64,000 nt of DNA from Actinomycetota bacterium (GTDB lineage: Bacteria; Actinomycetota; Acidimicrobiia; IMCC26256; PALSA-610). The position numbers and the translations under genes are program-made. The DNA lies in contig SXHN01000122.1 in the NCBI GenBank assembly GCA_005773635.1, forward strand, positions 62,001 through 126,000, in the 5' to 3' direction. Under the pieces are notes generated by a model. The model was not told the DNA's origin. It made no database searches and saw only the letters and a list, made by a program, of their open reading frames with translations. Below, one piece after another: positions 1 through 64,000 of this stretch (within the stretch, counting starts at the first letter, position 1; the number at the start of each line of letters is the position of its first letter).

Positions 1-5
1 TGAAC

Positions 6-1277
6 ATGCTTGAACGCTCTGCTCGAATCATTGATGGCGACGAGCCAATGACAATGCACGGCCTGATGTCGGGGTCGCAAGGCGAGCTCCACGAAGTTGC
101 CGACGGGGTCGCGCTCATCGATGCCTTTTCCAACGTGATTGCATTCTCAACGGATCGCGGCTTGACCCTTTTCGATGTGTCGCATGAACTCTTCGCACCG
201 ACCGTCTTGAAATCGTTGCGAGAGTGGACCCAACAACGAGTCGATACCGCCGTGTACACCCACGGCCACGTGGATCACGTGACCGGTTCGAAAGTTTTCG
301 AGGCCGAGGCTGCAGTGGGAAGCACCGGTCACATCAACTTCGTCGGCCATGAAGCCGTCGCGCAACGGTTCGATCGCTATCAGCTGACCAACGGCTACAA
401 CGGTCACATCAACATGCGCCAGTTCCGCCTCCCCGAACCCGCGTTCCCGAGCGATTTTCGTTATCCCGATATCCAATACCGAGATCATCACCTGCTCGAC
501 GTAGGCGGCACGCATTTCGAACTTCATCACGCCCGCGGCGAGACCGACGATCACACCTGGGCATGGGTGCCCGACCAACGAGCAGTTTGCGTCGGAGACT
601 TGTTCATCTGGCAATTCCCGAACGCAGGAAATCCACAAAAAGTGCAACGCTACGCATGGGATTGGGCCGTGGCATTGCGGGCCATGGCCGCGCTCGATCC
701 GGAACTATTGCTGCCCGCACACGGCCCGGCAGTCGGCGGCGCTCACTACGTCAACAGCGTGTTGATCGACACTGCAACTGCCCTCGAATCGCTGCACACG
801 CAAGTGCTCGAACTCATGAATCAAGGTGCGCGCTTAATCGACGTCGTTCACAGTGTTCGGCTTCCAGAGTCGCTGGCGGGCAAGCCCTACCTGCAGCCGA
901 CCTACGACGAACCCGAATTCGTCGTACGCAATCTGTGGCGACTCTACGGCGGTTGGTACGACGGCAACCCCGCGAACCTCAAACCAGCCAACGACGTAGC
1001 AATCGCCACGGAAACCGCAGCACTGTGTGGAGGCGCAATGGCGCTCGCCACGAAGGCGGAATCATTGGTAAACACCGACTTGCGACTCGCCTGCCACTTC
1101 GCCGAGCTCGCGGTACTCGCAGAACCCGACAACGTTCGCGTGCATCAGGTACGCGCCGCCGTCTACGAGACTCGGCGCGACCAAGAGCGGTCATTCATGG
1201 CGAGCGGGATCTACCGCACCGCAGCACGTGACTCGCGACAACGATTGCGGGAACTCGGCGCCAATGATGCATCTTGA
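6..1277 (+). CDS. MBL-fold hydrolase, alkyl-sulfatase-like
   Basis: ORF with THGHVDHVTGSKVF metallo-beta-lactamase motif and alkylsulfatase-dimerisation-like C-terminus; the true start may lie upstream of the window. Confidence 0.75.
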   Translation: MLERSARIIDGDEPMTMHGLMSGSQGELHEVADGVALIDAFSNVIAFSTDRGLTLFDVSHELFAPTVLKSLREWTQQRVDTAVYTHGHVDHVTGSKVFEAEAAVGSTGHINFVGHEAVAQRFDRYQLTNGYNGHINMRQFRLPEPAFPSDFRYPDIQYRDHHLLDVGGTHFELHHARGETDDHTWAWVPDQRAVCVGDLFIWQFPNAGNPQKVQRYAWDWAVALRAMAALDPELLLPAHGPAVGGAHYVNSVLIDTATALESLHTQVLELMNQGARLIDVVHSVRLPESLAGKPYLQPTYDEPEFVVRNLWRLYGGWYDGNPANLKPANDVAIATETAALCGGAMALATKAESLVNTDLRLACHFAELAVLAEPDNVRVHQVRAAVYETRRDQERSFMASGIYRTAARDSRQRLRELGANDAS

Positions 1278-1334
1278 CGCACGGCAGGGATTCACAGTTA
1301 GCTAGTAACGACGCCTAGCGAAACTCGGTGACGA

Positions 1335-2477
1335 ATGGATCGCGTACGCATTGGAATTCTCGGCGCGGGCAACATCGCCCCGCTCAACGTTGCGGCATAT
1401 CTCGCCCATCCGCGTTGTGATGTGCTTGCGGTGTGCGACAACCGCGAAGAAAAAGCACAGGCGGCGGCCACCAACTGGGGAGTACCGAAGGTGTATACCG
1501 ACATCGACGAAATGCTCGCCGATGATGATCTCGACGCCATTGAAATACTCACTCCCACCATGCTGCACAAAGAACACGTGCTCGCAGCGTTGAGTGCGGG
1601 CAGACACGTCAGCGTGCAAAAGCCGATTGCCAACACCGTTTCTGACGGCATGGAGATGGCAGCAGCCGCGTTAGCTTCGGGCAGAACGTTGCGCATCTCA
1701 GAGTGCAACTTCGGCTACCCGCCACTCGTGAAAGCCAAACAACTCGTAACGCAGGGCGCGATCGGGCATCCCACAATGTGCCGCATCAAGACGGTCGTTG
1801 GAAAAACCGATACGGCATTCCAAAACGGGCTCGATCCGTCTGGTTACACCTGGCGCTTCAACGATCAAAGCCCCGGCGGACATCTCTTCGACGACATGGT
1901 GCACAAATACGGCACCGCGCTGTGGCTTTTCGATCAAGACATCACAAGCGTGCAAGCAATCGTGCGCCAAGCCCCAGCGTTCTTCGAAGCACCCACGGCC
2001 GCGATCTGGGAATACGAACGCGACAGCTTGCTCGGCATGATGGAAGTCACATATGCCCCCAACATGAATATGCGTAGCAGTTTCTACGGCGCCGATGAAT
2101 TCTTCGAGATCCAAGGCACCGACGGATTCATTTGGGTGACGCGCTGCACCGGCGAGATGCTCGACCTCGCGCCGCTCATCGTGTACCACCCCGACGGCAG
2201 CACCACGGAGTACCCCGATATCGAGTCGCGTTGGGATTCGGGCTTCAACCACAGCGGCACGGCATTTATTGACGCGCTGCTCGATGGCACGCCCGACCCT
2301 GAGATGACACCCGATATGGCGATCAAAACATTGCAATTTTGCTTCGCCGTGTACCAAGCAAGCATCGAACGCGGCCCCGTCGACCCTCGCACAATTACTG
2401 GCAGCGCCTCACCACCGTGGTGGCCACCCGACCTTTCGAACTATTTCAACGACATGAAGGAATACGGCTCGCGTTAG
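1335..2477 (+). CDS. Gfo/Idh/MocA family oxidoreductase
   Basis: N-terminal Rossmann GILGAGNIAP, EILTPTMLHKEHVLAALSAGRHVSVQKPIA motif. Confidence 0.88.
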   Translation: MDRVRIGILGAGNIAPLNVAAYLAHPRCDVLAVCDNREEKAQAAATNWGVPKVYTDIDEMLADDDLDAIEILTPTMLHKEHVLAALSAGRHVSVQKPIANTVSDGMEMAAAALASGRTLRISECNFGYPPLVKAKQLVTQGAIGHPTMCRIKTVVGKTDTAFQNGLDPSGYTWRFNDQSPGGHLFDDMVHKYGTALWLFDQDITSVQAIVRQAPAFFEAPTAAIWEYERDSLLGMMEVTYAPNMNMRSSFYGADEFFEIQGTDGFIWVTRCTGEMLDLAPLIVYHPDGSTTEYPDIESRWDSGFNHSGTAFIDALLDGTPDPEMTPDMAIKTLQFCFAVYQASIERGPVDPRTITGSASPPWWPPDLSNYFNDMKEYGSR

Positions 2478-2508
2478 TCGCGGCGCCGACACTGCACTGT
2501 CATCAATC

Positions 2509-3183
2509 TCAATCGGTTGATCGGTTGCCAGCAGCTTCGCTCGAATCGTCACTGGCATCGTCGCTGGCATCGTCAGGGGAATCTCCACTGGGGCGAGCGT
2601 GGTTGAATGCGCGCGCAAGCAATGGGGTCGATGCATCGAGCACGTCGCCCAAATCTTCATCGGTGGCGTATCGCGGCATCCACGAAGTTGGTTCATCCGC
2701 CGGCGTTTCGACCGCGGGTTCAACAACGGCGGTTTCCGCAACCGCGGGTGCCGCAACTGCAGCCCGCGGCGCGTCGACTGAGTTCGCGGTAGTGGCGGGT
2801 GCCTCAAAGAGATTCGGCACTTCGTGCCAACGCTTTTTCGCGGCTGGCTTACGCTTCTTCTTGGCCGGCTCACGGGCGGGCAACAGGTCATCCGAGGCAC
2901 TCGCCGCAGTCGCCGGTTCGCCAGTCACCAGTGCCGCAGCCGGCCCATTAGGGTCTGCAATGGGCACCGCGACGTCGACACTCACGACTCGATGATCAAT
3001 GCGTTCCCAATTCTTGGGAGGGGCCATCCCATCGGCGTGGCGCGTGCACAAATCACCGGCGCGCGGCATGCCATCTTCGATTGGATTGAGCCACACAACG
3101 CAACGGGTCGCATCGAAACTGAACGTTGCGGTGGCGACCGCGTTGCACCCTGGGCGCCCGCAGTGCCTACGCATGACGCGCAT
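2509..3183 (-). CDS. DUF3499-like protein
   Basis: MRRHCGRPGCNAVATATFSFD...CTRHADGMAPPKNW; internal ATG (3183 or 3174) chosen over the longer ORF. Confidence 0.7.
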   Translation of the reverse strand: MRVMRRHCGRPGCNAVATATFSFDATRCVVWLNPIEDGMPRAGDLCTRHADGMAPPKNWERIDHRVVSVDVAVPIADPNGPAAALVTGEPATAASASDDLLPAREPAKKKRKPAAKKRWHEVPNLFEAPATTANSVDAPRAAVAAPAVAETAVVEPAVETPADEPTSWMPRYATDEDLGDVLDASTPLLARAFNHARPSGDSPDDASDDASDDSSEAAGNRSTD

Positions 3184-3274
3184 AGTAGTTGACAGAGTCG
3201 CCGCTTCTGATCCGCTGCGACGGCCCAGACGGGCGTTCCCACGCGCGCAAAGACGCGTGTGCGAGGATCGCGCC

Positions 3275-3724
3275 ATGGCAACCGGAGCGGTGTGGAATCA
3301 CCTGGGGCAATGTGTCGGCGATCTTGAACGATCTCGCCGCTTCTACGAAGAAGTCTTAGGGTTTACGTTTTGGCGCCAAATCGCGCCTCCCGACGAGAAT
3401 TCCGCGCGGCTGCTCGGCCTCGACGGAGCCCTCGGCATGACCGCCTGCTATTTGCGACACGGCAGTTTCGTACTTGAACTTCTGCACTTCAGCGCACCCG
3501 AACGCCATCACACGGCAGTTCGACGTTCCATCGACGAACCGGGTCTCACGCATATCTCGCTGTCATGCGACATCGAATCCGTCTGCGCACGGGTCAGCGA
3601 CTTTGGCGGTGAAGTGCTTCACGACACCAATATCGGCGTCGCAGTGTTCATCCGCGACCCCGACGGCCAACTTGTGGAACTGCTTCCTCTGTCGTACGCC
3701 GAGTACGTGGCGACCGTCGAGTGA
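3275..3724 (+). CDS. VOC/glyoxalase family protein
   Basis: VWNHLGQCVGDLERSRRFYEEVLGFTFW and VFIRDPDGQLVELLP motifs. Confidence 0.85.
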   Translation: MATGAVWNHLGQCVGDLERSRRFYEEVLGFTFWRQIAPPDENSARLLGLDGALGMTACYLRHGSFVLELLHFSAPERHHTAVRRSIDEPGLTHISLSCDIESVCARVSDFGGEVLHDTNIGVAVFIRDPDGQLVELLPLSYAEYVATVE

Positions 3725-4554
3725 GCCTCACCGTCCGGGTGCCCGCGAGCACCGCGAATCTTGGACCGGGCTTCGACACATTAGGGATGGCGCTTTCGCA
3801 GTACCTCGACTTCACCTTCGAGCCCGTTCCATCTCCGGCTATCAACGATGTTGGCGCTACCAACGACGAACACCATCTCGCCATCAGAACCTTTCGCGGC
3901 GCAGGAGGGACTGGGCCAGCTTCAGTGCGAGCATCTTTTCCTGGCGGACGCGGCATGGGGTTCTCGGGCGCAGCACGCGTCGCTGGGATCATTGCGGCTG
4001 AGCTTCAGCGTGGCGAGAGTCTCGACGATGCACGCACCACTGCGCTCGTCAGCGCCGGAGAACTCGAAGGCCACACCGACAATGTCGCAGCAAGTGTGTT
4101 CGGTGGGGTGATGGCTACGGCAGGAACAACCGTTGTGAAAATTCCGCTGGGCTTCGACCCCGCGGTCGTCGTGTGGGTGCCAACAACCGAAACCTCGACA
4201 AAAAAGTCGCGCACATCGTTACCGAGCCATGTGGCTTTCGAAGATGCGATCTTCAACGTCGGTCGGGCAGCAACGCTCGTCGCCGCGTTCGCGGCCGGCG
4301 ACACTGACGCATTGAGAGCGGCCAGCGAAGACCGACTGCATCAGGCGCAAAGGTTTGCCCACGTACCAGAAAGTGAAGCCGCGTACCTTTCACTGCTCGC
4401 CGCGGGTGCCTGGTGCGCTTGGCTTTCAGGGTCGGGGCCGAGCATTGCCGCACTGTGCGCACCCCACTCAGTAGATGACATGATTGCCATCCTGCCAGCG
4501 ACCGGACGCTGTGTGAGTGCCACCATCGACACCGAAGGAACAAGACTGCTATGA
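3721..4554 (+). CDS. thrB: homoserine kinase (GHMP family)
   Basis: VRVPASTANLGPGFDTLGMAL signature, GTG start overlapping the upstream stop by 4 nt. Confidence 0.85.
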   Translation: MSLTVRVPASTANLGPGFDTLGMALSQYLDFTFEPVPSPAINDVGATNDEHHLAIRTFRGAGGTGPASVRASFPGGRGMGFSGAARVAGIIAAELQRGESLDDARTTALVSAGELEGHTDNVAASVFGGVMATAGTTVVKIPLGFDPAVVVWVPTTETSTKKSRTSLPSHVAFEDAIFNVGRAATLVAAFAAGDTDALRAASEDRLHQAQRFAHVPESEAAYLSLLAAGAWCAWLSGSGPSIAALCAPHSVDDMIAILPATGRCVSATIDTEGTRLL

Positions 4555-4567
4555 AACGCCAAGCCTC

Positions 4568-5323
4568 GTGAAACTCGAAGGTAAGCACGTTGTCGTTACG
4601 GGCGCGGCAAGTGGCATTGGAGCGTCGCTCGTCGAACGATTCACGAAAGAAGGTGCCGTCGTGGTCGGCGCAGATCTTGCGACGACAAACATTTCGTGTG
4701 GCGACGCTGTCGCCTGCAACGTTGCAAGCGATGATCAAGTACGTGACCTCATTGATGGCGCCGAGTCGCGAAACGGACCAATCGATCTGTTTTGTTCCAA
4801 CGCCGGGATCTTGGGTGGTTTCGGCGCCGTGGAACTCAGTGACGACGACTGGCAACAGGTCATCGACGTCAATTTGATGGCGCACGTGCGCGCGGCTCGC
4901 CACCTAGTGCCACGAATGTTGGAGCGGGGCGGCGGCTATCTCTTACAGACGGCATCGGCAGCGGGGTTGCTCACACAAATCGGGTTGGCGCCGTATTCGG
5001 TGACGAAGCACGGAGCCATCGCATTCGCCGAGTGGCTGTCGATCACCTACGGCGACCGTGGCTTGAAAGTTTCGGTGTTGTGTCCCCAAGCGGTGCGCAC
5101 TGGGATGACCGCGGGGACCGATGACGGTGGTGTCGCTGGCGTCGATGGGATGTTGGAACCCGACGTCGTGGCTGATTCGGTCGTGAACGGCCTCGCTCAT
5201 GAACAGTTCTTGATTTTGCCGCATGCCGAGGTGGCCGAATATTTCAAGCGCAAAGCCAACGATTATGACCGATGGATCCGTGGCATGCGCCGACTGCAAT
5301 CCCACTTCCCGAACGGCGCGTAG
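4568..5323 (+). CDS. SDR family oxidoreductase
   Basis: VVTGAASGIGASL, NAGILGG, YSVTKHG motifs; GTG start. Confidence 0.88.
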   Translation: MKLEGKHVVVTGAASGIGASLVERFTKEGAVVVGADLATTNISCGDAVACNVASDDQVRDLIDGAESRNGPIDLFCSNAGILGGFGAVELSDDDWQQVIDVNLMAHVRAARHLVPRMLERGGGYLLQTASAAGLLTQIGLAPYSVTKHGAIAFAEWLSITYGDRGLKVSVLCPQAVRTGMTAGTDDGGVAGVDGMLEPDVVADSVVNGLAHEQFLILPHAEVAEYFKRKANDYDRWIRGMRRLQSHFPNGA

Positions 5324-5348
5324 CACGACAACCGCGCTAAGTCCGGCG

Positions 5349-6035
5349 TTACACCTCGAGATCAAGACTCGTTTCGAGTTGCGGAATGCTGCGCAACGAT
5401 CGCTTCAACTCCGCGAACCCATGCATGGTTGCGATTTCCCAGATCGCGTTCCATAGCGGAACTGCACGTTCCTTCGGCGGCACCTCGGCGATCACCGGAC
5501 CGAAGAACGAGAACAGTTCGCCGTCGCGGTTGAAACTGATAATGGGCGTGCCAAGGTTGTTACCAGTCCGCCGTAAGGCCTCATCTCGTTCGGCGCGCAA
5601 CACCACATCCCAGCTTTCGTTGTTCGCTTCGCCGATGTACTCATCGGCAACGCCAACGCTGCGCAGGTAATCGGGGAAGCCCTCTTCCCAATGGTCGGTG
5701 AGCTCCTTGCGCCGCCGTCGTACGTGCACATCGCCGCCGAACTGCGTATACAGCGCTCCCATTGGCTCAATGCCCTCTTGATCGCGTATTGCAGCGGCCA
5801 CCCTCAACAATTTCAGCCCCGAGCCATGACCAGCGATGTAGCGGTCGGGGAAATCCGTGTCGTAGTTCTTGTGTTCGTTCAGCAACCGCAAGCAAATGAA
5901 CCGCCAGTTCACGGTTAACCCCGTCTGCTTCGACACCTCCACAACCCAGCGCGATGTGAGCCACGCCCAAGGACACACTGGATCCCAAAAAAACTCGACA
6001 TCAGTCTCGGGCGGTGCGGCCACGGTTGCAGTCAT
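5349..6035 (-). CDS. DsbA-fold protein, mycothiol-dependent nitroreductase (Rv2466c-like)
   Basis: VEFFWDPVCPWAWLTSRWV CPWA active site and family-like body. Confidence 0.75.
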   Translation of the reverse strand: MTATVAAPPETDVEFFWDPVCPWAWLTSRWVVEVSKQTGLTVNWRFICLRLLNEHKNYDTDFPDRYIAGHGSGLKLLRVAAAIRDQEGIEPMGALYTQFGGDVHVRRRRKELTDHWEEGFPDYLRSVGVADEYIGEANNESWDVVLRAERDEALRRTGNNLGTPIISFNRDGELFSFFGPVIAEVPPKERAVPLWNAIWEIATMHGFAELKRSLRSIPQLETSLDLEV

Positions 6036-6080
6036 GACGACACGCTACGCCCAGGCCCTCCCATTCCGCTTTTGCGCGCG

Positions 6081-6106
6081 TGGGAGCGCCCATTTGGGCG
6101 CTCCCA
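6081..6106. promoter_or_regulatory. perfect palindrome TGGGAGCGCCCA-TT-TGGGCGCTCCCA in a divergent intergenic region
   Basis: 12-bp arms, 2-nt centre, between genes starting at 6035 (-) and 6144 (+). Confidence 0.6.
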
Positions 6107-6143
6107 GCGGATCAGAAGCTGAGTGGGCCGGTAAGAATGGGAG

Positions 6144-7565
6144 ATGACGGGAGCTTTTGATCGTTCGGCGATTGCAGCAGTTATCGAGACGGCACGGGCT
6201 GCGCTGCCAGACACGCAACGAGATCTCGAAGCACTCGCCCGGATCCCAAGTATTGGTGCCGACCCTGCGCACGCACGCGACGTCGTCAGAAGTGCCGAGC
6301 TCACAATCGCGATCTTGCAGGAACACGGCCTCGAGAATGTTCGAATGCTCGATCTCGACGGTGCGCACCCAAGCGTCTTAGGCGAATGGATGCACGCCGA
6401 CAACCCGGATGCGCCAACAGTCTTGCTCTACGCGCACCACGATGTGCAACCGCCCGGAGTCGTCGCCAACTGGACAAGCGATCCATTTGAACCCGTTGAG
6501 CGTAACGGTCGGCTATATGCCCGCGGCGTCTGCGACGACAAGGCTGGCGTATTGGCACATGCCGCAGCCGTCAAAGCCTGGCTGGATACACACGGCACGC
6601 TGCCATGCAACGTCAAAGTCTTCATCGAAGGCGAAGAAGAAAGCGGCTCTCCCAACCTGGAACGTTTCCTCACGACGTACAGCGAAGATCTTCGGGCTGA
6701 TGTCTTTGTGTTAGCAGACGCAGGCCAATGGAAGGTCGGCGAACCGGCCATCACATATATGTTGCGCGGCCTCGCCACAATCGACGTCACCCTTCGCGCC
6801 CTCGACGGCCCAGTGCATTCGGGCATTTTCGGAGGCGCAGTTCCCGACCCAACAGTCAGCCTGGCCAAACTCATCGCATCCATGGTCGACGAACACCTCG
6901 ATGTTGCGATCACCGGGTTCGGTGACGACGTGCGGTCACTCACCAACACGGAACGTCAACGCATCCTCGATCTTGGTTCATCCGCGGAGTCGTATCTGCG
7001 TGCCGCCGGAGCACGACCGGGAGTGCTGCCTGCGGGTGATCCAGCGATCAACGTGTTCGAACGAGTGTGGGCACGTCCGAACCTCACCGTGATCGGCTTC
7101 GATTCACATCCACTCGCCGGCAGTTCCAATCAAATCGTGGCAGCAGCCACCGCTCGGTTGAGCTTCCGACTCGCAGCAGGCCAAGACCCACAACGGGCCT
7201 GCGACGCCATCACTACACATATATATGCACACGTTCCATGCGGCCTGGAAACCACCGTCGTGGTCCACGAAGCAGTGCCAGCCTGGACAACCAATCCAGT
7301 CGGGCCCGCCTTCGAAGCCTGCGAACGCGCGCTCACGGCTGGCTTCGCAAAGGCCCCGGTCGCAGCAGGTATGGGCGGGTCGGTTCCCTTCGTGGGGCCG
7401 TTTGTCAACGCATTCGGCGGTATCCCGGCCCTGCTGATCGGCCCCGAAGACCCCCACTCACACGCACACGGCGAAGACGAAAGCCTGCACCTCGACGACT
7501 GGCGCAAACTCATCGAAAGCGAAATCCACCTTCTCGCCGAGTTGGCATTGACGCCGCTTCGCTAG
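6144..7565 (+). CDS. M20 family dipeptidase/metallopeptidase
   Basis: LLYAHHDVQPPG, RGVCDDKAGVLAH, IEGEEESGSPN motifs. Confidence 0.88.
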   Translation: MTGAFDRSAIAAVIETARAALPDTQRDLEALARIPSIGADPAHARDVVRSAELTIAILQEHGLENVRMLDLDGAHPSVLGEWMHADNPDAPTVLLYAHHDVQPPGVVANWTSDPFEPVERNGRLYARGVCDDKAGVLAHAAAVKAWLDTHGTLPCNVKVFIEGEEESGSPNLERFLTTYSEDLRADVFVLADAGQWKVGEPAITYMLRGLATIDVTLRALDGPVHSGIFGGAVPDPTVSLAKLIASMVDEHLDVAITGFGDDVRSLTNTERQRILDLGSSAESYLRAAGARPGVLPAGDPAINVFERVWARPNLTVIGFDSHPLAGSSNQIVAAATARLSFRLAAGQDPQRACDAITTHIYAHVPCGLETTVVVHEAVPAWTTNPVGPAFEACERALTAGFAKAPVAAGMGGSVPFVGPFVNAFGGIPALLIGPEDPHSHAHGEDESLHLDDWRKLIESEIHLLAELALTPLR

Positions 7566-7593
7566 ATACCGGCCGCTTGGGCGGCATCTCGAT

Positions 7594-9036
7594 TCAGCGC
7601 AACGAGTGTCGCAACACTGACCCCGCCGCGTTCCATCCGCACATACCGTGCACACCTGGCCCCGGCGGCGTCGACGCCGAACAGAGGTATACGCCTTCAA
7701 TCGGGGTGCGGTACGGGTCGAATGAAGGTCGACCCGTAGGGCGAAACAGCAACTGCATGCCATCGCTCGCTCCCCCGCTGAAATCGCCCCCATGCAGATT
7801 CGGATTGCCGGCCTCAAGCTCGGCAGGTCCGAGCACGCGACGCGCTTCCACGACCTCTGCGAAACCAGGAGCGAATCGCTCGATTTGAGCTTCAAGGTTG
7901 GTGAGCAGTTCGGATCGTCGTTCGCGAAGATCGATTCCCTGAGGCACATGGCAGTAGGCCCACGCTGTATGCATCCCCGTTGGCGCTCGGGTCGGATCTG
8001 CGACCGACGGCTGCCCGACGAGCACAAACGGCCGCTGCGCAACCTGCCCTGCGGCAACCGCGGCTTCGGCGGCGGCAATCTCAAGCATTGTTCCACCCAG
8101 ATGCAATGTGCCGGCCAAGCGACAATCTGGCGAGGCCCAAGGGATCGGTTCTCGGAGCGCGTAATCAACTTTGAACGCGCCCGCTCCGTGTCGAAAACTC
8201 AATAGACGCCGACGGTATCGAGCATCTAGCTCCTCACCGCAGATGTCGCTGAGAATTCTCGGGCTCACGTCGAACAACGTTGCGCGGGCGCGAGGCAGCT
8301 CCGAAAGCGAGGTGACACGATGTCCCGTGACAACCGTTCCACTGTGTTCCTCAATGACACGAACCAAAGTATCTGCGATTGCCTGCGACCCGCCGCGAGC
8401 CACAGGCCAACCCACCACGCCAGCGGCGGCACCCAACATCAAACCCGCGCCGCTGGTCTGCAACCGTTCCAACGGCACCGCGCTGTGCGCGGCCAAGCCT
8501 GCAAATAGCGCCCGCGCCGCGCCGCCATCAAAACTTGACGCAACTTTGATCGCCGGCCGCAATCCCTGGACCCCGAAACGCGCCAGCGCGAACGGGTGAG
8601 GAGGCACCCGAACCACCGGAGCAAACGTCGCGGCCACCAACTTCTCCCAGTCACCGGCGATCACATCGAAGCGACGCTTCCATCGCCTCCCATCCGGTCC
8701 GAGCGACGCGACCGTGCGTTGCGGATCACGATCGAGCACGGCGGCACGCTCGCCTCCCAGCGGGTGCGCGAGTGCGATCGGCGCGTGCACAAACTCAAGG
8801 CCGCGCTCGGTGAGTGCGAGCGCGCGGAATGCAGGCGATGCCGCGCCGAACGGATGGACGCTTGAGCAATGATCGAGCCGAAATCCAGGCCACACCGAAG
8901 TGTCCGTTCGCGTTCCGCCCCCGATTTCATTGGCGTTTTCAAACACGCACACCGAGTAGCCGGCCGTGGCAAGTCGCGCCGCCGCGGTCAAGCCGTTGGG
9001 CCCAGCACCCACCACAACAACATCAAACTGACGCAT
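7594..9036 (-). CDS. FAD-dependent NAD(P)/phytoene-desaturase-like oxidoreductase
   Basis: FDVVVVGAGPNGLTAAARLATAGYSVCVFE dinucleotide fold; SASTPPGPGVHGMCGWNAA C-terminus. Confidence 0.85.
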   Translation of the reverse strand: MRQFDVVVVGAGPNGLTAAARLATAGYSVCVFENANEIGGGTRTDTSVWPGFRLDHCSSVHPFGAASPAFRALALTERGLEFVHAPIALAHPLGGERAAVLDRDPQRTVASLGPDGRRWKRRFDVIAGDWEKLVAATFAPVVRVPPHPFALARFGVQGLRPAIKVASSFDGGAARALFAGLAAHSAVPLERLQTSGAGLMLGAAAGVVGWPVARGGSQAIADTLVRVIEEHSGTVVTGHRVTSLSELPRARATLFDVSPRILSDICGEELDARYRRRLLSFRHGAGAFKVDYALREPIPWASPDCRLAGTLHLGGTMLEIAAAEAAVAAGQVAQRPFVLVGQPSVADPTRAPTGMHTAWAYCHVPQGIDLRERRSELLTNLEAQIERFAPGFAEVVEARRVLGPAELEAGNPNLHGGDFSGGASDGMQLLFRPTGRPSFDPYRTPIEGVYLCSASTPPGPGVHGMCGWNAAGSVLRHSLR

Positions 9037-9086
9037 CGGCTGTCACGACTCTGGCGTCCGACGGGGGGATTTCGCCATATTTATAA

Positions 9087-9114
9087 CTAGTTCTTTCGAG
9101 CTATTTCGAACTAG
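9087..9114. promoter_or_regulatory. inverted repeat CTAGTTC-N14-GAACTAG, candidate operator
   Basis: perfect 7-bp arms in the divergent intergenic region. Confidence 0.35.
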
Positions 9115-9135
9115 GGTGGTTCGGCCCGATCGAAC

Positions 9136-10641
9136 ATGCATACGCCCCCGAGGCTCGCTCATCTGACGAATTATGTCAGCTATATGACTACTGGCAATCT
9201 CTGGCAATCTGGTTCGACGCACCCACAATCGGGTTCCTACGGTGCTCGCTTGGCCCTGACATCCCGGGCCATTCCCTACCGGGCGGAGACCCCTGTGTCG
9301 CGCCATGCCCAAGGAGCTACTCATCCAATGACCCAATCCAACCGCGCTCGCAAACGCACCACTGCACCTCCGCCAAAAACCGATACCACGGCCACCGCGC
9401 TCACCGGGATCGTGAGCAACGAGCAGCGCCTAGCTCGTAAGGGTACGACGAGCGGACAAGGCAATGACGACGCTCGAGTCACGGTCGCAGGTCGCCTGCT
9501 CGGCGGTGCCGCTGCTCTTGGCATGATCTTCGGGATCGCGTTCACCGGAACGGCCGGCGCCAACGCGAAACCGCAACCACAACCCACCCTGACGGCCAAC
9601 GGCGTGCAGCCGTATGGCGGCCTCAAGGACTTCGGACCTGGAGCCAAACAACAGTTCCACAAACCACTCGTCGCCATTGCAGCCACGCCAAAGAGCAAGG
9701 GATATTGGCTTGCCGCAGCCGATGGCGGCGTGTTCTCGTACGGCGACGCCGACTTCTTCGGCAGCACCGGCAACTTGGCACTCGTTGAACCGGTAGTAGC
9801 GATCGCCAGCACCCCAAGTGGCAACGGATATTGGCTCGCCGCCAAAGACGGCGGCGTATTCTCATTCGGCAAAGCCAAATTCCAAGGCAGCGCCGCGGGA
9901 ATCAGCGATCACAACGTCGTAGGGATTGCCAGCACCCCAAGTGGCAACGGGTACTGGCTCGCCGCCAAAGACGGCGGCGTGTTCTCATTCGGCGACGCCG
10001 AATTCCAAGGCAGCGCGGCTGCGTTCGGCGTCCAATCCCCCATCGTTGGGATCGCGGCAACCAAAACCGGAATGGGCTACTTACTTGTTGCGGCCGACGG
10101 AGGCGTGTATGCATTCGGTGATGCCGAATTTCATGGCAGCGGCTACGCCACGATGCCGCACGATGCCGCTGGCATCGCAACGCTAGATACGGGTTACGCC
10201 ATCGTGCGTTCGAGCGGTTCAGTGTTGACCTTCGGCACCAAATTGCCGAGTATCGGAGACGCAACGGTGGCATCAAGCGACGTCACCACAGTAGGCATGG
10301 CGGCAACTGCAAACGGCTACTGGACGTTGCAAGGGGGCCGGGCCTCTTCGGTCGATCACATGAACCCCTTTTTGGTTTGTACCCGCAAGCATGAATCAAG
10401 CCCGAACCCGCCCGGGTACGACGACGGCTACGCGGCCGTCAACCCGAACGGTCGTTACTTCGGTGCGTATCAATTCGCTCAGCAAACCTGGAACAACACC
10501 GCTCGACATGCAGGCCGCCTCGATCTCGTCGGGGTAAACCCGGCACGAGCAAGCGTGCAGGACCAAGACGAATTGGCATGGGATCTATTCTTGTGGCAGG
10601 GATATTCACCATGGGAACACCGCTGCCTCGGTCTGCGATAA
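9136..10641 (+). CDS. secreted repeat protein with transglycosylase/Rpf-like C-terminal domain (start may be 9328)
   Basis: four ~42-aa GYWLAAxDGGVFSFGDAxFxGS repeats plus decayed ones; NPNGRYFGAYQFAQQTWNNTAR...WEHRC C-terminus. Confidence 0.75.
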   Translation: MHTPPRLAHLTNYVSYMTTGNLWQSGSTHPQSGSYGARLALTSRAIPYRAETPVSRHAQGATHPMTQSNRARKRTTAPPPKTDTTATALTGIVSNEQRLARKGTTSGQGNDDARVTVAGRLLGGAAALGMIFGIAFTGTAGANAKPQPQPTLTANGVQPYGGLKDFGPGAKQQFHKPLVAIAATPKSKGYWLAAADGGVFSYGDADFFGSTGNLALVEPVVAIASTPSGNGYWLAAKDGGVFSFGKAKFQGSAAGISDHNVVGIASTPSGNGYWLAAKDGGVFSFGDAEFQGSAAAFGVQSPIVGIAATKTGMGYLLVAADGGVYAFGDAEFHGSGYATMPHDAAGIATLDTGYAIVRSSGSVLTFGTKLPSIGDATVASSDVTTVGMAATANGYWTLQGGRASSVDHMNPFLVCTRKHESSPNPPGYDDGYAAVNPNGRYFGAYQFAQQTWNNTARHAGRLDLVGVNPARASVQDQDELAWDLFLWQGYSPWEHRCLGLR

Positions 10642-10670
10642 CCCGAATAACCCAAACCCACGGCAGAACG

Positions 10671-10705
10671 CAACAAGCCCGGCCAATGATTGGCCGGGCT
10701 TGTTG
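10671..10705. terminator. hairpin: perfect 16-bp stem, 3-nt loop
   Basis: CAACAAGCCCGGCCAA-TGA-TTGGCCGGGCTTGTTG between two + genes; no T tract. Confidence 0.6.
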
Positions 10706-10721
10706 GCTACGGTGACTTGCA

Positions 10722-12335
10722 ATGGCACTTGAAGATCTCGCCGACTACGGTTTTAGCGACGACGGCCCATGGGTAGTTCGGCCGAAAGACCTCATCTGGG
10801 AGCGTGGCCTCGGCCACATCCGAAATCGAGCAAGAGATTCGGTCCCGCAACTACTCAATCCACATCGACTCCCGCCACTTGGTCGTCTACTCGCGGTATC
10901 CGGGCGCGTCGGTCGCACACTCGCAATCTGGGCTCTACTCGAACGCAGACAAGAACAGTCACCAAGGCGGCGTGCACTTGCGAAACGACTCCGTGTCGAT
11001 TTCGCAAGACTCGGCCCGACGTATATCAAGGTTGGCCAAATCATTTCGTCCGGCGAAGGCCTATTCCCAGAAGAGTTGGTCACAGAATTCAAGTTGCTGC
11101 GTGATCGAGTACCTGCCGAATCGTTTGACCACGTTCGCAAAGTGGTTGAAGCGGAACTCGGCCTCCGGCTTGAAGAAGTCTTTTTGCATTTCGACCGCAC
11201 ACCGCTTGCTGCCGCGTCTATCGCTCAAGTACATGCAGCGCGACTGCAAACCGGCGAGGATGTCGTCGTCAAGGTCCAGCGGCCACGCGTCAGTGAACTT
11301 GTCCGCGACGACATCCGAGCCATGGCATGGCTCGCTCCCAAATTGATCGGGCGCATCCCTATTGCGGCGCTCGCGAACCCGCCAGCACTCGTTGAGCTCT
11401 TCGCAGAAACCATCGTCGAAGAACTCGATTTTCGACTCGAGGCACAAAACATGCTCGACGTCGCCAAAGTGTTGGCACGCACCGGCCAAACAGCAATCAT
11501 TATTCCAAGGCCTCACCCCAAACTTGTTACCCGCCGCGTACTAGTCATGGAACGCCTCGACGGTTACGCGTGGGACGATGTCGAATCGATGAACAACGCA
11601 GGCATCGATACCGCAGCCGTGCTGCACTCCGGGCTTGTGGGGTTTATGGAAGGAGCGATGGTTCACGGCGTGTTCCACGGCGACCTGCACGGCGGCAATC
11701 TCATGGTCCGACCCGACGGACGCACCGTGCTGCTCGACTTCGGCATCACGGGTCGGATGAACGCCAAGGAGCGGATGGCGTTTCTCTTCCTACTCATGGG
11801 TTCCACGACCGGCGATGTTCGTTCGCAACTCCGGGCGCTGCGCGACCTCGGCGCGTTCCCACCCGATACCAATATCGAAGAAGTATTCATCGATTTGGGT
11901 TTGGATCGCCCAATGGTCGATCCGACGACGCTCAGCGCCGACGCTTTACTCACCGAATTGCGCGAACTCACCAAGAAGCTCATGGGCTACGGCGCGCGCA
12001 TACCCAAGGTATTAATGCTGCTCGTAAAGAACCTCATGTTTCTCGACGGATCCATAGCAACCCTGGCACCCGACCTCGACATCATTGGCGAACTCGAACT
12101 GGTCCATACAGAAATCGCGGCGCGCCATGGTGAACAGTTGGCGTCCGAGATGGGCATTGATATGCGCGACGCGGTGTTCGATGCGGACGCAATGAAGATG
12201 TCGCTCGGTGTCGATCCCTCAATTGAGTCGTTGACATACAGAGACATACAGGACCGTCGAGACACGATTCGACGTAACCTAGAAAGCACCCGCACGCGCC
12301 CATCGTTACGGCGCAACAAATCTCCAAAGAAGTAG
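10722..12335 (+). CDS. ABC1/AarF (UbiB-like) atypical kinase
   Basis: GPTYIKVGQIIS, AAASIAQVHAA, VFHGDLHGGNLMV, LLDFGITGRM motifs. Confidence 0.88.
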   Translation: MALEDLADYGFSDDGPWVVRPKDLIWERGLGHIRNRARDSVPQLLNPHRLPPLGRLLAVSGRVGRTLAIWALLERRQEQSPRRRALAKRLRVDFARLGPTYIKVGQIISSGEGLFPEELVTEFKLLRDRVPAESFDHVRKVVEAELGLRLEEVFLHFDRTPLAAASIAQVHAARLQTGEDVVVKVQRPRVSELVRDDIRAMAWLAPKLIGRIPIAALANPPALVELFAETIVEELDFRLEAQNMLDVAKVLARTGQTAIIIPRPHPKLVTRRVLVMERLDGYAWDDVESMNNAGIDTAAVLHSGLVGFMEGAMVHGVFHGDLHGGNLMVRPDGRTVLLDFGITGRMNAKERMAFLFLLMGSTTGDVRSQLRALRDLGAFPPDTNIEEVFIDLGLDRPMVDPTTLSADALLTELRELTKKLMGYGARIPKVLMLLVKNLMFLDGSIATLAPDLDIIGELELVHTEIAARHGEQLASEMGIDMRDAVFDADAMKMSLGVDPSIESLTYRDIQDRRDTIRRNLESTRTRPSLRRNKSPKK

Positions 12336-12341
12336 GAACGT

Positions 12342-13181
12342 ATTCCTGAACTACCCCAAATGCAGGCGCTGTCTGAGCGTATGAGTGACGCCATCGTCGG
12401 CCAGACGTTCGCGGGATACACCGCGTTTGCGTTTCACGGTCTCAAAACTGCGGTACCGAGCCCCGACGTACTCATCGGCACTCCAATCTCGGCGATCGGG
12501 CGGCGAGCGAAGTACGTGTGGTTTGGGTTCGACAGCGGCATCCGCATGGTGTTTCATCTTTCGCAAGCTGGGCGCTTGGACATCGAACCAACGATGAAAT
12601 CAACCAAGCCCAAGGGTGCAGTCGTGCGCTGGAAATTTGGCGATGGAAGCGCCATGTTGTTGCGCGAATGGGGTACTGAACGAAAAGCCGGATGGTGGAT
12701 CTTCGCAGCCGGCGACGACGGACCCATGGCACGATTGGGCCCCGAACCGCAGTCCGAAGCCTTCAACCATCTCATTCGCACCAGCACAGACGGACGACGT
12801 ATTCATACCCTGCTGCGCGATCAACGCACCGTCGCCGGAATCGGCCGTGGTTACAGCGACGACATTTTGCATCGCGCCAAGCTGTCGCCGTTCGCGTCAC
12901 TGAAGACAATGTCATCAGAGGTGCGAGAAATATTGCTCGAGTCGATCAACTACACACTCGAAGATGGCCTCCAACGAGAACGGCAACGATCCGGTGGGCT
13001 CTCGGAACCCAAGCTCGGTGAACATTTCGCCGTGCACGGAAAGCATGGTTTGCCATGCCCTGCGTGCGGAACTGATTTAGCGCACGTGTCGTACGAGTCG
13101 CACGAGGTTGTGTATTGCCCGCCATGTCAAACCAACGGCAAAGTGCTCGCGGACCGACGCATGTCGCGTTTGTTGAAATAG
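12342..13181 (+). CDS. Fpg/Nei family DNA glycosylase, proposed ATT start
   Basis: codons ATT CCT GAA CTA CCC CAA ATG give (M)PELPQM; RRAKYVW lysine loop; C-terminal CPAC...CPPC zinc finger. Confidence 0.75.
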   Translation: MPELPQMQALSERMSDAIVGQTFAGYTAFAFHGLKTAVPSPDVLIGTPISAIGRRAKYVWFGFDSGIRMVFHLSQAGRLDIEPTMKSTKPKGAVVRWKFGDGSAMLLREWGTERKAGWWIFAAGDDGPMARLGPEPQSEAFNHLIRTSTDGRRIHTLLRDQRTVAGIGRGYSDDILHRAKLSPFASLKTMSSEVREILLESINYTLEDGLQRERQRSGGLSEPKLGEHFAVHGKHGLPCPACGTDLAHVSYESHEVVYCPPCQTNGKVLADRRMSRLLK

Positions 13182-13201
13182 GCGCAGGTACTCAAACAAT
13201 T

Positions 13202-13741
13202 TCACCAGTTGCCTGAACCCGGGACACCTTTGAACGGCCCCTTGATATTCGCGGTAATCCACCCTCCATAAAATCCACCGGGCTGCGGTATCACCAACTC
13301 ACCATCGAAGTAGCACGCGTCCATTCTGTCGGCATAGATCGCAATGTGACCACGCAAGGCTGCGAATGCTGGGCTTGGATTTTCGTACGACCAACCTGCG
13401 TTGATGGCGCTCTGTTCACCGCCACGAAGCGTGTAATAGCTCGCCCGGCCCTTCCATTCGCAGTAACTCGTACCGTCGCCGAGAACCACCGAACCTTCAA
13501 GAAAGGCATCAAGCGGCAGGTAATAGTTTGGGGGGTGACTGGTTTCCAACACTCGAAACGCACGCTGCGTGGTGGCAATCAGTACACCGCCTAGCACTAC
13601 ATCAATGCGTTTCGATACGCCTTCCAGGCTGGGCGGGCGCGAATACTCCCAAACCGATTCCTCTCCTTCGCGGATCGGGTCAGGAATAGGCCGTTGACTC
13701 ATCACAGCATGGAGTGTGTCCGATAGCGAGCTTCGTTGCAT
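13202..13741 (-). CDS. DUF427-like protein
   Basis: SHPPNYYLPLDAF...CEWKGRASYYTL motifs. Confidence 0.75.
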   Translation of the reverse strand: MQRSSLSDTLHAVMSQRPIPDPIREGEESVWEYSRPPSLEGVSKRIDVVLGGVLIATTQRAFRVLETSHPPNYYLPLDAFLEGSVVLGDGTSYCEWKGRASYYTLRGGEQSAINAGWSYENPSPAFAALRGHIAIYADRMDACYFDGELVIPQPGGFYGGWITANIKGPFKGVPGSGNW

Positions 13742-13794
13742 AGTCGTATCGACGCTCGCATCAACGCTTTGGTTCCCATCGACAACGAGGTCGA

Positions 13795-14766
13795 TTACCC
13801 GGTCCGGACTGCGCCCGTATTCACAACTTCAAACGCAGTACCAGGAATGGACTTCAGCTGATTCAGATCGTTGTCATCCCAGCCGGGTTCGGCCGTGCCG
13901 GTGATGAACCAGTTCGATCCATTATCGGCAACGATGATTCCGTATCGCTTCATCGCAACTGCGATCACTTTCGACTGACCACGCAGCTTCGAAATGTCAA
14001 AGTTCGCCTTCATCCTCAACCGCATCCCCATAGCCGGGCGCGTCGCATCAGTACTCGACGAGGCAAAATGCGTTGCGGGCAACACGTAGCCGCGGCGGGT
14101 CTGCGAAAACGTGACCCGCACCGCGTGGCGAATCGCTCCCGCATTCACTTCATCGAGGCGCACAAGGCCTGGAAGTATTGGGAGTCCGGCGGCGTCGGCC
14201 GAGGTCCAGCCCAACGGACGCAATTCGTTCGATGCCAAGTTCCAAACTGCGCCCGAATCGGCATCCCAGTGTCCGCCTCTCCAAAACGCTCGGTACAACT
14301 CGTAGATCCGGCACGTCCCTCGCTGGACAACAATCGCATGCCGGTCTCCCGAGCTCGCTGCACCGCCCTCAACTGGGGTCGTTGCGGGCATCGGATACGG
14401 CCCCGGATCACTCTCATCGCCATAGGCAACAAAGCGAACCGGCACCTTGGGTTGCGAAGCTGACACGATCTTGTACGGAATGCCGTAGACGCCGCCTCCA
14501 CCGAAATCGGCATGCAGGAATTTGCCGCCCGCACTCTGGATATTAGCGATTATCGCAGCACTATCGGACCGCAAAGCAAGCTTGGATACATCTTGATTCC
14601 ATGCGTTGTCCGACGGAAAGGTGGGGCAACCTGCGATCATGGGCGCGGTGCTAGTCACTGGCCGTGGCGTACCCGAGCCACCCGGCGGCGCAACAATAGG
14701 CGTGCAGCCCGCGACAACCGCGGCGGCGACGCCATACCAACGAATGTTGAGCCGTCGACCGCGCAC
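13795..14766 (-). CDS. secreted lipoprotein of unknown function
   Basis: signal peptide with VVAGC lipobox-like site; FPSDNAWNQDVS; no known domain recognised. Confidence 0.55.
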   Translation of the reverse strand: MRGRRLNIRWYGVAAAVVAGCTPIVAPPGGSGTPRPVTSTAPMIAGCPTFPSDNAWNQDVSKLALRSDSAAIIANIQSAGGKFLHADFGGGGVYGIPYKIVSASQPKVPVRFVAYGDESDPGPYPMPATTPVEGGAASSGDRHAIVVQRGTCRIYELYRAFWRGGHWDADSGAVWNLASNELRPLGWTSADAAGLPILPGLVRLDEVNAGAIRHAVRVTFSQTRRGYVLPATHFASSSTDATRPAMGMRLRMKANFDISKLRGQSKVIAVAMKRYGIIVADNGSNWFITGTAEPGWDDNDLNQLKSIPGTAFEVVNTGAVRTG

Positions 14767-14831
14767 GGTTGCATCCCCCTATGGATTGTTCTCGAACCTA
14801 CGACGATCATCGGCATTTCCGGGGTCGTAGC

Positions 14832-15746
14832 ATGAGCGGGTTGGCGTCAATCTCGCCGAATCTTTGCCCGACTCTTGACGAAACGGACCTCGCAGTGCTC
14901 GCTTCCATCCCTAGCCCGGCCGACGGAGTGTGGGAGATCGGCCCATTGCCCCTGCACGCATATGGGTTGCTGCTCGCAATCGGAGTCATCGTCGCCGCGA
15001 GAGTCGCCGAAGGTCGTGCACAACGCCGAGGATTCGCCGAAGGACTCGTCAGTGAGCTCGCCACCAAACTCATCATCGGTGGCGTCGTCGGTGCGCGGGT
15101 GTACCACCTCTTTACCGGCTACGACTGGGACACAAAGGGCATCGCCGGGACGGTCAAAATCTGGGAGGGTGGGCTCTCGATCTGGGGAGCAGTCGCCGGT
15201 GGCGCGGTCGCACTGGTCTGGTCGGCGCGCAAGCGCAACCTCGACACAATCCTGTTGTGTGACGCGCTTGGCCCTGCTGTGATCATTGGCCAAGGCATCG
15301 GCCGGTGGGGCAACTATTTCAACCAGGAACTCTTCGGTAGACCGACCACGCTGCCGTGGGGGCTCGAGATCCTTCCCCAACATCGCCCAACTGGCTACAG
15401 CAAATTCGAAACATTCCACCCGACGTTCCTGTACGAATCGCTCTGGTGCTTTGCGGCGTTCAGCATCATCGTTGTATTGGAACGCAGCGGCAAACTCAAG
15501 CGAGGCCAATCGTTCACGCTCTATATCGCGCTGTATACCTTCGAACGATTCTTCATGGAACTCCTACGAGTCGACGACGCCACCAAACTCTTGGGAATGC
15601 GCTTCAACGCGCTGCTTTCTGCGCTGATGTTCATCGTGAGTTCGGCTCTCTTCGTTCGGTTTGGTCAAATCGGACGACTTCAATTCACAGAGATGTCTCA
15701 GGAGCCCAGCGAGGCCGAGGATTCAACTGAACCCGTCGCGCCCTAG
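14832..15746 (+). CDS. lgt: prolipoprotein diacylglyceryl transferase
   Basis: GARVYHLFT, IGRWGNYFNQELFG, HPTFLYESLW motifs. Confidence 0.93.
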   Translation: MSGLASISPNLCPTLDETDLAVLASIPSPADGVWEIGPLPLHAYGLLLAIGVIVAARVAEGRAQRRGFAEGLVSELATKLIIGGVVGARVYHLFTGYDWDTKGIAGTVKIWEGGLSIWGAVAGGAVALVWSARKRNLDTILLCDALGPAVIIGQGIGRWGNYFNQELFGRPTTLPWGLEILPQHRPTGYSKFETFHPTFLYESLWCFAAFSIIVVLERSGKLKRGQSFTLYIALYTFERFFMELLRVDDATKLLGMRFNALLSALMFIVSSALFVRFGQIGRLQFTEMSQEPSEAEDSTEPVAP

Positions 15747-15755
15747 GTTGGGCAA

Positions 15756-16511
15756 GTGAACCTGCCTGCGCCTCCGCCCGCTCCCGTCTCGTTCGCCGCA
15801 TCAGCAGTCGGAGCGGTCAAGACCTACGGCGAAGGCGACACCGAAGTGCGGGCACTCGACGGAGTGACAGTGCACTTCGAGCAGGGCCGGCTGAGTGCAA
15901 TCATGGGGCCATCGGGATCAGGCAAAAGTACGTTGCTGCATTGTCTCGCGGGTCTCGATCAGCTCACTGCAGGAAAGATCTACCTCGGAGCAATGGAGAT
16001 CAGCTCACTCTCCGAAACTGAACTCACCAGAGTGCGCCGCGACCAGCTTGGCTTTGTGTTCCAGGCGTACAACCTGATCCCCACACTCAACGCCTACGAA
16101 AACATAGTTTTGCCAACCGCACTCGCCGGCCGCGAACCTGATCATGAGTGGGTGAATCGGGTTATCGATGTCGTCGGACTCGCAAATCGACTCACACACC
16201 GCCCCAGCGAACTTTCCGGCGGACAACAGCAACGTGTCGCTGTAGCTCGGGCACTCGCGAATCACCCTCAAGTGGTGTTTGCCGACGAACCAACCGGCAA
16301 CTTGGATTCTCGATCACGCGGCGACATCTTGCGATTCATGCGGCTTGCCGTCGACGAATTCAACCAAACGATCGTGATGGTTACTCACGATCCGATCGCC
16401 GCGTCAATCGCAGATCGGGTCGTGTTTGTCAGCGACGGCAAAATTGTCGCCGAGGAACTCAATCCCTCTGCTGAGTCGCTCTCCGGCCGCATGGCTCGAA
16501 TCGAATCCTGA
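15756..16511 (+). CDS. ABC transporter ATP-binding protein (MacB/LolD-like)
   Basis: GPSGSGKST, LSGGQQQRVAVARAL, VFADEPTGNLD. Confidence 0.92.
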   Translation: MNLPAPPPAPVSFAASAVGAVKTYGEGDTEVRALDGVTVHFEQGRLSAIMGPSGSGKSTLLHCLAGLDQLTAGKIYLGAMEISSLSETELTRVRRDQLGFVFQAYNLIPTLNAYENIVLPTALAGREPDHEWVNRVIDVVGLANRLTHRPSELSGGQQQRVAVARALANHPQVVFADEPTGNLDSRSRGDILRFMRLAVDEFNQTIVMVTHDPIAASIADRVVFVSDGKIVAEELNPSAESLSGRMARIES

Positions 16512-16522
16512 GCAAGCTCGTA

Positions 16523-19099
16523 ATGTTCAAACTGCTGATCCGCGGTATTCGTGCCCACCTCGTGCGATTTCTATTGACCGGCGTCGCCATCATTTTGGGC
16601 ATCACGTTCCTCGCGGGCTCATTCGTCATCACCGACACCATTCGAGTGTCATTTGATGATCTCTTCACGCAACTCACTGCGGGCACTGACGTTGTTGTGC
16701 AAGGCCCCCTGGTGGTAGGGCAATTCAACGACCCCGACGAGGCCGAGAAACGGGGCCCCGTATCGGCGTCGCTGCTCGCCACTATCCGCGCATTGCCCGG
16801 CGTCGCTGCTGCAGAAGGCACAATCCAAACCGATGGTGATCAACCCGTCGCGCTAATCGGCTCAAACAGCAAACCGATTGCTGGGCGGATCGCGCAACAG
16901 TTCGGATACAGCTGGACCAACACTGCCGACTTCACACCGTGGCGCATCGCCGAAGGTCGGCCGCCGCGAGATCGCAACGAGATTGTCGTCGATGCCGAGT
17001 CGGCGCGCGACGGCAAGCTCAAGATCGGTGCAAAGGTCTTGGTCAATGCCCCGCCTGATAAAGCCCGTCGCTACAACCTTGTGGGCATCGCGCGCTTTGG
17101 ACGCGTGGATAGACCGATTGGCGCGACAGGTGCCCTGTTTACGATCGAAGAAATGCAACGGATCACTCGACTGCCGGGGCAATTTCGCCAGATCTTGATT
17201 CACGCCGACGACGGCGTTTCGCCGCAGGAATTGCGCTCGCGAGTTGCGGCGGCAGTCAAGGTCGCGAATGTCGACGTCGTGACCGGCGACCAATATCGAA
17301 CGCAGCAACAAAATCAGATACGACGCGTGTTGAAGTTCGTCTATATCGGACTGTTTGTGTTTGCGCTCATCGGACTACTCGTCGGCGGGTTCATCATCTT
17401 CAACACGTTCACCGTGATCTTGGCGCAACGCACCCGCGAGTTGGCGCTGTTGCGCGCCATCGGCGCGGGCCCGCGCCAAATCGTGCTCTCGGTTCTCGGG
17501 GAGGCATTCGCGGTAGGGATTGTTGCGTCAACCCTTGGCGTGCTCGGTGGCATTGGGCTCGCCATCGGCTTGAGAACCATGCTCGAGTGGTTGAACTTGG
17601 CGTTACCCGCGGGAGACCTCATCGTCGAGACTCGCACCGTCGTATTGGGTATCGTCGTTGGCACAATCGTCACGATGATCGCAGCACTAGTACCAGCTGT
17701 GCGGACTGCCCGGATACGACCGATCGCCGCGTTGCGCGAATCCGCAGTGGAACAACCGCTTCCGAAGGCATCACGCACGTTGTTCGGCGGAACCGTCATG
17801 GCGCTGGGGCTCGCGGCGGTCGCAGCGGGGTTATTCACCAAGCTCGACAACGGCGTCACAATCGCTGCAGCCGGCGCGATCGTCTTGTTTACGGGCGTCT
17901 TCATCGTCAGCCCCGTGCTCGTACCGCCCGCGGCGCGAGCACTCGGATGGATCCCCACGAAGGTCAGCGGCATTTCGGGAAGGCTTGCACGAGACAACGC
18001 TTACCGCAATCCACGCCGTAGCGCATGGACAGCAATCGCACTCACCTTAGGTGTTGCAATCGTTGGTTTGGTCACAATCGTGACGTCCTCATTCAAAGTC
18101 ACCATCTCGGCCGCGCTCGACAACCAGCTCGGCACCACCGACTATTTCGTTTCTGGATCTCTCAGCCCTGATATCACCCAACGGATCGGTGCTGTGGACA
18201 GCGTTGAAGCCGCAATGGGTGTCGGCTTCGCAGAACCGATTATTCAGCTTCCCAATAGCAAGCGCCTTGACGACGCTCGACTCGTCCTCGCCATCGACCC
18301 ACGGGTCGTCACTCAGTTCGTCGACCTGGGGGAGACAAGCGGCACAATCGGAGATCTTGCAAACGGCGGCATCGCGATTCCGCGCTCGCTCGCCAACAAG
18401 CACGACCTCAAACTGGGTTCGAGCCTGTACGCGAAATTCACTAAGGATCAGGTCAACCTAACGGTCGTGGCTATCTTCGAAAAAAAGGTATTCGACCGAC
18501 CCGCGCTCCTCATTGATCGCGCGCTGTACCAAAAAGTTGCCGACCTACCCATCGACTTCTTTTCGGTAGCGCTCGCCAAGCCGGGAGCCGATACCGATAT
18601 AGGCGCCGAACAAATCGAAAAGGCGCTCAGCGACTACCCAACGGCCCAGGTCAGAAACTTCGACCAATTCAAAGCCTCCCAAGAACAACAAATCGATCAA
18701 GCGCTGTTCTTGTTCTACGGGCTACTCCTGCTTGCGATCGTGATCGCGCTCATAGGCATCGTGAACACGCTGGCGCTGTCGGTTCATGAACGCACCCATG
18801 AAATCGGACTCCTCAGGGCGGTCGGCACCTCGCGGCTACAGATCGCCATTTCGATCGCTTGGGAGTCCGTCATCATTGCCATCTTCGGAGCTGTACTAGG
18901 GATCATGATTGGCATTGTGATGGGAGCAATCTTGGTGACGTCGCTACGTACACAAAACTTAGTGACCAAGATCGACTTGGCGATCCCGCGCCTCATACTG
19001 ATCGCAGTGATCGCCGGCTTCGCCGGGATCTTCGCGGCCATCGTGCCCGCGTATCGGGCAGCGAAACTCAACGTGCTCGAAGCAATCCGTACCGAATAG
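16523..19099 (+). CDS. FtsX-like ABC transporter permease
   Basis: two FtsX-type modules (LALLRAIGAGPRQI; IGLLRAVGTSRLQI). Confidence 0.9.
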   Translation: MFKLLIRGIRAHLVRFLLTGVAIILGITFLAGSFVITDTIRVSFDDLFTQLTAGTDVVVQGPLVVGQFNDPDEAEKRGPVSASLLATIRALPGVAAAEGTIQTDGDQPVALIGSNSKPIAGRIAQQFGYSWTNTADFTPWRIAEGRPPRDRNEIVVDAESARDGKLKIGAKVLVNAPPDKARRYNLVGIARFGRVDRPIGATGALFTIEEMQRITRLPGQFRQILIHADDGVSPQELRSRVAAAVKVANVDVVTGDQYRTQQQNQIRRVLKFVYIGLFVFALIGLLVGGFIIFNTFTVILAQRTRELALLRAIGAGPRQIVLSVLGEAFAVGIVASTLGVLGGIGLAIGLRTMLEWLNLALPAGDLIVETRTVVLGIVVGTIVTMIAALVPAVRTARIRPIAALRESAVEQPLPKASRTLFGGTVMALGLAAVAAGLFTKLDNGVTIAAAGAIVLFTGVFIVSPVLVPPAARALGWIPTKVSGISGRLARDNAYRNPRRSAWTAIALTLGVAIVGLVTIVTSSFKVTISAALDNQLGTTDYFVSGSLSPDITQRIGAVDSVEAAMGVGFAEPIIQLPNSKRLDDARLVLAIDPRVVTQFVDLGETSGTIGDLANGGIAIPRSLANKHDLKLGSSLYAKFTKDQVNLTVVAIFEKKVFDRPALLIDRALYQKVADLPIDFFSVALAKPGADTDIGAEQIEKALSDYPTAQVRNFDQFKASQEQQIDQALFLFYGLLLLAIVIALIGIVNTLALSVHERTHEIGLLRAVGTSRLQIAISIAWESVIIAIFGAVLGIMIGIVMGAILVTSLRTQNLVTKIDLAIPRLILIAVIAGFAGIFAAIVPAYRAAKLNVLEAIRTE

Positions 19100-19121
19100 C
19101 TGCAGCCGTTCGGTACGGATT
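19084..19121. terminator. bidirectional terminator-like hairpin between converging genes
   Basis: perfect 13-bp arms AATCCGTACCGAA / TTCGGTACGGATT, 12-nt loop containing the upstream TAG. Confidence 0.6.
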
Positions 19122-19627
19122 CAGGTTTCGGCGTTGAACTGTTTCGCGACGCGACCATCTTTTTCCAGGACCATTGCTTCGAGGTCGCACTGATACCGAT
19201 TCATGGCTTCGCGCAACGCTGGGTCGTTCACGCCAAGAATGCGAATCGCGAGCAACCCCGCGTTACGGGCGTTGTTAATCGCAACGGTCGCGACCGGGAT
19301 TCCCGCTGGCATCTGCACAATCGACAACAGCGAATCCAAGCCGTCGAGCGTGCTCAACGAAACCGGAACCCCAATCACTGGCAACGAGGTGAGCGACGCC
19401 GTCATGCCCGGAAGATGTGCTGCACCACCAGCGCCCGCGATGATCACCTGAAGGCCCCGGTCAGCGGCTTCTCTGGCGTACTGCACCATCATTTCAGGCG
19501 TGCGGTGGGCGCTCACGACGCGCACCTCACGGCGCACCGCGAACTCATCAAGGACATCGATCGCGCCTTGCATCACATTGAGGTCGGAATCGCTACCCAT
19601 AATCACGCCAACAAGGGGTTCGGACAT
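19121..19627 (-). CDS. purE: 5-(carboxyamino)imidazole ribonucleotide mutase
   Basis: [29 protein letters not shown] motifs. Confidence 0.92.
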
Positions 19628-19678
19628 GCGCTTCACGCTAGTAGCCAGATCTGGTCGCACTGTTCTAGCGTCGGCCCT

Positions 19679-20635
19679 ATGCAAACGCGACTGACCGAAC
19701 TGCTCCAGATCGAACACCCCGTAATGCTCGCCGGTATGGGAGGCGTGGCATACAACGAACTCGTCACCGCCGTGTCGAACGCCGGCGGAATCGGCACACT
19801 CGGTGCCGCACCGTTGAGCGTCGAGCAAATGGAATACGAGATCGGTGAGATTGCACGCCATACCGACAAACCGTTCGGCGTCGACCTCCTCGCCGCGCTT
19901 CCCGACAGTTTGACCCGCGGCGTCGACCTGATTATCCAAGGCGGCGCGGCGCTATTCGTTGCTGGGCTCGGCGTGCCTCGCGACATCATTGGGCAACTCC
20001 ACGAAGCAGGGGTGCTCGTGGCCAGCATGTGCGGCAAGGTGCGCCATGCGGTCAGTGCTGTTGAAAGTGGCGTCGACTTCGTCATCGTGCAGGGCACCGA
20101 GGCAGGCGGCCACACCGGCTTGATCGCAACGATGCCACTCATCCCACAGGTGGTCGACGCGGTCGGCGATCGCGTGCCGGTGGTAGCGGCAGGAGGAATC
20201 TTCGACGGTCGCGGTCTTGCCGCATCGATGGCGTTAGGTGCCGATGGTGTGTGGATGGGCACACGCTTCATCGCAACTCCCGAAGCCCGAACTGTACGCG
20301 GCTACAAAGACGCAATCATCCGTAGCCGAGAAGACGACACCGTCATTAGCAAGGGATATTCGGGCAAGCCAATGCGGGTTGTGCGCAATGAATGGACTCA
20401 ACAAGTTGAGGGCGACCCGTCGATGTTGAAGCCGTTCCCCGAGATGATGCTGCACACTCTCGAAGCTGGCGTATTGCACCTCGGAGGCGACGAATCCACC
20501 GAAGTAGATGTCAATCGGGAGTGCTACCCGGCTGGACAACTCATTGGTGCCGTCGATGGACTAATTCCTGCCGGTGATCTCGTACGCCAAATCGTGCGCG
20601 AAGCCGAAGCAACCCTCGATCGCATCTCAAAATAA
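19679..20635 (+). CDS. nitronate monooxygenase family protein
   Basis: [53 protein letters not shown]. Confidence 0.88.
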
Positions 20636-20709
20636 GGGAGCGTGCGAAGGGCGGCGCCGCGAAGCAAGCCGAGTCGACCGACCAATTCAACCGGCGCAGT
20701 AGAAACTCG

Positions 20710-21702
20710 TCACCTCATGCCGCGAGCGGCTTTGTCTTCTTCGATGAGGTCGGATTCATACATGCGACGAACAAGTTCTTCGAAGCTGACTTTCGGTTCC
20801 CAGCCCAGTTTCGCTTTGGCTTTGCTCGGGTCGCCGATGAGCAAATCCACCTCGGCGGGGCGATCAAAGCGCACATCGTGCGATACATAGGGTTCCCAAG
20901 AGTCGTACCCGGCACACCGAAACGCCACATCCAAAAATTCACGGATTGAATGCGTTTCGCCGGTGGCTACGACATAATCATCCGGTTCGTCTTGTTGCAA
21001 CATTGCCCACATCGCTTCGACGTAGTCAGCGGCATGGCCCCAGTCTCGTTGTGATTCGAGGTTGCCCAAACTGATCGTGTCTTGCAGACCTAGTTTGATG
21101 CGAGCCAACGACGACGTGATTTTTCGAGTAACAAATTCGTGCCCGCGCCGTTCGCTTTCGTGATTGAACAGGATTCCGCTACTCGCGTGAATTCCGTAGG
21201 CTTCGCGATAATTCACGGTGATGTTGTGACCAAACATTTTCGCAACGCCATACGGCGACCGAGGATGAAACGGCGTGGTTTCGGATTGTGGAACCTCGCG
21301 CACTTTCCCAAACATCTCTGACGAACTCGCTTGATAGAAACGCATCGGATTGTTTTCCATACCACCCACGATGCGCACCGCGTCGAGCATCCGCAGCACA
21401 CCAAGACCTGTAATTTCGGCGGTGAGTTCCGGTTGGCGAAACGACAACTGCACAAAACTGATCGCGCCGAGGTTGTAGACCTCATCGGGCTGCACTTGTT
21501 CCAGCACTGCAATCAACGACGCCATATCGCGAAGGTCGCCGTCGACGAGTTCGAGTCGTGGATTCTCGTCTTGCACCATGCGAGCTTTGGGGTTTGCCTG
21601 ACCCCGAATCATGCCGAATACCTGGTAGCCCTTGGCCGCCAGTGATTCCGATAGATAGCGACCATCCTGGCCAGTGATTCCGGTGATCAGTGCACGTTTC
21701 AT
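20710..21702 (-). CDS. gmd: GDP-mannose 4,6-dehydratase
   Basis: [48 protein letters not shown]. Confidence 0.9.
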
Positions 21703-21783
21703 CTCATCAGTCTACGGAGGCACCCGCCGAGAACCCGTCACGACGGCCTCTCCCCCCAAGCCAGAGTTCTCTGACCTCACAGC

Positions 21784-22221
21784 TCACGATCGGGCGATGC
21801 GATGAAATTCTGGGTCGAGCTGCGCCAAAAATTCCGCGCAGCGGGCTTCTTCTTCCACTTCACCAATGTGCCCGGCTGAGCTACGCAGCCCATCGAGAGC
21901 CCGCAGAAATCCGCGGTTCGTTTCATGCTGCCAACGCACATAGCCGCTCCCACGCCATCCCGATTGGCGGAGTTTGTCGAGGCCGCGGTGGTAGCCCACC
22001 CGGAAATAGGCATAGGCCTCCGTTTCGTCACGGGCCATCTCGCCAAGCTGTGCCCAGGCATCAAGAAACTTGGGGAATTGGGCACACACATCGGCGACCG
22101 CATCTCGGCGGCGCTCGACCGGCATCGCTAACGCCTCGGCCAGCGCAGCAAGCGCGTTACTCGGCTCAGGTGGCAGCACGGTCTCGGGCGGTCCAGTTGG
22201 GGTAAAGCTCACACTTGTCAT
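21784..22221 (-). CDS. DUF3151-like protein
   Basis: FPKFLDAWAQLGEMARDETEAYAYFRVGYHRGLDKLR. Confidence 0.7.
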   Translation of the reverse strand: MTSVSFTPTGPPETVLPPEPSNALAALAEALAMPVERRRDAVADVCAQFPKFLDAWAQLGEMARDETEAYAYFRVGYHRGLDKLRQSGWRGSGYVRWQHETNRGFLRALDGLRSSAGHIGEVEEEARCAEFLAQLDPEFHRIARS

Positions 22222-22307
22222 CAACAGCGACCCTACCCGCAGCATCGGCATTGCCCGCCTCGACGCATTCATCAAAGCCCAGCGATTCATGATTCCATGG
22301 TGTGTAT

Positions 22308-22985
22308 ATGAGTGACTCCGCTCCAACGCCGCCAACACGCCTGATACTCGTTCGCCACGCAGTTACCCACCACACCGGTGGGAAGCTCTCAGGGCGCATG
22401 GCTGGTATCGACCTAACCCCTGAAGGCCAAGCACAGGCCGCGCGCACTGCGGAACGACTCGCTCCCGTCAACGTCACAACGATCTACGCAAGCCCAATCG
22501 AACGCACAATGCAAACGGCCGCAGCAATCGCAACGCACCACAAGCTCCCCGTCATCGAACACGCGGGCGTGATCGAAGCCGAATACGGCGAATGGACCGA
22601 CTGCGAACTGAAAGACCTCGCAAAAACTGCTGAGTGGAAAGTTGTGCAAGCCGCGCCGTCACGAGCGCGCTTCCCAGGCGGAGAATCGATCACCGAAATG
22701 CAAGCGCGCATAGTCGCGGCACTCAACGCCATCGTCGGTTCACACCCTCACGAAACAACGGTTGTGGTGAGCCACGCCGACCCAATCAAATCCGCAATTG
22801 CGCACTTCACCGGAGTACACCTCGACTTGTTTCAACGCATCCATGTCTCGCCGGCGTCCGTCACGGTGTTCGAATTCCATGCGTATGGCACAACAATGAT
22901 GAAGTGCAACGACACCGGCTCGCTTGACGAACTTGTTGCCTCGGCCGCTCCACACCCACCGAAACAGGACGAACGCAATGCCTGA
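22308..22985 (+). CDS. histidine phosphatase family (MSMEG_4193-like phosphomutase)
   Basis: LILVRHAVTHHTGGKLSGR; YASPIERTMQTA. Confidence 0.82.
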   Translation: MSDSAPTPPTRLILVRHAVTHHTGGKLSGRMAGIDLTPEGQAQAARTAERLAPVNVTTIYASPIERTMQTAAAIATHHKLPVIEHAGVIEAEYGEWTDCELKDLAKTAEWKVVQAAPSRARFPGGESITEMQARIVAALNAIVGSHPHETTVVVSHADPIKSAIAHFTGVHLDLFQRIHVSPASVTVFEFHAYGTTMMKCNDTGSLDELVASAAPHPPKQDERNA

Positions 22986-23523
22986 CCCGATTGAATTCAA
23001 TCCTGTCGACACCATCAGTGCGGGTGCGCTTGGACGTCCCGGGCAGCGGCGATTCATGATTCAAGCCCGTTGTAACGGAGCACTGCTCTGCATCTTGATG
23101 GAAAAGCAACAGATCTCCCAGCTCGCGGAAGAAGCCAATGACTTCCTCGACCGCGTCGCTCAAGACTCCAACGAACTCGAAGCCGAACCCAACCTCGACC
23201 CAGTCAACGATGCACTCTGTGGTCAAGTAGTTGAAACCGAACCGCTATTTCGCGCATCACTCATTGGCATCGGGTACGACCCGCATCGGAATCTCGTGTT
23301 GCTGGAGCTGCGGGAATTTCCGCAGACCGACGAGGATCTCACAGACGAACCTCTCGACGTCGATGAACTTGAAGGCTTCGTTGCACGTCTCTACGCAACC
23401 CGCGCTCAGGTGCGCGCGATGTTGCGTCACGGTGTCGCCAGCGTCGGCCAAGGCCGGCCACCGTGTCCGCTCTGCCAATTTCCTATGGACCCAGACGGGC
23501 ATGCTTGCCCACGCTGGAATTGA
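22978..23523 (+). CDS. DUF3090-like protein
   Basis: C-terminal GRPPCPLCQFPMDPDGHACPRWN; overlaps the upstream gene. Confidence 0.8.
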   Translation: MPDPIEFNPVDTISAGALGRPGQRRFMIQARCNGALLCILMEKQQISQLAEEANDFLDRVAQDSNELEAEPNLDPVNDALCGQVVETEPLFRASLIGIGYDPHRNLVLLELREFPQTDEDLTDEPLDVDELEGFVARLYATRAQVRAMLRHGVASVGQGRPPCPLCQFPMDPDGHACPRWN

Positions 23524-24269
23524 CACTCCTTTCACAGCAGGCGGGGCTCGAAGTACCCGACGCAGTCGATGACGAGATCGCGCGCGCGGTGTTGCGCGAA
23601 GGAGACATGGAAATCATTGGTCGCATGCCGTGGTCTTCCAACGCGACCTTCCTCGTAAGCATCAACGACCAATTTGGCAACACAATCTTCGCGATCTACA
23701 AACCACGTGACGGTGAACGACCATTGTGGGATTTCCCTCAGGGAACACTGTGTCAACGTGAAGTAGCAGCTTGCGTACTCTCGGATTTACTCGGATGGTC
23801 GCTCATCCCAGACACGGTGTTGCGCGACGGACCTGCGGGCGAGGGATCCGTAGCCCGCTTTTACGATCACGATCCCGAGAATCACTATTTCGAAATTTTC
23901 AAAGGACGCGAAGCAACGTTCAAGAAGTTCGCGGCATTCGACGTGCTCGCAAACAACACCGATCGCAAAGGTGGCCACGTATTGCTCGCGGCCGACGGGC
24001 ACGTCTGGGGTATCGACCACGGCGTGTGTTTTCACGAAGATCCGAAGCTCCGCACCGTAATTTGGGAATTCGGTGGAGAGCCTGTGCCCCACGAACTACG
24101 AACAGACATTGCGCGCTTGATCGACGAACTCGCCGAAAGCCAACTCGTCGACCTTCTCAACGCCGACGAGGTGAGCGCCATCGCACGACGGGCTCAACGC
24201 CTACTGACAACCGGCCGATACCCAATGACGGTCGGCGACTACCGCGACCATCCCTGGCCGCTTGTATAG
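23463..24269 (+). CDS. SCO1664-like protein
   Basis: position after phosphomutase/DUF3090; DVLANNTDRKGGHVL, GIDHGVCFHEDPKLRTV; start uncertain. Confidence 0.75.
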   Translation: MSALPISYGPRRACLPTLELTLLSQQAGLEVPDAVDDEIARAVLREGDMEIIGRMPWSSNATFLVSINDQFGNTIFAIYKPRDGERPLWDFPQGTLCQREVAACVLSDLLGWSLIPDTVLRDGPAGEGSVARFYDHDPENHYFEIFKGREATFKKFAAFDVLANNTDRKGGHVLLAADGHVWGIDHGVCFHEDPKLRTVIWEFGGEPVPHELRTDIARLIDELAESQLVDLLNADEVSAIARRAQRLLTTGRYPMTVGDYRDHPWPLV

Positions 24270-25973
24270 CTAGTGGGCTAGAGAGAGTTCGGCGTCGGTG
24301 TAGCGCGTTTTGCACAGCGACCGTTGCAGTTTTCCACTCGATGTCTTGGGCAACGTACCCGGCGACACGAGCACCACTTCCTCCGGTGCCATTCCAACAG
24401 CACCGTACACCGCGGCCTTAATCGCATCTCGCACAACTTCGAGCTCGTCGTGTTTGGTTTCTGCGACAACCACCAACGATTCCTTGCCGCGCTTGCCCGA
24501 GGTACCAAATGCAATCACGTTGCCGGCTCGAACGCCGTCGACCACGTTCACCGCACGCTCAACATCTTGCGGATAGACATTGCGACCGCCGAGAATGATG
24601 ACGTCTTTGATGCGCCCACAAATCACCAGTTCGCCATCGGTCAAATAGCCAAGATCGCCCGTACGCAACCAACCATCGTGGAATACCGCAGCCGTCGCGT
24701 CGGGGCGGTTGTAATAGCCAGTAGTTACCGACTCGCCGCGCACCTCAAGTTCTCCAACTTCGCGGTCGTCCATCACTTCGCCGGAATCACGATCACAAAT
24801 CCGAATTTCAAGATTGAAAAGTGGGCGTCCAAGCTTGGCCAGCTCACGCGCGTCGCCATGGCTCTCGAGCACCGGCGCGGCGTAGTGATCTGTTTCCAAC
24901 ACACGTCGGTCGACCCGATCCACGTCCATGCCAGCGCCCACGCTGGGGAACGTCACACCCAAGGTCGCTTCTGCCATCCCAAACGCTGGAAAGACCGTCC
25001 CAGGCCGCAGTCCGTGGGCGGCACCCGCTTCGACGAACGCACGCATCGTCGAGGGATCAACCGGTTCCGCGCCATTCAGGGCTACGCGCCACTGCGATAG
25101 CTCAAGATTCTGAAGTCGCTTCAGCGAACGAGTGGCCAATACATACGAAAAATTTGGACCAGCGGTGACAGTGCCGCCAAAATCGGAGATCCATTCCATC
25201 CACTTGCTCGGCGCCGCCAAGAAATCTTGTGGCGCAGACAGCACCAAGTCAATGCCAGCACACATCGGCATCGCGAGCAGCCCGATCAAACCCATGTCGT
25301 GATACAGCGGCAGCCACGAAACGCCAACATCCTTGCCCGCAACAATGGCTCCGCCATGCACAATCGCATCGATGTTCGCCGCGACACACCGATGCGGCAA
25401 CATCACACCCTTCGGATCGCTGGTAGAACCGCTGGTGTACTGCAGAATCGCAAGCGCTTCGGGGTCATCAGCCGGGCGATCGTAACTCGATGCACCCAAT
25501 ACTTCGGCTTCGCGGGCGAGTTCATCGATTCGCAACGCGGGCGGATCTCCAGGTTGTTCGTCGAGGAAGTCCGCGAGTTGATCATCGATGAGTAGCACCA
25601 CCGCGTCGCTCGCGTGAATGCGGATGCGGGTCGCATCGACAAACTCATCAATCGAAGCAAGCCGCATCGGCAACGGCAGCATCACAGCCGCTGCCCCAGC
25701 AAGCCACGTCGCTTGAATCGCGGTCACCAGGGGACGCGTGGTCGGGCCAAGTATCGCGACGTGTGAACCCGGTTTCACGCCCCGAGACTGCAATACTGCG
25801 GCCATTGCACGAGCGTCAGCATGAAGTTCACTCCATCGCACCGAATCGACGTCACCAGCCAAGGCTGCAGAGCCAACGAAGGTGATTGAAGCATCGCCTG
25901 CAGCGACCGCTTCAATACGGGAAATCAAGCTGCGCGAATGAAGGCCAATGAGATCGTGCTGGAGGCTGGTCAC
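24270..25973 (-). CDS. fatty acyl-AMP ligase / AMP-binding synthetase
   Basis: LQYTSGSTSDPKGVMLPH; TGDLGYLTDGELVICGRIKDVIILGGRNVYPQDVE. Confidence 0.9.
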   Translation of the reverse strand: MTSLQHDLIGLHSRSLISRIEAVAAGDASITFVGSAALAGDVDSVRWSELHADARAMAAVLQSRGVKPGSHVAILGPTTRPLVTAIQATWLAGAAAVMLPLPMRLASIDEFVDATRIRIHASDAVVLLIDDQLADFLDEQPGDPPALRIDELAREAEVLGASSYDRPADDPEALAILQYTSGSTSDPKGVMLPHRCVAANIDAIVHGGAIVAGKDVGVSWLPLYHDMGLIGLLAMPMCAGIDLVLSAPQDFLAAPSKWMEWISDFGGTVTAGPNFSYVLATRSLKRLQNLELSQWRVALNGAEPVDPSTMRAFVEAGAAHGLRPGTVFPAFGMAEATLGVTFPSVGAGMDVDRVDRRVLETDHYAAPVLESHGDARELAKLGRPLFNLEIRICDRDSGEVMDDREVGELEVRGESVTTGYYNRPDATAAVFHDGWLRTGDLGYLTDGELVICGRIKDVIILGGRNVYPQDVERAVNVVDGVRAGNVIAFGTSGKRGKESLVVVAETKHDELEVVRDAIKAAVYGAVGMAPEEVVLVSPGTLPKTSSGKLQRSLCKTRYTDAELSLAH

Positions 25974-26025
25974 GAACGCTCAGACCACACAAGTAACACA
26001 GAGTTACATGAATGTCATTTACTAC

Positions 26026-26358
26026 TCAGGAGTAACCAATCGCGGCACGAATGTCGTGGAAGAATCGGCTTCTCGGGAGCGCGACATCAACTCCCGACAC
26101 TGCTTCGTCGCGCACAATTTCGCTCACATGCGGCGCGAACCCAATGAATCGCGCGTGTGGCACAAATGCTCGGGCCTGTTCGACCTTGCTCGCATAACGC
26201 ACAAGGTCGATCACGACTACATCAATGGGTGCAGCGTCGCTGTCGACCAGAAGTTCGTCAATTGCGCGCGCAAACCTGATGCCCGGCACCGCCGCGCTGA
26301 CACGGCTGCGGTCCATCAGATCGTCAACAAACGCTACGACCGTGAGCTGCGCGCTCAA
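26026..26358 (-). CDS. small protein, possibly a degenerate receiver-like fold
   Basis: 110-aa ORF overlapping the upstream stop by 4 nt; VVIDLV and hydrophobic strand pattern only. Confidence 0.45.
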   Translation of the reverse strand: MSAQLTVVAFVDDLMDRSRVSAAVPGIRFARAIDELLVDSDAAPIDVVVIDLVRYASKVEQARAFVPHARFIGFAPHVSEIVRDEAVSGVDVALPRSRFFHDIRAAIGYS

Positions 26359-27530
26359 GCAGTTACTTCGGGCTTGGGTCTCGGAGTTGGCAACAACCGC
26401 GGCGCTTCAATTGCAAACTCTGGCCAACGCTTGCGCGACTTCTGTGACAGCTTGTGCATCAACGCAATCGCGCCGGGGTCGTCGTCGCCCGGGCGGAGTT
26501 CGATCCACCCGTCCTTGTGCATCCGCTCTAGGAGTTCTCTGCCGGTGTCAGTGCGCACAATCGTGAGGGTCCAGTCGTTGAACGCTCCAATGCCGCCGGT
26601 CGAAATGTCGGCATGTTCCGCCGCGAAATCTGGGCACATCTTGCAACCCTCGCGCGTCCAAGCATGGCATTCCTTCAACGGCACCTCGTGGTAATCACCG
26701 TTCTTCATCCAAATCTGAAACACGCCTTTGATATTCATCTTGCGCATATCTTGTTTCTTCAAGCCATATTTAGCCTCGAACAGCTCTTCGAAGATGGCGT
26801 CGTCAAAAGTCTTGGAACACAACAGCCCAATATTCAACGAAATGCGGCGGGCGACTTTGCCTGCCTTGCGTTGCTTCATTGCTGGTGGCGACGACGACTG
26901 ACAACTCATACCAACAAGCGCGATTCGCTCTTCATCTTTTTCAAGGTCTTTATACGCCATCGTGTTGGCGCTGTAGGTGTAACGAGAACCTGCGGACGCG
27001 ATCACCTCATCGCGCGTGCGCGCCACCCCGGGAATAGCCTTCCACGTCGAGCCATCGCCTTCGAGGTAGCTCACAAGCGCGGCGTCGATGATGTCGTGTT
27101 CCAACGCGTACACGAGCATCGCCGAGACCAACCCACCGTCTTGACCGACTTCATGCAACACGGGGTCTGATGCGCGCGCCAACACCACGTCTTTGTAGAT
27201 ACCCGAGGCCTCTTCGTTGGTACGGTGACGACCGAACAAGAACTCATCGATCTCTGGCTCCCACATGCGAAAACGGGGACACGCTCGGGTGCAGGTCGTG
27301 CATGCCTTGTCGCCATGGCTGCAGTCGCCGGCGCCGCCGTATTCATCTTCGAGTTGGATTGGCTTGTACACACCAAGTTTGTCGTCGTAGCCCAACACGT
27401 CGTGGGGACACACCACGACACAGCCTGCGCAACCAGTACACAATCCGCTCGTAACGACTTCGTCGAACAGATGCTTCCACGACGACGTCCAGCGTTCTTT
27501 CTTTGGGGCTTCGGCTTCGGTAGCAGTCAT
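26355..27530 (-). CDS. coenzyme F420 hydrogenase/dehydrogenase beta-subunit (FrhB) family protein
   Basis: CTGCAGCVVVCPHDV and CTTCTRACPRF Cys motifs; MSCQSS; CKMCPDFAAEHADISTGGIG. Confidence 0.85.
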   Translation of the reverse strand: MTATEAEAPKKERWTSSWKHLFDEVVTSGLCTGCAGCVVVCPHDVLGYDDKLGVYKPIQLEDEYGGAGDCSHGDKACTTCTRACPRFRMWEPEIDEFLFGRHRTNEEASGIYKDVVLARASDPVLHEVGQDGGLVSAMLVYALEHDIIDAALVSYLEGDGSTWKAIPGVARTRDEVIASAGSRYTYSANTMAYKDLEKDEERIALVGMSCQSSSPPAMKQRKAGKVARRISLNIGLLCSKTFDDAIFEELFEAKYGLKKQDMRKMNIKGVFQIWMKNGDYHEVPLKECHAWTREGCKMCPDFAAEHADISTGGIGAFNDWTLTIVRTDTGRELLERMHKDGWIELRPGDDDPGAIALMHKLSQKSRKRWPEFAIEAPRLLPTPRPKPEVTA

Positions 27531-27560
27531 GGGTGCGACGTTACCGTTTACGTCAAAGCA

Positions 27561-28532
27561 CTACCCGATGCCCGCGGCCTCGGCGAAGGCTCTCAACTCC
27601 CGACCGACATCAGGCCCCATCGGCGCGTACAAAACCTCGGTCACGCCGCTCGCCTCTGCCGCTGCGATGCGTTTCGAAATCTCGGTGCGCGTTCCCGTCC
27701 AGGTGAACTGCTGTAAGAGCATGGGATCGAGTAAGGCCCGATCGCGTTCGGTAACGGCGACAAGATGGTCTTCATGAGTCGCTAGGTGGCGAACTGCGTG
27801 CGGAATCGCTTCAAGGTTTGCTCGCCAAACGCTGCCCCCGGGCAATCTGGTCACGAAATCGGGGTTCGACTCGTACATGCCGTGAAAAACAACTGTGAGA
27901 CCTGGCCCGGCCGCTGCCAAGGCGCGAGCAGAGCCCGCAGATTCGCCGTCATCGAGCACGGTTCCCATCGTGAGAGCTGCGCACCATGCAAACTCCGGTT
28001 GCCCACCGCCGATCGTCATCACGCCCGCGCCAAGTTGCTTGGCAACATCGAGGCCTTTCGGACCATTCGCGGCCACGATGATCGGTACCTCTATGGGTCG
28101 GCGCGCGCCAAACCCTGCGGGTTGCAACATCTTGACCATCGCACCGTCCACCTCAACGGTCTCGCCCCGTAACAGTCCTTGAAGTTGTTGAATGTGCTCG
28201 CGTACGTATTTCCAAGTGAGTGGCTTTTGGCCCATCGCCATACGCCCAGTGAAACCGGTACCAATCGCCACAACCGTGCGCCCCGGCGCAACTTCTGCGA
28301 GCGTGGCGATCGCGGCCGCGGTCGTCAGAGGATGGCGCAGGTTGGGAACTAGTACTGCAGGCCCGAGACCAATCGTCGTGGTGCACTCGGCAGCACGGCA
28401 CAAAGCAACCCAAACGTCGTGGTAGAGCGCAGGCGAGTCGTACATCCACGCCCGCTCGTATCCCAATTCTTCAGCAAGCACGACATGTTCAACGGTGTCT
28501 CGACCCGGCGGAAACGCACAAGAAATTTGCAC
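27561..28532 (-). CDS. LLM-class (probably F420-dependent) oxidoreductase
   Basis: luciferase-like TIM-barrel body, LGYERAWMYDSPALYHDVWVAL. Confidence 0.82.
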   Translation of the reverse strand: MQISCAFPPGRDTVEHVVLAEELGYERAWMYDSPALYHDVWVALCRAAECTTTIGLGPAVLVPNLRHPLTTAAAIATLAEVAPGRTVVAIGTGFTGRMAMGQKPLTWKYVREHIQQLQGLLRGETVEVDGAMVKMLQPAGFGARRPIEVPIIVAANGPKGLDVAKQLGAGVMTIGGGQPEFAWCAALTMGTVLDDGESAGSARALAAAGPGLTVVFHGMYESNPDFVTRLPGGSVWRANLEAIPHAVRHLATHEDHLVAVTERDRALLDPMLLQQFTWTGTRTEISKRIAAAEASGVTEVLYAPMGPDVGRELRAFAEAAGIG

Positions 28533-28598
28533 TTCCTCAACATAGACGAACGACTTGGCGTGGCGTACTCCCCGCCGCCGAAGCGCAGCGCAGGCAAT

Positions 28599-28796
28599 TC
28601 AACAAACATCAAAACCAGCTTCGTCGATTGCCGCACGAATTAGCTGATCTTCACCGCCTTCGACGGTGACTGTCTTCGCGTCGAGATCGACCAGTACTGC
28701 GAACACGCCCTCAACTTGAGTGACCTCGGATTCGATCGATGATTTGCAGTGGCCGCACGTCATTGCGGGAACTGAGTACGTGTGCGTGATTGTCAT
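28599..28796 (-). CDS. copZ: heavy-metal-associated (HMA) copper chaperone
   Basis: SVPAMTCGHCKSSIESEV metal-binding motif. Confidence 0.85.
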   Translation of the reverse strand: MTITHTYSVPAMTCGHCKSSIESEVTQVEGVFAVLVDLDAKTVTVEGGEDQLIRAAIDEAGFDVC

Positions 28797-28804
28797 GGCT
28801 TCCT

Positions 28805-29071
28805 TTACGCGCGCAGCAATCGTTCGATTGCAGTGACGGCTTCGGTAATTTTGGCGTCGCCCTCGGCCTCCGACGCTTCGGCGGCATGCAGCACACAATG
28901 CCGCAGATGCTCGTCGAGCAACCCCAGGCCTACTCCCTGTAGCGCCTTACTGACTGACGCGATCTGCGTGAGAATGTCGATGCAATAGGTGTCGTCGTCG
29001 ATCAGGCGTTGCAGGCCCCGCACCTGACCCTCGATCTTGCGCAAGCGACTCTGGTAGTCGTCTTTGTGCAT
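28805..29071 (-). CDS. csoR: CsoR-family metal-sensing repressor
   Basis: RLRKIEGQVRGLQRLIDDDTYCIDILTQIASV; HLRHCVLHA. Confidence 0.88.
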   Translation of the reverse strand: MHKDDYQSRLRKIEGQVRGLQRLIDDDTYCIDILTQIASVSKALQGVGLGLLDEHLRHCVLHAAEASEAEGDAKITEAVTAIERLLRA

Positions 29072-29109
29072 TGAATATCCACGCATCCGAACACTTTCAG
29101 TTTGGCTTG

Positions 29110-29128
29110 ATGGGGTAGGGGGGTATAG
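29110..29128. promoter_or_regulatory. G-rich candidate CsoR operator
   Basis: ATGGGGTAGGGGGGTATAG between divergent csoR and copA. Confidence 0.45.
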
Positions 29129-29136
29129 TAAGCCGT

Positions 29137-31347
29137 ATGAGTACCGCGACGCAAACACACATTGAAATGCCCATTGCGGGGATGACGTGTGCTTCGTGCG
29201 CGGCCCGCATCGAGCGCGGGCTGTCAAAGCTTCCCGGTGTGGAATCGGCGCAGGTGAACTATGCGGTCGAACGTGCGTCGGTCACCTACGACTCCAGCGC
29301 AACGGGCCCAGCGGACTTCCAGACCAAGATCGAAGCGCTGGGCTACTCAGTCCCCGCAGAAGTTGCGACACCAGCACAGGTCGACACCGAGCTGCAACAT
29401 CTCCGCAACTCGGTCATCATCGGCGGGATCTTTTCGGTACCGCTGGTCGCGATATCCATGATCGAGGCGTGGCAGTTCAAGCATTGGGGGTGGGTTGCCT
29501 TCGCCCTGGCAACTCCCGTCATGACGTATTGCGCGTGGCCGTTTCATAAAGCGACCTGGGCTAACGCCCGCCACGGCTCCGCAACTATGGACACGCTCGT
29601 GACACTCGGAGCCGGTGCCGCCTACCTTTGGTCGGCGGTCGCGCTGGTCTTTTTGGGAGCCAACTCCACAGGCGGTATGCAGATGGGTTCCGATACACCG
29701 CAGGTGTACTTCGAGACCGGCGCAGTAATCGTCACGTTGATCTTGTTGGGCCGCTGGTTCGAGCACCGATCGCGCAGACGCGCCGGCGACGCATTGCGGG
29801 CTTTACTCGCGCTCGAGGCGAAGACCGCAGAACTTGTGAGCGGCGAACACATTCCTGCCGCGAGCCTCGAGGTGGGCGACTACTTCGTAGTGCGTCCTGG
29901 CCAACAGATCGCGACCGACGGCCTGGTTCGCGAAGGAGCCTCAGCAGTCGACATGGCGATGCTGACTGGCGAACCCGTTCCAGTCGAGGTCGGCGTTGGT
30001 GATGCAGTTTTCGGAGCCACCTTGAATCAATCAGGCCGCCTCATCGTGGAAGCAACCTCTGTAGGCGAAGCCACCGCGCTCGCCCAAATCGCCAAGCTCG
30101 TAGAAACCGCGCAGGGTTCGAAAGCTCCAGTGCAGCGGCTCGCCGATCAAATCGCGGCGATCTTCGTGCCGATTGTGATCATGATTGCGCTCGGCACACT
30201 TGCGGCTTGGTTGTTCACCGGCCATACCGGCAACGATGCATTCACCGCTGCTGTCGCGGTGCTCATCATCGCGTGCCCTTGCGCCCTCGGGCTCGCGACC
30301 CCAACCGCGCTCATGGTCGGAACCGGGCGCGGAGCCCAGCTCGGCATCATCATCAAAGGCGGCGAAGTACTCGAAGCCACGCGCCGCATCGACGCCGTCA
30401 TCCTGGACAAAACGGGAACCATCACAGAAGCGAAAATGCAGCTGATCGCCGATCCGATCGTGGCCGGCATCACAGTGGCCGACGCACTGCAGCTCTGCGG
30501 CTCTGCGGAAGGCGCGTCGGAACATCCGATTGCGCAAGCCATCGCACGGGGTGCTCAACAGCGTGGTGCTGCCCTCGTCGCCCCGACGCAATTCCGGTCT
30601 GAAACTGGGTTTGGCGTGCACGCGACTATTGGCGAAACAGCAGTACGCGCCGGGCGACCGTCAATGTTCGATGAAGTGCCCCAAACGTTGAGCAACGCAC
30701 TCAGTGCCGCTGCCATGCTCGGCAACACACCAGTGATGTTCGGACGCGTCGATCCCGCCACGCACAAGGCAAACGCCGAGGCGGTCTTCGTTGTGTCCGA
30801 CACGATCCGCGCAACCTCGCACGCAGCGGTCGCCGCACTGCACGACCTTGGAGTGGAAATCGTGATGGTCACCGGCGACAACGAATCCGCGGCGCGCGCG
30901 GTCGGCAGCACCGTCGGCATCGATCGCGTGGTTGCCGGGGTGTTGCCGTCCGGCAAAGTTGACGTGGTGCACGAGTTGCAGGCGATCGGAAAAAAGGTTG
31001 CGGTCGTTGGCGACGGTGTCAATGATGCGCCAGCATTAGCAGCGGCCGACCTCGGAATCTCAATGGGCTCCGGCACCGACATCGCAATCGAAGCTGGCGA
31101 CATCACCCTGGTCGCGGGCGACCTCCGCGGTGCCGCCGATGCCATTGCGCTTGCTCGCTCCACGTTGCGCACCATCAAGGGCAACCTTTTCTGGGCCTTC
31201 GCGTACAACGTCGCGGCCCTCCCGCTCGCGGCCTTGGGTTTACTCAATCCGATGATTGCTGCCGGAGCGATGGGTTTCTCATCGGTCTTCGTAGTCAGCA
31301 ACTCGTTGCGGCTTCGTCGCTTCACGAGTATTCGCAACGGCCAGTAG
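29137..31347 (+). CDS. copA: copper-translocating P1B-type ATPase
   Basis: GMTCASC HMA domain, [36 protein letters not shown]. Confidence 0.93.
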
Positions 31348-31371
31348 CGACCATGCGGGCACTAATGTGCC

Positions 31372-32232
31372 TTGCCCATGGCACACATCCCAGAGCTGCT
31401 TCGCGACGGCCCCAGCTGCTCCTTCGAATTCGGGCCACCGCGCGACGATAAGGGCGAAGCGACGCTCTCGACCACGATCGACGAACTCCGCAAGCGCAAT
31501 CCCACCTATGTGTCCGTTACCTACGGCGCGGGCGGCTCCACTCGCGATCGCACGCATGATCTGGTGGTGCAGATCAACAATGAGATGGGGCTCACGACGA
31601 TGGCGCACCTCACCTGCGCCGCGCATACGCGCCACGACCTTGAGCTCCTCATTGAGCGGTACCGGATCGCGGGAATCGAAAACCTGCTGGCGCTCGGTGG
31701 AGATCCACCTGTCGGCTACGACGGCCCTCCCGGTGAACTCCAGTACGCGAACGAACTCGTTGCGCTCATTCGCAGCGTTGGTAACTTCAGCGTTGGAGTT
31801 GCCGCGCATCCAGAACCTCACCCGCGATCCGAGAGCATCCAGGCCGATCGCGACCACACCGCCGAGAAACTCGACGGCGCCGACTTTGCGATCACGCAGT
31901 TTTTCTTCGAGGCGCGTCACTACTTCGACTTGATCGACGGGCTCGCGAGCCGCGGCGTCACGAAACCCGTAATCGCGGGCATCATGCCCGCCACCAGTAT
32001 CGCCGCGATCACTCGAATGGCGCAGTTGCAAGGTTCCGAGTTCCCAACTTGGCTCGCCGACAAGTTGTACGCCGTCGAAGATCAAGGCCCTGCCGCGGTT
32101 CGAGCGGTGGGAGTATCCGAAGCGACGAAACTCTGCGAAGAACTGCGCGACGCTGGAGTACCAGGATTTCAGTTCTTTACCCTCAACCTCGCCACCGCTA
32201 CGAGAGAAATCTGCGACAACCTCGGCATTTGA
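31372..32232 (+). CDS. metF: methylenetetrahydrofolate reductase
   Basis: SFEFGPPRDDKGEA; SVTYGAGGSTRDRTHDLV; TQFFFEARHYFDLID. Confidence 0.9.
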   Translation: MPMAHIPELLRDGPSCSFEFGPPRDDKGEATLSTTIDELRKRNPTYVSVTYGAGGSTRDRTHDLVVQINNEMGLTTMAHLTCAAHTRHDLELLIERYRIAGIENLLALGGDPPVGYDGPPGELQYANELVALIRSVGNFSVGVAAHPEPHPRSESIQADRDHTAEKLDGADFAITQFFFEARHYFDLIDGLASRGVTKPVIAGIMPATSIAAITRMAQLQGSEFPTWLADKLYAVEDQGPAAVRAVGVSEATKLCEELRDAGVPGFQFFTLNLATATREICDNLGI

Positions 32233-32280
32233 TCACATTGCATAGCTATTCGCGAGCGGTCATACTGCGCTTACACATCC

Positions 32281-34074
32281 ATGAGGACGAGATCTTCCAG
32301 CGACGGGCAGGAGCAGGATATGAGCGGCAACGTCGCATCCGGAAGGCGCCAGTGGTTCTACCGATCGCGAGCGATCGGCGTGATCGTTGCATTGTCTTTC
32401 GCCGTGAGCGTTCCCATCGGCGAAGTGCGGTCGACCTTTGCCTCCTCGCAGACATTCGAACGCTTCAACGGCGTGAGTTGCGTGACCCCATTATCGTGCG
32501 TCGCGGTGGGCACATCGAGCACGGGCACCACCAACTTCGCTGCAATCTGGCGCGGCGACGGCACAACGTGGACTCCGGAACCGCTGGCACCCCCAGTGCA
32601 CACCGAACTCTTGGACGTTGCCTGCCCGAGCGCAAACTTCTGCGTTGCGGTCGGCTCCGAGCTCCTCGCCCACAACGTCCCGTTTGTTCTTCACTGGGAC
32701 GGCCAAACCTGGGTCCGTATGACGCCGACAAAACGAGGTATCGCGTCGTTGTACGCCAAGATCTCATGTCCAACCACAGTATTTTGCGCTGCGAGCGGTT
32801 CGTTCGTCAGCACCGACCAAATCACGCACCCATACGTAGCGACGTGGAACGGCACACGATGGCGGGCGCCAAGTATTCCCGTGCTGAGCGGTCGACTCAA
32901 CGACCTCGACTGCGCGAGTCCGCAGATGTGTCTCGCCGTTGGTTCTGTAGAGCATCCGACCGTCATCCAAGCGCCACTCGCCATCCAATTCTCCGCAACT
33001 ACCCAAGTGGTGTCGCCGACCCCTCTCCCAGCCGCGTCGTCTTTGTCAACAGTAAACTGTCCCGACACCTCGTCGTGCTACGTGATCGGCGGCACCTACG
33101 TCGCGTCACCCGCAGGTCACGTGCTCCTGTCATCCTTCGCGCGCTGGACCGGAACAACTTGGCACCCGATGCCTACACCCCCACTCCATGCCAATGGACG
33201 ATCGTCCATTGATCTTGATTGCACATCGGCGAACAGCTGCTACCTGCTCGGCGATATGAGCTATGGCGCAGGGCAGACCGTTCCGTTTCTCAGCGAGTTT
33301 CAACTCGTGCAGGGCGGGTGGGCTGATCAACCAATCACGTATCCCGGCAGTCCGTCGAGCTTCACTGGATCTGCCCTCCAAGACATGGAGTGTTTGTCCG
33401 GTCGTTGCTTGGTCGTTGGCCTGAACGGCGCGATGACCTACTCGTCAATCGAATCGTCGGGAGTGCCAAGCTCGCCGTTCAACGGGCAAGTTGTCGCGAC
33501 AGCCAACTGGATGACAGTCGCATGGAATCACTCATCGGTCTCGATTTCCGGGCCGGTAACGGAATACCGGGTGTTCTCAAACAACATTGCGAACTCGCCG
33601 ATCTCAGTACCCGCAAACCTCAACCGCACAACGCTGCCGACGCTTCTTGGTGTATCCAACCTGAGTGTCATCGTCGTTGGGTGCAACGTCCGCGGTTGTG
33701 GCGTAGGAGGAGATCCCATCGGAGCCACAACGCCTTCCCCGGACGCTCCGCTTGATGTCTCAACCACCTGGGACTCGAGCGAAACCGCCCGGCTGCACCA
33801 AAGCGCCGCGTACCTCGGACTTACGGTGCCAGAACTCCAAGTCGCGAGTGTCGCAGCGCTGGCTTTCATCAATGGTCTCGTTGGACCACCAGCAATTACA
33901 CCTGCTCCGGTGCCGCCGGCCGATGATCAGAGCGAAACCGCAATCACAACATGGTCGGCCACAGATCAAGCAACGTTATTTGCAATGGCTCGTCAGTTTG
34001 CGCTCACTCCGGCGGAGACCCAAAAAGTCGCCACGCAACTTGTCGGATACCTTTTGAGCCTCAGCGGGCACTAA
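32281..34074 (+). CDS. secreted protein with Cys-pair repeats (start may be 32320)
   Basis: hydrophobic N-terminus; seven C-x(4-6)-C repeat units; uncharacterised C-terminus. Confidence 0.65.
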   Translation: MRTRSSSDGQEQDMSGNVASGRRQWFYRSRAIGVIVALSFAVSVPIGEVRSTFASSQTFERFNGVSCVTPLSCVAVGTSSTGTTNFAAIWRGDGTTWTPEPLAPPVHTELLDVACPSANFCVAVGSELLAHNVPFVLHWDGQTWVRMTPTKRGIASLYAKISCPTTVFCAASGSFVSTDQITHPYVATWNGTRWRAPSIPVLSGRLNDLDCASPQMCLAVGSVEHPTVIQAPLAIQFSATTQVVSPTPLPAASSLSTVNCPDTSSCYVIGGTYVASPAGHVLLSSFARWTGTTWHPMPTPPLHANGRSSIDLDCTSANSCYLLGDMSYGAGQTVPFLSEFQLVQGGWADQPITYPGSPSSFTGSALQDMECLSGRCLVVGLNGAMTYSSIESSGVPSSPFNGQVVATANWMTVAWNHSSVSISGPVTEYRVFSNNIANSPISVPANLNRTTLPTLLGVSNLSVIVVGCNVRGCGVGGDPIGATTPSPDAPLDVSTTWDSSETARLHQSAAYLGLTVPELQVASVAALAFINGLVGPPAITPAPVPPADDQSETAITTWSATDQATLFAMARQFALTPAETQKVATQLVGYLLSLSGH

Positions 34075-34100
34075 CAATCGCTCAGTCGCTTTGTGCTTCG

Positions 34101-34144
34101 AAGCCCGGGTGAATTGATCGCAACGATCGTTTCGACCCGGGCTT
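34101..34144. terminator. hairpin between CDS 32281-34074 and convergent tRNA-Ser
   Basis: AAGCCCGGGT...ACCCGGGCTT with an inner GATCG-CAA-CGATC stem. Confidence 0.6.
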
Positions 34145-34147
34145 ACT

Positions 34148-34235
34148 TGGCGGAGGGACTGGGATTTGAACCCAGGGTGACTTGCGCCACAATGGTTTTC
34201 GAGACCATCCGATTCGGCCGCTCTCGCACCCCTCC
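34148..34235 (-). tRNA. tRNA-Ser(CGA)
   Basis: reverse complement GGAGGGGTGCGAGAGCGGCCGAATCGG...ATGGTCTCGAAAACCAT...GGGTTCAAATCCCAGTCCCTCCGCCA; loop CTCGAAA; CCA encoded. Confidence 0.93.
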
Positions 34236-34326
34236 GTCGCCCATGTTAGGCGCAGACCCACGCGATCTTGCGAGCCGTAACTACCCGACTCAAGCTCAAC
34301 GCCCCATGAAATGACAGAATGCAGCA

Positions 34327-35004
34327 ATGCGCACGGTGCCAGATCCGGTCATCAACATCTTGGTCGTCGACGACCATGCTGTATTCGCGCAGAGTCTCGC
34401 GGCCGCCCTGAACGGCTCGCCCGATATGCACGTGGTTGGAGTAGCCCATTCCGGCGCCGAAGCTAAAGCCGCAGTCGATGCGCTCCAACCCGATGTCACC
34501 TTGCTCGATTACCAACTACCCGACGTGGTCGGCGGCGAACTCATCAGAGTCATTACGGCTGCCAACCCATCGATGCAAGTCATCGTGCTGACAGCATCGG
34601 TCGATGAACGCACAATTGTGTCGGCAATGACCGCGGGATGTGTGGGCTACGTGACCAAGGACCAAGGGCTGGACGACGTTCTTGCCGCAGTCCGCGCCGT
34701 TCGGTCCGGGCAAGCCGTGATGCCTACGCACCTACTGGCGCACATGCTGCCTGGCCGCGCCTCCACACCGACTGTGTCACTTACGCCGCGCGAAGCGCAG
34801 ACGTTGCAGCTACTCGCGGCCGGTTCATCCAACGACGGAATCGCGGAAGCCCTATATGTCAGCCGCAACACCGTGCGCAATCACGTACAAAACCTGCTGC
34901 AAAAGCTGGGTGCGCACTCTCGACTCGAAGCGGTTGCAATAGCGCGCGCAGCGGGGCTAGTCGACGACGCGCCGCGATCTGGTGCCGTCACCAATCACGT
35001 CTAG
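34327..35004 (+). CDS. NarL/LuxR-type response regulator
   Basis: INILVVDDHAVFAQSLAAAL receiver and LTPREAQTLQLLAAGSSNDGIAEALYVSRNTVRNHVQNLLQKLGAHSR HTH. Confidence 0.9.
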   Translation: MRTVPDPVINILVVDDHAVFAQSLAAALNGSPDMHVVGVAHSGAEAKAAVDALQPDVTLLDYQLPDVVGGELIRVITAANPSMQVIVLTASVDERTIVSAMTAGCVGYVTKDQGLDDVLAAVRAVRSGQAVMPTHLLAHMLPGRASTPTVSLTPREAQTLQLLAAGSSNDGIAEALYVSRNTVRNHVQNLLQKLGAHSRLEAVAIARAAGLVDDAPRSGAVTNHV

Positions 35005-35103
35005 TGCAGTCGCACCAGCCGTGAATAGGAAGGCTGCATCTAGCGAACCGGCGCCCATTCAGCGACACTGCAACTGAATGACGCTGCAACGCGTCGCATG
35101 ATC

Positions 35104-35148
35104 GCGGGGTGTGTGGTGTGGTACCGCCCGATTGCACCACACCCCCGC
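35104..35148. terminator. GC-rich hairpin between converging genes
   Basis: GCGGGGTGTGTGGTG...CACCACACCCCCGC near-perfect arms. Confidence 0.5.
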
Positions 35149-35194
35149 ATGTTCATGTACGAGCGCGATGGTGAGCGAAAAACGGAGTTTCCGA

Positions 35195-35677
35195 CTATTT
35201 TGCCGCGCGTCGTTGCTCAAAAAAATCTGTGAGTACAGCACCGCATTCACGCGATGCAACCCCGCCCAGCACCGGCGGATTGTGGTTCAGGCGGGGGTCG
35301 GCAGCAAAGTTGTACATACTGCCGACTGCGCCTGCCTTTGGGTCCGCCGCTCCAAAGACGATTCCCGCCACCCGCGCCGCCAATGCCGCTCCCGCGCACA
35401 TCGGGCACGGCTCGAGAGTGACGACGAGGTAGCACTCGTGAAGCCTCCACGAGCCCAGCTTCTCGGCAGCGAGTCGTAGCGCCAATACCTCGGCGTGAGC
35501 GGTCGGGTCCTGATCAATTTCACGACGATTATGGGCCGCGCCTACGACTTCGAAGTGTCCAGCACCAATGTCACGCGCTACCACCGCTCCTACGGGAACA
35601 TCTCCGTGGACCAACGCCTGAGCCGCCTCCGCGAGTGCAGCGGTCATCATGAGCGACGCAGTCTCAAACGGAATCAT
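35195..35677 (-). CDS. tadA: tRNA adenosine(34)/nucleoside deaminase
   Basis: TAHAEVLALR and LEPCPMCAGAAL zinc-deaminase motifs. Confidence 0.85.
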   Translation of the reverse strand: MIPFETASLMMTAALAEAAQALVHGDVPVGAVVARDIGAGHFEVVGAAHNRREIDQDPTAHAEVLALRLAAEKLGSWRLHECYLVVTLEPCPMCAGAALAARVAGIVFGAADPKAGAVGSMYNFAADPRLNHNPPVLGGVASRECGAVLTDFFEQRRAAK

Positions 35678-35760
35678 CGATCGACTGTAGGTGTCGCAAC
35701 CGCCGACAGAGAACCCGACGACATAGACACATCAATCACGGGTATCGCACACGCAAAAAA

Positions 35761-35847
35761 TGGCGGAGGGAGTGGGATTTGAACCCACGGAGCTCATCAC
35801 TCAACGGTTTTCAAGACCGTCCCATTCGGCCGCTCTGGCATCCCTCC
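35761..35847 (-). tRNA. tRNA-Ser(UGA)
   Basis: reverse complement GGAGGGATGCCAGAGCGGCCGAATGGGACGGTCTTGAAAACCGT...TCCCTCCGCCA; loop CTTGAAA; CCA encoded. Confidence 0.93.
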
Positions 35848-35935
35848 GTCAACGAGACTAGTTGACACCAACGCCGCACTCTCCGCTCGCCAACGCCGGC
35901 CGAACAGCGACCGAAGGATTAGCTCACACCTCGAG

Positions 35936-37192
35936 CTAGCTCAGCGGTGCGATGTGATCCTTGCCCATCCATGGACGCAACACGTCGGGGATGTTGAAGC
36001 CACCAATTCCGTCTTGATAGTGCTCAAATATGAACGCCAATGTGCGACTAATCGCGCATGCCGTTCCATTGAGGGTATGGACGTGCTGGGACGCGCCATC
36101 GGAGGTCTTGGTTCGGGTTCCAAGCCGTCGAGCGGAGTAGTCCAAGTAGTTGGAACAGCTCGTCACCTCGCGATACTGACGCTCCGATGGAAGCCACACC
36201 TCGAGGTCGTATTTTTTCGCGGCAGCGTTGCCAAGATCTGCCGCGGCAATATTTACGACTCGATATGGCAACCCAAGACCACCAATGATGCTTTCCTCGA
36301 TCGCAAGGATTCGTTCGTGTTCCTCCCACGACGTTGCGGGATCCGCAAACACGAACATCTCAACTTTGTCGAACTGATGCACCCGAAAGATCCCACGCGT
36401 GTCTTTGCCGTAGGTACCCGCTTCTCTTCGGAAACACGACGAAAAACCTGCGTACCGCAGTGGTAATCCTGCGACGTTCAATGTCTCGTTGCGGTGGAGT
36501 ACTGAAAGCGGCACCTCCGCAGTGCCTACGAGAAACAACTCACCGTTATCGACGTCGTACACCTGAGCGCGGTCGGTTGGAAAAAAACCAGCCTCTTCCA
36601 TCGTCGATTCGCGCACCAAAACTGGCGGGATCACTGGTGTGAATCCTTCAACAACCAACTTGCTCAGCACCCATTGAACGATCGCGAACTCCAACATCAC
36701 GGCGTCGCCCATGAGATACGAGAACCGACTCCCGGCGATCTCGGCTGCACGCTCGCGATCTACCCACCGCATCGACGCCGCGAAGTCGGCGTGATCCAGT
36801 GCGGGTGGATCGTCTTGCGCTCCAACTGATCGCACAACGGTTCCTTCGTCCTCGCCGCCGTCGGGCACCGAATCGTGCGCTGGATTCGGGACCTGCAAAG
36901 CAAGTTCACGCACCTTGGGTTGGATCGTGGCAAGGTGCAGTTCAGCGGCTGCGAGTTCTTGTTTGAGCGTTGCCGCTACCAAGATCTTCGCTTGGCGTTC
37001 CTCGGCGGGCGCTCGGCCAATGTCTTTACTCGCGGCATTTTGGCGCGTGCGCAGTTCCTGGACACTCGCATTGGCTTGTCGCTCGGCGGCCACGACCTCC
37101 AACAGCTCGTCGAGCAATCCCGCGCGCACGCGTTTACGCTCGATCCCGTTGCGATAGTCGGAGTCTTCAGCAAGCCGTTTCAGGTCGATCAT
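35936..37192 (-). CDS. serS: seryl-tRNA synthetase
   Basis: MIDLKRLAEDSDYRNGIERKR; FRREAGTYGKDTRGIFRVHQFDKVEMF; ATG start at 37192. Confidence 0.95.
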   Translation of the reverse strand: MIDLKRLAEDSDYRNGIERKRVRAGLLDELLEVVAAERQANASVQELRTRQNAASKDIGRAPAEERQAKILVAATLKQELAAAELHLATIQPKVRELALQVPNPAHDSVPDGGEDEGTVVRSVGAQDDPPALDHADFAASMRWVDRERAAEIAGSRFSYLMGDAVMLEFAIVQWVLSKLVVEGFTPVIPPVLVRESTMEEAGFFPTDRAQVYDVDNGELFLVGTAEVPLSVLHRNETLNVAGLPLRYAGFSSCFRREAGTYGKDTRGIFRVHQFDKVEMFVFADPATSWEEHERILAIEESIIGGLGLPYRVVNIAAADLGNAAAKKYDLEVWLPSERQYREVTSCSNYLDYSARRLGTRTKTSDGASQHVHTLNGTACAISRTLAFIFEHYQDGIGGFNIPDVLRPWMGKDHIAPLS

Positions 37193-37317
37193 TGCAACGG
37201 ATCGTAGGCGTCAGGACCGGTCATCGCTGGCAAGCAAGGCCTCGATAAGCACCGCTTCATTGCTGAAATCACCCGCGCTCGCCATCCCCATCACGGTGCC
37301 CTTTCTACACTGCACAG

Positions 37318-38751
37318 ATGGACTCCAGAAATGCACTCACTACCTCACGCGCGATTGCACGCCTTTTCGAGGGTGACTACACGCTGTGGAGCGATTCGCC
37401 GGTCGAGCTATCGAATCGTCTCGGATGGCTCACTGAACCGCGCACAATGACGGCTGAAATTAACGCACTCGAAGCATTCGTCGAGTCGGTACACGCTCGC
37501 AAAGTAGATCGCGTGTTGTGGTGTGGGATGGGCGGGTCCAGCCTGTTTCCCGATCTCCTGGCGGCGTCGTCGTTAAGCACCGAGAATGGTCTGGCATTTG
37601 AGGTGCTCGACAGCAGTCATCCCAATGCGGTTCGCGCTGCGCACTCGTTCGCATCCGAAGGACGCGCCCTTGTGGTGGTCGCCTCGAAGTCCGGCGGTAC
37701 GATCGAAACCCGGTCGCACCTCGAATACCTGTGGAGCCACCTCAGCGGACAGGTCGAATTCGCAGCGATCACCGACGCGGGTTCAGCACTTGATGCCAAC
37801 GCGCGTTCAAAGAGGTTTCTCAGCGTTTTCAACGCAAACCCCAATATCGGTGGACGTTTCTCGGCCCTTTCCCATTTCGGTTTGGTAGCTGCCGCGCTCC
37901 TCGGAGTCGACATCGCGGCGGTGCTTTCTGGCGCCGTCGCGATGCTCGACGAATGCAGTCGCGCCGAAGGCACCAATGGAGGCTTAGAACTCGGAACGTT
38001 GTTAGGGACGTCAGCGCTTGGCGGACGCGACAAACTCATCTTGGAATGTCATCCTGGTTTCGCGGCATGGCTCGAACAGTTGATTGCCGAGTCAACTGGG
38101 AAACACGGCAAAGGAATTCTTCCCGTGCCCGGCGACGCGACGGATGCAACCGGCAGCGACCGCGTTCGCGTTTCGTACGGTGGCGGCGGCGACTTAGACC
38201 TCGGCGCGATTCCACTCATGGACAATCCTGCGTCGCTCGGAGCAGAGATCATTCGCTGGGAGATCGCCACTGCACTCGCTGGTGCACTGCTCGAAATCAA
38301 TCCGTTCGATCAACCAGACGTCGAAGCGGCAAAGATCGCCGCAACCCACGCACTCGAAGGCACTCCGCCCGACATCGCCCGACGTACTTGCGCTGATGCA
38401 ATCGCCGACCTCGATGGATTGTCATACATCACCCTGCAAGGTTTCGTGGACCCGCGCGGCACCATTGCGCAACATCTCGAAGCCGACCGTCGCGTGCTTC
38501 GCGATGCCACGGGCCGCGTCGTCACCGGCGCAGTCGGACCTCGCTACCTGCACTCCACCGGCCAAATGCACAAAGGCGGTCCGCGATCGGGATGCTCCCT
38601 CCAAATCCTCGACGACGACCTCGAACCTTTGGCGATTCCTGGCCGGCCGTTTGGTTTCGATGACCTCCTGCGCGCGCAAGCTGATGGCGACTATCAAGCC
38701 CTGCGCGATGCCGGTCATACCGTACATCGCGTAGTTAACTGGACAATTTGA
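37318..38751 (+). CDS. pgi: glucose-6-phosphate isomerase-like SIS protein
   Basis: VLWCGMGGSSLFPDLL, VVVASKSGGTIETRSHLEYLW; next to gnd and pgl. Confidence 0.8.
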   Translation: MDSRNALTTSRAIARLFEGDYTLWSDSPVELSNRLGWLTEPRTMTAEINALEAFVESVHARKVDRVLWCGMGGSSLFPDLLAASSLSTENGLAFEVLDSSHPNAVRAAHSFASEGRALVVVASKSGGTIETRSHLEYLWSHLSGQVEFAAITDAGSALDANARSKRFLSVFNANPNIGGRFSALSHFGLVAAALLGVDIAAVLSGAVAMLDECSRAEGTNGGLELGTLLGTSALGGRDKLILECHPGFAAWLEQLIAESTGKHGKGILPVPGDATDATGSDRVRVSYGGGGDLDLGAIPLMDNPASLGAEIIRWEIATALAGALLEINPFDQPDVEAAKIAATHALEGTPPDIARRTCADAIADLDGLSYITLQGFVDPRGTIAQHLEADRRVLRDATGRVVTGAVGPRYLHSTGQMHKGGPRSGCSLQILDDDLEPLAIPGRPFGFDDLLRAQADGDYQALRDAGHTVHRVVNWTI

Positions 38752-38913
38752 TCGACATTTCCTCAGCATTATGGTCACTCGTCGTAATACATTTGCTGTA
38801 CATGCCTCGGCATGTTGTGGGAATCGATCGAACAAACCCTCAAAGGTTGGCCCCGCCCGAGGCCCGATCTATTCCCACTGACACGCGGGTGCTCACCCCA
38901 GCGCCCGATGTCA

Positions 38914-38945
38914 TGAGGCCGGCCCAACACCATGGGCCGGCCTCA
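38914..38945. terminator. hairpin after pgi
   Basis: TGAGGCCGGCCCA-ACACCA-TGGGCCGGCCTCA, 13-bp perfect stem. Confidence 0.6.
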
Positions 38946-39002
38946 CTTGTGATAACCGCTGTTCATACTGAGGGTGAGAGATTTCGCCGAGGTTCCCTAA
39001 GC

Positions 39003-39047
39003 ACCATCGCTGCATGCACCAAACTGGTGCATGCAGATAGCGATGGT
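39003..39047 (+). promoter_or_regulatory. hairpin spanning the gnd start codon
   Basis: ACCATCGCTGCATGCACCA / TGGTGCATGCAG-[ATAG]-CGATGGT; ATG at 39031-39033 lies in the 3' arm. Confidence 0.55.
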
Positions 39048-40095
39048 CGGCCTTGGTCGAATGGGTGCCGGATTGACTCGGCGACTTCTCGCCGCAGGTC
39101 ACCAAGTGGTGGCCTACGACGTCAATCAAGATGCGGTCGCAACCCTGGCTGCCAATGGTGCAACCCCAGCGGCTTCCCTCCAACAAGTTGCAGAGTTGCT
39201 CACCGCGCCGCGAGCCGTATGGGTCATGGTTCCCGCAGCGTATACAGATTCCACGATCACCGACCTCAGCGCCATCCTGCAGCCCGGCGACGTCGTGATT
39301 GACGGCGGCAACAGCGACTGGCGCGACGACATCATTCGAGCCGAACAACTCGCCGACCGCTCCATCGACTACCTCGATATCGGCACCAGCGGCGGTGTTT
39401 GGGGTGAGGCGCGCGGTTTTTGTTTGATGATCGGCGGCCCTGCCAACGTCGTCGAACGGCTCGCTGCGATATTCAGCACTCTCGCGCCCGGAATCGCAAC
39501 CGCTCCCCGATCGCAGCACCGCACTGGCGCTCCAATCACAGCCGAAGACGGATGGCTGCACTGCGGGCCAACCGGCGCTGGCCACTTCGTCAAGATGATC
39601 CACAACGGCATCGAATACGGACTCATGGCCGCCTACGCCGAAGGCCTCGCCGTCCTCGCAGCTGCGGGCTCAGGCGACATCGACCAACACCACAGTGCCG
39701 AAACTGCGCCGCTGGCCCACCCCGAACACTTTCGCTACTCATTCGACCTCGCCGCCGTCACAGAACTTTGGCGCCGCGGAAGCGTGGTTCCATCATGGCT
39801 CCTCGACCTGCTCGCCAATGCCCTAGCGGAGTCGCCCAACCTCACCGAATTCGCTGGGCGGGTGTCAGACTCCGGTGAAGGCCGCTGGACTGCCGAAGCC
39901 TCGATAGCGCTTGGAGTCCCCACGCCGGTGCTCACTGCTGCGCTGCAAAGCCGTTTTGCGTCGCAAGGCAACGCGCTGTTCGCGGGCAAGGCTCAGTCTG
40001 CGTTACGCAAACAGTTTGGAGGCCATTTCGAACTTCCGCCGTCGGATGACAGTCCCGGCGAACCATCGAGCACCGGCGCTTCGAGTCCGCCGTGA
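39031..40095 (+). CDS. gnd: 6-phosphogluconate dehydrogenase (decarboxylating, short form)
   Basis: MQIAMVGLGRMGAGLTRRLL; VIDGGNSDWRDD; GPTGAGHFVKMIHNGIEYGLM. Confidence 0.9.
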   Translation: MQIAMVGLGRMGAGLTRRLLAAGHQVVAYDVNQDAVATLAANGATPAASLQQVAELLTAPRAVWVMVPAAYTDSTITDLSAILQPGDVVIDGGNSDWRDDIIRAEQLADRSIDYLDIGTSGGVWGEARGFCLMIGGPANVVERLAAIFSTLAPGIATAPRSQHRTGAPITAEDGWLHCGPTGAGHFVKMIHNGIEYGLMAAYAEGLAVLAAAGSGDIDQHHSAETAPLAHPEHFRYSFDLAAVTELWRRGSVVPSWLLDLLANALAESPNLTEFAGRVSDSGEGRWTAEASIALGVPTPVLTAALQSRFASQGNALFAGKAQSALRKQFGGHFELPPSDDSPGEPSSTGASSPP

Positions 40096-40790
40096 CGCTT
40101 CGCCTGCACGTTTACCCCGACGTGCAGCAACTCGCGCGCGCCGCTGCGGACGCAGTCGCCAGTGAAATCGGCTGGGCCATCAATCGACGCGGCGTCGCGT
40201 TCATCGCGGTCTCCGGTGGAACGACGCCATGGCAGATGCTTGAAGCACTTCGTCACCATCCAATCGAGTGGTCCCATACACACATCTTCCAAGTCGATGA
40301 GCGCAATGCTGGCATCGATTCGCCAGACCGCAACAGCACGCAAATCCGACAAGCGCTCACCGATCGTATCGAGATCCCTCAATCAAATCTCCACTTCGTC
40401 CCGATCACCGGAGACCTTGAACACGACGCCGATCAGTACGCTCACGAAATCGACGCGGTGGTGGGTGGAGTCTTCGACCTCATACATCTCGGCCTCGGCG
40501 ACGATGGACACACCGCGTCGCTGGTGCCTGACGATCCCGTCTTGGCCGTTCAAGACGCATCTACTGCCGTCACCGACACCTACCGGGGGTACCGAAGGGT
40601 CACGTTGACGTATCCCGTTATCAACGCGGCACGCAACCTTCTGTGGCTCACCAATGGTCATTCCAAAGCAAAGCCGCTCTCACAACTCCTCGACCAAAAC
40701 GCTGCCATCCCCGCCGGACGAGTGCTGCAAACCAATGCACAAGTGTTTTGCGACGAGGCCGCCGTGACAGCCGCCGGCGCCGACGGGTAA
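40092..40790 (+). CDS. pgl: 6-phosphogluconolactonase
   Basis: AVSGGTTPWQML; FQVDERN; LGLGDDGHTASLVPDDP; GTG start. Confidence 0.88.
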   Translation: MTLRLHVYPDVQQLARAAADAVASEIGWAINRRGVAFIAVSGGTTPWQMLEALRHHPIEWSHTHIFQVDERNAGIDSPDRNSTQIRQALTDRIEIPQSNLHFVPITGDLEHDADQYAHEIDAVVGGVFDLIHLGLGDDGHTASLVPDDPVLAVQDASTAVTDTYRGYRRVTLTYPVINAARNLLWLTNGHSKAKPLSQLLDQNAAIPAGRVLQTNAQVFCDEAAVTAAGADG

Positions 40791-40880
40791 CGTGCTACGG
40801 CCGTCGCCCGACGTCGGCGACATGTCCGCGAACGTGGCTCACTCCACCCTGGAGTTAGCTCAGTACGAAAGAAGATCCGC

Positions 40881-41966
40881 ATGCGCGCAGCACTGTTCCT
40901 TGAAACCGGTGGCGATTTATCAATCGAAAACGTGGAGCCCACTGCTCCGGGCCCTCGCGATGTCCTTGTGCAACTCGAAGCCAGCGGCGTGTGCCACTCC
41001 GACCTTTCCATCAAAAACGGTTTCGTCCCGATGATGCCCGGCATGATCCTCGGCCACGAAGGTGCAGGCGTTGTAGTCGACGTCGGCGCGGAGGTCACGA
41101 AGGTGAAAAAGGGCGACAAAGTCATTGCCTCGTTTATTCCTGCATGCGGCGTTTGTATTCCATGCCTCGGAGATAAATCACACCTCTGCGACAGCGAACT
41201 AGAAGTGATGATGGCCGGTCGCGGTACTCGGGCCGACGGCTCTGGCTACACCGCGATGACGGGTCTCGGCACCTTTGCCGAAGCCATGACCGTCAACCAG
41301 AGTTCAGTCGTGAAGGTCGAAACCGATGTCCCGTTCGACCAACTCGCGCTGATCGGTTGCGGTGTCACCACCGGCGTCGGTGCTGCTCTCAACACCGCCA
41401 AAGTGCACCCCGGTGCCACCGTCGCCATCATTGGTTGTGGAGGTGTTGGCCTCTCGGTGTTGCAAGGTGCGCGTATCGCTGGCGCTTCGCGAATCATTGC
41501 TATCGACCAGGGCGAAGAAAAGCGTGCGGTTTCTACATCGCAAGGCGCAACTGACTACGTAGACGGTCTCCAGGGCGACCCCGTCGCACAGGTCATGCAA
41601 CTCACATCTGGTCGCGGCGCCGACTACGTATTCGAGGTAACAATCGGTTCGCCTGAGGCACTCGCGCAGGCCTACGGCATGACTCGCAAGGGCGGAACCA
41701 TGGTGATGGTTTCAATGCCGCGCATGGAAGGGCAGTTCGCGATCTCGACCTTCGATCTGTTCTACAGCGAAAAGACGATCAAAGGCTGCAAGTACGGCTC
41801 GGCGCAGGTACGTCGCGATTTCCAGCGCTTCGTTGACCTGACCGAAACCGGCCGACTCGACCTCGGCAACATGGTGTCTCGTCACATCAAACTCGATGAG
41901 GTCAACGACGCATTCGGTGCAATGGAACGCCGCGAAGTAGTGCGGAGCGTCATCACTTCGTTCTAA
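40881..41966 (+). CDS. zinc-dependent alcohol dehydrogenase
   Basis: ASGVCHSDLSIKNG; GHEGAGVVVDVG; C4 structural zinc region CGVCIPCLGDKSHLC. Confidence 0.9.
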   Translation: MRAALFLETGGDLSIENVEPTAPGPRDVLVQLEASGVCHSDLSIKNGFVPMMPGMILGHEGAGVVVDVGAEVTKVKKGDKVIASFIPACGVCIPCLGDKSHLCDSELEVMMAGRGTRADGSGYTAMTGLGTFAEAMTVNQSSVVKVETDVPFDQLALIGCGVTTGVGAALNTAKVHPGATVAIIGCGGVGLSVLQGARIAGASRIIAIDQGEEKRAVSTSQGATDYVDGLQGDPVAQVMQLTSGRGADYVFEVTIGSPEALAQAYGMTRKGGTMVMVSMPRMEGQFAISTFDLFYSEKTIKGCKYGSAQVRRDFQRFVDLTETGRLDLGNMVSRHIKLDEVNDAFGAMERREVVRSVITSF

Positions 41967-41985
41967 TCCATACACGTTGTGCGAG

Positions 41986-42017
41986 ACGGGCCCCTCTAAC
42001 CGAGAGGGGCCCGTTTC
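41986..42017 (+). terminator. intrinsic terminator
   Basis: ACGGGCCCCTCT-AACCG-AGAGGGGCCCGT followed by TTC. Confidence 0.75.
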
Positions 42018-42035
42018 GGTTCAGAAGGTGCGCGC

Positions 42036-43586
42036 ATGTATCCCGGACACTGGGCACTCGAAACTCCAGACAAAGTCGCGTACGTCTTGGCACACGCGGG
42101 CACCGAAGTCACGTACCGCGAGTTAAACGACCGTTCCAACCAATGTGCACAGATGATGTGGGCCGCCGGGCTTCGCTTCGGCGACCACATCGCAATTCTG
42201 ATGGACAACAACGACCGATATCTCGAAGTCTGCTGGGCCGCACAACGCATGGGCCTGCACTACACCGCTATCAACTGGCATTTCACTGCCGACGAAACCG
42301 CGTACATCATCGATGACTGCGATGCTCAGGCTCTTTTTGTCAGCGCAGGCACCGCGCAAGTGGCATCCGAACTTACGGCGACAATGGATCGCGTCCGGCT
42401 CCGCCTCAGTATCGGATGCGACATTGCGGGATACGACCGTTACGAAACAACTATCGAGCAGTTCCCCGCAAGTGCCGTCGAGGAGGAATACGAAGGCACA
42501 CCGATGCTGTATTCATCCGGCACCACAGGCCGACCGAAAGGCATCAAATACAGCCTTGAACGAGTCCCGATGGGCAAGATGCCAAACAACCTCACCTTGA
42601 TAACATCGATGTTCGGATTCAACCAAGACTCCGTGTATCTCTCGCCTGCTCCTCTGTACCATTCCGCTCCGTTGTTCTATTGCATGAGCACCCTGCGCCT
42701 CGGTGGGACGGTCGTGATCATGGAACGTTTCGATGCCCTTGATGCATTGCGCTGCATTGAGAAGTTCCGGGTTACGTGTAGCCAGTGGGTTCCTACGCAC
42801 TTCGTTCGAATGTTCAAACTCACCGAGGACGAGCGAACCCGTCACGACTTAACCTCACTCGTGAGCGCAGTCCACGCCGCCGCACCATGCCCGGTGGAAA
42901 TCAAACAGAAGATGCTCGATTGGTGGGGCCCGATTGTGTGGGAGTATTACTCATCCACCGAGGGCGCCGGCGCCACAATCGTTTCTCCACAAGATTGGCT
43001 GGCGCATCCGGGAACAGTCGGGCGCAGCGCAGTCGGCACAATCCATATCCTCGACGACGAAGGCGCGCCACTTCCTCCCGGCGAGTCGGGCACCGTGTGG
43101 TTCGAGTCCGCATCGGGACGTCCTGGGTTTCGGTACCACAAAGATGATGCAAAGACCGAGGACGCCATCGACGATCGAGGTTGGTCAACCGTCGGAGATA
43201 TGGGATACCTCGACGAAGATGGTTACCTCTTTCTCACGGACCGCCGCACGTTCATGATCATCTCTGGCGGCGTCAACATCTACCCTCAGGAAGCCGAAAA
43301 CCTTCTCATCACACACCCGTCGGTGTACGACGTCGCCGTCTTCGGAATTCCCGACCCAGAAATGGGCGAACGCGTTCACGCGGTCGTGCAACCAATCGAT
43401 ATGGCAAATGCGGGGTTGCAACTCGAACAAGAATTGTTAGCGTTTTGCCACTCGCATCTCGCCAAGTACAAATGTCCGCTGGCGATCGATTTTGACGCAG
43501 AGCTTCCTCGTCAGCCGACCGGAAAGTTGTACAAGCGCCTCATTCGCGATCGATACTGGGGCAACCACGATTCGCGGATCGTATAA
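42036..43586 (+). CDS. acyl-CoA synthetase (AMP-forming)
   Basis: MLYSSGTTGRPKGIKY; GDMGYLDEDGYLFLTDRRTFMIISGGVNIYPQEAE; PRQPTGKLYKR. Confidence 0.92.
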   Translation: MYPGHWALETPDKVAYVLAHAGTEVTYRELNDRSNQCAQMMWAAGLRFGDHIAILMDNNDRYLEVCWAAQRMGLHYTAINWHFTADETAYIIDDCDAQALFVSAGTAQVASELTATMDRVRLRLSIGCDIAGYDRYETTIEQFPASAVEEEYEGTPMLYSSGTTGRPKGIKYSLERVPMGKMPNNLTLITSMFGFNQDSVYLSPAPLYHSAPLFYCMSTLRLGGTVVIMERFDALDALRCIEKFRVTCSQWVPTHFVRMFKLTEDERTRHDLTSLVSAVHAAAPCPVEIKQKMLDWWGPIVWEYYSSTEGAGATIVSPQDWLAHPGTVGRSAVGTIHILDDEGAPLPPGESGTVWFESASGRPGFRYHKDDAKTEDAIDDRGWSTVGDMGYLDEDGYLFLTDRRTFMIISGGVNIYPQEAENLLITHPSVYDVAVFGIPDPEMGERVHAVVQPIDMANAGLQLEQELLAFCHSHLAKYKCPLAIDFDAELPRQPTGKLYKRLIRDRYWGNHDSRIV

Positions 43587-43590
43587 GTCC

Positions 43591-44703
43591 GTGGATTTCC
43601 GCTGGTCTGAAGATCTCCTCGCACTTCGCGAACAAGCCCAAACATTTGCCGATCAGGCCACCGCGCACATCGACATCCTTGAAGACTCATGGCTCGTCGG
43701 CTATTCGCGCGAAGTCTCACAACAACTCGGCGATCGTGGGTGGCTCGGCACCACTTGGCCCACCGAAGTGGGAGGCGGAGGAAAATCCTCGCTCTATCGA
43801 TTCGTGTTGGCCGAAACACTGATCTCAGCCGGCGTACCAGTGGCGGCGAGTTGGTTCGCAGATCGACAAATCGGGCCCGTACTGCTGGGCTACGGAACGG
43901 CTGCGCAGCAACAGCAATTCCTCCCCGACATACTGGCGGGACGATCATCGTGGTGTATCGGCATGAGTGAACCTGACGCCGGATCCGATGTAGCCGGCAT
44001 CCGCACACAGGCTGTACGAGACGGCTCTGACTTCGTGGTGAATGGCGCCAAAGTTTGGACTTCGTTCGCGGCGGTCGCGGACTGGTGTTACCTCATCTGT
44101 CGCACAAATCCTGATTCGACCGTGCCTGGTCACCGCGCGATGTCTGAGCTGATCGTCGACATGTCGACCCCAGGTATCAAAGTTTCGCCAATTCGCGATA
44201 TGACTGACAGCTCCCACTTTTGTGAAGTCATCTTCGAAAACGTCAGAGTCCCAGCCGATCACCTTGTGGGAACGCTGCACGGCAGCTTCGGTCAGACAAT
44301 GCGTCAGCTTGAACACGAACGGGGAGGCATCGACCGACTCGCCTCCAATGCTGCGCTCTATCGCGACACGTTGAAGTCCCTCGACACAGCGACATTGGAA
44401 TCGCCAGTCGTTCGCCAAAGCATCGCGGCCATCGAGTCGAGGTACAGCATTGGACGCTTGATGGTGTTGCGCGAAGTGCTGGGGCAAGCGCCCCCGAGTT
44501 TTTCCGCGGCGACCAAAACGTGGTGCACTGAATTCGAACAGACCGTCGCGACATTCTGCGCCGCGCACAATGGCGCCGACTCGATGCTGTGGAACCGAGT
44601 GGCCCGCGGCGTGTGTTACGCACCGGCATACACCATCATGGGCGGCACCACACAGGTGCTCCGCAACATCATCGCGGAGCGCGTACTCGGGCTGCCACGT
44701 TGA
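43591..44703 (+). CDS. acyl-CoA dehydrogenase
   Basis: CIGMSEPDAGSDVAGIRTQAVRDGSDFVVNGAKVWTSFA; C-terminal IMGGTTQVLRNIIAERVLGLPR; GTG start. Confidence 0.9.
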   Translation: MDFRWSEDLLALREQAQTFADQATAHIDILEDSWLVGYSREVSQQLGDRGWLGTTWPTEVGGGGKSSLYRFVLAETLISAGVPVAASWFADRQIGPVLLGYGTAAQQQQFLPDILAGRSSWCIGMSEPDAGSDVAGIRTQAVRDGSDFVVNGAKVWTSFAAVADWCYLICRTNPDSTVPGHRAMSELIVDMSTPGIKVSPIRDMTDSSHFCEVIFENVRVPADHLVGTLHGSFGQTMRQLEHERGGIDRLASNAALYRDTLKSLDTATLESPVVRQSIAAIESRYSIGRLMVLREVLGQAPPSFSAATKTWCTEFEQTVATFCAAHNGADSMLWNRVARGVCYAPAYTIMGGTTQVLRNIIAERVLGLPR

Positions 44704-44723
44704 GAATTCGCTAGCTTCATTCC

Positions 44724-45254
44724 ATGACTCGAATGGCACTCGCACGACAGATCTACGACACTGCACACATAACCGGCACGTTCACATTGCGGTCTGGAGT
44801 TGTCAGCAACGAGTACTTCGACAAATACCTATTCGAATCAAAGCCCGGTTTGCTGCTTGAAATTGCCGAGGCTCTAGCGCCGCTTGTACCCGATTCGATC
44901 GACGCGCTCGCGGGGCTCGAACTGGGAGGTGTGCCGATCGCAACCATGTTGTCGCAGGTCACCGGCATCCCAGCATTGTTCGTGCGCAAAACGGCAAAAG
45001 AATACGGCACCTGTCGACTCGCTGAGGGAGGCGATATCGACGGCCAACATCTTTGTATCGTTGAGGATGTCATCACTTCCGGCGGTGCAGTGATCGACGC
45101 AGTGCGCGAACTTCGCAACGAAGGTGCGCTGGTCACACAGGGAGTCTGCGTCATCGATCGCGAGTCGGGCGGCTTGGCCAACCTTGCGTCGATTGATATT
45201 GCGATCAAGCCGCTCTTTACAATGACCGAACTCAATGCCGCCGCGCGCGACTAA
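44724..45254 (+). CDS. pyrE: orotate phosphoribosyltransferase
   Basis: GTFTLRSGVVSNEYFDKYLFES; IVEDVITSGGAVIDAV. Confidence 0.92.
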   Translation: MTRMALARQIYDTAHITGTFTLRSGVVSNEYFDKYLFESKPGLLLEIAEALAPLVPDSIDALAGLELGGVPIATMLSQVTGIPALFVRKTAKEYGTCRLAEGGDIDGQHLCIVEDVITSGGAVIDAVRELRNEGALVTQGVCVIDRESGGLANLASIDIAIKPLFTMTELNAAARD

Positions 45255-45577
45255 CTCCGACATTCCGCGACGAGAGCCTTCGCGAAGGCTTTGTCGTCAT
45301 TAGTTGCGTTGCTTTGCGATGCAAACACATTGCGCACATACAAACGAGCCGCATCCGGATTGACCCGATCTACCTGTTCAGCGTTGTTGAGCTTGACGTA
45401 TCGATCACTGAATCGCTTCGTAAGGCCATCGAGGACACATTTGGCTTGAGGCTCAGTCAACCCGCTCTTCAATAAATCGCTCGTCGCCTCGGCCACTGTG
45501 TACTCGTCGGTGGCGCAACCTGCGAGGCCCGCCACGACCAACCCAACACTTACAAGCCGAGCCAACCGTTTCATCAA
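45251..45577 (-). CDS. small lipoprotein of unknown function
   Basis: signal peptide with VAGLAGCA lipobox. Confidence 0.6.
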   Translation of the reverse strand: MMKRLARLVSVGLVVAGLAGCATDEYTVAEATSDLLKSGLTEPQAKCVLDGLTKRFSDRYVKLNNAEQVDRVNPDAARLYVRNVFASQSNATNDDKAFAKALVAECRS

Positions 45578-45619
45578 CGTCGAGCCTAGGCAACAGCTGA
45601 GCCGAGGTTCGGGTGCAAG

Positions 45620-46852
45620 CTAGAAGCTTATTTCGGGATTGAGTAACCACAGTGTGTTGAGAAACGCCATCGCTGCGAAATACAAGCGACGCTGCTCCCC
45701 GTCGAAGGCTGCCGCATCAAGGCAAGCAAGTGTGTACTTCACAAGATGTGCATCTGCATGCACGGCCGCTCGATTCACCAATACAGCGGTGAGGTCATCC
45801 AGGAATTCTTCCGGGGCAAGCCACATCACCGCAGCTGCAGATTGCGGCGACACGTCCAACGCCGCAATAGCCCTTCCGACGTCGACTACGTCAGCCGGCG
45901 TCACTTCATGGGTCGGCACAAACCGAGTGGGCAGATCAACCGCGCTCAACGCGGCGCGAAACCCGACGACGTACGTCGCCGCAACCGCAACTGCGGCTTT
46001 CTTCATGCTTGGTGCGGTACCCAGCGCTCCTTGGGTCATCGTCAAGCAGTGGCTCCAGCCATAGGCGGAATGGGTCGTGGGCTCGGCAAGCATCGACAGC
46101 GCAGCGGCTCGCAACAGTACGCGCGCGGCATCACCCAACGCTTCGGCAGCGACCGGACCCGCTAACAAATTGCTCGCCATTTGGTTCTGTTCAGCTTGGT
46201 GCATGATCGGAAAAATAAAACTGCTGCCTGGAATGCCGAGTTGAGGCACATGCTGCAACGATTCGCGCAGCGATACCGCCTCAGGTTGCATCTCCAAGAA
46301 ATCTTGGTCGCTCACCCACTGCATGCGCAGTGCGGAATTACGCGCCAACTCGCGAACCAATGGCCGCAGCGTGTGTGCAAGGTCTCCTCCGCGCGGAGCG
46401 ACTCGGGGCAGTAGGTACAAGAAAATCGAACCGTGAGCGGCGGCGGCGAGACTTGGTAACACTGTCGGGGCGAGCAACGCACCAAGCTGATGGGGGCGCG
46501 CTGCTCCAGCGAGAAAACGTGCGGCAGCATCCGCGCTCTCCAGGTCGCTCGCGTCTACTGCTGCAGCAAGATACTCGGCTGCGATATTCAACGAGTCAAA
46601 CGAGCGCACCGCTGGATCTGGAGCTGGCGGCGAAAAGCGTTCATACTCCGCAGCCATATCAGCAATGCGCGATCGTGCCACGATCCGATTCGATTCGTTC
46701 ACCATCGGCAGCAACGCCGCACGAGCGGTCAACTCAAGTGGGGCGTGCAGCACGAAGGAGTTTGCTGGTGCTTCTCGCGGAATCGCAATTTGGCGCGCAA
46801 CCGTATCCACCAGTTGAGCATCCGACCATTCAGAGTATGAGAAGCTTGTCAT
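45620..46852 (-). CDS. uncharacterised protein divergent from soxR
   Basis: long ORF, HAYGWSHC-like SAYGWSHCLTMTQGAL stretch; family not identified. Confidence 0.65.
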   Translation of the reverse strand: MTSFSYSEWSDAQLVDTVARQIAIPREAPANSFVLHAPLELTARAALLPMVNESNRIVARSRIADMAAEYERFSPPAPDPAVRSFDSLNIAAEYLAAAVDASDLESADAAARFLAGAARPHQLGALLAPTVLPSLAAAAHGSIFLYLLPRVAPRGGDLAHTLRPLVRELARNSALRMQWVSDQDFLEMQPEAVSLRESLQHVPQLGIPGSSFIFPIMHQAEQNQMASNLLAGPVAAEALGDAARVLLRAAALSMLAEPTTHSAYGWSHCLTMTQGALGTAPSMKKAAVAVAATYVVGFRAALSAVDLPTRFVPTHEVTPADVVDVGRAIAALDVSPQSAAAVMWLAPEEFLDDLTAVLVNRAAVHADAHLVKYTLACLDAAAFDGEQRRLYFAAMAFLNTLWLLNPEISF

Positions 46853-46855
46853 GAT

Positions 46856-46885
46856 CCTAAAGTACAAGTTAAAGTGAACTTTAGG
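46856..46885. promoter_or_regulatory. candidate SoxR operator
   Basis: CCTAAAGT-N14-ACTTTAGG between divergent genes. Confidence 0.55.
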
Positions 46886-46921
46886 TCAAGGCACTTTCCG
46901 AATATTCTTTGGAGTCTCCAG

Positions 46922-47383
46922 ATGAACTCGAACGAATGGCTATCAATCGGCGAACTCAGTCATCGCACCGGTGTCGCGTCATCGGCATTGCGGTACTACG
47001 AGACCCAAGGGCTCATTACTGCATCCCGAAGCGAAGGCGGCCAACGACGATTTCCACGAGAAGTCTTGCGCAGAGTCGGCTTTATCAAGATCGCGCAAGG
47101 TATCGGTCTCGAGCTCGAACAGATCCAAGCTTGTTTGGTCTCGCTACCGAATTCCCGCACGCCCACGAAGGCGGACTGGGAGCGGCTTTCGCGGAGTTGG
47201 AAGCCGCTCCTCGATGAACGAGTCGCGACGCTCGCGCGCCTGCGCGACCAGCTCAGCGATTGCATCGGATGCGGGTGCCTCTCACTGCGATCGTGCGCGC
47301 TGTACAACCCCGACGACAGTGCAGCACGCTACGGCCCGGGTGCTCGCTATCTGCTCGGCGACATTCCGAGCTCACGTACCTGA
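46922..47383 (+). CDS. soxR: SoxR-type redox-sensing MerR regulator
   Basis: LSIGELSHRTGVASSALRYYETQGLI; [2Fe-2S] motif CIGCGCLSLRSC. Confidence 0.92.
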   Translation: MNSNEWLSIGELSHRTGVASSALRYYETQGLITASRSEGGQRRFPREVLRRVGFIKIAQGIGLELEQIQACLVSLPNSRTPTKADWERLSRSWKPLLDERVATLARLRDQLSDCIGCGCLSLRSCALYNPDDSAARYGPGARYLLGDIPSSRT

Positions 47384-47435
47384 CATCGATCGCGCGCATG
47401 TTCGTGTCCGAGCAATTCATCGCTAGCATGCGCCA

Positions 47436-48854
47436 GTGACCGTTGACCGCGCACCGAAACCACATCGCGGCACAAGCACATCGAACTTCGGAGTTGGGGC
47501 ACGCGAAAACCACGATTCCAGCGCTTTTTATGAACGCTTCCGCGCGCCCGTGATCTCCGACGATTCCGAAGTGCATCCCCCCCAAGCCATCACGCAACCC
47601 TTTGTGTGCGGAGACGCTCGAAACATGGATTCGGTGGCCGATGGGTCAGTTGCGCTCGTCGTGACGTCTCCGCCCTACTTCGCAGGTAAGCAGTACGAAC
47701 AAGAATTGGAACGCGAAGGAATTCCTGCCTCGTATCTTGAGTACCTCGAAATGTTGACTGACGTTTTTCGAGAATGCGTCCGCACGTTGGAGCCCGGGGG
47801 TCGCATCGCTGTCAATGTCGCCAATCTCGGCCGCAAGCCGTACCGCAGCTTGTCGGCTGACGTGATCCGCATTCTCGAACACGACTTGGGATTGCTCTTG
47901 CGTGGCGAAGTCATCTGGCAAAAAGGTGACGGAGCTAGTGGTTCGTGCGCGTGGGGTTCATTTCGCAGCGCGGCCAACCCAGTGCTGCGCGACATCTCAG
48001 AACGGATCATCGTCGCCAGTAAAGGGCGTTTCGACCGTGCGCACTCGACAAAGCAACGATCCAGCCAGGGCCTTCCGTTCGAAAACACGATCGCCACAGA
48101 AGACTTCATGGCACTAACCCTCGACGTTTGGTCCATTCCCGCCGAAAGCGCTCGGCGAGTTGGGCATCCGGCGCCATTCCCAGTCGAACTGCCGGAACAA
48201 CTCATTCGTCTCTACACCTTCGCCGGTGATCTTGTCTTGGATCCATTTATGGGTAGCGGATCCGCGCTTGTCGCAGCATCGCGTTTGGGACGCCGCTATG
48301 TCGGCTACGACCTTGACCCGAGTTACGTCGAAATCGCGAAAAATCGCGTGGAGCAAGAAGGTTCGCCGGCGATCACATCGAAATTAGATGTTGCACCGAA
48401 CCAAGCCGCTGCTGCAAAAGTGGTCGAGGCCGCAATCGAATCAGCTGGGTTCACCATTGCTGGTCGCGACGTTCGTATCGCGCGCACGGGTGTGGTGATT
48501 CCGTTCGTCGTCGCCGACCAAACCGACCAAACCTGGCACATCGACGTCGCGGGACCAAACACCTCGCACCGCGCCGGTATGGCACGCACCGAAGTCGTCT
48601 GGAAAACGCTCGGGCGCGCGTCTGCAACCGCGATCGCTCGGGGTGGCATTCGCTTGCTCGTGCTCACCGCTGCGCCGCCGCGGCGGCCTAGCGAAGGCGA
48701 CACCGCATTGCGCGCAGCCGGACCCACCGCCATTTTCGACGTCATCAATTTCCGTTCGGAAGCGGCCGTGCAGCGGTTGGCCTACTACGCCACATCCGGG
48801 GGGATTGCGGGGCCTGAGATCGGATTCTGGACCTCTCAAGATTTGAAGAGCTAA
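47436..48854 (+). CDS. beta-class DNA methyltransferase with extra C-terminal domain
   Basis: TSPPYFAGK (motif IV) precedes LDPFMGSGSALVAA (motif I); ~160-aa C-terminal extension. Confidence 0.85.
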   Translation: MTVDRAPKPHRGTSTSNFGVGARENHDSSAFYERFRAPVISDDSEVHPPQAITQPFVCGDARNMDSVADGSVALVVTSPPYFAGKQYEQELEREGIPASYLEYLEMLTDVFRECVRTLEPGGRIAVNVANLGRKPYRSLSADVIRILEHDLGLLLRGEVIWQKGDGASGSCAWGSFRSAANPVLRDISERIIVASKGRFDRAHSTKQRSSQGLPFENTIATEDFMALTLDVWSIPAESARRVGHPAPFPVELPEQLIRLYTFAGDLVLDPFMGSGSALVAASRLGRRYVGYDLDPSYVEIAKNRVEQEGSPAITSKLDVAPNQAAAAKVVEAAIESAGFTIAGRDVRIARTGVVIPFVVADQTDQTWHIDVAGPNTSHRAGMARTEVVWKTLGRASATAIARGGIRLLVLTAAPPRRPSEGDTALRAAGPTAIFDVINFRSEAAVQRLAYYATSGGIAGPEIGFWTSQDLKS

Positions 48855-49763
48855 GTGCGCGATCACGATGACCTGAAAGCTCGGCTCGCGCTTCGTTACG
48901 AACGTCTGGCCGAACGAAATCGGGTCGGGTTCATCATCGCGGTCGGTCGGCGGTTCGTCGCCATTAAAGGGCTCGACGCTGCCGGACTGTTGGCGTTAGA
49001 ACTGTTTACGGTTGTCATACCGCTGATGTTGTTGGGCTTCAGCTACGCCAGCGACTTCAGCGCCGAGCTCAGTTTCGGCGATCTGCTGATACGACGACTC
49101 GACCTCGATGGGGCATCGGCAGAAGTGGTTCGATCGACGTTCGGAAATGGTGCAGCACTGCGTTCGACTTGGACAGTGATCGGGTTAGCCGGTTTCCTAC
49201 TTTGGGGTCTCGGCACCGCGCCGGTCGTCGCTCGTATCTTCGCTGACGCTTGGCATCGGGATCGCTTCTCGTTCGGCAGGGAGCTGTGCCGCGGCTTCGC
49301 GTGGTTTCTCGCGTACTTGGTTTCGATGGCGCTTTCGGAGTCTGCCGTAGTGCGCGCTACAGGGCTGATCAGTAGAGACAATCCAGTCGCCGCCTTCGCG
49401 GTCGGGCTTTTGCCCGTATTCGTTCTTTGGTCGATTACCCCCATGATCTTGCTTCGCGACGGCGCAGCTGGATGGTCCTCGCTCGCACGCGCGGGGCTCG
49501 CTGGCGTTTTGATCGATGGCATCATCTTGCGAGTGACCGGTCGGATCGTTCTGCCCGCATTACTCGATGGCTGGGTGGAGTTCGGTCCCATCGGTGTGGC
49601 AATGGCTCTCATGACCTGGTGTGGTATCCAAGCCTTCGCATGGGTAGCGACAGCTTGTGTCGGCGCGGTGCTCTGGGAACGGGCCGCACCACCCGATGTC
49701 GTAGTTGAGGCCCAAACCGCTGCGAACCGTCGCGTCTGGCGTTGGCGACCAGACAGGCGGTAG
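48855..49763 (+). CDS. YihY-like multi-pass membrane protein
   Basis: GTG start after the MTase stop; repeated TM helices, KGLDAAGLLALELFTVVIPL. Confidence 0.55.
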   Translation: MRDHDDLKARLALRYERLAERNRVGFIIAVGRRFVAIKGLDAAGLLALELFTVVIPLMLLGFSYASDFSAELSFGDLLIRRLDLDGASAEVVRSTFGNGAALRSTWTVIGLAGFLLWGLGTAPVVARIFADAWHRDRFSFGRELCRGFAWFLAYLVSMALSESAVVRATGLISRDNPVAAFAVGLLPVFVLWSITPMILLRDGAAGWSSLARAGLAGVLIDGIILRVTGRIVLPALLDGWVEFGPIGVAMALMTWCGIQAFAWVATACVGAVLWERAAPPDVVVEAQTAANRRVWRWRPDRR

Positions 49764-49815
49764 CAACACGACGAGGTATTTGGCACAGGCTCTCGATCTT
49801 TGACATCATGTCAAT

Positions 49816-50487
49816 GTGGCTCGTGACGTTGGCAGACGCGCGCGGCGGTGGCACGTGGCGACCGCGGCTGTAACAGCAATCGCTTTGGTCGTGCAACTGG
49901 TGAATAACATTCTCGAAACACCCGGGCGTGGCTTCGCTCCCGATCTCGACGCGTACGGCTCGGCGTTGCAACGGACGGTCACCTGGTCGAGCTTTTTCAC
50001 GACGCAGAGCAACATGTTGGTGCTCTTGGCCGCGGTACTGCTTGCCGTACTGCCGGGTCGCACCGAACAGTGGGTGTCATGGGTCCGGTTGTCGGGCCTC
50101 GTCGGGATCACGATCACGTTTGTCGTGAATCTGTTGGTGCTACGGCCAATCACGGCGGACCTTTACTCCGGTATCTGGGTCCTGACCGACTTCTCGCTTC
50201 ACTACCTGACGCCGGCGATGTGCGTCTCGGGTTGGGTCTTGTTCGGACCACGGCCACGTATGAGCACAAAGGTCTTTAAGCTGTTCCTCGTGTGGCCGGC
50301 AATTTGGCTCGCTTACACCTTTGCTCGGGGCGCGATCATCGGGTGGTATCCGTATCCATTTCTCGATGTCACCGAACTCGGGTACGCACAGGTGCTCCTC
50401 GCTACGGCATGCGTGCTGGCAATCGGGCTCGCGGTAGCTCGCGCGTTCGTATCGCTCGATGCACGGCTCGCGGCTCGGCCGAATTGA
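49816..50487 (+). CDS. Pr6Pr-like (FAR-17a/AIG1-like) membrane protein
   Basis: FFTTQSNMLVLLAAVLL; LLHYLTP-like FSLHYLTPAMCVSGWVLF; YPYPFLDV. Confidence 0.7.
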   Translation: MARDVGRRARRWHVATAAVTAIALVVQLVNNILETPGRGFAPDLDAYGSALQRTVTWSSFFTTQSNMLVLLAAVLLAVLPGRTEQWVSWVRLSGLVGITITFVVNLLVLRPITADLYSGIWVLTDFSLHYLTPAMCVSGWVLFGPRPRMSTKVFKLFLVWPAIWLAYTFARGAIIGWYPYPFLDVTELGYAQVLLATACVLAIGLAVARAFVSLDARLAARPN

Positions 50488-50592
50488 CCTCGCTCGCGTA
50501 ACGCGCTTCGCTTGCTCGCTGGCCCGATCGTTCGTCAAGCTTGGTATCAGTGCGGTTGTCGACGATGTGGATGGGCACTCGGGGAGTAGATC

Positions 50593-50988
50593 GTGGTGAA
50601 GATCGTGATCGGTGTGGACCGTTCGGCGAGGGCATCGCGTGCCCTGAGCGAGGGTGCGACGCTCGCGATGGCGCTCGGCGCCGAGGTACACCTCGTGACT
50701 GCGTTCTCCGACAACGCGCGCGGGCCGGTCACGGTCACCGATGAGCGCAAGCTCGCGGAGCGCGACCTCGAACAGATCGCGAGTCGTTCCGGGTTGCGCA
50801 GCGCCGTCCTCCATGCGCTCCCGGCCAAGCCCGACAAGGCGATCGTGCAGGTTGCCGCCGAGCAGGGGGCCGACATGATCGTGATCGGCAACGTCGGCGC
50901 GCAGGGCACGCGCCGCGTGCTCGGCAGCATCGCCAGCGCCGTCGTCGCCCACGCACCGTGCAGCGTGCTCGTGGTGAAGACGAGCTGA
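50593..50988 (+). CDS. universal stress protein (UspA family)
   Basis: VKIVIGVDRSARASRAL; VIGNVGAQGTRRVLGSIASAVVAHAPCSVLVVK. Confidence 0.9.
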   Translation: MVKIVIGVDRSARASRALSEGATLAMALGAEVHLVTAFSDNARGPVTVTDERKLAERDLEQIASRSGLRSAVLHALPAKPDKAIVQVAAEQGADMIVIGNVGAQGTRRVLGSIASAVVAHAPCSVLVVKTS

Positions 50989-51001
50989 TCGCCTCGACAA
51001 C

Positions 51002-51070
51002 TCGGGTGTGAGTGCCGCCACGGTGTTGCGCGCACTGCGGTCGGTCGGCGCCGAGACGCGAGCGATCAGG
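51002..51070 (+). pseudogene. remnant of a recombinase-type HTH C-terminus
   Basis: translation SGVSAATVLRALRSVGAETRAI parallels FGVSAWSVLRAFRSSGVPTRKP at ~54.42-54.48 kb; no intact ORF. Confidence 0.45.
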
Positions 51071-53840
51071 TCGGGTCGAGCGCGGTGGTTTCCGCGTCTT
51101 CGATGATGGCGTTGAGGTTGTCGATCGCCATGGCGATCGCTTCGTCGACCGAGAGGCTGCGGCCGTGGTCGACGGCGTGTTCGAAGGAGCTCGCGCCCAG
51201 GTGGTGCTCCATTTCCGCGACGGCAGCGCGGCGGGTGGGTTCCCAGAGTGAGGTCTCGTCGGGCTCGGTGAATCCGCTGGCGCCGTAGAGCACGGCGGCG
51301 GCTTCGTGGCGCCCGCCGCGGATGAGCACCGCCGCGGTAGCAAGGAACTGGGTACGCGCGATCTCGCGGTACCGCAGCGAGCGGTAGAGCCCGAGCGCGG
51401 CGCGCGTGCGAGATGCCGACGCGGCGATGTCGGAGCTCGCCGTCGCGAGGAAACCCAGTGCGGTCGTCGCGATGAAGGGGTTTTCGAGCACGGTGGCGAG
51501 CTCCGCCGAACGCTCGAGAAGTGGGATTCCGGTTTCGATATCGCCCGCCAGCACCCGGACCAAGCCCGCCGAGAGGCTCGCGTGCATCAACGAGAGCGGG
51601 CTTTCCAGATTCCGAGCGATCTCGGGAAGCTCGGCAACTGCATCGAGCGCGTCATCCGGCCGACCGAGATTCACGAGTGCAAGGCCACGCAGCCCGCGCG
51701 CCTCGATGACGGTGTAGATGTCGTCGGCTTGGGTGGCGATCCGGAGCTGTTCATCGGCCGCATCGAGGGCAAGGTCGTACATTCCCCCGTAGAAGGCCGA
51801 GACAACGAGAAAGCCGCGCGGAAATGCGGGGAACGGGAACGCGTGCCGATCGGCGAGTTCGCAGCTGCGAAGGCCAAGTTCGACGCCTCGTTCGTACTCC
51901 GCTTGCACGTAGCGGTCGTAGCTCGCAAGGGCAATCAGCACAGCGGCCGCCGCATGGTCTGGCTCACCGATCGCGCCGAGCGCCTCGGCGGCGGCCGCCG
52001 CAAACGCGGTCCCTGTGCGGGTTCCGTAGAGCGGCGTCGTCGGAACCGTCCCGAAGAGTGCTGCGAGCGCGTCCAGGTCCTGTGATTCGACTGCGTAGGA
52101 GACCGCTGCGCGCCAGTTGTCGAGTTCGCGCTCGAGGTTGACGACCCATGCCGCGGCGTCGCGTCCGCGAATTGCGGTCGAGCAATCGATCAGGAACCGT
52201 AGGCACCACGCCAGGTGAGCCGTGCGGGCGCGCTCGACCTGGCCGCGCTCTTCGAGGCGTTCGGCCCCGTACTGGCGGATGGTCTCGAGCATGCGGTAGC
52301 GGGTTGCGCCGTTGATCTCGTCCGCGACGAGCATCGACCGGCGGACCAACGCGTCGAGGATGTCGACCACGTCGTGGTGCTCGATCTCACCGCGAGGGAC
52401 GACGTGTTCCGCCGCGGTGAGGGTGAAGCCACCCGCGAAGGTAGACGCCCAATTGAGCGCTGTGCGGTCGACTTCTTCGAGCAGCTCATAACTCCAGTCG
52501 ACGGTGGCCTGCAGCGTGTGGTGTCGCCCGAGCGAACTCCGACCGCCGCGGGTGAGGAGGCGGAACCGCTGGTCGAGTCGTTCCGAGATCTCCGCTGGTG
52601 TCAGCGACTGCACGCGTGCCGCCGCCAACTCGAGCGCGAGCGGAATCCCGTCCAGGCGCCGACAGATCTCGCCGATCGCCTCGACGCTCCGCTGGTCGAG
52701 GCGTAGGTCGGACCGGACCGACTGCGCGCGGGCGAGGAACAGCCGTGCTGCGGCGGTCTCGACGATCTCGTTCGGCGCCTCGCCGGCCGCGGGTGTGCGG
52801 AGCGATCGAACGGCGAGGATCTGCTCGCCTTCGACGGCAAGGCCTTCTCGACTCGTCGCGAGGATCGAGACGTCGGCGCACGACCGGGCGAGCTGCTCGA
52901 CGAGTGTGGCGACCGCGTCGAGGACGTGCTCGCAGTTGTCGAGGATGAGCAGCGAGTGGTGATGGCGCAGCCGGCCGACGAGCGCGTTTGCCGCGGTACC
53001 CGCGCCAGCCGTGTCGATGCCGAGCGCATCACCGACCGCCACGGCCACGCCGTCGTCGCTGGTCACCGAGGCGAGATCGCAGAACCAAGCGCCGTCGCGG
53101 AACGAGTCGGCCTGTTCCGCCGCGACGTGCAACGCCAGGCGCGTCTTGCCGACTCCACCCACGCCGGTGAGCGTCACGATCCGATGCGCGTCGAGCGCCT
53201 TCGCCACCGCGGCCACGTCGTCGACCCGACCGATGAACTCGCTCAACTGGACAGGAAGATTGCCCGGGAGATTGTCGAGCGACCGCAACGGCGCGAAGGG
53301 AGCGCCTCCGAGGTCGAGTTGCCACACTCGCTCGGCTCGTGAGAGGTCTCGGAGCCGGTGATCACCCAGGTCGATGAGCGGGACCGAAGTGCCGCCGAGA
53401 CCCGCGGTGATCGCGGAACACACCACCTGTCCGCCGTGCGCAATCGCCATGAGTCGCGCGGCTCGGTTGACGGCCGGACCGAAGTAGTCGTCGTCGCGCT
53501 CCTCTGCGGCACCGGTGTGCAGGCCCATCCGTACCTTGATCACGCCGACATCGGCAGGCCACGACTCCTCAGCGAGGGCTCCCTGCGCGCGCCGAGCGGC
53601 TTCGAGCGCGGCAGCGGCATCCCGGAACGCAGCCGCGACGCCGTCGCCCATCGTCGAGAACACTCGACCCCCAAACGACGAGATCGCGCTGCGCACGATC
53701 TCGTCATGGCGACCGAGCGCGACCCTCATCGACCCGGGAGCCTGCTCCCAAAGCCTCGTCGAACCCTCGATGTCGGTGAAGAGAAACGTGACAACACCGC
53801 CGGAACCTCCGTCGGAAGCACTGATCTCGCACCCCTGCAT
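51066..53840 (-). CDS. class III adenylate/guanylate cyclase domain fused to an ATPase/regulatory domain
   Basis: VVTFLFTDIEGSTRLWE; Walker A GVGGVGKTRLALHVA; start MQGCEIS chosen over the upstream extension. Confidence 0.88.
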   Translation of the reverse strand: MQGCEISASDGGSGGVVTFLFTDIEGSTRLWEQAPGSMRVALGRHDEIVRSAISSFGGRVFSTMGDGVAAAFRDAAAALEAARRAQGALAEESWPADVGVIKVRMGLHTGAAEERDDDYFGPAVNRAARLMAIAHGGQVVCSAITAGLGGTSVPLIDLGDHRLRDLSRAERVWQLDLGGAPFAPLRSLDNLPGNLPVQLSEFIGRVDDVAAVAKALDAHRIVTLTGVGGVGKTRLALHVAAEQADSFRDGAWFCDLASVTSDDGVAVAVGDALGIDTAGAGTAANALVGRLRHHHSLLILDNCEHVLDAVATLVEQLARSCADVSILATSREGLAVEGEQILAVRSLRTPAAGEAPNEIVETAAARLFLARAQSVRSDLRLDQRSVEAIGEICRRLDGIPLALELAAARVQSLTPAEISERLDQRFRLLTRGGRSSLGRHHTLQATVDWSYELLEEVDRTALNWASTFAGGFTLTAAEHVVPRGEIEHHDVVDILDALVRRSMLVADEINGATRYRMLETIRQYGAERLEERGQVERARTAHLAWCLRFLIDCSTAIRGRDAAAWVVNLERELDNWRAAVSYAVESQDLDALAALFGTVPTTPLYGTRTGTAFAAAAAEALGAIGEPDHAAAAVLIALASYDRYVQAEYERGVELGLRSCELADRHAFPFPAFPRGFLVVSAFYGGMYDLALDAADEQLRIATQADDIYTVIEARGLRGLALVNLGRPDDALDAVAELPEIARNLESPLSLMHASLSAGLVRVLAGDIETGIPLLERSAELATVLENPFIATTALGFLATASSDIAASASRTRAALGLYRSLRYREIARTQFLATAAVLIRGGRHEAAAVLYGASGFTEPDETSLWEPTRRAAVAEMEHHLGASSFEHAVDHGRSLSVDEAIAMAIDNLNAIIEDAETTALDPT

Positions 53841-54026
53841 CGGCCCAGTATCGCATGGATGGCCCTGCTGTGAGAACAGGACTCGACCGGGAAGAGCGGC
53901 CGGCCCATCAGAATGCGTCGCGACGCGCTGCCCCCGGCGTCGGCTGCGGCACACCTCGAACGATACGGCCCCTGCCTCCCGCAGCGCACTGACGAGTCGG
54001 CGAGCCTGCGCGCCGGTGGCGAGCCC

Positions 54027-54101
54027 GACACCAGAGGAGACACAACTCGAACCCCACGTTGAACTGGGCAAACGTTGTCGAAACGACAACACGAGTGCAA
54101 G
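54027..54101. repeat. ~75-nt repeat copy A with GTTGTCGAAACGACAAC palindrome
   Basis: 57 of 75 positions match copy B by hand alignment without gaps. Confidence 0.7.
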
Positions 54102-54490
54102 TAATGGGACGGTACTCCAACCCAAACATCGTGACGCGTCTAAAGCGCGTTCTCTCCGGTCAGGGCCAAGATCGGGTGTCCCATCGACCCGTCCCATCGC
54201 TACCGACAAATCGGACAAGAATCGACGCCGAAGCCGGGGAGACATTGCATGCGCTCGCGAATCGCCTCGGAATCGAGCGTGGACTTATCGCGGACCTGTT
54301 GCGCGAGCGCGGCGTCGCGGTGAAGTGCCGCCTCGTCGACGCCGTTGACATCGAGGCGGCGACGGACCTGTATACCTCGGGACTATCCCTGGCGAAGGTC
54401 GGCGAGCACTTCGGTGTGAGCGCCTGGAGCGTGTTGAGAGCGTTCCGGTCGAGTGGCGTGCCAACGCGGAAGCCGCGCCGGAGTCCTTGA
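54059..54490 (+). CDS. small recombinase-type helix-turn-helix protein (start uncertain)
   Basis: ATDLYTSGLSLAKVGEHFGVSAWSVLRAFRSSGVPTRKPRRSP. Confidence 0.65.
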   Translation: MNWANVVETTTRVQVMGRYSNPNIVTRLKRVLSGQGQDRVSHRPVPSLPTNRTRIDAEAGETLHALANRLGIERGLIADLLRERGVAVKCRLVDAVDIEAATDLYTSGLSLAKVGEHFGVSAWSVLRAFRSSGVPTRKPRRSP

Positions 54491-54703
54491 CGCTCGGCAC
54501 GTAATTCGCAACCGCCGGTCGAAGCGCGATCCCTGCTGTGAGCCCACGGACGGAGCGGGCGAATCGACGGGACGCAACGAATCGGCGCGTTCGACACGAC
54601 ACCGACCTCACGCACGCTCCCATGGGAACGCGAATCGACGGAGAGAAGCGCGATCGGTCTACCGAGCGAGCTCTGTGGAGTCCGGCTTCAGGATCTCTAT
54701 CGC

Positions 54704-54731
54704 TTGACACTACATCGTGAAGTGATATAGT
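54704..54731 (+). promoter_or_regulatory. sigma70-like promoter of the PadR gene
   Basis: TTGACA-N16-TATAGT; GTG start codon 7 nt after the -10. Confidence 0.7.
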
Positions 54732-54737
54732 AAGCGA

Positions 54738-55088
54738 GTGGTTCATATCGATCCGATGTCCTTCCTTCCGTTGCCGCAGGCACAGTTCCATGTCCTCGTG
54801 GCGCTCACCGACGGCGATCGTCACGGGTACGCGATCATGCAAGCCGTCGAGGAGTCCTCAAGCGGCGTCGTGCGCATGGGGCCGGCCACGCTCTACGGCA
54901 CGCTCAAGCGGCTTGTCGATCAGGGCTTCGCTGAAGAACTCGCCCGCCAGCCCGACGCGAGCGACGATTCGCGCCGTCGCTACTACCGGCTCACCGGACT
55001 CGGCCAGCGCGTGTGCGTCGCCGAGGCCGACCGTCTGGCCAGCCTGGTGCGGATCGCCCGCGCCAACCTGCGACCAGGTCTGGCCTGA
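54738..55088 (+). CDS. PadR-family transcriptional regulator
   Basis: FHVLVALTDGDRHGYAIMQAVEE; GPATLYGTLKRLVDQGFAEE; RRRYYRLTGLGQ. Confidence 0.92.
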   Translation: MVHIDPMSFLPLPQAQFHVLVALTDGDRHGYAIMQAVEESSSGVVRMGPATLYGTLKRLVDQGFAEELARQPDASDDSRRRYYRLTGLGQRVCVAEADRLASLVRIARANLRPGLA

Positions 55089-55089
55089 C

Positions 55090-55677
55090 ATGGCCTCGCC
55101 GCACCGCGTCTATCGGACGCTGATTCACCTCTATCCACCGGAGTTCCGCCGGCAGTACGGCCAGGACCTCGTACGGCACTTCGACGACCTCATCTCCGAT
55201 CGAGGCGTCCGCGCGGCGTGGGCTCGCACCGGCCTCGACCTGACCATCACCGTCCCCCGCTACCAGTTGGAGCGCATCATGACCCAAAAGCAGAGCAACA
55301 CCGCCCTTCACGCCACCGTCGCTCTACTAACCCTCGGCGGGGTCGCCACGCTGACGATGGACAACCGGATCGGTATCGTGCTCCTCGTCGCCGGTCTTGT
55401 GCTTGGCCTGACTCAACGTAGTGCACTCGCCACGTCGTTTCGCGTCCCGGATTCCTCCCTCCGTCGCAAGCGACTTCGCACCGCGGCTGTCCTCGGCGCC
55501 GTCTTCGCTTTGTCCCTTGGCACCTTCGAGCTGACCGTCGGTGACTCGTGGACCATCACCGACACGCTCCTCGCGCTCGTCGGCGTACCGGCAATGATTG
55601 CAGCCCCACTGTTCCTCCTCGCCGGTCTGCTCACCCCGCGACGACCGCGCGACAAGGATCTCGTCCGAGCCGGATGA
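55090..55677 (+). CDS. membrane protein with permease-prefix-like N-terminus, PadR partner
   Basis: YRTLIHLYPPEFRRQYGQDLVRHFDDL followed by TM helices. Confidence 0.7.
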   Translation: MASPHRVYRTLIHLYPPEFRRQYGQDLVRHFDDLISDRGVRAAWARTGLDLTITVPRYQLERIMTQKQSNTALHATVALLTLGGVATLTMDNRIGIVLLVAGLVLGLTQRSALATSFRVPDSSLRRKRLRTAAVLGAVFALSLGTFELTVGDSWTITDTLLALVGVPAMIAAPLFLLAGLLTPRRPRDKDLVRAG

Positions 55678-55762
55678 TCCTCCCGGTTCTCGCCCGGTGC
55701 TCGACCGCCCGGTTCAGAAGCCCGCAACCCGTCGACGAAGGTCGCCACACAAGGAGAACGCC

Positions 55763-56527
55763 ATGCTTACGAACCGGATGCCTGCACGAGCCGCAGCGCT
55801 CGCTGTCGTACTGGTGCTCGCCGCAGCCTGCGGCGACGACGACAACAGCGCGCGTGTCGCCTTCAGTGGTCCTGCCGACCGGGCTGCCATCGCTGGAGGA
55901 GTCGACGCGACGATGACCGCCGAAGGAATCGCAATCGAGGAGGCAGGTGAGGTTCGTGACGGCGCCGGCCACTTCCACATCGTCACCGACGCCGAGTGCG
56001 TCCGGCCGGGTGCAGTGATCGCTCGCGATGCCGATCACCTCCACTTCGGCGGCGGGCAGTCCGAGGGCACCATCTACCTCACTCCCGGCACCCACAAGCT
56101 GTGCTTGCAGGTCGGCGACGGTGCCCACGTGGCCCTCGACGCCACCGACACCGACACCATCACCGTAAATGTCGGGATCAACGACCGCGACGACTGGTGC
56201 GCCGTCGTCGGCGAGGTCGACGAACTAATCACCGCCACCGATAACAGCAGCGAAAAAGAGTTCGCGGTCAAGCAGGTCGGCTACGAGAACACCGGGCGCC
56301 TCCTCGCACAACTCAAGGGTGGGATCGACCAGGTCGACGCCTCAGCACGCCAGGCGGTCACGGCGAACCTCGACCGGGCCACCAGTATCACTGAAGCCTG
56401 GGTCACCGCCACCGACGCGCAGGATGTCGAACGACGGCTCGAGCCGATCTTCGCAGCCAGCGAAGGTGAAAGCGGAGCCGCTGCTCCGTGGATCCTCAAG
56501 AACTGCGGAGTCGAAATCGATAGTTGA
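55763..56527 (+). CDS. lipoprotein with DUF4399-like domain
   Basis: AAGGAG SD, lipobox LAAACG; GHFHIVTD...HLHFGGGQSEGTIYLTPGTHKLCLQVGDGAHVAL. Confidence 0.75.
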   Translation: MLTNRMPARAAALAVVLVLAAACGDDDNSARVAFSGPADRAAIAGGVDATMTAEGIAIEEAGEVRDGAGHFHIVTDAECVRPGAVIARDADHLHFGGGQSEGTIYLTPGTHKLCLQVGDGAHVALDATDTDTITVNVGINDRDDWCAVVGEVDELITATDNSSEKEFAVKQVGYENTGRLLAQLKGGIDQVDASARQAVTANLDRATSITEAWVTATDAQDVERRLEPIFAASEGESGAAAPWILKNCGVEIDS

Positions 56528-56611
56528 CCACCAGGCGGATGACGAGGAGCGCTGACAATCAGATCGACGCCGACTGACCCGTCTGCGAGTCGCGCACGAG
56601 CGAGTCGCGTC

Positions 56612-57589
56612 GTGTTCAGCGCGCTCGTGATGACGGCGGCGATGCGCGGCGCGGCCCGCGCCGCGTGGCGGCGAGCGCGTCGTGGTCCGACGCTGCCGTC
56701 GTGGCCGTGGAGCGAGGAACTGTTCGTCGGGGCGTTTCGTGGCGCGCTGTACGCGGGCGTCCGCGAGCTCGAACTGATGTCTCCGCGGCCCAAACGCCGC
56801 CACGCCACCAAGACGGTCCGACGCGGTTCGCTGGTCGTCGAAGATGTCCTGCTCGACGGCGTTGCCGCGACGCGATTCACGCCGCAAGGCCAGCTGGCCG
56901 GCACGATTCTGTACCTCCACGGCGGGGGCTTCATCACTGGCAGCGTCGCGACCGAGCGGCGACCGGCCTCGGACCAGGCTCTGAGCACCCGATGCGAGAC
57001 GTACAGCATCGAGTACCGGCTCGCGCCGAGACATCCGTTCCCGGCCGCGCTCGACGACTCGACGGACGCGTACCGCGCGCTGCTCGCGGAGGGGGCCGAC
57101 CCGAACACGACGATCTTCTTCGGCGGTTCGGCCGGGGCGTGTCTCGCGCTCGCGACATTGCTCCGAGCGCGAGACATGGGGCTGCCGATGCCCGCCGGTG
57201 CGGTGTTGCTGTGGCCCTACGTCGATTTCACGTTCTCGGGCGCGAGCATCAAAGCGAACGCCGAGATCGACATGCTCCCGTTACGCGATCTGGCATCGGT
57301 GTTGGGGAGCGCGTACGTGGGCGATGCCGACCCGACCGATCCGCTCTTGTCACCCATCTTCGCCGATCTCACTGGGCTGCCGCCGCTGCTGATCATCGCA
57401 GGCGGCGCCGAGTCGCTGCTCTCATGCGCAGAGCGACTTGCCGACAACGCCCGATCTGTTGGCGTCGAGACGCAATTCACCGTCTACCCGGAACAGATCC
57501 ACGGCTGGATGATCCTCCCGAAGCTCCCCGCGACGATCGCTGCCACGAATGAGATACAGGCCTGGATGACCCGTCGAGTCGGCCAGTAG
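56612..57589 (+). CDS. alpha/beta hydrolase (HSL-like)
   Basis: ILYLHGGGFITGS; FFGGSAGACLA. Confidence 0.88.
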   Translation: MFSALVMTAAMRGAARAAWRRARRGPTLPSWPWSEELFVGAFRGALYAGVRELELMSPRPKRRHATKTVRRGSLVVEDVLLDGVAATRFTPQGQLAGTILYLHGGGFITGSVATERRPASDQALSTRCETYSIEYRLAPRHPFPAALDDSTDAYRALLAEGADPNTTIFFGGSAGACLALATLLRARDMGLPMPAGAVLLWPYVDFTFSGASIKANAEIDMLPLRDLASVLGSAYVGDADPTDPLLSPIFADLTGLPPLLIIAGGAESLLSCAERLADNARSVGVETQFTVYPEQIHGWMILPKLPATIAATNEIQAWMTRRVGQ

Positions 57590-57611
57590 CCCGGCGTTCC
57601 GATCAGTTAGA

Positions 57612-58103
57612 ATGCAATTCGTGGTACTGCGAACGACGACGATCGAACGGACGACGGCGATCGCGAGTCCGCCGGAGATGGTGTTCGCGGTGGTGAACTC
57701 ACCGGAGACGGCGGCGAAGATCGATCCTGCGGTGCGCATGTGGTCTCCGGACCGACGGCCGATCGGCGTGGGCACGCGGTTTTCGATTCGTGGTCGGCTG
57801 GGAAGACTGCCGATTCGCGGTACGAGTGAGGTGGTCGTCTGGGATCCGTCGACTCGTTCCGAGTTCCGCAGCGTCGCTCCGAGTTACCCGTTCCGAGTGT
57901 CGGCACAGCATCGCTTCGACGCCCGGCCAGACGGTGGCACGGATTACACGTGGACCGTCTCCTTTCACGAAGTCAGTGTCATCGCTCGCCCATTCGTGGT
58001 CGTCGCCGCTCGGCGTTTTCGGCGAGCGCTTGATGCTCAGGCCGTAGCGCTCGTCGCGTATCTGCGCGGCGTTCAGCCGGGTGCCCCACCCCCTGAGCTT
58101 TGA
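57612..58103 (+). CDS. SRPBCC family protein
   Basis: RTTAIASPPEMVFAVVNSPETAAKIDPAV; alternating beta pattern. Confidence 0.7.
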   Translation: MQFVVLRTTTIERTTAIASPPEMVFAVVNSPETAAKIDPAVRMWSPDRRPIGVGTRFSIRGRLGRLPIRGTSEVVVWDPSTRSEFRSVAPSYPFRVSAQHRFDARPDGGTDYTWTVSFHEVSVIARPFVVVAARRFRRALDAQAVALVAYLRGVQPGAPPPEL

Positions 58104-58161
58104 ATTGGGAAACGCGCGACGCCGCAAACCGTCGTGAACAGCGGATCACCATCGGCAGCAA

Positions 58162-58236
58162 GACACCAGCGGCGGGGCAACTCGAACCCGTGTCTGACCT
58201 CGGAGAAGGTTGTCGAAACGACAACGGGAGTGCGAG
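58162..58236. repeat. ~75-nt repeat copy B, abutting the tRNA-Leu 3' end
   Basis: contains GTTGTCGAAACGACAAC at 58209-58225; ungapped alignment with copy A. Confidence 0.7.
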
Positions 58237-58314
58237 CGGGGGGACTTGAACCCCCACGTCCTTTCGGACACTGGGACCTAAACCCAGCGCGTCTGCCAAT
58301 TCCGCCACGCTCGC
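58231..58314 (-). tRNA. tRNA-Leu(UAG), no encoded CCA
   Basis: reverse complement GCGAGCGTGGCGGAATTGGCAGACGCGCTGGGTTTAGGTCCCAG...GGGGGTTCAAGTCCCCCCGCTCGCA. Confidence 0.93.
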
Positions 58315-58373
58315 TTCGGGGCAGTCTCGCGCGCGGTGGTCGCGCGGCCGGGTGACATTCGTGCGGCCGGACC

Positions 58374-58832
58374 TCAGCTGGCAGGCGCAATCCAGCGATG
58401 GTGTACGGGCGTAGTCGGGGTCGTCCACGTCGTCCAGAGCGCCCGGACGAGCGCGAACTCGTAGAGGACATGGTGCTCGTCGATGTCGGAGTAGGGCATG
58501 ACGTCGCCAACGCGGTCGCGGTCGTCGAGGTGGTCGCGCCGCGACGCGGTGCCGGCGATGGTGAACGACTCGTCGCGGTCGCCGAGTCGGCTGTGGATGG
58601 CGTGCTGGCCCGTCCGCTCGAGATCTCGCTGCTTCGGCGACTCGACGACGAACGCCCAGAGGCGACCGTCGCACACCGCAGGAATGAAGGGGTGGATGCG
58701 CGGCGTCGAGTCGTTTCCGACGGTTGCCAGGAAGGCGACGCCGGGGATGCCGGGCGCGTCTTCGAGCAGTCGGTGTCCCGCCGCAGCGATCTCGGGTGCC
58801 GATCGTTCGAACTCCGTCCAGGTCGCAGCCAT
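58374..58832 (-). CDS. pyridoxamine 5'-phosphate oxidase-like protein
   Basis: GVAFLATVGNDSTPRIHPFIPAVCDGRLWAFV. Confidence 0.8.
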   Translation of the reverse strand: MAATWTEFERSAPEIAAAGHRLLEDAPGIPGVAFLATVGNDSTPRIHPFIPAVCDGRLWAFVVESPKQRDLERTGQHAIHSRLGDRDESFTIAGTASRRDHLDDRDRVGDVMPYSDIDEHHVLYEFALVRALWTTWTTPTTPVHHRWIAPAS

Positions 58833-58935
58833 CCCAGCAGCATGCCCGCGGCGTGGGCCACCGACACCGTCACCACCTTGCGTAGTAGCACGCACACTTT
58901 GAGTGATCGTCGCAGTCGTCCGGCAGGATGGTCAC

Positions 58936-60141
58936 ATGTCGGGAGGCATTTCTCTGAGCGAACTTCGGACGGTGAGCGAATCACTGCAATCGTTCGTGCA
59001 CGAGTTCGACGCGCACGTGTGCGACGGTGCGCTGGCGAAGCGGTTCGTGGAGGAGTTCGCTCGGCTTCGTCGCTTGGCCGACGCGGGCGCAACCTTGGCG
59101 CTGGCGCGCGTCGACGACACCGCCGCCTGGGCACATGGTGGCGACGGGGCGCGCACGACGGCCGAGTGGTTCGCTCGCAAGGCAGGGCTCCCGCTCGGCG
59201 AGGCGATCCGCGTTTCCGACACTGCGCAGAAGGTCGCGGAGCTTCCCTGCACCGAGGCCGCGTTGCGCGCCGGGTCGATCTCGACCGCGCAGGCGCATCA
59301 AATCGCCGACGCAGCAAGCGAGGATCCCGCGGCCGAGACGGAGCTGCTTGCTCTTGCGCCGACCGCATCGTTTCGTCAGCTGCGCGACCGGGCGAGACAA
59401 CGCAAAGCCGCCGCACAGGATGAAACCGCCCGCGTGGCGCGCCAACGTGCGCTGCGTGGCGCCCGTCGTTGGACCGACGACGACGGGATGCGCAACTACG
59501 CCGTCACGTTGACACCCGAACAAGCCGCGAGAATCGAACCGACATGGGATCGCTTCGCGAATCTCGAGTTTGCGAACGCGCGGCGCGACGGTCGACGTGA
59601 GTCAGCCGAGGCATACGCCGCGGATGCGCTCGTTGCGATGATCGAAGCCGCGCGCGACGGTCGCGTCGGCGGTACGGGAGCGACCGGCTCATTGCACGGC
59701 CTGGTGCTCGTCGACGCGACGGCGCTGCGACGCGGACAAACCGCCGTCGGCGAGACGTGCGAAGTCGCCGGGATCGGCCCCATCGACGTGACGGCGGCGA
59801 AACAACTGCTCGGCGACGCGGTCGTCGACATTCTCGTTCGAGACGGCGTCGATGTCCGGACAGTTGCGCACGCTGGTCGCTCCGCAAACCGCCGACAGAA
59901 GGCCGCGCTGTTGGCGGAGTGGGAATGCGAAGTCCGTGGCTGCGGCGTGCAGCGCGGCCTCGAAGTCGATCACATCGAGACATGGGCCGAAACGAACCGC
60001 ACTGCGATCGAGCACCTCGGCCCCAAGTGCAAGTGGCATCACCACCTGAAGACCAACAAGGGCTGGCACGACGGCGCCCGCGGCGACGACGGCAAGCGCG
60101 ACCTCCTTCCCCCGACTGGTGGCGCCGGACCAGGGCCGTGA
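58936..60141 (+). CDS. DUF222 / HNH endonuclease domain protein
   Basis: C-terminal CEVRGCGVQRGLEVDHIETWAETNRTAIEHLGPKCKWHHHLK. Confidence 0.85.
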   Translation: MSGGISLSELRTVSESLQSFVHEFDAHVCDGALAKRFVEEFARLRRLADAGATLALARVDDTAAWAHGGDGARTTAEWFARKAGLPLGEAIRVSDTAQKVAELPCTEAALRAGSISTAQAHQIADAASEDPAAETELLALAPTASFRQLRDRARQRKAAAQDETARVARQRALRGARRWTDDDGMRNYAVTLTPEQAARIEPTWDRFANLEFANARRDGRRESAEAYAADALVAMIEAARDGRVGGTGATGSLHGLVLVDATALRRGQTAVGETCEVAGIGPIDVTAAKQLLGDAVVDILVRDGVDVRTVAHAGRSANRRQKAALLAEWECEVRGCGVQRGLEVDHIETWAETNRTAIEHLGPKCKWHHHLKTNKGWHDGARGDDGKRDLLPPTGGAGPGP

Positions 60142-60219
60142 GCATGGCTCGACGCAGCTCGCTCGACGAGATCGTTGATGAGCCGCTTCGTCGAAGGGTT
60201 CGCGGCGCGGTCGGGCTTC

Positions 60220-60765
60220 CTACTTGGAGGCCGTCGCGACCAGCTCGACCATGAGTTGTGGGTAGGCGAGTCGAGCAACTCCGATGAGTGATCCGGGCGG
60301 GTGGACGCCGGCGGCGCCGAGCCGTTCGGCGATGAGTCCATAGTTTTCGAACAGGGCGTCGACGTTCGTCGTGTAGATGTCGAGCTTCACGACGTCGCGC
60401 AAGCTCATGTCGGCTTCGGCGAGGACTGCTTCGATGTTGTCGAGCGACAGCGTGATCTGCGCCGCGAGATCGCCTTCGTGCATCGGCTCGCCGTCGGCGC
60501 TCATCGCGCTCTGGCCGGCGAGATGCAGGGTCGTGGTGGCGTTGCGGACGAGTTCGCCCTGATTGAAACCGAGATCCACCGACCACTGCCACGGGTTGAT
60601 CGATGTTCGTTCGTACCCGGCAGAGCGATGAGTCGTCGTCGATGGTTGAGCGCTCGAGGATGCCTCGGTGGCCTCGGCGGAGTCGTCATCCGACCCGCAC
60701 GCGGAACCGACGAGGGCCAATGCGAACGCGAGCGCCCCCAAGCGTCGTGCGATGCCCTGTCGCAT
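60220..60765 (-). CDS. RidA-family protein with lipoprotein signal peptide
   Basis: MRQGIARRLGALAFALALVGSACGSDDD signal/lipobox then LHLAGQSAMSADG...RDVVKLDIYTTNVD. Confidence 0.8.
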   Translation of the reverse strand: MRQGIARRLGALAFALALVGSACGSDDDSAEATEASSSAQPSTTTHRSAGYERTSINPWQWSVDLGFNQGELVRNATTTLHLAGQSAMSADGEPMHEGDLAAQITLSLDNIEAVLAEADMSLRDVVKLDIYTTNVDALFENYGLIAERLGAAGVHPPGSLIGVARLAYPQLMVELVATASK

Positions 60766-60766
60766 G

Positions 60767-61249
60767 TCACGCCTCCGTCGGGTTGATGCCGTCGGTGACC
60801 GCCATCGGCGGTCCGAGGATTTCGGCACCGTGCTGCGCGGCGGCCGCGGCCATCGCGGCGAAGTCCGGTGGGCCGTCGCCGGCGAACGCCGCCGCGAGGT
60901 CGGCGTAGAGGACATGGAACCCGCCCGGCCAGTTGACGCCGATCAGCCGGGACGGCGTGTCGCCGATCGCCATGAACGTGTGCGGGATGTCGGGCGGCGT
61001 GAAGAACAGGTCGCCGGGTCCGACCTCGATGGTCTCGTCCCCGATGCGCACGCGCAGCGCGCCTTCGATGACGACCTCCCAGGTCGCCCAGGGGTGGCGG
61101 TGCAGGGGAGGCCCGTCGCCCGGCGACAAGGTCTCGTCGGTGACGTCGGGCATCTCCGGCCCGCCCGGGCACAAGAAACGCATGGTGTCGGTGGGTGTGG
61201 TCGTGAACTGCACGGCGTCCGCACTGCGCACGACGAAGGCTTGGTCCAT
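60767..61249 (-). CDS. cupin-domain protein
   Basis: PPLHRHPWATWEVVIEGALRVRIGDETIEVGPGDLFFTPPDIPHTF. Confidence 0.88.
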   Translation of the reverse strand: MDQAFVVRSADAVQFTTTPTDTMRFLCPGGPEMPDVTDETLSPGDGPPLHRHPWATWEVVIEGALRVRIGDETIEVGPGDLFFTPPDIPHTFMAIGDTPSRLIGVNWPGGFHVLYADLAAAFAGDGPPDFAAMAAAAAQHGAEILGPPMAVTDGINPTEA

Positions 61250-61272
61250 GTCGGATCCCCCGTTCTCGTAGG

Positions 61273-61288
61273 TGTACGGAACCGTACA
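61273..61288. promoter_or_regulatory. palindrome TGTACGGAACCGTACA, candidate TetR operator 1
   Basis: perfect 16-nt dyad between cupin and tetR. Confidence 0.65.
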
Positions 61289-61307
61289 GTATTGCGACGG
61301 CGATGTC

Positions 61308-61324
61308 AACTGTACGGTACAGTT
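61308..61324. promoter_or_regulatory. palindrome AACTGTACGGTACAGTT, candidate TetR operator 2
   Basis: 8-bp arms, 1-nt centre. Confidence 0.65.
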
Positions 61325-61329
61325 TCGGC

Positions 61330-61917
61330 GTGGATCGACGTACGAACTACCTCGAGACTGCGCTCCGGCTCTTCTTGGAGCACGGCTTCAACGGTGTGAG
61401 CATGGACCAACTCGTCGCCGAAGCGGGCGGCTCCAAGGCCACGCTGTACCGCTACTTCGCCTCGAAAGAAGCGCTGTTCGACGCGATCATCGACGACATC
61501 GCGACCCAGGCGACGCCGAGCGGCACCGAAGACGACTGGAACCGCGTCGATCTCGAGGAAGGGCTGCGGTTACTCGGCCGGGCGACCGCGGCCGGCGCGC
61601 TCGACGAGCGCACGACCGTCATCTTTCGACTCGCAGTGGGCGAACACAGCCGGTTCCCCAACCTCGCCCGCACGCTGTTCGAGCAGGGGCCGGGGCGGAC
61701 CTACGAACGACTCAAGCGATTCCTCGCAGCGAAGCAGACCGAGGGCGTGGTCGCGATCGACGACCTGCAGATCGCGGCCGAGCAGTTCCTCGGCGGCATT
61801 GTCGGTCACCAACAACTGCGCGCGGCGCTCGGCGTCGGGGCGCCAACCGCGGCAGACATCGATGCGCGCATCGACGCGGCGGTGCGTTCGTTCATGGCGA
61901 CCTACTCGACCGGGTGA
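61330..61917 (+). CDS. TetR-family regulator (start 61330 GTG or 61303 ATG)
   Basis: LETALRLFLEHGFNGVSMDQLVAEAGGSKATLYRYFASKEALFDAII. Confidence 0.92.
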   Translation: MDRRTNYLETALRLFLEHGFNGVSMDQLVAEAGGSKATLYRYFASKEALFDAIIDDIATQATPSGTEDDWNRVDLEEGLRLLGRATAAGALDERTTVIFRLAVGEHSRFPNLARTLFEQGPGRTYERLKRFLAAKQTEGVVAIDDLQIAAEQFLGGIVGHQQLRAALGVGAPTAADIDARIDAAVRSFMATYSTG

Positions 61918-61931
61918 CGACGACGCCACAT

Positions 61932-62044
61932 GCGGGCAACCTGCCTACGACTCCGTGGAGCGTGTGTGGCGACGGACGGGGCCCGGCGTGGGCGAACTCC
62001 TTGTTCGAAGACAACTCCGAGTTCGGGTTGGGCAGCCGCCTCGC
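61932..62044 (+). pseudogene. remnant of pyruvate:ferredoxin (flavodoxin) oxidoreductase
   Basis: AGNLPTTPWSVCGDGRGPAWANSLFEDNSEFGLGSRLA matches the conserved NifJ/PFOR segment; no surrounding gene. Confidence 0.75.
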
Positions 62045-62090
62045 CGCCCCGAGCTCGGAGGGCCGACGCCATCGATCGCGAGTGGCGCAG

Positions 62091-62243
62091 GTCGAGACGG
62101 CGAAAGCCCGGTTGACATCCCGGTGATCGCGAGCCTCAATGAGGTCACAGCGGGAGCGTGGACCAGCTCTGCGTCCGCGCTTGCCGACGCCGACGCCCCT
62201 GAACTCAACCTCTACGTCGTCGCGGCCGACGCCCACAATCTGC
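62091..62243 (+). pseudogene. remnant of dihydroorotate dehydrogenase-like protein
   Basis: VETAKA (frame 1) then VDIPVIASLNEVTAGAW...PELNLYVVAAD after a 1-nt frame change. Confidence 0.7.
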
Positions 62244-62373
62244 GGCGATGGAACGCCGATGCGTCGACGTGATGCGCATGGTGCGAGACGCCGCCTCGAT
62301 TCCCTACTCCGTCGGGCCAGCGACCCGCTCTGGTGCTGAACGGCGGGCGCGTGGTTCCGATTACCCTGCGCCA

Positions 62374-64000
62374 ATGGCGTCAGGTGGGCAGTCTCGGGTC
62401 GAGACGTTGACGGTGCTGTTCACCGACCTCGTCGACTCGACGGGGCGCCGCGTGCGAACCGGCGAAGAGGCCGCCGACCAAATCCGGCAGCGCCACGATC
62501 GTCTGCTGCGGGCATCGTTTCTCGGGCACGGCGGAGCCGTCGCCAAACACACCGGCGACGGTGTCATGGCGACCTTTGCTGGCGCTTCGGACGCGATCGC
62601 GGCCGCCGTCGCGATCCAGCAAGCCATCGAGACCGACAACCGCACGCGGGGCGACGAACCGCTCGCTGTGCGCATCGGCATCTCGGTCGGCGACGTGTCG
62701 GTCGAAGCCGGCGACGTGTTCGGCCTGCCGGTTGTCGAGGCGCAGCGGCTCGAGGCTGCAGCCGACGGCGGCGAGATCTACATCTCGGACCTGGTGAAGG
62801 CGCTGGCGCGCGGTCGTGGTGGCCACGAGTTCGAAGCGCTCGGGGCGCTGGAGTTGAAGGGGCTCGACGCACCGCTCGACGCCGTGCGCGTGCAATGGTC
62901 GCCGGCGGATGTCAGCAATGAGTCGTCGGTTCGGCCGCCCGCGCTCGCGCAGCAGGGCGGATTCGCGTTCGCCGGTCGCGCGAAGGAACGTGCGGCCCTC
63001 GACGATGCGTGGAAGGACACGGTCGCCGGAGCGTGTCGCCTGGTGTTCCTCGCGGGCGAGCCGGGAATCGGCAAGACGCGTCTCGCCTCGGAGTTCGCAG
63101 GGGATACCACCGCCCTTGGAGGGGCGCTGCTCGCCGGTCGTTGCGACGAGATGGTGAGCGAGCCGTACCAGCCGTTCGCGGAGTCGTTGCGCTTCCAGCT
63201 CACGCTGCCCGAGGGAGCGATCCAACTCGGCGACACGCCCGAAGAGCTCGCGCGTCTTGCGCCCGAACTCGTGATGCTGAGGCCCGAGCTCGGGAGCGCG
63301 TTGTCGTCGACACCCGACGCGGAGCGGATCCGCTTCTTCGAGGCCGTTCGATCGTGGCTCGCCGCGGTGTCGGAACGATCGCCGTTGTTGTTGGTGCTCG
63401 ACGACCTCCACTGGGCCGACGCGGGATCGTTGTTGTTGCTGCGCCACATCGTGGCGACGGATCCCGTGCCGGGCCTCCTCGTCCTCGTCACCTATCGCGA
63501 CACCGACCTCGATCGCACGCACCCACTGTCCGCCATGTTGAGCGACTTCCATCGTCGAGCTGACGCAGTACGCATCGCGCTGAAGGGACTCCCCGAAGCC
63601 GATGTCGCCGAGTTCGTGACGCTCGCATCGGGACACGCGCTCGACGACGACGCGCGCCGCCTGGTCGCCGCACTGAGCGAGGAAACTGGCGGCAACCCGT
63701 TCTTCGCCGGCGAGGTGCTCCGCCACTTCGTCGAATCTGGATCGCTCTTCCAGCGCGACGGCCGATGGGTCAGTGCGTCGTTGACCGAGGGCGACCTGCC
63801 CGAGGGTGTCCGAGAAGTCGTCGGACGCCGACTGTCGATGTTGCCCGACACGACGCAACACCTGCTCACTGCCGCATCGGTGATCGGCGCGCGGTTCGAT
63901 TTGCATCTGCTCGTCATCGCCGCGAAGTCCGACGACGATGCGGTGCTTGATGCGCTCGAGCCCGCGATCAACGCGCAACTCATCACCGAGACCGGCTTCG
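62374..64000 (+). CDS. class III cyclase domain plus ATPase regulator, truncated by the window end
   Basis: ETLTVLFTDLVDSTGRR; LAGEPGIGKTRLASEFAG; open frame to 64000, absent from the ORF list because no stop lies in the window. Confidence 0.88.
   Translation, partial: MASGGQSRVETLTVLFTDLVDSTGRRVRTGEEAADQIRQRHDRLLRASFLGHGGAVAKHTGDGVMATFAGASDAIAAAVAIQQAIETDNRTRGDEPLAVRIGISVGDVSVEAGDVFGLPVVEAQRLEAAADGGEIYISDLVKALARGRGGHEFEALGALELKGLDAPLDAVRVQWSPADVSNESSVRPPALAQQGGFAFAGRAKERAALDDAWKDTVAGACRLVFLAGEPGIGKTRLASEFAGDTTALGGALLAGRCDEMVSEPYQPFAESLRFQLTLPEGAIQLGDTPEELARLAPELVMLRPELGSALSSTPDAERIRFFEAVRSWLAAVSERSPLLLVLDDLHWADAGSLLLLRHIVATDPVPGLLVLVTYRDTDLDRTHPLSAMLSDFHRRADAVRIALKGLPEADVAEFVTLASGHALDDDARRLVAALSEETGGNPFFAGEVLRHFVESGSLFQRDGRWVSASLTEGDLPEGVREVVGRRLSMLPDTTQHLLTAASVIGARFDLHLLVIAAKSDDDAVLDALEPAINAQLITETGF

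Follow-up and report, generated by a model that had tools for sequence, protein, structure and literature searches.

A probable recombinase-less cassette at tRNA-Leu and a family of palindromic att-like sites at tRNA and tmRNA 3′ ends in poorly studied Actinobacteria

Elements that are bounded by att sites, lack integration or transfer genes and are stacked at one target gene by tandem accretion have been described as CIMEs in relation to ICESt1-type islands (excerpts of PMC5704250). Of the Dehalococcoides islands at ssrA, 15 of 31 have no integration module and are discussed as possibly cis-mobilizable (excerpts of PMC3146451), while in islands of the type sought by Islander an intact tRNA or tmRNA gene stands opposite a displaced 3′ fragment of itself in the correct orientation (excerpts of PMC4383910). 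The window analysed here, the whole 64,000-nt stretch of DNA, contains a locus at 54.06–58.23 kb that we read, with a probability of roughly 0.6, as a decayed, recombinase-less, att-bounded and CIME-like cassette accreted at the 3′ end of a tRNA-Leu gene. As in the excerpted description of CIMEs, the layout is free of integration and transfer genes and stacked beside other elements, here between att-like sites. As at ssrA, tandem islands occur at a tmRNA 3′ end with direct repeats as markers, although the published islands have the serine recombinase DsiB and one target, whereas here there are several targets and no module was found. Compared with Islander-type islands, the window cassette has no integrase, and many cassettes of the family described below fall under the 2 kb limit given in the same excerpts. 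What is new relative to CIMEs and ssrA islands, as far as the excerpted sources describe them, is a single palindrome common to many tRNA and tmRNA targets, the small size of the cassettes (~0.5–7.5 kb) and the start of an HTH gene or a 22–29 codon ORF inside the site itself. No description of this palindrome family was found in the excerpts of open-access literature consulted.

The cassette is bracketed by two copies of a repeat (Table 1). In agreement with the original prediction, positions 54027–54101 and 58162–58236 align without gaps at 57 of 75 positions; the next-best ungapped match to copy A scores 37 on the plus strand of the window, 36 on the minus strand and 38 in the reversed window, and the pair extends to 89 nt with 65 identities. 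The 17-nt palindrome GTTGTCGAAACGACAAC, with arms GTTGTCG and CGACAAC around AAA, is exact in both copies as claimed. Copy B does lie on the 3′ side of tRNA-Leu(TAG) and overlaps its end by a few bases, and copy A does cover the start of a small HTH ORF, which is real and whose GTG start at 54095 falls inside copy A, ahead of the ATG at 54104. Two homologous family sites, putatively attL and attR, are present. The left tail is decayed, and the tail of copy A is ambiguous, fitting several other tRNAs at least as well as tRNA-Leu. ORF and Pfam analysis of the window cassette found no recombinase, integration or transfer genes, and an Rfam scan of the window returned tRNAs only.

Table 1. Features of the cassette and its boundaries (window positions)
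Feature	Position	Strand	Basis
Copy A of boundary repeat, left att-like site	54022..54110	+	65/89 to copy B
Arm motif TGAACTGGGCAAAC, family consensus yTGACCnGGnnaAn	54060..54073	+	Fixed position left of palindrome in most family members
Palindrome GTTGTCGAAACGACAAC, copy A	54074..54090	.	Exact; pattern census and profile
Tail mimic, a diverged antisense tRNA 3′ end doubling as HTH gene start (V-Q-V-M-G-R-Y-S-N-P)	54095..54121	+	Family comparison
Gene for small double-HTH protein without catalytic domain, internal deletion in first HTH	54095..54490	+	Alignments; Pfam HTH_7/HTH_23/HTH_38 on relatives
GGTCAG, inverted arm motif within HTH coding region, +63 from GTG	54158..54163	+	Same position in 7/10 HTH genes
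PadR-family regulator, cargo	54738..55088	+	Pfam PF03551, E 1.9e-17
Putative membrane protein, immediately 3′ of PadR, cargo	55090..55677	+	ORF only
Putative lipoprotein with DUF4399, cargo	55763..56527	+	Pfam PF14347, E 6.6e-23
Alpha/beta hydrolase (Abhydrolase_3), cargo	56612..57589	+	Pfam PF07859, E 3.7e-52
Polyketide-cyclase/dehydrase-like protein, cargo	57612..58103	+	Pfam PF10604, E 7.9e-15
Copy B of boundary repeat, right att-like site	58157..58245	+	65/89 to copy A
Palindrome GTTGTCGAAACGACAAC, copy B, 4 nt off tRNA 3′ end	58209..58225	.	Exact
tRNA-Leu(TAG), intact, proposed accretion target	58230..58314	-	ARAGORN, Rfam

Both copies belong to a family of sites at tRNA and tmRNA 3′ ends in poorly studied Actinobacteria, where small recombinase-less cassettes appear to be stacked serially. 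A site is made up of a TGACCnGG arm, the palindrome, about 4 nt and then a tail beginning GTGGAG, which is the antisense of a tRNA or tmRNA 3′ end, in some cases in diverged form. A profile built from 15 sites aligned from arm to tail and scanned over 1.63 Mb of DNA at a cut-off of 12 bits gave 29 distinct matches, 15 of them the training sites, and none in the reversed DNA. In the weakest few of the new matches only the palindrome is present. Of 396 class genomes, 21 contain the palindrome when one mismatch is allowed, at 31 listed sites, while a backwards version of the pattern, run as a control, gives 7; other palindromes in this list lie within genes, apparently by chance. Intact genes for tRNA-Leu, tRNA-Ala, tRNA-Ser, tRNA-Val and tmRNA adjoin sites, as do displaced tails, from tmRNA in L110 and G014 and from tRNA-Ala (46 nt) in L198 of the sister genome G001. 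The displaced tail matches the local RNA gene better than all other tested tails in five of eight loci, and a displaced fragment of correct orientation and side is clear in L198, L110 and L154 and weak in the window. A genome-wide search for copies away from tRNAs and HTH ORFs, proposed originally as a test of the att model, recovered only the two 75-mers at BLAST sensitivity, together with a third exact palindrome 4 nt from the tmRNA 3′ end (contig C85) and a degenerate site at tRNA-Ala(CGC) on C25, leaving that model unrefuted. Sites in G010, from the same family, lie at tmRNA, tRNA-Ala(GGC), a tRNA-like 3′ end, an HTH start and a short ORF. Exact palindromes outside Actinomycetota have no context of the tRNA/tmRNA type, and none of 10 palindrome loci in viral contigs has arm and tail.

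The distance of the motif from the RNA 3′ end is fixed at 2–5 nt. Such spacing would also suit a non-mobile motif in the 3′ flank of some tRNA and tmRNA genes, a processing or termination signal that has been duplicated along with tRNA fragments. We consider this improbable given that in the window's own genome only two of 34 inspected tRNA genes, plus tmRNA, have the motif, that both a U-run and covariation are absent, that homology breaks at the motif, and that arrays hold unrelated cargo. No base pair of the palindrome is altered on both sides among 15 variants, which suggests a candidate protein-binding site and probably not a conserved RNA hairpin. The hairpin core put forward in the original prediction accordingly finds no support, with 0 compensatory changes. 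Its two proposals, an att-flanked element and a dispersed family, otherwise merge, the att-like site being itself the dispersed family, and the prediction as a whole is partly supported.

Related cassettes bracketed by sites are small and carry toxin–antitoxin and acetyltransferase cargo. The layout of the window recurs over 0.9 kb of G010 contig C95, which comprises a site, an HTH remnant, a GNAT acetyltransferase, a second site and tRNA-Ala. On G012 contig C143 four sites follow one another at intervals of ~1.1–1.6 kb, and one of the cassettes contains a PIN-domain toxin-like gene. In G014 two sites with tmRNA tails and a PIN-domain cassette precede an intact tmRNA. At tRNA-Ala(CGC) on contig C1 of G001, the first site has a 14-nt tail and is accompanied by a short ORF; 7.5 kb on come the site with the 46-nt tail, then an ordinary tyrosine-integrase element and finally the intact tRNA. 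Comparison of G012 C143 with G010 C122 reveals a common stretch, 83% identical over 204 nt, that starts exactly at the palindrome; directly left of the palindrome there is no homology, and a gene further left is again in common. This break marks the site as a junction and, although seen in one genome pair, is the strongest individual sign of a recombination junction at a palindrome site. A simple segmental duplication, which would need no recombination system and would involve either a copy of the tRNA-Leu flank placed at a distance of 4.1 kb or the loss of a second tRNA-Leu, fits the presence of just two 75-nt copies in the genome at BLAST sensitivity. It is already disfavoured by the family, as homologous sites with the same internal order occur in many other genomes, and strong homology ends at the tail rather than randomly; we regard it as very improbable. 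Two other candidates were rejected. The idea that sites regularly have a cyclase-ATPase gene next to them was not borne out by a motif scan. An island at tRNA-Leu(TAG) in G001 includes a 54-nt exact repeat but lacks the palindrome and is thus a different, ordinary tRNA island.

The HTH gene of relatives starts with GTG within the tail mimic and encodes V-[ED]-[LV]-x-G-R-Y-S-N-P. At several sites only a 22–29 codon ORF is found, with the same start as the HTH gene. The protein has two HTH units, ~10 residues of the first being lost in the window protein relative to its relatives, which match Pfam HTH_7, HTH_23 and HTH_38. The predicted likeness to serine-recombinase C-termini holds at the level of the domain (HTH_7 in relatives), but the Resolvase catalytic domain is absent from the HTH ORFs, with HTH-type models only among the matches listed. 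The solved chain 2lvs matches the C-terminal HTH (2.5e-8). The closest curated model is the CRISPR repeat-binding protein Cbp1 (NF040595), which likewise has tandem HTH units and is matched by six of six HTH proteins scanned, although scores are far under the family cut-off (18 bits for the window protein versus 140 bits) and no CRISPR array is present here. A phage origin of the protein was rejected, since it has no relative in phage records or viral contigs; there is one partial plasmid match. In seven of ten HTH genes that were examined the arm motif recurs inverted, as GGTCA, at +63, compared with a background of 0.036 occurrences per 120 nt; conserved protein sequence could be an alternative cause.

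The palindrome stands ~4 nt ahead of the GTG in HTH genes or short ORFs, and proteins with such tandem HTH units resemble the Cbp1 family. Both observations would fit a repeat that is the operator or promoter of the HTH gene family, bound at the palindrome by the HTH protein, with lone palindromes at tRNAs as relics of lost HTH genes. We judge this unlikely. The intact HTH genes of G003, G023, G118, G103 and G443 have no palindrome; sites at tRNA or tmRNA without an HTH gene are at least equally common; and the TGACC arm and the match of the tail to the local RNA are left unexplained. Under the cassette reading, the intact genes without palindrome in G003, G002 and G023 are expected for insertion where there was no older cassette. 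Intact HTH relatives adjoin defence genes. In G103 these are a CBASS cyclase and a 2TM effector together with a type I REase, in G118 the two genes PD-Lambda-5 A and B, and in G003 genes for an OLD-like ATPase and for a PD-DExK protein. No tRNA lies close to the HTH genes of G118, G103, G443 and G003 in the DNA examined around them, no matching right ends were found for the HTH loci without tRNA, and no recombinase was found beside the HTH genes examined.

These arrangements suggest a model for how cassettes may be accreted. In a joined circular form, the right and left ends would meet as arm, palindrome, tail and HTH gene. Recombination of the tail with an intact tRNA 3′ end would then insert the cassette and restore the tRNA, leaving the palindrome next to the tRNA at one end and the flank followed by tail and HTH gene at the opposite end. 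Where a palindrome precedes the HTH gene, which is the case in the window, an older cassette would already have been present, hence tandem accretion. The HTH protein may bind the palindrome, and a recombinase would act in trans, perhaps a tyrosine integrase that targets tRNAs. Members of one tyrosine integrase family occur in 162 of the 396 class genomes, next to a wide range of tRNAs; in 11 of 29 tRNA rows for integrases near tRNAs, TGACC and the tail are ~13–17 nt apart. The TGACC arm common to this family and to our sites may point to shared arm-type sites, a lead that proves nothing. A further candidate is a large serine recombinase encoded on the contig that carries the G012 array. Against the cassette model, neither a circular form nor a precise empty site was seen, and conservation of the N-terminal HTH codons could reflect the protein and not an att function of the DNA. 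The palindrome also stands at the distal tail, not at the intact RNA gene, in L110, L062 and L154, where a second element type must be assumed.

The core of the integron attC site is GTTRRRY / RYYYAAC. Integron cassettes resemble those described here in forming arrays of small recombinase-less units with a recurring palindromic site and toxin–antitoxin cargo, but the arms GTTGTCG / CGACAAC do not fit the attC core and the targets are tRNA and tmRNA 3′ ends. A broader, integron-like capture system, in which one trans-acting recombinase and the HTH protein would recognise the palindrome and arm and insert recombinase-less cassettes, often with defence or toxin–antitoxin cargo, at many tRNA and tmRNA 3′ ends in Acidimicrobiia and beyond, is a tentative and rather unlikely extension of the cassette reading.

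The position of the cassette near the end of its contig requires consideration. GC increases from ~0.58 to 0.67 around 50.5 kb and remains elevated up to the contig end, the bin has a second tRNA-Leu(TAG) on C108 that is syntenic with sister G001, and the window tRNA-Leu with its HNH gene is syntenic with contig C37 of the high-GC G010. This makes the right end of the contig either a large island or an assembly join. In the latter case the last ~15 kb, cassette and tRNA-Leu included, would have come from another organism through a misjoin during metagenome assembly and the repeat pair, though real, would derive from a high-GC relative. This we think quite unlikely, as sites of the same family occur in G001 and on C85, a bin contig of typical GC, and a real island would show the same picture. 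The evidence for the site family is independent of this question. The G010 locus also bears on mobility, for which the original prediction had proposed a comparison of sister loci: it has the tRNA-Leu and the HNH gene with neither cassette nor repeats, and mobility is not refuted.

Our results provide a searchable signature for small integrase-less cassettes, which a standard island finder discards through its requirement for an integrase and a minimum length. The use of one palindrome over many tRNA targets raises the question as to whether one recombinase of relaxed tRNA specificity is at work or a large number of related enzymes. The HTH gene may also help to locate defence cargo in this under-studied class, given that its relatives directly adjoin CBASS, PD-Lambda-5 and OLD-like genes.

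The tRNA-Leu(TAG) of the sister genome (contig C82) holds an island unlike the cassette of the window, with a tail repeat that is exact over 54 nt and an apparent tyrosine-integrase C-terminus; the palindrome is absent from this island. Elsewhere, one tyrosine integrase family (L270-L299) adjoins tRNA-Ala, Arg, Glu, Lys, Met, Val, Ser, Thr and others, and at these loci a distance of 13-17 nt often separates CTCTGACCTG-like motifs from the 3' end of the tRNA. The contig that carries the array of four sites also encodes a large serine recombinase, and defence genes are found beside relatives of the small double-HTH gene that starts inside the left site of the window cassette (Table).

Table. Coordinates of the features discussed
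Feature	Location	Context
Island at tRNA-Leu(TAG)	L033 9465-13845	G001 C82
Large serine recombinase (Resolvase, Recombinase, zinc ribbon)	L064 11387-12847	G012 C143
HTH relative directly adjoining PD-Lambda-5	L192 5478-9567	G118
HTH relative directly adjoining CBASS plus type I REase	L194 866-5898	G103
HTH relative directly adjoining OLD-like/PD-DExK genes	L142 5300-9439	G003
Site near tRNA-Ala(CGC)	L066 7325-7453	G020
One-mismatch palindrome	21432-21448	window
HNH-type gene	58903-60141	window, adjoins tRNA-Leu

The G020 site, with a tail copy of 13 nt and an intact tRNA-Ala(CGC) ~36 bp away, is possibly a minimal or deleted cassette. The one-mismatch palindrome GTTGGCGAAACGACAAC, which has neither arm nor tail, is probably due to chance.

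The HNH-type gene of the window has no Pfam match at E 0.05 and is syntenic with tRNA-Leu in the high-GC genome G010. GC content rises from ~0.58 to ~0.67 as a step near window position 50500 and stays elevated to the contig end. This step, together with a second tRNA-Leu(TAG) on C108, another contig of the same bin, suggests that the sequence from 50500 onwards is either a large island or a chimeric end of the contig.
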